From positions 1 through 40,129 of the forward strand of contig CAIXXP010000251.1 of the NCBI GenBank assembly GCA_903923465.1: a DNA stretch of 40,129 bases, written 5' to 3'. How positions within the stretch are numbered: position 1 is the stretch's first letter; each line of letters starts with the position of its first letter. The stretch comes from an uncultured Sphingomonadales bacterium. GTDB lineage: Bacteria; Pseudomonadota; Alphaproteobacteria; Sphingomonadales; Sphingomonadaceae. Positions 1 to 40,129 of the stretch are shown here, piece after piece. The translations under genes were made by a program, and so were the position numbers. Below the pieces are notes generated by a model. The model saw only the letters and a list, made by a program, of their open reading frames with translations, did no database searches and had not been told where the DNA came from.

Positions 1-1078
1 ACGCGGCAATGAGTCGCACGGCGGCGTAGAGCGCGTCGTCAAACCCATAGTAATCATGGGCGAAGAACACGTGGCCGCTCATTTCCCCGGCCAGCGGCGC
101 ACCCGTCTCCTTCATTTTGGACTTAATCAGGCTGTGCCCGGTGTTCCACATCAGGGGCTTGCCGCCATGCGCCCGCACATGGTCGAACAGCGCCTGGCTG
201 GCCTTCACATCGGCGATAATCAGCGCACCCGGCACCAGCTTCAGCAGATCCTCGGCATAGATCATCAGCAGCTGGTCGCCCCAGATGATCCGCCCCTGCC
301 CGTCGACAGCCCCGATGCGGTCGCCATCGCCATCAAAGGCCACACCGAAATCGAGCTTCTTCTCCGCGACCAACCTACGCAAATCTGCGAGGTTTTTCTC
401 CTCGGTTGGATCAGGATGGTGGTTGGGGAAATGGCCGTCGACTTCGGTAAACAGCAAATGATGCTCGCCCGGCAACAGGGCGCACAGCCGCTCCAGCGCG
501 GGGCCAGCGGCGCCATTGCCGGCGTCCCAGCCGATGCGCAACTTGCCCAGGGCCTCGCGGTCGAGCCCCTCCAGCCCCCGCACGAGGCGGGCGACATAGG
601 CGCCGAGTACCTCGCGCTGTTCGCTGCCACCCCGGGGCCCGGCGGCCTCGCCGGTCAGCCAGCCGCCCTCGCGCGCGATTTCCCCGAGCTTCTGGATATC
701 GGCGCCGAAGAACGGCCTGCCCCGAAATACTATCTTGAAGCCATTATAATTGGCGGGATTGTGGCTGCCAGTTATCTGAATGCCGCCATGCACATCCTCG
801 GCTGAGGCTTCCGCGTAATACAGCATCGGCGTCGGCCCCATGCCCACCCGCACGGCATGCACCCCGCAATCGTTCAGCCCCTCCACCAGCGCCGCTTCCA
901 GCATCGGTGAACTCAACCGCCCGTCATAGCCCACGGCCACGCGGCTGCCGCCATCGGCGCGCAGCAAGGTGGCATAGGCCCGGCCGAGCGCGCGGGCATC
1001 CTCGGCCCCCAGCGTCTCGCCGATGATCCCGCGAATGTCATATTCGCGCAGCACGGTGGGATGGAACGCGTGGCTCAT
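1..1078 (-). CDS. phosphomannomutase/phosphoglucomutase (AlgC-like), partial: 3' end lies outside the window
   Basis: Minus-strand reading from ATG at 1078: [39 protein letters not shown]..., with [18 protein letters not shown] (active-site serine loop) and [12 protein letters not shown] (metal-binding loop). Confidence 0.93.
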
Positions 1079-1383
1079 GGTAACTCCTTATTGCGCTCAC
1101 CCAACTGGGCGAGCAGCAGATCGCGCGCGGCATTGGCTTCATGCACCAGGCTGTCCGTCCCGCCGCGATCGGGATGAACGCGGACGATCAGGCGCCGGTG
1201 CGCGTCGACGATGTCGTTGCGGCTGGCGCCCTCGCCCACCCCCAACAGCATCCGCGCCTGAGCCAACCCCGCCTTGCGCGGTGGGAGGGCCAGCATCTCC
1301 CAGGGCCAGCGCCCGCTCACCGCCTTTATGGCGGCACAGACGAGAAACAGTAAAAGAATCATCCGCGCCATGGCCGGCTCCAT
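1075..1383 (-). CDS. J-domain (DnaJ-like) protein with N-terminal hydrophobic segment
   Basis: [48 protein letters not shown] contains the HPD motif; N-terminus hydrophobic; ATGA overlap with the downstream mutase. Confidence 0.85.
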
Positions 1384-1419
1384 TCACCCGTGTGGCGCTT
1401 CACCCGGCCGCTGCCGTGC

Positions 1420-2310
1420 CTAGCCATTATCCGCCAGCACCGCGTCACCCCGGCCCGCCGGCATCGGCATCGGCCCCGGCCCCGGCATCGGCGCCGGCAT
1501 CGGCAGGTTCAGCCCCGCCAGCATCGCGCGCAATTCCTGCCGCGCCACCAGATGGCTGGTGCCCAGCTCGCCCAGATGCCCCTTGTCCAGCAGGGTGAGG
1601 CCGGCGGGAAACAGCTCGCGATAGATCACGCGCTCCGACAAGCCGCTGGCCACGCGAAACCCCACCCGCCGCGACAGCTCCGCCAGCGCGTTGTCCAGCC
1701 GGCGCATGTTGCGCGCCTCCACATGCTGGGTGCGGTTGCGCACCACCACCCAGTCCATCTCGCGGCGCCGGCCCTGCCCACCCTGCGCCTCCTCGCGCAG
1801 GCCGGTCATCGCCCGCTTCTTGCGCGCGTCCCAGATCAACTCGGCATAAAACGACAGCCGCCGCACCTTGAAGGTCTCGGCATCCACCTGCCCGATCAGG
1901 TCGAAATCGACAAAGCTGTCGTTCAGCGGCGTCACCAGCGTATCGGCGCTGGTGGCAATGTGGCGGGCAAATTCATCGTCGCGCCCCGGCGTGTCGACAA
2001 TCAGGAAGTCGGCGCCCACGCTCATCTCGGCGCACAGCGCGTCCAGTTCCGCCAGCGTCGTGCCGCGAAACACCGCGAAGCGCGCGCTGGGCAGCTCCAC
2101 CCGCCGCTTGGCGGCGGTTTCGGCGCGGTTTTCCAGATAGCGGTGCAGCGTCCTTTGCCGCGAATCGAGATCGATCGCCGCCACCTTCATCCCCTGGTGG
2201 GCCAGGGCGATGGCGACGTGCACGGCAGTGGTGGATTTGCCTGTTCCGCCCTTTTCATTGGCAAAAACGATGCGATGTGGCCCGGCGGAGGTGGTCACAT
2301 CAGAGGTCAC
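1420..2310 (-). CDS. MipZ/ParA-like division-plane positioning ATPase
   Basis: HRIVFANEKGGTGKSTTAVHVAIAL deviant Walker A; FLIVDTPGRDDEFARHIATSADTLVTPLNDSFVDFDLIGQVD is MipZ-like. GTG start at 2310 preferred over the longer ORF; low-complexity Pro/Met C-terminus. Confidence 0.85.
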   Translation of the reverse strand: MTSDVTTSAGPHRIVFANEKGGTGKSTTAVHVAIALAHQGMKVAAIDLDSRQRTLHRYLENRAETAAKRRVELPSARFAVFRGTTLAELDALCAEMSVGADFLIVDTPGRDDEFARHIATSADTLVTPLNDSFVDFDLIGQVDAETFKVRRLSFYAELIWDARKKRAMTGLREEAQGGQGRRREMDWVVVRNRTQHVEARNMRRLDNALAELSRRVGFRVASGLSERVIYRELFPAGLTLLDKGHLGELGTSHLVARQELRAMLAGLNLPMPAPMPGPGPMPMPAGRGDAVLADNG

Positions 2311-2416
2311 GAAAGGGCTCGCATGATATATCCGATATTGCTGACGGGCACCTGCGAGGGTTAGTGATGTCAGGCCCCCGCATGATGGGGCCGGTTTTAT
2401 CGAAGGGCCCCATTCC

Positions 2417-3274
2417 GTGCAAACCCTCAATCAGCTTTCTGCCCTGCGCAATTGCCTGTCGCCCCTGCGCGCGGCAGGAAAAATCGCGCTGGTCCCCACC
2501 ATGGGCGCGCTTCATGACGGCCATATTTCCCTTGTGCGTCAGGCTCGTGACCGCGCGGCGCATGTGGTGGTCTCCATCTTCGTCAACCCGCGCCAGTTCG
2601 GCGCGAACGAGGATCTGGACGCCTACCCCCGCCAGCTGGCCCGCGATGCCGCCCTGCTACAGGCCGAGGGCGTGGCGGTGCTCTGGGCCCCCACGGTGGA
2701 GGAAATGTACCCCGCCGGCTATGCCACGAACATCAGCGTCAGCGGCGTTTCCGAAGGGCTTTGCGGCGCCGCCCGCCCCGGCCATTTCGATGGCGTCGCC
2801 ACCGTCGTCGCCAAGCTGTTCAACCAGGTCCAGCCAGACCTCGCCCTGTTCGGCGAGAAAGACTGGCAGCAGCTCGCCGTCATCCGCCGCATGGCCCGCG
2901 ACCTCGATTTCGCCCAGCCCCACGTCAGCGCCATCCTCGGCGTCGAAACCCTGCGCGAGGCCGATGGGCTGGCGATGAGCAGCCGCAACGCCTACCTCAC
3001 CCCACAGGAGCGCGCCGCCGCCGCCGCCCTGCCCCGTGCCATGCGCGCCGCCATCGCCCGCATCGAGGGGGGCGAACCCGCCGCCCCGGCCCTCGCCGAA
3101 CTGGAACGCGCCATCCTCGCCGCCGGCTTCGCCTCGCTGGATTACGCCGAACTGCGCGACGCCGACACGCTGGAACCCCTGCCCGCCGCCAGCCCGCATC
3201 CCGCGCGCCTCATCGCCGCCGCCCGCCTCGGCAAGGCCCGCCTCATCGACAATATGCCCGTCGCGCCCATCTGA
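2417..3274 (+). CDS. panC: pantothenate synthetase
   Basis: KIALVPTMGALHDGHISLVRQARD, VVSIFVNPRQFGANEDLDAYPR, LFGEKDWQQLAVIRRM, MSSRNAYLTPQER are PanC signatures. Confidence 0.96.
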   Translation: MQTLNQLSALRNCLSPLRAAGKIALVPTMGALHDGHISLVRQARDRAAHVVVSIFVNPRQFGANEDLDAYPRQLARDAALLQAEGVAVLWAPTVEEMYPAGYATNISVSGVSEGLCGAARPGHFDGVATVVAKLFNQVQPDLALFGEKDWQQLAVIRRMARDLDFAQPHVSAILGVETLREADGLAMSSRNAYLTPQERAAAAALPRAMRAAIARIEGGEPAAPALAELERAILAAGFASLDYAELRDADTLEPLPAASPHPARLIAAARLGKARLIDNMPVAPI

Positions 3275-3383
3275 ACGCCCGCTTGTTGGGGGCGCTGATC
3301 ACCCTGCCCGTCACACCCCGGCGCCGGCGCCCCCCGCCAGTCGCCAACGCCCGGGGTTGCCGTAAGCCACCACCAGGCAGCCC

Positions 3384-4253
3384 CTAGGCGTCATACCCCG
3401 GCGAATGCCGGTCCATCAGCCGCAGCAGCGCCGGCCACGCCAGCGCCGGATACCCCCCCATGCCATCATCCGGGCCCTGCTCGGCTTTGGTCTGTGTTCG
3501 CGCCAGCGCGCCCTCCGGCACCAGCCGATACGGCCGCCCCATCCCCAGCGTGCGCACCTGCGCCGAACAGGCCCGCTCCAGAAAATACATGCGCATGAAG
3601 GCGTCGGCCACCGTGCGCCCCACGGTCAGCGTGCCATGGTTGCGCAGCATCAGATAGTTGGCGCTGCCAAGGTCCGCCTGCACCCGCGCCCGCTCGGCCA
3701 GATCCAGCGCCACCCCCTCGAAATCGTGATAGGCAAGGTCGGCGGCCGGGAACATCGCCGTCTGGTTCAGCGGCAGCAAGCCCTCCTCCAGCGCCGAGAC
3801 CGCCATGCCGTCGATGGTGTGCAGGTGCATCACGCAGCCGGCATCATGCCGCACCTCATGCACCGCGCTGTGGATCGTAAACCCGGCGGGGTTCGCCCGA
3901 AACGGGCTGTCATCCAGCTGATTGCCCGCCAGATCGATGCGCAACAGGCTGGAGGCGGTAATCTCGTCAAACCGCAGGCCAAAGGGGTTGATCAGAAACA
4001 CCCCCGCCTCGCCCCCACCCGGTTCATTGGGCACCCGCGCGGAAATATGCGTCGCCAGAATATCGTCCCAGCCAAAATGCGCCGCCAGCCGATAGCAGGC
4101 CGCCAGATCCACCCGCATCTGCCATTCATCCTCCGGCCATTCATCCTCCGGCCACTCGATCTCCGGCCCCTGTTCCTCAGGCCCCTGTTCCTCAGGCCAG
4201 CCCGCGCCGGGTACGCCCCCGTCGCGCTTTTCATGCAGCGTCGCAGTCGTCAT
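3384..4253 (-). CDS. class II aldolase/adducin family protein
   Basis: ACYRLAAHFGWDDILATHISARVP, VMHLHTIDGMAVSAL, YLMLRNHGTLTVGRTVADAFMRMYFLERAC. N-terminus contains a pentapeptide repeat. Confidence 0.88.
   Translation of the reverse strand: MTTATLHEKRDGGVPGAGWPEEQGPEEQGPEIEWPEDEWPEDEWQMRVDLAACYRLAAHFGWDDILATHISARVPNEPGGGEAGVFLINPFGLRFDEITASSLLRIDLAGNQLDDSPFRANPAGFTIHSAVHEVRHDAGCVMHLHTIDGMAVSALEEGLLPLNQTAMFPAADLAYHDFEGVALDLAERARVQADLGSANYLMLRNHGTLTVGRTVADAFMRMYFLERACSAQVRTLGMGRPYRLVPEGALARTQTKAEQGPDDGMGGYPALAWPALLRLMDRHSPGYDA
4123..4197 (-). repeat. five tandem 15-bp units in the aldolase N-terminal coding sequence
   Basis: CATTCATCCTCCGGC x2, CACTCGATCTCCGGC, CCCTGTTCCTCAGGC x2 on the + strand; encodes EEQGP-EEQGP-EIEWP-EDEWP-EDEWQ. 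Confidence 0.95.
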
Positions 4254-4380
4254 CGCTCTCTCCTGCCGCTCCGGGTCTCCTCGCCCGCCGATTCGCCGCC
4301 CCGCCGATGGGGCCGCCGTTGGGCCAATTGTGCGCCCACACTGCCCCCGCGCGCAACGCCCTTGTCAGCCCCCGCCAAGC

Positions 4381-7185
4381 CTAGCCGCAGCGCTCGCCAA
4401 ACACCGCCTGCCAGGCCGCCGCCACCGTGCGGCGCGCGCCATCCAGCCCGGCCATCGTCCCGGCCCAGTCGTCGCAGCCGCAAGCCCCGGCCAGCACCGC
4501 GCGGGCGGCGGGCGGCGGCTCCTCGCCATCGGGGGCCAGCAACCGCGCCGCCACCAGCAGCCGCGCCAGAAAGGCAAAGGCCCCGGGCAGGCTCCCCGGC
4601 AACAGCCCCGCCGCCACCAGTTCATCCAGCGCCACCGCCAGATCGGGCGAGAACCCCAACCCCTCGCGCAATTGCAGGTAATGGATCAGGAACTCGGCAT
4701 CGACCAGCCCGCCGCGCATCAGCTTCACATCCAGCACGCCCTTTGGCTGCTTGTGCTCGGCCATCCGCGCCCGCATCGCCAGCACATCGGCGCGCAGCAC
4801 CCCGGCGTCGCGCGCGCGGTGCAGCACCGGCCCGATCACCGCCGCCACCGCCTCCCGCGCCGCCTCGGAGCCAACCACCACCCGCGCCCGCGCCAGCGCC
4901 ATATGCTCCCAGGTCCAGGCGGCATCGTTCTGATAGCGGGCAAAGCTGGTCAGGCTCGCGGCCAGCGGCCCCTGCGTCCCCTGCGGCCGCAACCGCGTAT
5001 CCACCTCATACAGCGCCCCCTCGGCGGTCGGCACGGAAAGCGCCGCGCTCACCCGCTGCGCCAGCCGGTTGAAATAGAGCGAGGCCCCCAGCACCCGCGG
5101 CCCATCCGATTCCGCGGCAAAATCCCCGGTAAACAGGTAAACGATGTCGAGGTCAGAGGCATGGGTCAGCATCCCGCCGCCCAGTCGCCCCAGCCCCAGC
5201 ACCACCAGCTCGGCAAAGCCCCCGCCGGGCATCGGCACCCGCCCATGCACCCGCTCGAACTCGGCCACCGTCGCCCGCGCCAGCACCGCCAGCGCCGCCT
5301 CGGCCACCCGCGCCAGCGCGGCGGAGATCGCCAGCGGGTCATGCGCCCCCTCGATCAGTTGCACCCCCAGCACAAAGCGCCACTCGCCCACCTTGCGCCG
5401 CACCCGGTCGAGCAGCCGCTCGTAATCATCGCCCTGCTCGCCCGCCCCCAGCGCCGCCTCCAGCGCGGGTCCGTCGCCGGGCAGGTCAAAGGCGCTGCTA
5501 TCCACCAGCGCGTCCAGCAGATCCGCCCGCCGCGCCAGCGCATCGGCCAGCGGCGGCGCGATCCCGAGAATCCGCACCAACACCTCCAGCAGCGCCGGCC
5601 GCGCCTCCAGCAGGCGAAACAGGTTCACCCCGCTGGGCAGCCGCGCCAGCATCTGTTCCCAGCGGGTAATCGCCCGCACCGGCTCGGGCACCAGCGCGAA
5701 GGCCGCCAGCAGCGCCGGCAATATCGCCTCGAAGGCGGTCAGGCTGGCATCGCTGCGCAGGCACCGCAGCGTGCCCCCGCGCCACCCGGCAATGCGCTGC
5801 GCCAGCACCTCGGGCTCGTCAAAGCCCAGCCGCACCAGTTCGGCCACCAAGGCGCCATCGCCATCCTGCGGCCCGCCGCCACCACCCAGCCCACCGCGCC
5901 CCGGGGCGCCACCTTCGGCACCCCCGTCCGCACCGGGGCTGGCCGCCACCAGCCGGTCATAGCGCTCGCCGACCGCGGCGGTAATCGCCGTCAGTTCCGC
6001 CACCAGCGCCGCGCCGCTCGCCATCCCGTCCAGCCGCGCCACCGCCTCCAGCGCCTCGGGGTTCTTGGGCAGGGCATGGGTCTGCAAGTCGCCCACCATC
6101 TGCAAGCGGTGCTCCACCACGCGCAGCCGGTCATAGGCCTCACCCAGCACAAGGGCATCGCCCGCATCAATCAGCCCCGCCGCCGCCAGCGCATCCAGGC
6201 TGGCCCGCGTCCCCCGCACCCGCAGTTCCGGGTGGCGCCCGCCATGAATCAACTGATGCGTCTGGGCAAAGAACTCCACTTCGCGAATGCCCCCGCGCCC
6301 GCGCTTCAAATCATAGCCCGGCCCCGGCACAGCCACCTTGCCATGCACATCGCGGATCCGCCGCGTCAGCCGCCCGATCTCGCTGATCGCGCCAAAATCC
6401 AGACTCTTGCGCCACACGAACGGCCGGATCTGGGCGAGGAACCGCTCCCCCATCGCCACATCCCCCGCCGCCGAGCGCGCGCGGATAAACGCCGCCCGCT
6501 CCCAGGTCAGCGCCAGCGATTCATAATGGGTCAGCGCCGCGTTCAGCGAGATCGCCAGCGGGCTGATTTCACTCGCCGGCCGCAACCGCAAATCCACGCG
6601 AAACACAAAGCCCTCGGCGTCGACATGCGACAGCAGCCGCACCACCGCGCGGGCCACATGGCTCGCCGCCTCGCCCGGGTCATCCCGCGCCCGCCGGGGC
6701 AGCCGCGCCGGGTCGAACAGCAAAATCGGGTCGATGTCGGAGGAATAGTTCAGCTCCCCCGCCCCCTGCTTGCCCAGCGCCAGCGCGACGAACCCCTCGG
6801 GTTCCACTCCCCCCCGGTCACTGGAAGGCGCCCGCTCGGCAATGGCATGGGCAATCGCGGCATCCAGCGAAGCGTCGGCCAGCTCGGTCAGCGCGCCCGT
6901 CACCCGCAACAGCGGAAAGGCCCCCGCCAGATCGCCAATCGCCAGCGCGAGGCCGGTCGCCCGTTTCCGCCGCCGCAACGCGGTGCCCAGGTCCGGCGCG
7001 TCGTCCCCCGCCCGCGCGGCCCAGGCCAGCGCCGCCTCCGCCTCGCCCCCGGCCAGCAGGTCGACCAGCGCCGGAAACCGCCCCATTTCCCGCGCCAGAT
7101 AGGGGGCATAGGCCTCTGCCCGCGCCAATGCGTCCGTCCAGTCGGCCCGAGGAAAAGCCTCAGGGGTCGGGTGCCCTCGTGTCAT
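4381..7185 (-). CDS. glnE: bifunctional glutamine synthetase adenylyltransferase/adenylyl-removing enzyme
   Basis: About 935 aa; two GlnE-type nucleotidyltransferase domains (ALGKQGAGELNYSSDIDPILLFD and GLGRLGGGMLTHASDLDIVYLF); RGRGGIREVEFFAQTHQLIHGG; KGVLDVKLMRGGLVDAEFLIHYLQL. Confidence 0.95.
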   Translation of the reverse strand: MTRGHPTPEAFPRADWTDALARAEAYAPYLAREMGRFPALVDLLAGGEAEAALAWAARAGDDAPDLGTALRRRKRATGLALAIGDLAGAFPLLRVTGALTELADASLDAAIAHAIAERAPSSDRGGVEPEGFVALALGKQGAGELNYSSDIDPILLFDPARLPRRARDDPGEAASHVARAVVRLLSHVDAEGFVFRVDLRLRPASEISPLAISLNAALTHYESLALTWERAAFIRARSAAGDVAMGERFLAQIRPFVWRKSLDFGAISEIGRLTRRIRDVHGKVAVPGPGYDLKRGRGGIREVEFFAQTHQLIHGGRHPELRVRGTRASLDALAAAGLIDAGDALVLGEAYDRLRVVEHRLQMVGDLQTHALPKNPEALEAVARLDGMASGAALVAELTAITAAVGERYDRLVAASPGADGGAEGGAPGRGGLGGGGGPQDGDGALVAELVRLGFDEPEVLAQRIAGWRGGTLRCLRSDASLTAFEAILPALLAAFALVPEPVRAITRWEQMLARLPSGVNLFRLLEARPALLEVLVRILGIAPPLADALARRADLLDALVDSSAFDLPGDGPALEAALGAGEQGDDYERLLDRVRRKVGEWRFVLGVQLIEGAHDPLAISAALARVAEAALAVLARATVAEFERVHGRVPMPGGGFAELVVLGLGRLGGGMLTHASDLDIVYLFTGDFAAESDGPRVLGASLYFNRLAQRVSAALSVPTAEGALYEVDTRLRPQGTQGPLAASLTSFARYQNDAAWTWEHMALARARVVVGSEAAREAVAAVIGPVLHRARDAGVLRADVLAMRARMAEHKQPKGVLDVKLMRGGLVDAEFLIHYLQLREGLGFSPDLAVALDELVAAGLLPGSLPGAFAFLARLLVAARLLAPDGEEPPPAARAVLAGACGCDDWAGTMAGLDGARRTVAAAWQAVFGERCG

Positions 7186-7403
7186 TCCTCCACAAATGCG
7201 CGCTAACCCCGCCCACCGCAAGCACCCGCGCCGCCAAAAATTGCTGATTAAATCGTCCCCCGGCTTCACCCATCCCCCGCCGCCCGCCGCTGCTTGCACA
7301 TGGCCCGCGATATGCGCAGAGTGCGTCACTCAGCCGCCCGGCGGCGCGGGCGCAAGCTCCGGGCCACACCCGGCCCACGGCGGCACGATCGGGGTATTGA
7401 TTG

Positions 7404-8198
7404 ATGACGCGACCGCTTTCCCTCCACCACCTTGTCGCCCCCGAGATATCGGCGGTCGAACTGGTCGAAATCGCGGCGACCCTTGGCTGCGACCATGTCT
7501 GCCTGTTCACCCAGGATCCGCAGGCCGGCATCGCCTTTCCCGTGGTCGACGATGCGCAGGCGGATGGCGTGTGCCGCGCGATGGCGCGCACCGGGGTCTC
7601 GGCCTATGGCGTGGCGTCTTTTGCCCTGTCGCCCACCACGTGGGTCGAGCTGTACGAACCGGCCCTCGCACGCGGGGCCATGCTCGGCGCCGCGCGGGCC
7701 AATGTCCGGCTGCTCGATGCCGACGATGCCCGCGTCACCGCCAACTTTGCCGCCTTTGCCGCGCTGGCGGCGCGCCATGGCATCTCGGCCGGCATCGAGT
7801 TCATGGGCTTTGGCGATGCCGACGCCCTGCCCCGCGCGCTGCGGGTCGTTGCCGCCGCCGGCGTTGGCAGCATCTCGGTCGACGCGCTGCACCTCGTCAG
7901 AACCGGCGCGACCATCGCCATGCTGCGCGCGATGGATCCCGCCCTGATCGGCTATGTCCAGCTCTGCGACGGGCCCCTGACAGCCACCGCCGCCGATTAC
8001 CCCATCGAAGGCGCCGTCGATCGCCTCGCGCCGGGCGAGGGCGCCTTCCCCTTGCGCGACATCCTCGCCCTCCTGCCGGCCCATCAGCCGGTGTCGCTCG
8101 AAGTGCCGACCGCCTCGCTGCGGGCGCGCGGCATGGGCGCGCTGGAACGGGCCCGGCATGTCGTCGATGCCACCCGGCGCCTGCTCGCGGCCGGCTGA
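7404..8198 (+). CDS. sugar phosphate isomerase/epimerase family (xylose isomerase-like TIM barrel)
   Basis: TRPLSLHHLVAPEISAVELVEIAATLGCDHVCLFTQ ... GIEFMGFGD ... ISVDALHLVRTGA ... IGYVQLCDGP. Confidence 0.78.
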   Translation: MTRPLSLHHLVAPEISAVELVEIAATLGCDHVCLFTQDPQAGIAFPVVDDAQADGVCRAMARTGVSAYGVASFALSPTTWVELYEPALARGAMLGAARANVRLLDADDARVTANFAAFAALAARHGISAGIEFMGFGDADALPRALRVVAAAGVGSISVDALHLVRTGATIAMLRAMDPALIGYVQLCDGPLTATAADYPIEGAVDRLAPGEGAFPLRDILALLPAHQPVSLEVPTASLRARGMGALERARHVVDATRRLLAAG

Positions 8199-8341
8199 TA
8201 CCGCGCGGCAATCAGCCGCCTAGGCCCTTTCCAAGCGGCACGGAATGTGGTCATCTGCCCACCGGAGAGGCAATCCGCCCTCCCGCCAACCCGTCCGGCC
8301 CATGCCGGATGGGGATTTTTTTGCTGCCCGGGGGGGAATCG

Positions 8342-9988
8342 ATGAAGCTTCTGGTTCATGGCGTTTGCGCTGCACTGCTGGTTGCGGGCAATATCCAGGC
8401 TGCCATGGCGCATGGCACCGTGCGCTACACGACCGTCTTCATCCCCATGCAAACCGGCCCCGTTGCCCCGCCGCACAACACCGGCGATCCCTCGCTCTAT
8501 CTGCAATGCGACGGCAATCCGGCCCATATGAGCGATGCGGAGAAATTCGCGCGCTTCATGGGGGCCATCACCCTGCTCGGCCTGTTCGCGCCCCGGCCAG
8601 AGGTGCCCGAACCAGCCAAGCGCCTGTTCGCCGAGAAGGGCGTGGACGCTTGCAACCAGTTGATCGACGGTGTCGAGACGCCAACGAAAAAGCTGCCCGA
8701 GAACTTCGTGGCACGGCGCCTGCCGCTGATTCTGGCGCGCGCCGCGCATCAGATCGAGGCCAAGAACTACACCGCCGCCCTCGCCGATGTGAAGAAGGCG
8801 CGCGACGAGGCCAAGGCGGCAGGCCTTGCCGGCAATCCCTATTTCGAGCGCTCGATGGGCCTCTCCTTCAATCTGATGGAAGCCAGCGCCAATGTCGGCT
8901 TGAGCGATTTCGAGGCGGCCCGCAAAGTGGGCCTGGCCTCATTGGCCTTCTCCCGCTGGTCGGTGCTGCCCATGCTGGCCCGCAGGGATTTCGGGTCGGA
9001 CCTGAACACCGGATCGCCTGACGAGGATGCCGCTCGCGAAGGCAGCGACAAGCTGTTCATCACCGACGCCCCCCTCCACGCCATGCTGCTGGAACAACGC
9101 GGCCGCTACGCGGAAGCCGCCGCCCTGCGCGAGGCGATCATCACGCGCGCGGGCATGATCGACAGCACGACAAAACTCGTCTGGCCGCTTGCCGCCGCCG
9201 CGCTGTCGCACGCCATGGCCGGCCAGTGGGACAAGGCCGACGAACGCGCGGAGGGTGCCCGCAAGGCGCTCGACAGCGCGGACCAGGCCGGCAAGCCCGA
9301 TGCCTCACGCGCGCCCACCCTCGAATATCTGGATTTCTACCATGTGCTGAAACTTGCGCATGATGGCCGGATGGACGAGGCCCGCACCCTCTATGCCGCG
9401 CGCAGCGAATGGTCATCGCTCAGCCCCGGCCTGCGCTTCAACGTGTCCGACATGCTGCGCAAGGGCGCCCGCCCCGACCAGTTGACCGGCCCGCTGGCCC
9501 ACAGCGGCGCCGAGCAGTTCAACGCCCAGCGGCAGCTCGCCCTGGCGCAGTTGCTGCAATACAACACCAATAACCAGTCGCTGTTCACCTATATCCTGCC
9601 TTACGCCAGCGTCGAGGATTACGAAAAATTGAGCGACGCCGTGTGGAACCTGAAACAGGAACGCTTCATCAAGAGCGATGCGCTGCCGAACTCGCGCTTC
9701 CATTCCATTTCCGGCGGGCTGACCTATCCGTCGCGCGAGACAATGCTGATCGCGCAGGACGCCATGCTCCTGCACGCCGCGCTGGCCGCCCGCGCGCAAG
9801 GTTTCAAGGGGCTGCTTTATTTCACGACCCGTTCGGTAAATGAAAGTTCGCTGGTCGCCTTCGTCAACCCCGGCCCAGACGTCCCGCCGCAGTTCTATAT
9901 CGACGCCGATGCGGTGATCACGGAACTCCGCCAGCTCATCCCCTCGCCGGAAGACCTCGCCGCCCGCCGCGCCAAACCCGAAAAGTAG
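8342..9988 (+). CDS. secreted hypothetical protein, helical/TPR-like
   Basis: 548-aa ORF with signal peptide MKLLVHGVCAALLVAGNIQAAMA and Ala-rich helical repeats; no specific family recognised. Confidence 0.75.
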   Translation: MKLLVHGVCAALLVAGNIQAAMAHGTVRYTTVFIPMQTGPVAPPHNTGDPSLYLQCDGNPAHMSDAEKFARFMGAITLLGLFAPRPEVPEPAKRLFAEKGVDACNQLIDGVETPTKKLPENFVARRLPLILARAAHQIEAKNYTAALADVKKARDEAKAAGLAGNPYFERSMGLSFNLMEASANVGLSDFEAARKVGLASLAFSRWSVLPMLARRDFGSDLNTGSPDEDAAREGSDKLFITDAPLHAMLLEQRGRYAEAAALREAIITRAGMIDSTTKLVWPLAAAALSHAMAGQWDKADERAEGARKALDSADQAGKPDASRAPTLEYLDFYHVLKLAHDGRMDEARTLYAARSEWSSLSPGLRFNVSDMLRKGARPDQLTGPLAHSGAEQFNAQRQLALAQLLQYNTNNQSLFTYILPYASVEDYEKLSDAVWNLKQERFIKSDALPNSRFHSISGGLTYPSRETMLIAQDAMLLHAALAARAQGFKGLLYFTTRSVNESSLVAFVNPGPDVPPQFYIDADAVITELRQLIPSPEDLAARRAKPEK

Positions 9989-10361
9989 GGCGCCCCGCCC
10001 GCACCCGCCGCCCCCGGCCAGTCTGACCGCGCCAACCACCCCCGCCTGCGCGATAGCCCGCTTGAGCGGCCCCGTTCGGCGGGAACGGGAACCGCAATCG
10101 GTCTGATTCGCTGTGTCCCGCTTGATGGCGCTTCATGCCACCCGGCCAGCCCATCGCCAGCCCATCGCCAGCCCCATGCCAAATGGTGGGCAGCCAATTC
10201 CCGCGATTGGGATACGCCCCAGGGGGCCTGCGACCTGGGTCCCCCTCGCGTCCCGTTTCACAGCGAGCCCCGTGACAAAGCCCGCCGCGCGTGCCGCCCT
10301 TCGCAAGCCGATCGGCGCAACTTGTCATGAGACTGACAGCATCCCCGCCATTGCGTTTCCG

Positions 10362-13300
10362 ATGCGGCTCGCGCAAAACCGCCCGATGCCCGAGGCTGAT
10401 GCCCCCCCGACGCCCGATCCTGACGTAACCCGGGCAGGCTGGTGCCGCCGCCCTGTCATCGCCGGAACCGCGGGCGCGCTTATCATCGCGGCCTTGGCCG
10501 GGGTGGGCATTTGGCGGGTTGAACTGGCCGACCGGCTCCTCACCCACGAGATTCAGGCGATCCATCTGCCGATGCGGTGGCAGTTGCGCGGTATCGGTCT
10601 GGATGGCGCCGTTGTTGGCCGGGTCAGCATCGGCGATCCAGCCCGCCCCGATCTCACGATTGACCGACTGGAGGTGAAAACCGGGCCAAACGGCATTTCC
10701 CGCGTCACGCTGTGGGGCGTGCGGTTGCATGGCCGCCTCAGCCAAGGGCACCTCGGTTTCGGCAGCCTCGATCCCTTGCTCCACGCCCGCTCCGCGACGC
10801 CTTTCCGCCTGCCCGGCTGGGAACTGCGGGTGATAGACGCCCGCGCGGTGATTGATGGCGATGCCGGTATCATCCGGCTCAGCGCCTCTGGCGCCGGCCC
10901 GCTGCGCGACGGCTTTTCCGGCACGATCTCCGGCAATGCCCCGGCTGTGGCGCTCGGCGGCTGCGCCGGCAAGGGCAACGGGCTTGCGGCGCGAATCACG
11001 ACTGCCGGCAGCCAGCCGCAAATCGATGGCAGGCTCTCCAGCGGGCAATGGGCCTGCGGCGGGGCGGTGTTCGCCCACCCCGGGCTCGCATTCAGCGCCC
11101 GGCTGGCTCCGGCGCTGGATGGCGGGGTCGCCCGGCTTGCACTGGGCCCGCTGAACGGCACCCCCGTCAGGGCGCGGGAGCTGGCGCTGGCCGGCCACTG
11201 GCGCTCGGCGTCCGGTGGCGAAGTGAGCGGCGAGGGCACGATTTCCGGCGACGCGGTCGCCCCCTCGGCGGCCGCGCTGGCCCCGCTGATGCAGGGTGTC
11301 GCCGCAGCCCGGGGCACCCTGGCGGCACCATTGCTCGCCAGCCTCGCCCACACCCTCTCCGTCCAGCAAGGCGCGCGGTTGAGCGGCCATTGGGCCTTGC
11401 GGGACGGCGACCAGGGGTTGACCCTGACCGTGCCGGAAGCCCGGCTCACCGGCCCGCAAGGCGACTGGCTGAGACTTTCTCGGCTGACGCTGAGCCCCGC
11501 CGGGCCGGTGGGCGATTTCGCGGTGGGCGGTGGCCTGCCCGCCCTCAACGGGTCCCTCTCGTCGGCAGGGCGCGGCCCCCATGCGCGGCTGATGGTGGCC
11601 ATGCGCGGTGAAGGCTTCGCCGCCGGGGGCGCGCGTATCACGCTGCCTGCGGTGCAAGTGGTAAAAGCGGCCAATGGGGCGCTGGCCGCGCATGCGGCGG
11701 TGGTCCTTTCCGGGCCGCTGCCGGGCGGCCGGGTGGAAAATCTCGCGCTGTCGCTCAACGGCGGCTGGACTGCCCAAAAGGGGCTGCTGCTGGGCACCAC
11801 CTGCACGCCGGTGCGGGCGGACAGGCTGGTGTTCGGCAGCGTGGCCCTGCGCCAGCCGGCGGCCAGCCTGTGCCCGCTGGCGGAGGCTTTGGTAAAAGTC
11901 GGCGCCGGCCCCACCCGCGTCGGCGGGCAGGTCGTTCGGCTGGCGCTGGCCGGGTCGGTGGCGGGCGAAGCCATGCGCGTGACCAGCGGGCCCTTGGCCC
12001 TCGCCTGGTCCCCAACCGGGCAGGGCATGCTCTCCGCCAAGGGCCTGGCGGTGTCGCTGGGGGCGGGCGGCAGCGCGGGCGGGGGCGCCTCGCGTTTCGC
12101 GCTGGCATCAATTTCGGGCAAGCTCGGCCGCGCGGGATGGGATGGCGCCTTTGCCGGCGCAGACGTCGCGCTCGGCGCCGTCCCGGCGGATCTCGCCAAC
12201 GCCGCCGGGCAGTGGAACTGGAGCAATGGCACCTTGCGGCTGGCTGGCATGGGCTTCCAGTTGAAGGACCGTGCCGCCGACGCGCGGTTTTACCCGTTGG
12301 TTGCGCGCGGCGCCTCGCTGGAATTGCGACAGGGCGTCATCCACGCCGCGGCGACCCTGCACGAGCCGAAAACCGACCGCGAGGTGGCGCGGCTGACGGT
12401 GGTGCACGATCTGTCGGCGAGCAGCGGCCGGCTGGACTTCACCGTGCCCGCCCTGTCCTTCGACAAGCGGCTGCAACCCGAGGGGCTCTCCCCGCTGATG
12501 CTCGGCATCATCGCCAATGCCTCGGGTGCGGTATCTGGCGAGGGCGAGGTCGGCTGGCACGGCGGAAAGCTGACCAGCCACGGCAGTTTCGCCACCTCCG
12601 GGTTCGATTTCGCCGCCCCCTTCGGCCCGGTGAAGGGCCTTTCGGGGCACGTGGTTTTCACCGACCTCCTCGGCATGGTCACCGCGCCCGATCAGCATAT
12701 GCACATCGCCAGCATCAACCCCGGCATCGAGGTAAACGATGGCGAGGTCTCCTTTGCCCTCCAGCCGGGCGGGGTGTTGGCGTTGAACGGGGTGCAGTGG
12801 CCCTTCATCGACGGGCGGCTCCGTCTGCTGCCCATCCGCATGGTGCTCGGCGCTGCCGAGTCGCGCCGTTACGAGCTGGTCATCGAGGGGTTGAACGCGT
12901 CCAAGTTCCTGCAATACCTCGACCTTGCCAACATAAGCGCCACCGGCACCTTCGATGGCCATTTGCCGCTGGTCTTCGAGGGCGGCGTCGGGCGGATCGA
13001 GGGCGGGCTGTTGACGGCGCGACCGGGCGGGGGCAGCATCTCCTATGTCGGCGCGCTCAGCTATCGCGACATGGCGCCGATGGCCAATTATGTTTTCCGC
13101 ATGTTGCGTTCGCTGAAATACACCGACATGCAGATCGGCATGGCAGGCCCGCTGGATGGAGATATTGTAACCCGCATGCAACTGAAGGGGGTGGGACAGG
13201 GGCCGGGAGCCTCGCGCAATTTCCTGAGCCGGCAGATCGCCCGCGTGCCGATCCAGTTCAACATCAACGTCCGCGCGCCGTTTTACCGGATGGTGACCTC

Positions 13301-13520
13301 GTTCAGATCGTTTTCCGACCCCTCGCTGCTGGCCGATCCGCGCACGCTGGGGCTGGTCGGATCGGATGGGCGGCCCCTTCACGTCAAGGCGCCGCTGGAG
13401 ATCAGCTCCAGACCCGCTCTCGCCGGAGACCCCCCACCCACGGGCGAAGCCCGGACACCACCCGCGCCATTGGCGGCGCAACCGGGCATTCAGCCCCCAG
13501 TCAGCGAGCACAGGCCATGA
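10362..13520 (+). CDS. YdbH-like AsmA-like-domain protein (predicted intermembrane lipid transport/envelope biogenesis)
   Basis: Long protein with one N-terminal TM segment and beta-rich repeats; C-terminal GVGQGPGASRNFLSRQIARVPIQFNINVRAPFYRMVTSFRSFSDPSL; followed by ynbE- and ydbL-like genes. ORF is open from 10113, so the start is uncertain. Confidence 0.82.
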   Translation: MRLAQNRPMPEADAPPTPDPDVTRAGWCRRPVIAGTAGALIIAALAGVGIWRVELADRLLTHEIQAIHLPMRWQLRGIGLDGAVVGRVSIGDPARPDLTIDRLEVKTGPNGISRVTLWGVRLHGRLSQGHLGFGSLDPLLHARSATPFRLPGWELRVIDARAVIDGDAGIIRLSASGAGPLRDGFSGTISGNAPAVALGGCAGKGNGLAARITTAGSQPQIDGRLSSGQWACGGAVFAHPGLAFSARLAPALDGGVARLALGPLNGTPVRARELALAGHWRSASGGEVSGEGTISGDAVAPSAAALAPLMQGVAAARGTLAAPLLASLAHTLSVQQGARLSGHWALRDGDQGLTLTVPEARLTGPQGDWLRLSRLTLSPAGPVGDFAVGGGLPALNGSLSSAGRGPHARLMVAMRGEGFAAGGARITLPAVQVVKAANGALAAHAAVVLSGPLPGGRVENLALSLNGGWTAQKGLLLGTTCTPVRADRLVFGSVALRQPAASLCPLAEALVKVGAGPTRVGGQVVRLALAGSVAGEAMRVTSGPLALAWSPTGQGMLSAKGLAVSLGAGGSAGGGASRFALASISGKLGRAGWDGAFAGADVALGAVPADLANAAGQWNWSNGTLRLAGMGFQLKDRAADARFYPLVARGASLELRQGVIHAAATLHEPKTDREVARLTVVHDLSASSGRLDFTVPALSFDKRLQPEGLSPLMLGIIANASGAVSGEGEVGWHGGKLTSHGSFATSGFDFAAPFGPVKGLSGHVVFTDLLGMVTAPDQHMHIASINPGIEVNDGEVSFALQPGGVLALNGVQWPFIDGRLRLLPIRMVLGAAESRRYELVIEGLNASKFLQYLDLANISATGTFDGHLPLVFEGGVGRIEGGLLTARPGGGSISYVGALSYRDMAPMANYVFRMLRSLKYTDMQIGMAGPLDGDIVTRMQLKGVGQGPGASRNFLSRQIARVPIQFNINVRAPFYRMVTSFRSFSDPSLLADPRTLGLVGSDGRPLHVKAPLEISSRPALAGDPPPTGEARTPPAPLAAQPGIQPPVSEHRP

Positions 13521-13834
13521 ATACACCCAGGTTGATCAACCCCCTTCAGGCGGCAAAGCCTTTCGCGGCAACGCCTTTGGCGGCAACACCTTTGGCGACA
13601 GCGCCTCTCCAAGCCGGCAGGATGGATCGCCGGCGCTGGCAAGGGGCGATAGCAAGTGGAGCGACAATAGCGATGTGCGGGGCGATGTGCGGGGCGCTCT
13701 CGGCCTGTATCACGGTAAACGCGCCGTCCAAGCCGATCGTCATCGAACTCAATATCAACATCAAGCAGGAAGTGGTTTATCGTCTCGCCGCCGATGCGGG
13801 CAAGACGATCGATAGCAACAAGGAAATCTTCTGA
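13517..13834 (+). CDS. YnbE-like lipoprotein
   Basis: ATGA overlap with the ydbH-like gene; lipobox ALSAC; CITVNAPSKPIVIELNINIKQEVVYRLAADAGKTIDSNKEIF is YnbE-like. Mature start may be internal at 13622 (MDRRRWQGAIASG...LSAC). Confidence 0.82.
   Translation: MNTPRLINPLQAAKPFAATPLAATPLATAPLQAGRMDRRRWQGAIASGATIAMCGAMCGALSACITVNAPSKPIVIELNINIKQEVVYRLAADAGKTIDSNKEIF
13558..13602 (+). repeat. three tandem 15-bp units in the ynbE-like 5' region
   Basis: GCCTTTCGCGGCAAC / GCCTTTGGCGGCAAC / ACCTTTGGCGACAGC. Confidence 0.92.
13670..13693 (+). repeat. 12-bp perfect tandem duplication in the lipoprotein signal sequence
   Basis: GCGATGTGCGGG x2, just upstream of the lipobox Cys. Confidence 0.93.
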
Positions 13835-14229
13835 TGCGCACCCGGATCTCTCACAGGGCCTTGCTGGCACTCGCCGGCGGCTGCGCCATCGCCGCGCTGG
13901 TCCCCTCCGCCATGGCCGAGGGGCGCGACCCCGCCTATGCCGCCGCCCGCGCGCGCGGCGATGTGGGCGAAAAGGTCGATGGTTATCTGGGGCTGGTCGG
14001 CGCGGGCGATCCGGCGTTGAAGCGCATGGTGGAAGACCTCAATATCCGGCGCAAGGCGGTCTATGCCGAACACGCGCAGGCCCAGCATGCCACGGTGGAG
14101 GAATATGCCTTCACCTCCGGCTGCCACCTGATCGAGGCCACGGTGCCCGGCGAGAAATACCAGGCCCCGGATGGCACATGGCACGTGCGCACCAGCGCCC
14201 CCCCGCTCCGGGATGCCCGCTGCCCCTAG
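13834..14229 (+). CDS. YdbL-like periplasmic protein (DUF1318)
   Basis: Signal peptide followed by EGRDPAYAAARARGDVGEKVDGYLGLVGAGDPALKRMVEDLNIRRKAVYAEHA; TGATG overlap with the upstream gene. Confidence 0.85.
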   Translation: MRTRISHRALLALAGGCAIAALVPSAMAEGRDPAYAAARARGDVGEKVDGYLGLVGAGDPALKRMVEDLNIRRKAVYAEHAQAQHATVEEYAFTSGCHLIEATVPGEKYQAPDGTWHVRTSAPPLRDARCP

Positions 14230-14438
14230 GCCCGGGCGCTCCCGGTTAAGCGCCGGGGTGCGGCCGGGCGGCGGAATGTCTGGCAGGTTTCGACGGGCGC
14301 GGTTCAGGCCGCGACCGTCAGGCACGTTGGCGATTGCCCCGAAGAATCGCATGCTGCCTGGTATGACAGCGCCGTGGCACGCAAGCTGATACCTCAGGTT
14401 GCACTGGCAAAATTGCCGTTCCATCCCCATTTGAGGGT

Positions 14439-15383
14439 ATGGCAACCGATACACCCAAAACGATCGTCTCCATCGTCGGTCTCGACAAGACCTACAACGG
14501 TGGCCACCACGCGCTAAAGTCGGTCGATCTGGAAATCTACCGTGGCGAGATCTTCGCCCTGCTGGGGCCAAACGGTGCCGGGAAGACGACGCTGATCGGC
14601 ATCGTTTGCGGGCTTGTCCGCGCCACCGGCGGCACGGTAATAGCCGACGGCCACGACATCGCGCATGATTATCGCGCCGCGCGGGCGAAGATCGGGCTGG
14701 TGCCGCAGGAATTGTCGACCGACATGTTCGAGACGGTGTGGCACTCGGTGAATTATAGCCGCGGCCTGTTCGGAAAGCCGCGCGACCATGCCCATGTCGA
14801 GCAGGTGCTGCGCGATCTTTCGCTGTGGGAGAAGCGCAACAGCAAGATTGGCGCGCTCTCCGGCGGGATGAAGCGCCGCGTCCTGATCGCGAAGGCCTTG
14901 TCGCACGAGCCGACGATCCTGTTCCTGGACGAGCCGACCGCTGGTGTTCACGTCGAACTGCGCCGCGACATGTGGGAAATGGTCCGTGCCCTGCGCGATC
15001 GGGGCGTCACCATCATCCTCACCACCCATTACATCGAGGAAGCCGAGGAGATGGCTGATCGCATCGGTGTGATCGATGGGGGAAAGATCATTTTGATCGA
15101 GGAGAAGCACGCGCTGATGCAGAAGCTTGGACGGACGCGTGTGACCATCGGATTAAATGAACGGCTCGATGTGATACCCCCGGCGCTGGCCGACGAACGC
15201 CTCGCGCTGGCCGACGATGGGAGGTCGCTGGTGCTCACCCTGATGGGAGAGGACGATGGCGCGACCGGCGCCGCCGATCTGATCAAGCGGCTCAGTGCCG
15301 AGGGCGTCGAATTCCGTTCGATCGATACGGCGAGATCGTCGCTCGAGGATATTTTTGTCGATCTGGTGGAGAAGCGGCCATGA
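14439..15383 (+). CDS. ABC transporter ATP-binding protein (YadG-like)
   Basis: Walker [15 protein letters not shown], signature [15 protein letters not shown], Walker [13 protein letters not shown]-loop [19 protein letters not shown]. Confidence 0.95.
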
Positions 15384-16141
15384 ACCTGTACGCGGTGCGC
15401 GCCATCTACACGTTCGAACTGGGTCGCACGATCCGGACCCTGTTTCAGAGTCTGGCCTCGCCGGTGATATCCACGTCGCTGTATTTCATCGTGTTTGGAT
15501 CCGCCATCGGATCACGGATGCATACCATCGACGGCGTCAGCTATGGCGCCTTCATCGTGCCGGGCCTGATCATGCTCGCATTGCTGACAGAGAGTGTTTC
15601 CAACGCTTCGTTCGGCATCTATCTTCCGCGCTTCACCGGCACGATCTACGAATTGCTGTCGGCACCGGTATCGGCGTTCGAGGCGCTGCTGGGCTATGTC
15701 GGCGCGTCGGCAACAAAGTCAGCAATTCTGGGCTTCATCATCCTGGGCACAGCGCGGTTATTCGTCCCGTTCGAGATAATTCATCCCTTTTGGGCATTCG
15801 CGTTTTTGATCCTGATCTCGGTCAGCTTCAGCCTGTTCGGCTTCATCCTGGGGCTATGGGCCGACGGCTTCGAGAAGCTTCAGGTCGTGCCGATCATGAT
15901 CATAACGCCGCTCACATTCCTTGGTGGCACCTTTTATTCGATCTCGATGCTGCCGCCGGCTTGGCAGACCGTTACGATGTTCAACCCGATCGTTTATCTG
16001 GTGAATGGCTTCCGTTGGTCGTTTTATGGCCATTCGGATGTTGGCGTCCTATTCAGCGTGGGCATGATCATCATGTTCATGGCCTTGTGCGTCGCGATCA
16101 TCGCCTGGATCTTCAAGACCGGCTGGCGCCTGCGCACCTGA
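15380..16141 (+). CDS. ABC-2 type transporter permease (YadH-like)
   Basis: ATGA overlap with the ATPase; multiple TM helices; [41 protein letters not shown]. Confidence 0.93.
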
Positions 16142-16492
16142 AAATCGTCGGGCACGACCGCTTTGATGGCCACTGGCGCTGGAGGCCGCTGAGGGCAACA
16201 GCCACTTGACGCGGCGGCGACACGCCGTCCGGGCCCGGCGCCATGGCGGCCATTAGTGCCGCCGCGCCGATTACCGTGTTGCCGCCATCCCTTCGCGTTC
16301 CGCCAGAGGCTCGATCCGGGCGCATTGCCGGGCCGGGTCCGTCCAGTCGCTTCACGCTCCTTGCGCGTGAGCGTGGGTGTCGGAGCATTTGCCTTCAGTT
16401 TTCGAACGGCCCGCACGCCTTCCGCGCGGGCCGCTGGCAACACCGCGCCAATCTGGTAGACGCTGATACACCAACAGATCGGTTCAATCTCA

Positions 16493-17167
16493 ATGCGCTT
16501 GCTTCTTGTCGAGGATGACGCGGCACTGGCTGCCGCGCTGATCGCCGATCTCAACCGGCGCGGCTTTGCGAGTGATGCCGCCGTCAACGGCGAGGATGCC
16601 GCGCACTTCCTCCAAACAAGCCAGTATGGTGCGATGATCCTCGACCTTGGCTTGCCCGATGGCGACGGGCTGGATCTGGTCCGCAAGCTGCGCGCGCAGG
16701 CCGATCCCTTACCGGTATTGGTGCTCACGGCCCGGGGCGATCTGGAATCGCGCATCGTCGGGCTCGAAGCCGGCGCTGACGATTACCTTGCAAAGCCCTT
16801 TTCTCCCGACGAGCTGGTGGCGCGGTTGCGTGCCATCCTGCGGCGCGGAGGCACCTACCAGGGGCGCGAGATCGTGTGCGGCAATCTTGCCTTCGATACC
16901 GACAACACGCAGCTGACGGTTGCAGGACAGTCGGTTGCTGTATCCCCGCGAGAGGCAGCGCTACTGGACCTGTTATTGCGCCGCACAGGCCTCGTTGTTA
17001 CCAAACGCCTCGCGGAGGATCAGTTGTTCGGTGCTCAGGACTTGCTCGGCTCCAACGCCATCGAGGTCTATGTCCATCGCCTGCGGCAGAAGCTCGACGC
17101 GGCGGGCAGTTCGGTGGAGATCGTCACCATTCGCGGTGTCGGCTATCTGCTGAGGCCGGCGGCATGA
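16493..17167 (+). CDS. OmpR/PhoB-family response regulator
   Basis: MRLLLVEDDAALAAAL, MILDLGLPDGDGLDLV, VLTARG, ADDYLAKPFSPDELVARLRA; C-terminal winged helix ending IEVYVHRLRQKLDAAGSSVEIVTIRGVGYLLRP. Confidence 0.96.
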   Translation: MRLLLVEDDAALAAALIADLNRRGFASDAAVNGEDAAHFLQTSQYGAMILDLGLPDGDGLDLVRKLRAQADPLPVLVLTARGDLESRIVGLEAGADDYLAKPFSPDELVARLRAILRRGGTYQGREIVCGNLAFDTDNTQLTVAGQSVAVSPREAALLDLLLRRTGLVVTKRLAEDQLFGAQDLLGSNAIEVYVHRLRQKLDAAGSSVEIVTIRGVGYLLRPAA

Positions 17168-18540
17168 TCGCCAAAACCAGGCTGCTGTCGGGTTCGCTGC
17201 TGACGCGCATCCTGGTCGTGGAGGCGTTGACCATCGTGGCCGCCTGTATCGCGCTGCCACTGCTTGCGCGCGGCATGCTCACCAACAGTGTCACCCGCAT
17301 CGAGAACGACCTTCTGCTCGGCCAGGCCGAAACCGTGGCCAGAGGCCTCAGCCATGCATCAGGATCGGCGCCAGGTGCCGGTTGGCATGTCGACCTCGGC
17401 GAGGCGCTGCGGCCGATTTACGCCACTGGCTATGATGGCCGCGCCTTTGCCGTAGTCGACGCGCAGCATCACCTGTTGGCAGCGAGCCGCTATGCGTCGC
17501 CGGCGCTGTGGCCGCCAATGCCGTATTCCGCTCATATGCAACGCTTCGAGACCGGGTCTCTGGTTGGCCTCCGGTTGCCGGTCGAAGTCGATAGAGCGCG
17601 CCTGTGGGTGGTGGTGACACAGGACCAGACACGTCCCGGCGCTGTGGTCGATGATGTCGTCCGTGCCTTTCTGCCGCGCTACCTTGTCGGGCTGGTGGCT
17701 CTGCTGCTGCTGATGCCGCTGATTAACGGGATCATCCTGTGGCACTCCTTCCAGAAGCTGCGCCGGGTTGCCCACGAAGCCGGGGCAATCAGCCCGCAGG
17801 CCCTGCACGCCAGACTGGACGAGAGCGGGCTGCCCTCCGAGGCACGCGCGCTGGTGCGGGCCACCAACGAACTGCTGGAGCGGGTGCAGGCCGCGTTTCA
17901 CCTGCAGGAAGAATTCGCCGGCAATGTCGCCCATGAATTGCGCACGCCGCTGGCCGCGCTGAGGGTACAGATCGGGCTGATTGATGACGGGCCGGTACGC
18001 GATACCATGATCCGCCAGATCGAGCGTATGTCGCATGTGCTCTCGCAATTGCGCGATCTGGCGTCGCTTGAAAGTGCCAACAGCGCCGAGATGGCCGCAC
18101 TGGACCTTTCGGAACTGGTGATCGGGCTCGTCGCCGAGATGACGCCAGAGATCCTCAACCAGGCGCGCAGTATCGCCGTTGTCGGTGAGGAACAGGCGAT
18201 CCTGGTGCTTGGCAACCGCGTGCAGATCAATATCGCGCTGCAAAACCTCATCGACAATGCGCTCAAGCACACGCCGGGTGGCCACCATATCGAGGTCAGC
18301 CTGGGGGCCGAGGGCAGCGTCCGGGTTGCCGATGATGGCCCTGGCATTGCGGAGGATGATTCCCCGCATCTGGTGCGGCGTCTGTGGCGCGCCGATCAGC
18401 AGCGCAGCGATGGCGCCGGGCTTGGCTTGTCGATCGTGCAACGCATCGTGGATTCTCATCACGGCCGGCTGGAGATCGGCAGGTCGGCCAGGGGCGGGGC
18501 GTTGTTTTCGCTGATTCTGCCGCTCGCGCCACGCCCGTAA
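17164..18540 (+). CDS. sensor histidine kinase
   Basis: ATGA overlap with the regulator; H-box FAGNVAHELRTPLAALR, N-box LQNLIDNALKHTPGG, G-boxes VADDGPGI and GAGLGLSIVQRI. Confidence 0.95.
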   Translation: MIAKTRLLSGSLLTRILVVEALTIVAACIALPLLARGMLTNSVTRIENDLLLGQAETVARGLSHASGSAPGAGWHVDLGEALRPIYATGYDGRAFAVVDAQHHLLAASRYASPALWPPMPYSAHMQRFETGSLVGLRLPVEVDRARLWVVVTQDQTRPGAVVDDVVRAFLPRYLVGLVALLLLMPLINGIILWHSFQKLRRVAHEAGAISPQALHARLDESGLPSEARALVRATNELLERVQAAFHLQEEFAGNVAHELRTPLAALRVQIGLIDDGPVRDTMIRQIERMSHVLSQLRDLASLESANSAEMAALDLSELVIGLVAEMTPEILNQARSIAVVGEEQAILVLGNRVQINIALQNLIDNALKHTPGGHHIEVSLGAEGSVRVADDGPGIAEDDSPHLVRRLWRADQQRSDGAGLGLSIVQRIVDSHHGRLEIGRSARGGALFSLILPLAPRP

Positions 18541-18603
18541 GGCGCCTGTAAGCATCGCCTCGTAGGGCCGGGGGAGCTTCGCTGAACAGGCCGCCCTCCA
18601 CTG

Positions 18604-19809
18604 ATGACCGATATCACGACCCACGAAAGCGGCGCCGGGCAGGATACCCCGATATTCGAGCTGGATGCGGCCCGGCAAAAGCGGGTGGTGATTGGCGCTG
18701 TTCTGGCGGTGGTCGTGCTGTTCTGGGGTGCGCCCGCGGCTTGGCACGCGCTGTTTCCGCCGCCAGCCGAAGCGCCCCCCGCGGCCGACGATGGCACCTT
18801 TGCCGCCACGCAGAAGCAATGGGAAACCCTGCGCTTCGAGACAGTGCATCGCCAGAACCTGCAAAACGCGGTCACCACGGACGGCAAGATCGCGGTGGAC
18901 GATGACCACACCACGCAGGTTTTCTCGCCGTTCACCGGCCGCGTCACCCGCGTTTTCGTGCAGGCTGGCGACAGGGTAAAGGCGGGCTCGCCGCTGTTCG
19001 CGGTGGTCGCCAACGAGGCCGCGCAAAGCGACGCCGACATTCTGGCCACCACCGCCCAGTTGCAAGCGGCGCAAGCCGCCGAGGCCCGCCAGCACGATCT
19101 GGTGCAGCACGATGGCGCCGCGATAAAGGACTGGGAACAGTCCAGGGTCGATCTGGCAACGGCGCAGGGGGCCGCCGCCGCCGCCCATGCGCGCCGGCAG
19201 GCGCTTGGCGCCAGCATCGCCCATGGCGAGGCCATTGTGCGCGCGCCGGTGGGCGGCGTGGTCACCCAGCGGCTGATCGGCGTCGGGCAGAACATCGCCA
19301 GCGCGGCCGGCGGCGGGGCGACGCAGGCCTTCACCATCAGCGATTTCACCAAGGTCTGGGCCGTGGGCAACCTGCGCGAGGAAGACGCCGGCAAGGTCCA
19401 CGTCGGGCAGGAGGCGCTGGTTACCCTGCTGGTCGACCCCAGCCACCCGATCCACGCGCGCGTCAGCTATGTGGCACCCATGCTGGACCCTGTGTCGCGA
19501 CGCCTGACCGTGCGCGCGGTGCTCGACAATCGCGACGGCCGCCTGAAGCCGGAAATGTACGCCAGCTTCGCCTTGCTCACCGGGGGCGGCCAAACCATGC
19601 TCTCCGCGCCCGAAAGCGCGGTGATCTTCGAGGGCAGCACCGCCCGCGTGTGGGTGGCGCGCGCCAGTGATCATCACCTGGGGGTAAGGGCCGTGCAGAC
19701 CGGGGCCACGGTGGATGGCCGGGTGGAGATACTGGACGGGCTGAAGGACGGCGAAACGGTGGTTACCGCCGGTTCGCTGTTCATCGACCGCGGCGCCAGG
19801 GCCGATTGA
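18604..19809 (+). CDS. efflux RND transporter periplasmic adaptor subunit (CzcB-like)
   Basis: One N-terminal TM segment; FSPFTGRVTRVFVQAGDRVKAGSPLFAV, IVRAPVGGVVTQRLIGVGQNI, ILDGLKDGETVVTAGSLFIDRGA. Confidence 0.92.
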   Translation: MTDITTHESGAGQDTPIFELDAARQKRVVIGAVLAVVVLFWGAPAAWHALFPPPAEAPPAADDGTFAATQKQWETLRFETVHRQNLQNAVTTDGKIAVDDDHTTQVFSPFTGRVTRVFVQAGDRVKAGSPLFAVVANEAAQSDADILATTAQLQAAQAAEARQHDLVQHDGAAIKDWEQSRVDLATAQGAAAAAHARRQALGASIAHGEAIVRAPVGGVVTQRLIGVGQNIASAAGGGATQAFTISDFTKVWAVGNLREEDAGKVHVGQEALVTLLVDPSHPIHARVSYVAPMLDPVSRRLTVRAVLDNRDGRLKPEMYASFALLTGGGQTMLSAPESAVIFEGSTARVWVARASDHHLGVRAVQTGATVDGRVEILDGLKDGETVVTAGSLFIDRGARAD

Positions 19810-19833
19810 GGCCAGCGCCATGAAGCCCCGCCG

Positions 19834-22800
19834 ATGAACCCCATTGTCGCCTTTGCCCTGAAGCAGCGCCTGATGATCCTGGCGCTGCTCGGCCTGTTCC
19901 TCGTGGGCGGCATCATCGCCTTCCGCATCCTTAACATCGAGGCCTATCCAGACCCGGTGCCGCCGATGGTCGAGGTCGTCACCCAATCCAGCGGCCAGTC
20001 GGCGGGCGAGATCGAGCGGGCGATCACCATCCCCATCGAGATCCAGCTGGCGGGCATCAAGAACGTCAAGAAGGTGGAGACCATCTCGCTGTTCGGCCTG
20101 TCGGACGTGCGGGTGCAGTTCACCTATGATTACGGTTACGAGGAAGCCGAGCAGAAGGTCATCAACGCGCTGACCCAGTTGCCCCCGCTGCCGGGCGGCG
20201 CGCAGCCGGGCATCTCGCCGGAAAGCCCGATTGGCGAGATCTATCGCTATCGCATTGCCGGCCCGAAGAACTACTCCGTCACCGATCTGAAAACCCTGCA
20301 GGACTGGGTGCTGCAGCGCCGGTTCAAGGCGGTGCCCGGCGTGGTGGATGTCAACGGCTGGGCGGGCAAGAGCAAGACCTATGAGGTGACGATCGACCAG
20401 CACAGACTGGTGGCCTATGGCCTGTCCATCGGCCAGGTGCTCACCGCGCTGAACAATGCCAACGGCAATGTCGGCGGGCAGACCATCAACCTTGGGCCCC
20501 AGGCGGCGGTGGTGCGCGGCGTCGGCCTGATCCACACCATGGATGACATCCGCGACACGATGATCGTGGCCAACAATGGCAAGCCGGTGCAGATCAAGGA
20601 CGTCGCCACCGTGCAGGTGGGCAATCAGCCGCGCCTCGGCATCGTCGGGCAGGATAACGACGACGACATCGTCCAGGGCATCATCCTGATGCGGCGCGGC
20701 GAGGAAAGCCTGCCGACACTGCAGCGCGTCGAGGCCGAGGTCGACAAGATCAACGCCGAGGGCATCCTGCCGCCGGGCGTGCATCTGGTGAAGATCTACG
20801 ACCGCACCGACCTGATCAACGTGACCACCCATACCGTGCTGGAAAACATGGTGGTGGGCGTGGTGCTGATCTTCCTGGTGCAGTGGATTTTCCTGGGCAC
20901 CTTCCGCAGCGCGGTCATCGTGGCGGCCACCATCCCCTTTGCCCTCGCCTTTGCCATCATCATCATGGTGTTGCGGGGGGAATCCGCCAATCTGCTGTCG
21001 GTGGGGGCGATCGATTTCGGGCTGATCGTCGATGCCACGGTGATCATGGTGGAGAACATCTTCCGCCACCTCAGCCAACCGCGCCACGACCGCTTCCAGA
21101 AGGGTGGCGCGCTGGATCGGCGCGGCGGCATCCAGAGCTTCTTCGGCAAGCTGGGCACTATCGAGCTTTCCGCCGCCGAGGTGAACAAGGCGATCTTCTT
21201 TGCCGCCGCCATCATCATCGCCGGCTTCCTGCCGCTGTTCACCCTCACCGGGGTGGAGGGCCACATCTTCGGCCCGATGGCGCGCACCTATGCCTATGCG
21301 ATCATCGGCGGGCTGGTGGCCACCTTCACCGTCGCCCCGGTGCTTTCGGCCCTGTTGCTGAAGGACAGGGAGGAGGAGAAGGAAACCGCAATCGTTCGCC
21401 ACATGCGCCGCGTGTATGATCCGGCGCTGCGCTTCGCGCTGGCCAACCGCACGGTGGCGCTGGGCGGCATGGGCGCGCTGCTGCTGGCGGCTATCATCGC
21501 CGTCTCCAGCCTGGGCATGGAGTTCCTGCCGAAGCTGGAGGAGGGCAACTTCTGGATCCGCGCCACCATGCCCCAGTCGGTCAGCCTGGAGGAGGCGCAG
21601 GGCTACGCCAACCGCATGCGCCACATATTGATGAAATATCCCGAGGTGCAGACCGTGGTCAGCCAGTTGGGTCGCCCCGATGATGGCACCGACACCACCG
21701 GCTTCTTCAACGCCGAATTCTATGTGCCGCTGAAACCCACGCGCGACTGGCCCAGCGGCATGACCAAGGAAAAGCTGACCAGGCAGGTCAGCGAGGAACT
21801 GGCCGCCCCATTCCCGGGCGTGGAATTCGAATTCTCGCAGAACATCGAGGATAACGTCGAGGAAGCGGCCAGCGGCGTGAAGGGGCAGAACTCGGTCAAG
21901 CTCTATGGCAACGATCTGGTGGCCTTGGAAAAAACCGCCAATCAGATCAAGGGCATCATGGCCGGGGTGCGCGGCATCACCGATATGTCGGTGTTCGATG
22001 CGCTGGGCCAGCCGACCATCAACATCCGGATCGACCGCGACAAGGCCGCGCATTACGGCCTGGCGCCCGGCGATGTGAACGCGGTGGTGCAGGCGGCCAT
22101 TGGCGGCCAGAGCGCGGGCAATCTTTACGAATACGGCTCGGATCGCAATTTCCCGATCATGGTTCGCCTCGCCCCCCACTTCCGCCAGAGCCTCGACGCC
22201 ATCCGCGCCATTCCGGTGGCGGTGCCCAACGCGGCCGGCGGAACCTCGCAGATTCCGCTTTCCACCGTGGCGGATATCCGCCTCGAGTCCGGCTATTCCT
22301 TCATCTACCGCGAGAACCAGTCGCGCTATATCCCCATCGGCTTTGCCGTGCGCGGGCGCGATCTCGGCAGCGCCATTCTGGAGGCGCAGGCCAGGATCGA
22401 CAAGCAGGTGGTGCTGCCACCGGGCGCCCGGCTGGAATGGGTGGGCGAGTTCGGCGAGCTGCAGGCGGCGATGGCCCGGCTGGAGGTCGTGGTGCCGATC
22501 AGCTTCCTGGTGATCGGGCTGCTGCTGTTCCTCAATTTCGGCTCGTGGCGCGATACGCTGCTGGCGGCCAGCGTGATGCCGATGGCGCTGGTGGGCGGCA
22601 TATTCGCGCTGTTTTTCACCGGCACGCCGTTCTCGGTTTCGGCGGCGATCGGCTTTATCGGCCTGTTCGGCATTTCGGTGATGGGCGGCATTCTGGTGCT
22701 GTCCTGCTATAATCAGCTGCTGGGCACCGGCATGGATCGCAGCGCGGCCGTGCTGCATGCCGCGCGCACCCAGTTCCGCCCGGTGATGATGACCTGTGTG

Positions 22801-23052
22801 GCCGCCTGCGTCGGCCTGCTGCCGGCGGCGGTGGCCACGGGCATCGGCAGCCAGGTGCAAAAGCCGCTGGCGCTGGTGGTGGTGGGCGGCATCCTGCTGG
22901 CGCCGGTGCTGATCCTGATCGTGCTGCCGGTGATGATCGAGATGTTTTCCAACCGGCGCCCGCGCGCCGAACAGAACGGCGTGGATTGGTTCGAGGACAA
23001 GCCGGCGCGCAAGCCCGATGCCGATGGCCCCATTCCCGAGGGCGGCGCATGA
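19834..23052 (+). CDS. efflux RND transporter permease (CzcA/CusA-like subfamily)
   Basis: 1072 aa; NIEAYPDPVPPMVEVVTQSSGQSAGEIERAITIPIE, TM4 DFGLIVDATVIMVEN, GFIGLFGISVMGGILVLSCYNQL. Confidence 0.94.
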   Translation: MNPIVAFALKQRLMILALLGLFLVGGIIAFRILNIEAYPDPVPPMVEVVTQSSGQSAGEIERAITIPIEIQLAGIKNVKKVETISLFGLSDVRVQFTYDYGYEEAEQKVINALTQLPPLPGGAQPGISPESPIGEIYRYRIAGPKNYSVTDLKTLQDWVLQRRFKAVPGVVDVNGWAGKSKTYEVTIDQHRLVAYGLSIGQVLTALNNANGNVGGQTINLGPQAAVVRGVGLIHTMDDIRDTMIVANNGKPVQIKDVATVQVGNQPRLGIVGQDNDDDIVQGIILMRRGEESLPTLQRVEAEVDKINAEGILPPGVHLVKIYDRTDLINVTTHTVLENMVVGVVLIFLVQWIFLGTFRSAVIVAATIPFALAFAIIIMVLRGESANLLSVGAIDFGLIVDATVIMVENIFRHLSQPRHDRFQKGGALDRRGGIQSFFGKLGTIELSAAEVNKAIFFAAAIIIAGFLPLFTLTGVEGHIFGPMARTYAYAIIGGLVATFTVAPVLSALLLKDREEEKETAIVRHMRRVYDPALRFALANRTVALGGMGALLLAAIIAVSSLGMEFLPKLEEGNFWIRATMPQSVSLEEAQGYANRMRHILMKYPEVQTVVSQLGRPDDGTDTTGFFNAEFYVPLKPTRDWPSGMTKEKLTRQVSEELAAPFPGVEFEFSQNIEDNVEEAASGVKGQNSVKLYGNDLVALEKTANQIKGIMAGVRGITDMSVFDALGQPTINIRIDRDKAAHYGLAPGDVNAVVQAAIGGQSAGNLYEYGSDRNFPIMVRLAPHFRQSLDAIRAIPVAVPNAAGGTSQIPLSTVADIRLESGYSFIYRENQSRYIPIGFAVRGRDLGSAILEAQARIDKQVVLPPGARLEWVGEFGELQAAMARLEVVVPISFLVIGLLLFLNFGSWRDTLLAASVMPMALVGGIFALFFTGTPFSVSAAIGFIGLFGISVMGGILVLSCYNQLLGTGMDRSAAVLHAARTQFRPVMMTCVAACVGLLPAAVATGIGSQVQKPLALVVVGGILLAPVLILIVLPVMIEMFSNRRPRAEQNGVDWFEDKPARKPDADGPIPEGGA

Positions 23053-24479
23053 TCCGCCCGGCCGGTTCCCTTGCCGCGCTCGTTCCGGCCATGGCATTAG
23101 CCGCCTGCGCCGCCGGGCCGGATTTCCACGCGCCCGCGCCGCCCGCCCAACAGGCCTACACCCCGCAGCCCATCACCACCGCTGGCGAGCAAAGGCTGAG
23201 CCCCGCGCCGGTGGATGCCCGCTGGTGGACGCTGTTCGGCTCCCCCGAGCTGAACGCGCTGGTGGATCAGGCGCTGGCGGCCAATACGGATCTCGCCGCC
23301 ACCCGCGCCGCGCTGAAGGCCGCGCGCGAAAGCTGGCTGGCCTCGCGCGGGGCCCTGCTGCCCACGGTGGATGCCTCTGCCGGCACCAGCCGCAACAAGG
23401 GCACCGCGTATCTGGCTCCGGCCCTCAGCAACAACAGTTTCGACTATAATCTGCAAACCGCGCAGGTAACCGTCGGCTACACGCTCGATCTGTTTGGCGG
23501 TATCCGGCGGCAGGTTGAATCCGCCCGGGCACAATATCTGGCCCAGCGCTATCAGGCCGAAGCGGCGCGGATCTCGCTGATCACCAATGTCGTGGCCGCC
23601 GCCTTCCAGCAGGCTTCACTGCGCGATCAGGTTGCCGCACAGGCCCGCGTGGTGGCGCTGGCGGAGCAGCAGGCCACCATCACCCGCCGCCAGTTGGCCG
23701 ACGGGCAGATCGCGGGCACCGATGTCATGGCACAACAGGCCGCGCTCGCGCAGGCCCGGCTGGCGCTGTCGCCGCTGCGCAAGGCTCTGGCGCAGGCGGA
23801 CGACCAGCTGGCCTACCTCACCGGCCGTTCACCCGCCGACCCGGCGCTGCCCGGGGTGGATCTGGCCCGGGTCACGCTGCCCCACGCCCTGCCGCTCAGC
23901 CTGCCCGCCGAACTGGTGCGCCAGCGCCCGGATGTGCGCGCGGCGGAAGAGAACCTGCATGCCGCCAGCGCCCAGCTGGGCGTGGCGATTGCCGCGCGCC
24001 TGCCGCAGATCACGCTGGTGGCCAGTGGTGGCGGCTCGGCGGCGAATTGGGCCAATCTGCTGGGTCCGGCGAATACGTTCTGGACGCTGGGGGCCGGTAT
24101 CAGCCAGCCGGTCTTTGCCGGCGGCGCGCTGCTCCACCGTCAGCGCGGCGCGCAGGCGCAGCTGGATCAGGCCCGCGCGGTCTATCGCTCTGCCGTGCTC
24201 ACCGCGTTTCAGAACGTGGCCGATACGTTGCATGCGCTGCGGGAAGACGCCGATGCCCTCGCCGCCGCCGAGGCCGCCCGCCACAGTGCCGAGGCCAGCT
24301 ATGCCGTGGCCCAGCGCCAGCACGATATGGGCGAGGCATCGCTTGTCGCGGTCATCATCACCGAGCAGGCCCTGCACGCCGCCCGGCAGACCGCAACACA
24401 GGCGCAGGCGCAGCGCCTGTCAGACACCGCCGCCCTGTATCAGGCCCTCGGCGGCGGCTGGTGGAATCAGCCGGCGTAA
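23049..24479 (+). CDS. outer-membrane efflux lipoprotein (NodT/TolC-like)
   Basis: Lipobox ALAAC; ARWWTLFGSPELNALVDQALAANTDLAATRAALKAARE; LTGRSPADPALPGVDLARVTLPHALPLSLPAELVRQRPDVRAAEENL. Confidence 0.94.
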   Translation: MIRPAGSLAALVPAMALAACAAGPDFHAPAPPAQQAYTPQPITTAGEQRLSPAPVDARWWTLFGSPELNALVDQALAANTDLAATRAALKAARESWLASRGALLPTVDASAGTSRNKGTAYLAPALSNNSFDYNLQTAQVTVGYTLDLFGGIRRQVESARAQYLAQRYQAEAARISLITNVVAAAFQQASLRDQVAAQARVVALAEQQATITRRQLADGQIAGTDVMAQQAALAQARLALSPLRKALAQADDQLAYLTGRSPADPALPGVDLARVTLPHALPLSLPAELVRQRPDVRAAEENLHAASAQLGVAIAARLPQITLVASGGGSAANWANLLGPANTFWTLGAGISQPVFAGGALLHRQRGAQAQLDQARAVYRSAVLTAFQNVADTLHALREDADALAAAEAARHSAEASYAVAQRQHDMGEASLVAVIITEQALHAARQTATQAQAQRLSDTAALYQALGGGWWNQPA

Positions 24480-24559
24480 AGGGCCGACCAGCCCCCGCAG
24501 CCAGCGAATGGCGAAAATGGCGACTGAACAGGGCAAGCCGCGCGCGACGAACGAACCGC

Positions 24560-24714
24560 GGATGATCGGGTAAAGGTCAGATTGGCGGCCATCATGGAGC
24601 CAACGCGCCTGCTCGCCAGCGCCCGCCATTCGCCCGCGCGGCAAAGTACGGAGGCCATCCGCCATAATGATCCGCCGACCCTCGGGCTTGGCATTTCGGA
24701 TTGGTAAGCGCCAT
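24560..24714 (-). pseudogene. decayed 5' remnant of a DUF4102-type tyrosine integrase gene
   Basis: Minus strand ATGGCGCTTACC-A-ATCCGAAATGCCAAGCCC...ATCATTATGGCGGAT aligns with the intact integrase ATGGCGCTCACAGACATAGCAATCAGGAACGCCAAGCCG...ATCAAGTTGGCGGAC. IRNAKP....I..AD is retained with synonymous differences, after an 8-nt frameshifting deletion. A later HDGRQ...YP resembles IDGRE...YPE. Confidence 0.8.
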
Positions 24715-24764
24715 ATTCCGCCACTTTCCTGGCAAGTGCCCCCCCCATGGCGGCCACCTCGACC

Positions 24765-24920
24765 ATACCCCAGCGCATGGCCCCCAATAGATGGTGGCTC
24801 TAGGTAGACGCTGTTGGACGCGGGTGGCCTGACAAGTGCAGGAATTTGAAGGTTTTCCGGGGATCGGCCAGACGAATACGGACGTCTACGAACAGGGGGC
24901 TGGAGCGGTAGCGGGAACCG
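24765..24920. repeat. left copy of the attachment-region direct repeat
   Basis: Contains CCAGACGAATACGGACGTCTA (24868..24888), identical to 34515..34535. Flanks align without gaps at offset 9647 and end in a degenerate tRNA-Gly 3' end (TGGAGCGGTAGCGGGAA). Confidence 0.85.
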
Positions 24921-25214
24921 CAAAAGCCCCTAAAAGTAACGCATTTCAGCCATTCTTAAGGAGCGTTATTAGACGCATACCCCCAATCATACCCCCAATT
25001 GTGCCGGATGGGGGCGAACGGTGGCGGCTATCTCTTCCCGGATCAGGCGTCGCGTGCCGTGATGTTCCGTGTTCCGGACAGGATGGTTTCGGCAGTGATC
25101 TTCAGTCGGCTGCCATCGGTTCAGTTTGTCAGACTATGCTCCCTCCAGACTGTTCTTGTGTTCTGAAAATCCAGCGCTAATCGGTTAGCGGTAATCCGTC
25201 CAAAGGAGGCATTT

Positions 25215-26033
25215 GTGCCTGATTTCAAGCCCACGCTCCTCGTATATACTTGGGACGGGTCATCACCACCGCTCGACTTGGTCGTTAAGGACGCCGCGCC
25301 TGATTTCGACCTCCTGCTGTTTGACTATAGCGGCAAGGCGACACCTCCGGAGGGCATCGCGGTGCTCTCGGTGAAGACCGAGTGCAAGGGCGAAATTTAT
25401 CGTGAAGTCCACCGCTGGCTCGCCGCCGCTGCAACTGGCTATGAGTACGTTGGCCTGCTGGACGACGATATCGAGACCAGCTGGTCCGATATCAACCGCA
25501 TGCTGGAGATCGCGCGCGCGCGCGGGCTCGACAGTTTCGCCGCCAGTCTCAGTGCCGATAGCTACCACTCTCACGCCAAATTCCTGCACAAAGCCGGTGG
25601 CGATGTGCGGCCGATCGACTGGGTAGAGGTGATGATGCCATTCTATCGTACCGAGCTGTTTATGGCTGGAGGCGCATACTATGCGGATTCGATCTCGTCT
25701 TATGCGCTCGACCAGTTCGTCATGACGGCGTTGCAGAAGCTGACCGGATACAATCGCGTGGCCGTGATCGACGCGATTGTCGCCCGGCACCGGCGCCCGA
25801 TCACCAGCGACGACAAGGTTTTTGCGAATGGTCTCACCGCACAGCAGGAACGTCCGATCCAGAGGCGCAAGGCCATGGCGCAGGTAGCTGCCCAGCGACC
25901 TGACCTGTTGGGCTCGCGCTGGTATTTCCAGACCTTCTCGCCATGGTGTGGCCCTGGCCGCTTCTGGCCGCTGCGGCTGCTTGCGCCATGGTTGTGGCTG
26001 CGGGCCCTTCCACACCGCCGGTCGCGGGAGTAG
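25215..26033 (+). CDS. DUF707 family protein (putative glycosyltransferase-like)
   Basis: YEYVGLLDDDIETSWSDINRMLEIARARGLDSFAASLSADSYHSHAKF...WVEVMMPFYRTELF...VIDAIVARHRRP; GTG start with AAAGGAGG SD at 25202. Confidence 0.78.
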   Translation: MPDFKPTLLVYTWDGSSPPLDLVVKDAAPDFDLLLFDYSGKATPPEGIAVLSVKTECKGEIYREVHRWLAAAATGYEYVGLLDDDIETSWSDINRMLEIARARGLDSFAASLSADSYHSHAKFLHKAGGDVRPIDWVEVMMPFYRTELFMAGGAYYADSISSYALDQFVMTALQKLTGYNRVAVIDAIVARHRRPITSDDKVFANGLTAQQERPIQRRKAMAQVAAQRPDLLGSRWYFQTFSPWCGPGRFWPLRLLAPWLWLRALPHRRSRE

Positions 26034-26059
26034 GCCGCCCCACGCCCACGCCCAGTTTG

Positions 26060-26938
26060 CTAGGGCGCGGGGTGCGTTTCTGCCAGCCTCAAAAGATATT
26101 TCCCGTAATTCGTTTTTTTGTAAAGCGTGCCCAGCGCCACAAGCTGATCACGATCGATAAAGCCCTGAGCATAGGCAATTTCCTCCAGGCAGGCGATTTG
26201 CATTCCTGTGCGTTTCTGAATGGTGCGGACAAATTCCGATGCCTCGATCAAGCCATCGTGCGTGCCGGTATCCAGCCAAGCATAGCCCCGTCCCATGATT
26301 TCGACATGGAGCGAGTCATCCTGCATGTACATGCGGTTGATATCGGTAATTTCCAGTTCCCCCCGCGCGGAAGGACGCACCCGGGAGGCAAAATCCACCA
26401 CGCGGTTGTCGTAGAAATACAATCCCGTCACCGCGTGGCTGGACTTGGGAAGTTCCGGCTTTTCCTCGATGCTGACCGCCCGGCCTTGGCCATCGATCTC
26501 GACCACGCCATACGCACTCGGATCATCCACGTGATAGGCGAAAACGGTGGCGCCAAGGCTGCGCGCGCGCGCGTGCCCGATCAGCTCGGTGAGGTGCGCG
26601 CCAAAAAAGATATTGTCTCCCAGAACCAGCGCCACCTGGTCCGAGCCAATAAAGTCCGCGCCAATCAGAAACGCCTGCGCCAGGCCCTCGGGTCTCGGCT
26701 GGATGGCATAGCTGATTGTCAGCCCCAGCGCGCCGCCGTCGCCAAACAACTTGTGATAATTGTCGATATACTCCGGCGACGAGACGATCAGTATCTCGCG
26801 AATGCCGGCCATCATCAGCACCGAGAGCGGATAATAGATCATCGGCTTGTCATAGACCGGCAGCAATTGCTTGTTGATCGCGAGCGTGGCGGGGTGGAGG
26901 CGGGTTCCCGAGCCACCGGCAAGAACTATCCCTTTCAA
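26060..26938 (-). CDS. rmlA: glucose-1-phosphate thymidylyltransferase
   Basis: [58 protein letters not shown] start at 26938 just after the rmlD stop. Confidence 0.96.
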
Positions 26939-26942
26939 AGTA

Positions 26943-27827
26943 CTATCCTTTGAGGCGCTGATCGAGGACAGCGCCAATCGCAGTCTGCCAATCGCGCGGC
27001 GTAAAGCCGAAGTTAGTTGTGAAATTGTCGATTGCCAGCACCGAGTTTGCCGGGCGCCTTGCCGGTGTTGGGTAGTTTGCGGTCGCGATGCGGTTAAGCG
27101 TGGGCGTCTGGAGACCGGCGGCGGCGGCGCGCGCGAAGACGAAGGCGGCAAGGTCAAACCACGTCGCCTCACCACCATTCACAAAGTGCCAAATCCCGCT
27201 GGCAACCGATCGCTCGGTGAGGGCGCGCGTCAGGACCAGCAAAGCGGCGGCAATGTCGTCGGCCGATGTGGGGCAACCGAACTGGTCGTCCACCACCGAC
27301 ACCACATCGCGCTCGGCCCCGAGGCGGAGCATGGTATTGACGAAGTTCCTGCCCTCGACACTGATCACCCATGCCGTGCGCAGGATGGCGTAACGGCAAC
27401 CACTCCCGGCGATAGCCCGCTCTCCGGCCAGCTTGGACGCGCCGTATATGTTGATGGGGCTGGTCAGGTCGCTCTCGGCATAGGGCCCGGTCTTGCTGCC
27501 GTCGAATACATAGTCAGTTGAGACATGGATGAGCGGGATATCCAGCCCTACAGCGATGCGCGACAGGACTTCGGGCGCCACCGCATTGCAGACATAGGCT
27601 TCCTCCGGCGTGGCTTCCGCCTGATCAACAGCGGTAAAGGCCGCGCAGTTGATGATGGCATCATAACCACCGGCAGCCAGATAGGCGGCCATGCTCCGCG
27701 CATCGGCCAGATCGAACGTCTGGCGCGGCGGCGCCTCAACCGCATAGCCCTGTGCCACAGCCAGCGCCGCCACGGCGCCACCCACCTGCCCCGATACTCC
27801 CGTGATCAACAGGCGCAGGGCATTCAC
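26943..27827 (-). CDS. rmlD: dTDP-4-dehydrorhamnose reductase
   Basis: [54 protein letters not shown] overlap with rmlB. Confidence 0.95.
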
Positions 27828-28894
27828 TGGGCTATCCCCAGCCGCTCGCCCCGGTAAGCGCCGGACAGAATGTCGCGCCACCAGCTTTCATGGTCCAGAT
27901 ACCACGAGATCGTCTTGGCGATGCCGCTCTCAAAGCTCTCCTGCGGGCTCCAGCCCAGCGTGTCGCGGAGCTTGCTGGCGTCGATGGCATAGCGGAAATC
28001 ATGGCCGGGCCGGTCCGCCACGAAGGTAATCTGGCCACGGTACGAGGCGCCATCGGCGCGCGGGCGCAACCTGTCGAGTGCGTCACACAACGTGTGCACC
28101 ACAGCCAGATTGGTCCGTTCCGAGCTTCCGCCGACCATATAGCTTTCACCAACACACCCGCGCTCGAATACCGCGACCAGCGCACGCACATGATCATCGA
28201 CATACAGCCAATCGCGTACATTGCCGCCGGTGCCATAGACGGGGAGGGGTTCACCCGCCAACGCCTTGATGATCATGAGTGGGATAAGCTTTTCGGGAAA
28301 ATGGTAAGGGCCATAATTGTTCGAGCAGTTGGTAATCAGCACCGGCAGGCCAAAGCTGTGATACCATGCTCGCACCAAGTGGTCAGACCCGGCCTTTGAT
28401 GCCGAATAGGGCGAGCGCGGATCATAGGCGGTGGCTTCGGTGAAATGCCCCTCGTCCCCCAACGCACCAAAGACTTCATCCGTCGATATGTGGTGAAAGC
28501 GGAAAGCCTCCCGCCTACCGGCAGGCAGGGCCTTCCAATAGTCGTGCGCGGCCTGCAATAGCGTGAATGTGCCCACCACATTGGTTTCAATAAAGGCGGC
28601 CGGCCCATCCAGCGAGCGGTCCACATGCGATTCAGCGGCCAAATGGGTGATGATGTCGGGCTGAAATTCCGCCACCAGCCGCGACATCTCCAGCCCATCG
28701 CACACATTTGCCCGCACAAAGGCATAGCGGTCGGAATGGGCGGTGCTGGCCAGCGACGACAAATTGCCGGCATATGTCAGCGCATCAATGTTCAGCACGC
28801 GGTGCGGTGTCTCGGTGATGAGATATCGCACGAGCGCCGAGCCGATAAAGCCGGCGCCCCCAGTGACGATGATGCGGTGCAATTTTTCCGCCAT
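27824..28894 (-). CDS. rmlB: dTDP-glucose 4,6-dehydratase
   Basis: [78 protein letters not shown]. Confidence 0.97.
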
Positions 28895-29469
28895 TACGCA
28901 GTGATTTCGCTGATTTCGAGCGGGCGCCCGTCATAGGCAAAATCGACATCCGTCTGGCCAAGAAACGGCAGCGCGGCGTCCTTATCCGACAGCAATGGGG
29001 CAGTGATTCCGCCTGGCAGCGACCAGACTATACCGATTTCCGGATCATTCCACGCGATGCCGCCCTCGGCTGCGGGGGCATAATGCGCGTTCACCTTGTA
29101 AGCGACCTCGCAATCGGGCTCCAGCGTCAGGAAACCATGCGCATAGCCTTTGGGGATCAGCAGTTGCAGTCCATTTTCAGCACTAAGTTCCCGCCCAACC
29201 CATTGCTTGAAGGTTGGCGATTGCGGCCTGACATCAACCGCGACATCGAAAATGCGCCCCCGTAGGCAGCGCACCAGTTTCGTCTGCGCGAAAGGTTCCC
29301 GCTGAAAATGTAGGCCGCGCAACGTGCCCGCCGCGCGCGAAAGCGAGTGGTTATCCTGACGCCAGTCACTCTCCAGCCCGGCGGCGGCAAACCGCCCCGC
29401 ATGATAACTTTCGGCAAACCAGCCCCGGCTATCGGAAAACCGGCGGGTGGCTATTTGGTAAACACTCAT
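28894..29469 (-). CDS. rmlC: dTDP-4-dehydrorhamnose 3,5-epimerase
   Basis: [86 protein letters not shown] overlap with rmlB. Confidence 0.96.
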
Positions 29470-29801
29470 TTTAAATTCGCACCTCTGCCTTGCGCTCGCC
29501 GTCACAAAAGCAAGCGATTGGCCCCCAAATCCCTTGCTCCGTGCCCAGCCGCTAACCCCGCAAGGACTGCCTACAGCGCATCTCTCCCAGAAGGCAATCT
29601 CCACCGGGAAATTATCGCGACCCCCAACCAGCCGACGCTAGTGCGTGCGGGGGGCATAGTGCTCGGCCGTTTGCGGGGCGGCGCATGCACCAGGCGACCA
29701 GACAGGTCCCGATAGGGTGGCGATTGAGAAAAACCGCGTGACTGGCCGCACGGTAAGCCATAGCGGGTACCCAGCAAGTGCTCGGATAAGGCTGCGCTCC
29801 C

Positions 29802-30776
29802 ATGACTGCTTCCCTGTCATCCCCCTGCCCGGTGTGCGGCGCTCCATCGCGGGTGCTGGAGCCCACCGTCGAAGATGTCTTTTTTGGCTACCCCGGCACT
29901 TGGAAACTGGACCGCTGCACCGCGCTGGACTGCGGCATTGTCTGGATCGTCAACCCGCTGCCGGCGGATCAATTGGCCGCAGCCTACGCCAAGTATTACA
30001 CCCATGACGCGCGTCCGCCATCCCCACTGGAAGTGGGCTTCGGCCGCTGGATTGGCCGGCGTTGCCGCCGTCATGGCGACCGCTTTCCCGCACTGCCCTT
30101 CCTGTTCCGCGAAGCCGAAAACCGCCTGCTCGATTCCGGCGCCATCCCTCCCGATCCAAACGGCCTCGCGCTGGATGTCGGCTGCGGTGCGGGCGAGAGG
30201 CTGGATTATCTGAAAGCTATCGGCTGGGGCGAATCCGAGGGCATCGACCCCGATCCCGTCGCCGTGGCGCGGGGGCGGCTGCGGGGGCGCCGCGTCCATA
30301 CCGGCACGGCCGAGGCCATCCCGATGGCTGAGCACACGGCCGACATCATCTTCCTCCATCATGTCGTTGAGCATCTGGCCGATGTCCGCCCGGCCATGGC
30401 CGAGGTGGCGCGCGTGCTGCGCCCGGGCGGGCATGTCGTGATCACCACGCCCAATCCCGATGCGGCGGGCCGAGCGCGATGGGGCCGCTGGTGGCGCGGC
30501 TACGAGGCGCCCCGGCACCTCAGGCTATATACGCTGGTAGCGTTACAGCGCGTTCTGTCGGAAGCGGGCTTTTCTGTCCGTTATGCCCGCACATCGGCAC
30601 GCGCCTTACCGTTCATGACCAAGGCTGCTGCGGGCGCCACCGGTACGGCGCTTGCTCGGGCATGGGCGCGCTGGTGGCTGGATGATCGCGGTATCCTTGC
30701 CGCCAATGCGCGCATTCGCAGCGGCGAAGAAACGGGCGAGGAACTTTTTGTCGTGGCACAGGCACCATGCCCCTGA
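29802..30776 (+). CDS. class I SAM-dependent methyltransferase with N-terminal zinc-binding motif
   Basis: CPVCGAPSRVLEP, LALDVGCGAGERLDYLKAIGW, IFLHHVVEHLADVRPAMAEVARVLRPGGHVVITTPN. Confidence 0.88.
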   Translation: MTASLSSPCPVCGAPSRVLEPTVEDVFFGYPGTWKLDRCTALDCGIVWIVNPLPADQLAAAYAKYYTHDARPPSPLEVGFGRWIGRRCRRHGDRFPALPFLFREAENRLLDSGAIPPDPNGLALDVGCGAGERLDYLKAIGWGESEGIDPDPVAVARGRLRGRRVHTGTAEAIPMAEHTADIIFLHHVVEHLADVRPAMAEVARVLRPGGHVVITTPNPDAAGRARWGRWWRGYEAPRHLRLYTLVALQRVLSEAGFSVRYARTSARALPFMTKAAAGATGTALARAWARWWLDDRGILAANARIRSGEETGEELFVVAQAPCP

Positions 30777-30879
30777 AGTCCATGCCTAGCGCGCGTTGCA
30801 GCCTCGGACGGACGCCCGAATTGACGCCCTCCCTTCATCCCGGCCGCTCGGAGGTGGTATTGGCAACGACGTTATCGGT

Positions 30880-31986
30880 CTATGCTAGCCCGCCCCCCGA
30901 CATCTGCCGCATCGCCGCCATCACCTTGGCGATATAGGCCGGATCAACCGCATCGGCTGTCCGGCTGGCCCCCATGCCCCGGATCAACTCCGCCTGTCGG
31001 TGCGGGGCCACCGCGCCATAGCTGGTCAGGGTGGTCATCACCTTTTCATGCCCAAGGTTTTGCGACCATGCCTTGAACGCCTCAATGTTGGGGCAAATCT
31101 TCTCGCCATGCTGCACCAGCGTGTCGCGGAAGGAATGCGGGTTAAAATAGGGCAGGCCAGCCGCTTGGAACGCCGCGCGGAATATGTCCCGCACTGGCCC
31201 GGCGCTTTGCCAGCAATCGCGACGAAGCCCCACCGCAACAAAGCCGCCATTCTCACCCAGCCCGATTTGCGTGGGTGGGAACAGCGGGTCGCCATCACCC
31301 CACAGCAGATTCTCGCGCAGGTGCTGGCACCAGTCCCGCATAATCGCCGGGGCCTCGTCGCCCACGGGGAAAAACCACGTCGAGAAAGTCTTGCTGGCCT
31401 TGGTCCGCACGTCGCGCGCATCCTGATCGACGCGCCCCTGCACCAGATCGACGTGCTTCAGCCGAAACGACGCCAACGCCCCATCGCGTGCCCCGGTCAT
31501 CAGGGCGAAGGCGATCAGTGCCCGGTTGCGCTTTTCGATGTCGGTGCCGCTGGGCATGGTGGCGAGGACATGGTGGACCTGTTCCACCGTGGGGAATGGC
31601 TTGAGATGCACCGCCTTGGCAATCCGCACGTCCTTTTCCGATAGATTGAAGTAGTCGGCATCGGCGTAGCTGATCCGCTTCTTGTAGCCCGGTTGCCCAG
31701 CCAGCCAGACAAAGAACGCCCGCAAGGCTGACAGGATGGAATGGACGGTGGCACGGCTCAGTGGCTTGCCAGTGCGGACGGCGGCTTGGGCATCCAGCTT
31801 GCGCTTGAAGGCCACCGCCTGCTCCCGGTGAAAGCTCTTGAAGTCCTTGTGCCCGTTGGCCTCCTCAAAGCGTGCCAGCGCCTTGGCGATGGCATCAATG
31901 GAGGTCTCATCCCGGCGCTTGGCTTCCTTCAGATATTGGAAGTATTCGCGCTTGATCCGGGCATTTGCGGCGTTGTGTTTGGCCAT
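30880..31986 (-). CDS. second tyrosine recombinase/phage-type integrase
   Basis: N-terminal SAM-like core-binding region; catalytic residues in MTGARDGALASFRLKHVDL (R), HSFRDTLVQHG (HxxR), LGHEKVMTTLTSYG (H..Y). Confidence 0.88.
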   Translation of the reverse strand: MAKHNAANARIKREYFQYLKEAKRRDETSIDAIAKALARFEEANGHKDFKSFHREQAVAFKRKLDAQAAVRTGKPLSRATVHSILSALRAFFVWLAGQPGYKKRISYADADYFNLSEKDVRIAKAVHLKPFPTVEQVHHVLATMPSGTDIEKRNRALIAFALMTGARDGALASFRLKHVDLVQGRVDQDARDVRTKASKTFSTWFFPVGDEAPAIMRDWCQHLRENLLWGDGDPLFPPTQIGLGENGGFVAVGLRRDCWQSAGPVRDIFRAAFQAAGLPYFNPHSFRDTLVQHGEKICPNIEAFKAWSQNLGHEKVMTTLTSYGAVAPHRQAELIRGMGASRTADAVDPAYIAKVMAAMRQMSGGGLA

Positions 31987-31992
31987 GGTCTG

Positions 31993-32496
31993 TCAGTCCT
32001 TCTGATTGTCACAATTTAGGGAGGGGGTGGTGCGCCCTATTAGGCGTGGCCCTGCCTCCCTGATTTGGACCTCCAGATTCGGCATTATGGTGCCGAGAGA
32101 GGCCATGCTGGCGCGGCGGTGCATCATGGTGCCACATTGCCCACAAAGGGCGCTCAGGTCGCCCGTGGTGGCCTTCCCAAGGGTAAACTCCACCATACCC
32201 AAAGCCGGGGGCTGCGGTTGGCGGCACCGGAAGCAATAGATCGTGCCGGGAGGGCAGGGCCGCTTGCGGCTGGCAATGCGCTTGGCGAGGAAGGCGCGAA
32301 CGGTTGCCCCGTCGAACAGGGTGGGGCGGCCCGTGGCGATGGCCTCCAGTCCGTTGGCCTGCCAGTGGCGCACGGTGTTCTTGTGAATGCCAAGGCAGAT
32401 TGCCAGTTCGGGTGCGCTGTAGCAGCGGTGCAGCTTCACCCGCTGCGGATTGGCCCGGCGCGAATGCACGGGCTTTGTGTGATCATCGATCATCAA
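31993..32496 (-). CDS. helix-turn-helix protein with C-terminal zinc-ribbon-like motif
   Basis: CYSAPELAICLGIHKNTVRHWQANGLEAIATGRPTLFDGATVRAFLAKR is HTH-like; YCFRC...CGQC is a two-CxxC motif; 7 bp from the recombinase gene, same strand. Confidence 0.78.
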   Translation of the reverse strand: MMIDDHTKPVHSRRANPQRVKLHRCYSAPELAICLGIHKNTVRHWQANGLEAIATGRPTLFDGATVRAFLAKRIASRKRPCPPGTIYCFRCRQPQPPALGMVEFTLGKATTGDLSALCGQCGTMMHRRASMASLGTIMPNLEVQIREAGPRLIGRTTPSLNCDNQKD

Positions 32497-32529
32497 TACC
32501 GCCTTTGTGACGGCAAAACGAGAGCGTTG

Positions 32530-32555
32530 CCGCCGTCACTGTTACGTGACGGCGG
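32530..32555. promoter_or_regulatory. perfect 10-bp inverted repeat upstream of the HTH gene (candidate operator)
   Basis: CCGCCGTCAC-TGTTAC-GTGACGGCGG, with a third half-site GTGACGGC at 32507..32514. Confidence 0.6.
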
Positions 32556-32639
32556 GCGCTGCATTTTGCGTTGTCGTTTTGGAGCGGTGGGGGTAAGAAG
32601 TCCGAGCGATGGGACGCCAATCTAATCGCGCGAGACCTC

Positions 32640-32667
32640 ACCCCTCACCGGGTGGGGTTTTGCTTTT
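32640..32667 (+). terminator. putative intrinsic terminator on the + strand
   Basis: ACCCCTCACCGGGTGGGGTTTTGCTTTT: GC hairpin with one bulge followed by a T-rich tract. Confidence 0.5.
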
Positions 32668-32679
32668 CTGGGGCGCGCG

Positions 32680-32865
32680 TCATGCCGCCACCCCAATGAA
32701 GCGAGCCAGCGACTCCGCTTTCACAAGACGACGTTTGCCGATCTTGATCGTCTCAATTTCACCCGATGAAATCAGGCCATAGAGGGTTGTTCTGCCGATG
32801 CTGGACACCTGCACGGCATCCCTGATCGAATAGGCGAGCGGACGGGGAGGGCTGTTTGAAATCAT
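32680..32865 (-). CDS. AlpA/excisionase-like helix-turn-helix protein
   Basis: AYSIRDAVQVSSIGRTTLYGLISSGEIETIKIGKRRLVKAESLARFIG. Confidence 0.82.
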   Translation of the reverse strand: MISNSPPRPLAYSIRDAVQVSSIGRTTLYGLISSGEIETIKIGKRRLVKAESLARFIGVAA

Positions 32866-32890
32866 AGGCGAATGGCTCCGGGTGTGAGGG

Positions 32891-32904
32891 TGTTCATGTG
32901 AACA
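32891..32904. promoter_or_regulatory. palindromic candidate operator upstream of the alpA-like gene
   Basis: TGTTCA-TG-TGAACA, 26 bp upstream of the start at 32865. Confidence 0.45.
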
Positions 32905-33103
32905 ACACTGGGCCTACGAGCTATGGCGCGGGGAGCAAGGGGGGGCATGCGGCTGGCTTGGGGATAACGAGCCGGCCTGTTGATAACGTGTGGATAGCGT
33001 GGATAAGTGCCGCAACATGCCTGATTATTAGGCAGGCGCGGCCTAGCGGAGCAGTTTTTGGGGGGCGCCTCTGTTGATAAGTCTGGGTATAACATCAGAT
33101 CAC

Positions 33104-34336
33104 CTAAGCTGCCCCCGACTCGGGAAAGGGCAGAATATCTGCACCCTTGCGCAGCATATCGAGGTAATCACTCCACCATTGCGCCATTAACACCCGCTCG
33201 GCCCAATGCGTCCCGCGATGATAGGCCGCGCGCACCTTGTCGGTGTCGCCATGGGCCAGCGCCCGCTCGATTGCGTCGGAGTGCCATTTGCCACTTTCGT
33301 TCAGCAAGGTTGAGGCCATCGCCCGGAAGCCATGCCCGGTCATTTCGTCGCTGGCATAGCCCAGCCGCCGCAGCGCCGCGTTGATCGTGTTTTCGCTCAT
33401 CGGGCGGGAACGGGTGCGGATGGATGGGAAAACGTATCCGGTTGGCCCACTGGCAGCCAGCACCTCCCGGAACAGTTCCACGGCTTGGCGAGACAGCGGC
33501 ACATGGTGGGCCTTGCGCATCTTCATCTTGCCCGCCGGAATGATCCACAGTGCGCCCTCCAGATCAATCTCTTCCCATTCCGCATGGCGCAATTCGCCGG
33601 GCCGAACAAACACATGCGCGGCAATCTGCATCGCCTGCTTGGTCAGCCCCTGCCCCTCATAGCCATCGATGGTCCGCAGCAATTCCCCCACCTTCTTGGC
33701 ATCAGTGATAGCGCCATAATGCGTTACCGTCGGGGAGGTCAGCGCGCCTTTCAGATCGCGGGTCGGATCAGACCGCAACCGTGCAGTGGCCACGGCATAG
33801 CGAAACACCCCGCTGGCTAATTGCAGTGTGCGCCGGGCGCTTTCCAGAGTGCCCTTACTTTCGATCTTGCGGACCGCTGCCAGCACGTCCGCCGGTTCAA
33901 TCTCGGCAATCGCCAAGCGTCCGATTGTGGCCGACAATCGCCCTAGCAGATATTCGCTGCGACTGGCCGTGGCCGGTGCCCATCCCTTCTCGCCATCCCG
34001 CTTGCGCTTGGTGCAATATTCGTCGGCAATGGCGGCGAAGGTGTTCTCGGCCTGAATGCGGGAATTGACCTTCTCCCGCTGCTTTTCACGCGAAGGGTCT
34101 TTGCCAAGGGCTATCAGTTCGCGCGCCTCTTCCCGCCGCTTGCGCGCTTCGCTCAGGCTGATTTCAGGATAGGCACCAATCGCCAGCAGCTTCTCACGCC
34201 CATCAATGCGATATTTGAGCCGCCACAGTTTGCCACCAGCCGGTGTCACCAAAAGGAACATCCCACCGGCGTCCGCCAACTTGATCGCCTTCGCGCCCGG
34301 CTTGGCGTTCCTGATTGCTATGTCTGTGAGCGCCAT
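33104..34336 (-). CDS. tyrosine integrase with N-terminal DUF4102 arm-binding domain (P4-type family)
   Basis: MALTDIAIRNAKPGAKAIKLADAGGMFLLVTPAGGKLWRLKYRIDGREKLLAIGAYPEISLSEARKRREEA; catalytic VRPGELRHAEWEEID, GHGFRAMASTLLNE, ALAHGDTDKVRAAYHRG. Confidence 0.95.
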   Translation of the reverse strand: MALTDIAIRNAKPGAKAIKLADAGGMFLLVTPAGGKLWRLKYRIDGREKLLAIGAYPEISLSEARKRREEARELIALGKDPSREKQREKVNSRIQAENTFAAIADEYCTKRKRDGEKGWAPATASRSEYLLGRLSATIGRLAIAEIEPADVLAAVRKIESKGTLESARRTLQLASGVFRYAVATARLRSDPTRDLKGALTSPTVTHYGAITDAKKVGELLRTIDGYEGQGLTKQAMQIAAHVFVRPGELRHAEWEEIDLEGALWIIPAGKMKMRKAHHVPLSRQAVELFREVLAASGPTGYVFPSIRTRSRPMSENTINAALRRLGYASDEMTGHGFRAMASTLLNESGKWHSDAIERALAHGDTDKVRAAYHRGTHWAERVLMAQWWSDYLDMLRKGADILPFPESGAA

Positions 34337-34370
34337 GGTTTCCCCAATCATTCAGGGCACTGCGCCCCAA

Positions 34371-34394
34371 GATACCCCCAAGGCTGGGGGTATC
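34371..34394. promoter_or_regulatory. perfect hairpin in the integrase leader containing two opposed ATACCCCCA motifs
   Basis: GATACCCCCA-AGGC-TGGGGGTATC. Confidence 0.6.
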
Positions 34395-34411
34395 GAATTG
34401 ACCGTTGGAAT

Positions 34412-34621
<210 letters not shown>

Positions 34622-34713
34622 AAGGCCGCTGGCCGCACGCGTCATCGGCGGCCCGGTCTCCCGCGATTGCCACGAGCACCGCCGCCTCGTCAACTCGTCT
34701 CTTGCCCGCGCAC

Positions 34714-34775
34714 CACTTCGCCTGCGCCACCACTTCGCCTGGCGACGGCACTTCGCCCGGGAACGCCACTTCGCC
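34714..34775. repeat. four CACTTCGCC motifs at 17-18 bp period between tRNA-Gly and apt
   Basis: CACTTCGCC at 34714, 34731, 34749, 34767. Confidence 0.9.
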
Positions 34776-34804
34776 CCGACACTGCCCGGGGCAAAGCCCC
34801 CGCG

Positions 34805-35341
34805 TCAGTGCCCGGCGAAATCCATCAGCGCCTGCACGCTCACCCCCTGCCCGCGCAGCCGGTCCGCCCCGCCCAGGTCGGGCAGGTCGATGACGAACAG
34901 CGCATGCTCCACCCGCGCGCCCGCGTGGCGCAGCAATTGCGCGGCGGCCACCGCCGTGCCGCCCGTGGCGATCAGATCGTCGAGCATCACCACATGCTGC
35001 CCATTGCGGATGGCGCCGGGGTCCACCTCCAGCGTGTCGGTGCCATATTCCAGCGCATAGTCCATGGCGAGCACCGGCACCGGCAGCTTGCCCGGCTTGC
35101 GCACGGGAATGAACGGCAGGCCCAGCCGCGCCGCCACCGCCGCGCCAAAAATGAACCCGCGCGCCTCCATCCCCGCAATCGCCTCTCCCCGCGCGGCGGC
35201 CACCTGCTCGGCCAGCATCTCCACGCTGGCGGCAAAGCCCTCGCCATGGCCAATCAGCGTGGTGATGTCGCGAAACAGCACCCCCGGCTTGGGGAAATCG
35301 GGAATGGCGCGGATCAGGGCTTTCAGGTCGTCACGGGTCAT
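34805..35341 (-). CDS. apt: adenine phosphoribosyltransferase
   Basis: LIRAIPDFPKPGVLFRDITTLI, GMEARGFIFGAAVAARLGLPFIPVRKPGKLP, VVMLDDLIATGGTAVAAAQLL. Confidence 0.96.
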   Translation of the reverse strand: MTRDDLKALIRAIPDFPKPGVLFRDITTLIGHGEGFAASVEMLAEQVAAARGEAIAGMEARGFIFGAAVAARLGLPFIPVRKPGKLPVPVLAMDYALEYGTDTLEVDPGAIRNGQHVVMLDDLIATGGTAVAAAQLLRHAGARVEHALFVIDLPDLGGADRLRGQGVSVQALMDFAGH

Positions 35342-35558
35342 CAGGAAGTCCTCAAGAATAGGGGAGCAGCAGGGGACTCGTCCCCTGCACCCCATAACGT
35401 CTCCCGGCGGGAGCGGAGTGCCAACCTCACTGTCGCGCCTCACCTCCCCCGCGCCGCAGGCATTCAAAGCCGCAACGCGGCCAAGCCCCATACCGCAGAA
35501 CAAGCGCCGAGGCCGACAGTATTGGGGGTTTGGGGGTGTAACACCCCCAGCCTACCCT

Positions 35559-35600
35559 CTCAAAAACAAAGGCCCCCTGCATCGCCTGATGCAAGGGGCC
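35559..35600 (-). terminator. intrinsic terminator downstream of petC
   Basis: Minus strand GGCCCCTTGCATCAGGCGATGCAGGGGGCC followed by TTTGTTTTTG. Confidence 0.7.
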
Positions 35601-35688
35601 CATGATACGCTTCCGGCTCGGAACGGGCCAAAAACCATCTATCGCATCGCTACCGCCGAAAACCGGTTCCCACTTTTCGGCGCGATGC

Positions 35689-36528
35689 TCAGTGGCCCTT
35701 CTTCTCCGCCCAGATGTTGCGATAGCACATATAGGCCAACACGCTGGCGAACAGCAGGAAGGCCAGCACCGGCCAGCCCGTCTGGTGGCGCTTTTCCAGG
35801 CTCGGCTCGGCGGTCCACACCAGGAAGGCGGCAACGTCGGTGGCCATCTGGTCCACGGTAGCCTTGGTGCCGTCCTTGTAGCTCACCTGTCCGTCGCCGG
35901 TCAGCGGCGGGGGCATGGCGATGTTGAGGTTGGCGAAATAGGGGTTGAAGTGCAGCCCATCGGGGGTCTTGGCTTCGGGGAACTTCTTGAGCAGTTCCTC
36001 ACCCTTCTCGTTCTTGTAGCCCACCTGGTCGGCATAGCCGGTCAGCAGCGAGTAGACATAGGCCGCCCCGCCGTGCCGCGCCTTGGTGATCAGCGACAGG
36101 TCCGGCGGCGAACCGCGACCGCCATAGACGACCGGCGGGAAGTGGTCGGTCGGCATGCCGGCGGTGGTCTTCAGCTCGCCGGTCACCGGGTTATAGTGCG
36201 GCACCTGCACCTTGGCGGCGATGGCTTTCACCTCGTCGTCGTTATAGCCGATTTCCTTCAGGTCGCGGAACGCCACATACTTCAGCGCGTGGCAGTTCGA
36301 GCAGACCTCGGAATAGACCTGGAAGCCGCGTTGCAGCTGCTGGCGGTCGAAGGTGCCAAAGGCGCCGTCGCTGGCCAGGTGGAAGTCTTCCTTCGGGTGC
36401 AGGTGGAAAGCCTTCTCCACCGTCTGCGCCGGCGGTTCGGTCACGAAGCTATAGGCTCCCAGGCCGAAGGCGAACAACACAGCGGCCGCGAAGAACGCGC
36501 CTACCGCGATGGATATAATACGAACCAT
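35689..36528 (-). CDS. petC: cytochrome c1 of the bc1 complex
   Basis: GFQVYSEVCSNCHALKYVAFRDL (CxxCH), YVYSLLTGYADQ, HFNPYFANLNIAMPPPL, C-terminal TM anchor. Confidence 0.95.
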   Translation of the reverse strand: MVRIISIAVGAFFAAAVLFAFGLGAYSFVTEPPAQTVEKAFHLHPKEDFHLASDGAFGTFDRQQLQRGFQVYSEVCSNCHALKYVAFRDLKEIGYNDDEVKAIAAKVQVPHYNPVTGELKTTAGMPTDHFPPVVYGGRGSPPDLSLITKARHGGAAYVYSLLTGYADQVGYKNEKGEELLKKFPEAKTPDGLHFNPYFANLNIAMPPPLTGDGQVSYKDGTKATVDQMATDVAAFLVWTAEPSLEKRHQTGWPVLAFLLFASVLAYMCYRNIWAEKKGH

Positions 36529-36549
36529 GTTCTGTGTCCCTCGCTGGAG

Positions 36550-37827
36550 TTATTCGGCGGCCAGCGCCGCGCTCTCATCCGCACCCAGCACCGCCTCGGT
36601 AATCGAGAAGGGCAGGGGCGCCGGGGTCTCAACCATCGAGACGATCGGCAGAATGACGAGGAAGTGGAGGAAGTAGTAAGCCGTGGCGATCTGGCTGACC
36701 ATCACATAGGGCTCTTCCGCCGGCGAACCGCCGCAATAGCCGAGCACCAGCATGTCGACCACCAGCAGGTAGTAGAACTTGCGGAAGGTCGGCCGGAAGT
36801 GGCCCGAGCGCACCGGCGAGTTATCCAGCCAGGGCAGGAAGAACCACACCAGGATGGCGCTGAACATCGCCAGCACGCCCAGCAGCTTGGCGGGGAAGAA
36901 CAGGAAGTTCTGGGTGAAGGCGCGCAGAATGGCGTAGAACGGCCAGAAGTACCATTCGGGCACGATGTGCGCCGGGGTCTGCATCGGGTTGGCCGGAATA
37001 TAGTTGTCCGGGTGGCCCAGCGCGTTCGGCGCGAAGAACAGCACCGCCGTATAGAGCAGCAGGAATACAGCCAGGCCGAAGCCGTCCTTGGCGGTGTAAT
37101 AGGGGTGGAACGGCACCGTGTCGCTCTCGCTCTTCACTTCCACGCCCGTCGGGTTCGACGAGCCGGGAATGTGCAGCGCCCAGATATGCAGGATCACCAC
37201 GCCCAGAATAACGAAGGGCAGCAGGAAGTGCAGGGAGAAGAAGCGGTTCAGCGCGGCATTGTCCGGCGCGAAACCACCCAGCAGCCAGGTGTGCACCGCA
37301 TCACCCACCAGCGGAATGGCGCTGAACAGGTTGGTGATCACGCTGGCGCCCCAGAAGCTCATCTGGCCCCAGGGCAGCACATAGCCCATGAAGGCGGTGG
37401 CCATCATCAGCAGGAAGATCACCACGCCCAGCAGCCAGATCATCTCGCGCGGCGCCTTGTAGCTGCCGTAGAAGAAGCCCCGGAAGATATGGATATAGAC
37501 CACGACGAAGAAGGCCGAGGCCCCGTTGGCGTGGGCATACCGCAACATCCAGCCCCAGTTCACATCGCGCATGATGTGCTCGGTGGAGGAAAAGGCGATG
37601 TCGGCGTTGCTGGCATAATGCATCGCCAGCACAATGCCGGTCACGATCTGCAGCATCAGGCACACGCCGGCCAGAATGCCGAAGTTCCAGAAATAGTTCA
37701 AATTGCGCGGCACCGGGTAACCGGCGCCCACGGCATTATAGACGAAGCGCGGCAGCGGCAGCTTCTCGTCCACCCATTTCATGAATGGGTGGGCCGGCGC
37801 GTATTCTTGGGCCCAGGGAAAGCTCAT
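36550..37827 (-). CDS. petB: cytochrome b of the bc1 complex
   Basis: [88 protein letters not shown] (PEWY). Confidence 0.97.
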
Positions 37828-37838
37828 GATGTGGTACC

Positions 37839-38417
37839 TCAGCCGATCTTGACGGTAGTGGCGGTCTCGAACACGTAGTCCGGAACCATCAGGTTCTTGG
37901 GCGCCGGGCCCTTGCGGATGCGCGCGGCGGTGTCGTATTGCGAACCGTGGCAGGGGCAGAAATAGCCGCCAAACTCGCCCTTGGGCTCGCCCTCGCCGGT
38001 GCCCAGCGGCACGCAGCCCAGGTGGGTGCACACGCCCATGGTGATCAGCCAGTTGGTGTGGCCCGGCTTGGTGCGCTGCTCCAGCGTCTCCGGGTCGCGC
38101 AGCGAAGCCAACGGCACGGCGTCGGCCGCGGCGATTTCCGAAGGCGTCAGGTTGCGCACGAAGACGGGCTGCTTGCGGAACACGGCCTTGATGGCCTGCC
38201 CCGGCTTGATGGCGGAGAGATCAACCTCGGTGGAGCTTTCGGCCAGCACGTCGGCGGAAGGCGCCATCTGGCTGATCAGCGGCACCAGCACGGCGGCGCC
38301 ACCCACGCCTGCCGCGCTCACCGCGGCAATATTGATAAAATCGCGCCGACGCACACCCAGCCCGGCCGCATCCTGTGCAGTAGTGTCTGAAGTATCAGCG
38401 ATCGCATTGTCTGTCAT
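37839..38417 (-). CDS. petA: ubiquinol-cytochrome c reductase iron-sulfur (Rieske) subunit
   Basis: [26 protein letters not shown] (Tat-like), [10 protein letters not shown] and CPCHGSQYD Rieske cluster motifs. Confidence 0.97.
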
Positions 38418-38465
38418 GATCGACCCTTGCTTTACCAACCAATGCCGCCTTAACCAACCCACGGC

Positions 38466-38502
38466 AGCTTACAACAAACGGCCCCTCCGGGTCGAAGGGC
38501 CG
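38466..38502 (-). terminator. putative intrinsic terminator upstream of petA
   Basis: Minus strand CGGCCCTTCGACCCGGAGGGGCCG (9-bp stem) followed by TTTGTTG. Confidence 0.5.
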
Positions 38503-38708
38503 CATGAATCACGTTTCGCGGTTTCCCGCGTTTTCCGGCCCGCGCAATCCGGCCGCATGTCTGGGAGAAGCCCGTAACCCGAAAGACCCCCGTCGCCGCA
38601 TGCCCATACAGAATTCCCCCCTGTGGGACAGCGGTTTTTTTGGGGTGTAGCCATCAAATCTTCGACTGCCAACCGCCTTTTTCGCCTGAATCCCCGGTTC
38701 GTTATGGT

Positions 38709-39542
38709 TCACAGGCCAATCAGGGCAATCTGGCGGCCATAGGCCGGCTCGCCCCGGTGGGTGGCGCGGCGAAACGAATAGAATCGCCCCGCCTCGGCAT
38801 AGGTGTCCAGCCCCAGCACCGCCACAGTCCCCACGCCCGCCGCCCTCAGCCGATGCGCGACATATCCCGCCAGATCAAACTGCCAGTGCCCCGGCCGGCC
38901 TTGCCCGAAAAACCCCGCGTTCCCGGCCGAATCCGCGCAAAACCGCGCGAAAAACCCCGCATCCACCTCATAGCTGGCTTGCGCGATACACGGCCCCACC
39001 GCGGCGCTGATTCGCTCGGCCTTCGCCCCCAGCGCCACCATCGCCGCCACGGTCGCATCGGTCACGCCGCCCAGCGCCCCCTTCCACCCGGCATGCGCCG
39101 CCCCGACAACGCCCCGCCCGCCATTGGCCTCCCGGTCCGCCAGCAGCACCGGCGCGCAATCGGCAGTCAGAATCCCCAGCAACAGCCCCGGCCGGTCGGT
39201 CACCAGCGCATCCGCTTGCGGCCGCGCCGCATCGCTCCACCCATCGGCCACCACACAGTCCGCCGAATGCACCTGATACACCGTCACCAGACGCGCATCG
39301 GGCATCACCGCAGCCACCGCCCGCGCCCGGTTCTCGGCAATCGCCGCGGGGTCGTCCCCGGCCCCCAGCCCCACATTCAGCCCCGAGACCACCCCGGCGG
39401 AAACCCCACCGCGCCGCCCCAAAAACCCATGCCGCAACCCGGCCAGCCCCTCGGCCCGGATCACCTCGACCGAATCATCCGCAGCCAAGGCCCCTTCGCC
39501 AGCCAAGGCCCCACCCTCAGCCAAGGCCCTATCCTCAGCCAA
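38709..39542 (-). CDS. laccase-domain/polyphenol oxidase family protein (YfiH/PgeF-like)
   Basis: LRHGFLGRRGGVSAGVVSGLNVGLGAGDDPAAIAENRARA, HSADCVVADG, LLLGILTADCAPVLLAD, VGAAHAGWKGALGGV. Confidence 0.93.
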   Translation of the reverse strand: MAEDRALAEGGALAGEGALAADDSVEVIRAEGLAGLRHGFLGRRGGVSAGVVSGLNVGLGAGDDPAAIAENRARAVAAVMPDARLVTVYQVHSADCVVADGWSDAARPQADALVTDRPGLLLGILTADCAPVLLADREANGGRGVVGAAHAGWKGALGGVTDATVAAMVALGAKAERISAAVGPCIAQASYEVDAGFFARFCADSAGNAGFFGQGRPGHWQFDLAGYVAHRLRAAGVGTVAVLGLDTYAEAGRFYSFRRATHRGEPAYGRQIALIGL

Positions 39543-39545
39543 GGC
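39482..39545. repeat. four CAGCCAAGGC(C) copies at exact 18-bp period spanning the pepN/laccase-domain gene junction
   Basis: Copies at 39482, 39500, 39518 and 39536; the last contains the pepN stop codon and the TTG start of the downstream ORF. Confidence 0.92.
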
Positions 39546-40129
39546 TGCGCGTCACCTGCTCAAACGTATCGCGCGACAGCTCCCCCGCCGCCGCCACCCG
39601 CTCCAGCTGCGCCTTCATCATCGCCGACCGCAAGGGCTCCATCCGCCGCCACCGCCCCAGCGGCGCCACGAACCGCGCGGCCGTCTGCGCGTTGATCGGG
39701 TCCAGCGCCAGAATCAGGTCACCAATCAGCCGATACCCCTCGCCGCTCACATGGTGAAACGCCTGCGCGCTGATCACCATCGCCATATACAGCGATCGCA
39801 CCCGGTTCGGGTTGTGCAAGGTAAAATCCTTGTGCTCCGCCAGCGCCTTCACATGCTCCAGCGCGCGCGGGTGCAGCGAGGATGCCTGCAACGAAAACCA
39901 CTTGTCGATCACCAGCGCATTGCCGGCATAGCGCGCATGAAAATCCGCCAGCCTTTCCTCGCGCAGCGGTGTATCCAGCCCGCACAGCACCATCAGCGCG
40001 CCCTGCCGGTCGGTCATGCTCACCGCCGCGTCATATTGCGCCGCCGCCCGCCGCGCCGCCTCTTCCGGCAGGCCCGCCGCCAGATACACCAGCGCCTGCG
40101 TCTGCACCCGCCGCGCGCCCTTGGCCGCC
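39535..40129 (-). CDS. pepN: aminopeptidase N, C-terminal fragment (5' part outside the window)
   Basis: VIDKWFSLQASS, NPNRVRSLYMAMVISAQAFHHVSGEGYRLIGDLILALDPINAQTAARFVAPLGRWRRMEPLRSAMMKAQLERV: C-terminal PepN domain. Confidence 0.9.
   Translation of the reverse strand, partial: AAKGARRVQTQALVYLAAGLPEEAARRAAAQYDAAVSMTDRQGALMVLCGLDTPLREERLADFHARYAGNALVIDKWFSLQASSLHPRALEHVKALAEHKDFTLHNPNRVRSLYMAMVISAQAFHHVSGEGYRLIGDLILALDPINAQTAARFVAPLGRWRRMEPLRSAMMKAQLERVAAAGELSRDTFEQVTRSLG

Follow-up and report, generated by a model that had tools for sequence, protein, structure and literature searches.

Remains of an older integrase end outside the distal core of a tRNA-Gly(TCC) island suggest tandem accretion in a Novosphingobium genome

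The window analysed here, a stretch of 40,129 nucleotides from an uncultured member of the Sphingomonadaceae, carries a 9.6 kb island between 24.9 kb and a tRNA-Gly(TCC) gene, and the remains of another element lie just outside the distal boundary of this island. Similarity to intact integrase ends shows that positions 24655-24920 derive from an older island, of which they retain the int-proximal end: the start of the integrase gene (int), a P arm and a core that repeats the tRNA 3' end. Read from the tRNA, the new island comes first, then the core and the int end of the older element, an arrangement that supports insertion of the newcomer next to the tRNA, in front of an older resident. It is very probable that an island with a G-type integrase arm first occupied tRNA-Gly(TCC), that its int decayed, and that an island with an A-type arm then inserted there, separating the old P arm from the tRNA.

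The source genome is a draft of 299 contigs (88.9% complete), and the contig is unbroken across the junction at 24.9 kb. It belongs to the genus Novosphingobium, whose genomes were used for the genus comparisons. The tRNA-Gly(TCC) gene lies near apt in most genus genomes examined, and related integrases are found at it in several of them. The resident island has the layout of DUF4102 (Arm-DNA-bind_3) tRNA islands, with int by the tRNA 3' end and a core repeat at the far end, which is also seen in many relatives. Two main types of arm occur in this integrase family, with repeats TACCCCC (A type) or GGCCCCC (G type), and no arm among 80 named loci has both. The features of the target and of the resident island are as follows.

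34548-34621, minus strand: tRNA-Gly(TCC), target gene of both insertions (ARAGORN).
34548-34555, plus strand: TGGAGCGG, tRNA 3' end, identical to 24901-24908; putative strand-exchange block at the int-side junction.
34352-34547, minus strand: P arm of the resident island, A type, with four TACCCCC motifs and no GGCCCCC.
33104-34351, minus strand: intact integrase of the resident island, 415 aa (Pfam Arm-DNA-bind_3, Phage_int_M, Phage_integrase).
31993-32496, minus strand: 167-aa protein beside the second recombinase, without Pfam or NCBIfam match.
30880-31986, minus strand: second tyrosine recombinase, 368 aa (Pfam Phage_integrase and SAM-like domain).
25215-30776: cargo, namely rmlA, rmlD, rmlB, rmlC, a methyltransferase and one further, unassigned ORF at 25215-26033 (Pfam).
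24974-25027, plus strand: P' arm of the resident island, A type, with TACCCCCA at 24978 and 24990 (motif scan).
24901-24925, plus strand: distal core TGGAGCGGTAGCGGGAACCGCAAAA, the island boundary.

The three domains of the resident integrase lie in one protein (Arm-DNA-bind_3 93.1 bits, central domain 84.9, catalytic domain 78.6; Pfam). TACCCCC repeats are present at both ends of the island: the P arm scores 301 bits with the A-type HMM, versus 195 with the G-type one, and the P' arm scores 18.0 bits with the A-type HMM. About a dozen related islands out of 80, inserted at various tRNAs, likewise have a second tyrosine recombinase and the small adjacent protein downstream of int; relatives of the 167-aa protein occupy this place in 13 of 81 loci compared, the window counted. 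A further DUF4102 integrase is encoded elsewhere in this genome (contig C210, 38-990); it is 80% identical over 225 residues and lies beside a glycine-type tRNA end, on a contig that stops near the middle of int.

The older element is represented by three stretches left of the core.

24715-24900, minus strand: P arm of the older element, G type according to the HMM and the tree, with GGCCCCCA at 24779.
24655-24714, minus strand: 5' end of a fossil DUF4102 (Arm-DNA-bind_3) integrase gene, about 20 codons, with an 8-nt deletion between 24703 and 24704.
24480-24654: spacer between the stop of an efflux gene and the fossil, without detectable integrase similarity.

A profile of arm and int built from 14 int ends, the fossil excluded, matches 24657-24919 with E = 1.4e-30 in a search of the loci collected. 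The significance of the separate pieces was assessed with 1000 dinucleotide shuffles per segment. The score of 24657-24849 is 55.0 bits (shuffles at most 3.7), and that of its arm part, 24715-24849, is 24.9 bits (shuffles at most 2.2). The preliminary description had proposed such a comparison as a way to refute the fossil in 24560-24714; this segment scores 10.1 bits, the shuffles reach at most 3.1 and none of the 1000 is as good. Indeed, the int, arm and near-core parts each beat all 1000 shuffles when taken separately. Against 200 family genomes, the whole stretch 24480-24925 gives, beyond its own genome, just short matches that are mostly at chance level.

The fossil itself largely agrees with that earlier reading. 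The start codon is present at 24714-24712 on the minus strand, the 8-nt deletion is where it had been seen, and the motifs IRNAKP and I..AD are there; compared with the element of N. cyanobacteriorum, IRNAKP is encoded by identical codons, without even synonymous changes. The relic had been drawn from 24560, which is about 95 nt too generous: 24480-24656 does not match the arm and int profile, and nothing homologous was detected left of 24655. Likewise, a gapless repeat of the resident end had been described back to 24765, but the similarity is strong only between 24850-24920 and 34497-34568 (85%, with one gap). Of the two arm-like motifs pointed out in it, CCCCCA at 24781 belongs to a real repeat, GGCCCCCA, whereas ATACCCC at 24765 is a poor one, with four C, and the nearest relatives differ there in the multiple alignment. 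A second, degenerate repeat, GTGCCCCCC, lies near 24736, and alignment with the int ends of relatives indicates that this P arm has been shortened.

Several observations bear on the origin of the relic. Its arm and int start score 95 bits with the G-type model and 78 with the A-type one. Among 196 genus genomes, the best match to 24660-24925 is the intact int end of N. cyanobacteriorum (69% over 259 nt, covering 24684-24920, E 8.6e-21), and the second best is that of genome G383 (E 1.6e-19), so intact relatives of the older type do exist. The int end of the resident island ranks behind both. In the tree, the fossil groups with the ends of N. cyanobacteriorum and G383 and with a relic of G382 (support 0.98), apart from the resident type. 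The G-type arm and this grouping imply that the relic derives from a different element rather than from duplication of the resident one.

The possibility that 24.65-24.92 kb is a duplicated copy of the resident int end, produced by internal duplication or aborted excision, has in its favour the 72 nt nearest to the core, which resemble the resident arm more closely than they do the G-type relatives. The resident end matches the relic over these 72 nt only; the arm and int start are closer to the elements of N. cyanobacteriorum and G383, the arm repeat is GGCCCCC and not TACCCCC, and the IRNAKP codons are exactly those of N. cyanobacteriorum. A duplication is thus very improbable. That the similarity arose by chance in G+C-rich DNA can practically be dismissed: the int-coding part is indeed short (about 60 nt, 8.9 bits by itself), but neither the shuffles nor the E value of the profile match is compatible with chance, and the relic sits exactly beside the core.

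The core shows how the two elements may have been joined. Past the shared TGGAGCGG, the tRNA has GGG and the distal core has GG, one base apart. That the left core (TGGAGCGG-TAGCGGGAACC) differs by this single base is not a sign of decay, since the same first 19 bases are found exactly in 11 other genus genomes, and all 25 in genome G052. Sequence comparison identifies this 19-mer as the P'-side core carried by these elements, which lacks one base compared with the tRNA end (GCTACC-GCTCCA versus GCTACCCGCTCCA). In nearly all Gly-targeting elements, the element-borne core is one base of the tRNA acceptor stem short, and the cores of Phe-targeting and some Thr-targeting elements are likewise shortened.

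Only a crossover within the shared CCGCTCCA, at the 3' terminus of the tRNA, keeps the tRNA whole before and after insertion, and strand exchange therefore probably took place there. If so, everything left of 24901 is pre-existing DNA, i.e., the old P arm and int start, and the distal junction is a hybrid, because the new island came to lie in front of the old P arm, next to the tRNA. According to this proposal, an older island with a GGCCCCC arm would have entered the 3' end of tRNA-Gly(TCC), with int beside the tRNA, and its integrase would then have been reduced to about its first 20 codons. A second island, with a TACCCCC arm, would have entered the same 3' end, so that at the junction the P' arm of the new element would be followed by the core and then by the older P arm and int start. 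Consistent with the tandem accretion put forward earlier, the core at 24901-24925 separates the resident island from the int end of another element, which has the same orientation, as expected of an older resident.

Left of the fossil, accessory genes (NCBIfam names) may represent surviving cargo of the older island.

14439-24479, plus strand: accessory genes, possible cargo of the older island, comprising
14439-16141, plus strand: ABC exporter;
16493-18540, plus strand: response regulator/kinase;
18604-24479, plus strand: CzcB, CzcA and a NodT/CzcC-type protein (czc metal-efflux operon).

Relatives of the czcC-type gene with at least 60% identity are found in 3 of 60 genus genomes. The ABC-2 permease (15380-16141) is 91% identical to that of genome G011, while glnE identity between these genomes is 61-64%, which points to recent horizontal transfer of the permease; its best match in the sister genome G017 is just 32%. 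It is plausible that the czc operon was carried by the older island. In the window, neither a second core (up to 5 edits) nor paired GGCCCCC motifs or a G-type P' arm could be convincingly recognized left of 24.9 kb. The czc operon is therefore only proposed as cargo and, as the far att site of the older island was not found in the window, the claim is limited to the remains of an accretion. The lack of this site is expected if the older element decayed. The integration genes are lost, about 20 int codons being left, but of attL and attR, both of which a CIME keeps, just the tRNA-side arm and core were found, and the remnant is thus not called a CIME.

The distance between the tRNA and panC is 0.7-1.7 kb in genomes G004, G021 and G036, and 31 kb in the window. 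Part of these 31 kb is older chromosome, since glnE, panC and parA are already adjacent in the closest relative, G017; for the same reason, the glnE-panC-parA junction is placed outside the islands. The use of glnE as a guide to the ancestral neighbourhood was dropped, because this gene is elsewhere in distant relatives.

Two variants of the proposed history concern the fate and the arrival of the older element. It may have disappeared by deletion or imprecise excision, leaving its int end and core as a scar to which the czc genes are merely adjacent. No distal core lies left of 24.48 kb, the efflux gene stops 175 nt from the fossil, and every old integrase among the relics examined is cut off within about 60 codons, all of which would fit; the patchy distribution of the czc genes and of the ABC exporter, and a permease so similar to the copy of a distant species of the genus, are what would be expected of cargo. 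The chances of such a scar are appreciable, if somewhat short of even. Alternatively, the fossil and the resident island could have arrived together, as one composite formed elsewhere. Excision and transfer of entire composites is possible (PMC5704250), but nothing in the window favours this, and a composite would need a far core of its own, which was not found; a joint arrival is accordingly considered improbable.

The layout of the window, best accounted for by two successive insertions at the tRNA, recurs in other genomes. With the core as a probe, 50 distinct distal junctions were gathered from the genus set and a family sample, and about 9 of them have an int-end relic outside the core that scores at least 25 bits. 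A core followed by a truncated int end is found in N. cyanobacteriorum (104 bits), G045 (155), G382 (199), G408 (79) and G261 (53), and in weaker form in L204 (Erythrobacter tepidarius) and G026. Of 2709 control segments, just a few score high, perhaps because they are further int ends of those loci. Near-core similarities of about 40-60 nt at L313, L327, L321, L219, L189 and L294 are not counted as relics, because they are too short to type.

Other loci also show several integrase remains. At a tRNA-Gly(TCC) in G382 (L266, contig C203, 300-2264), a decayed int of 70 codons is followed, 1.3 kb further on, by a second relic int end that is close to the fossil of the window; both are GGCCCCC-like, and the locus is not counted as a stacked pair because the core between the two is lost. 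In N. sediminicola (L242, 8323-11221), two nearly full-length related integrases are in tandem behind one tRNA-Gly(CCC). Decayed integrase fragments lie directly at the same tRNA-Gly(TCC), without a newer island in front, in G029 (L108, 17257-17633) and G011 (L118, 3549-4043). In G261 (L307, contig C54, 1312-1449 and 18213-18400), a further integrase fragment (residues 332-377, 87% identical) lies 17 kb past the relic int end, possibly a case of three layers of insertion.

The newcomer is of A type and the relic of G type in the window, in G261 and, weakly, in L204; it is the opposite in N. cyanobacteriorum, G045 and G382. In G408, a relic with a third motif, GGGCCCTC, accompanies a G-type newcomer. 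G358 is a possible like-with-like exception, of which just the 118 nt nearest to the core are present, and no arm type can be assigned to the relic of G026. The two types thus differ in 5-6 of 6-7 typed cases (P about 0.03-0.06). At the observed, nearly equal frequencies of the types, the chance is 0.03 for 5 of 5, 0.015 for 6 of 6 and 0.06 for 6 of 7. As the pattern was first noticed in some of the same cases, the mismatch is a lead rather than a result, and as a general pattern it is suggestive only. Equal arms would turn the junction, which consists of the new P' arm, the core and the old P arm, into a complete and active attP that recombination would remove; with unequal arms, the hybrid junction would be locked. 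That stacking is tolerated only, or mainly, when the arm types of newcomer and resident differ is nevertheless rather doubtful.

Tandem accretion itself is already well known. Insertion, decay of the resident integrase and a second insertion at the same gene end have been spelled out as three steps for ICEs, IMEs and CIMEs (PMC5704250). The accretions related to ICESt1 described there resemble the window in their site-specific insertion by a gene end, int decay and second insertion; they are streptococcal, whereas the integrases of the window are DUF4102 proteins of Sphingomonadaceae, the older resident of the window keeps its P arm and int start while its second att site was not found, and no conjugation genes were seen in the island. 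In Dehalococcoides, several islands lie in tandem downstream of ssrA, each bounded by repeats of the 3' end, and some have no integration genes (PMC3146451), as in the window; there, however, the enzyme is a serine recombinase (CcrB-like) and not a tyrosine integrase with arm sites. Similarly, composite islands form by tandem accretion at asn-tRNA genes of Klebsiella pneumoniae, with two unlike integrases from distinct groups (74% identity in group XI; PMC4891358), but both integrases are kept, whereas the older one of the window is a 20-codon relic. A further comparable case is the tRNA-Gly(TCC) island of N. cyanobacteriorum HBC54 (NZ_JAROCY010000002.1), at the same tRNA, which harbours the closest intact relative of the fossil and also shows a relic int end beyond its distal core, with the arm types reversed. 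No papers on tRNA islands of Novosphingobium or sphingomonads, or on accretion in connection with arm-binding sites, were found in the literature collection searched. Only the arm-type pattern might be new.

The window shows the growth of an island hot spot, in which the order of insertion can be read from a hybrid attachment site. The 19-nt P'-core pattern is a usable probe to survey such junctions in Sphingomonadaceae; the reversed control of its CCC form has no matches in any genome searched. Should the arm-type pattern be borne out by a larger number of cases, it would predict in a simple way which islands are able to occupy a tRNA together.
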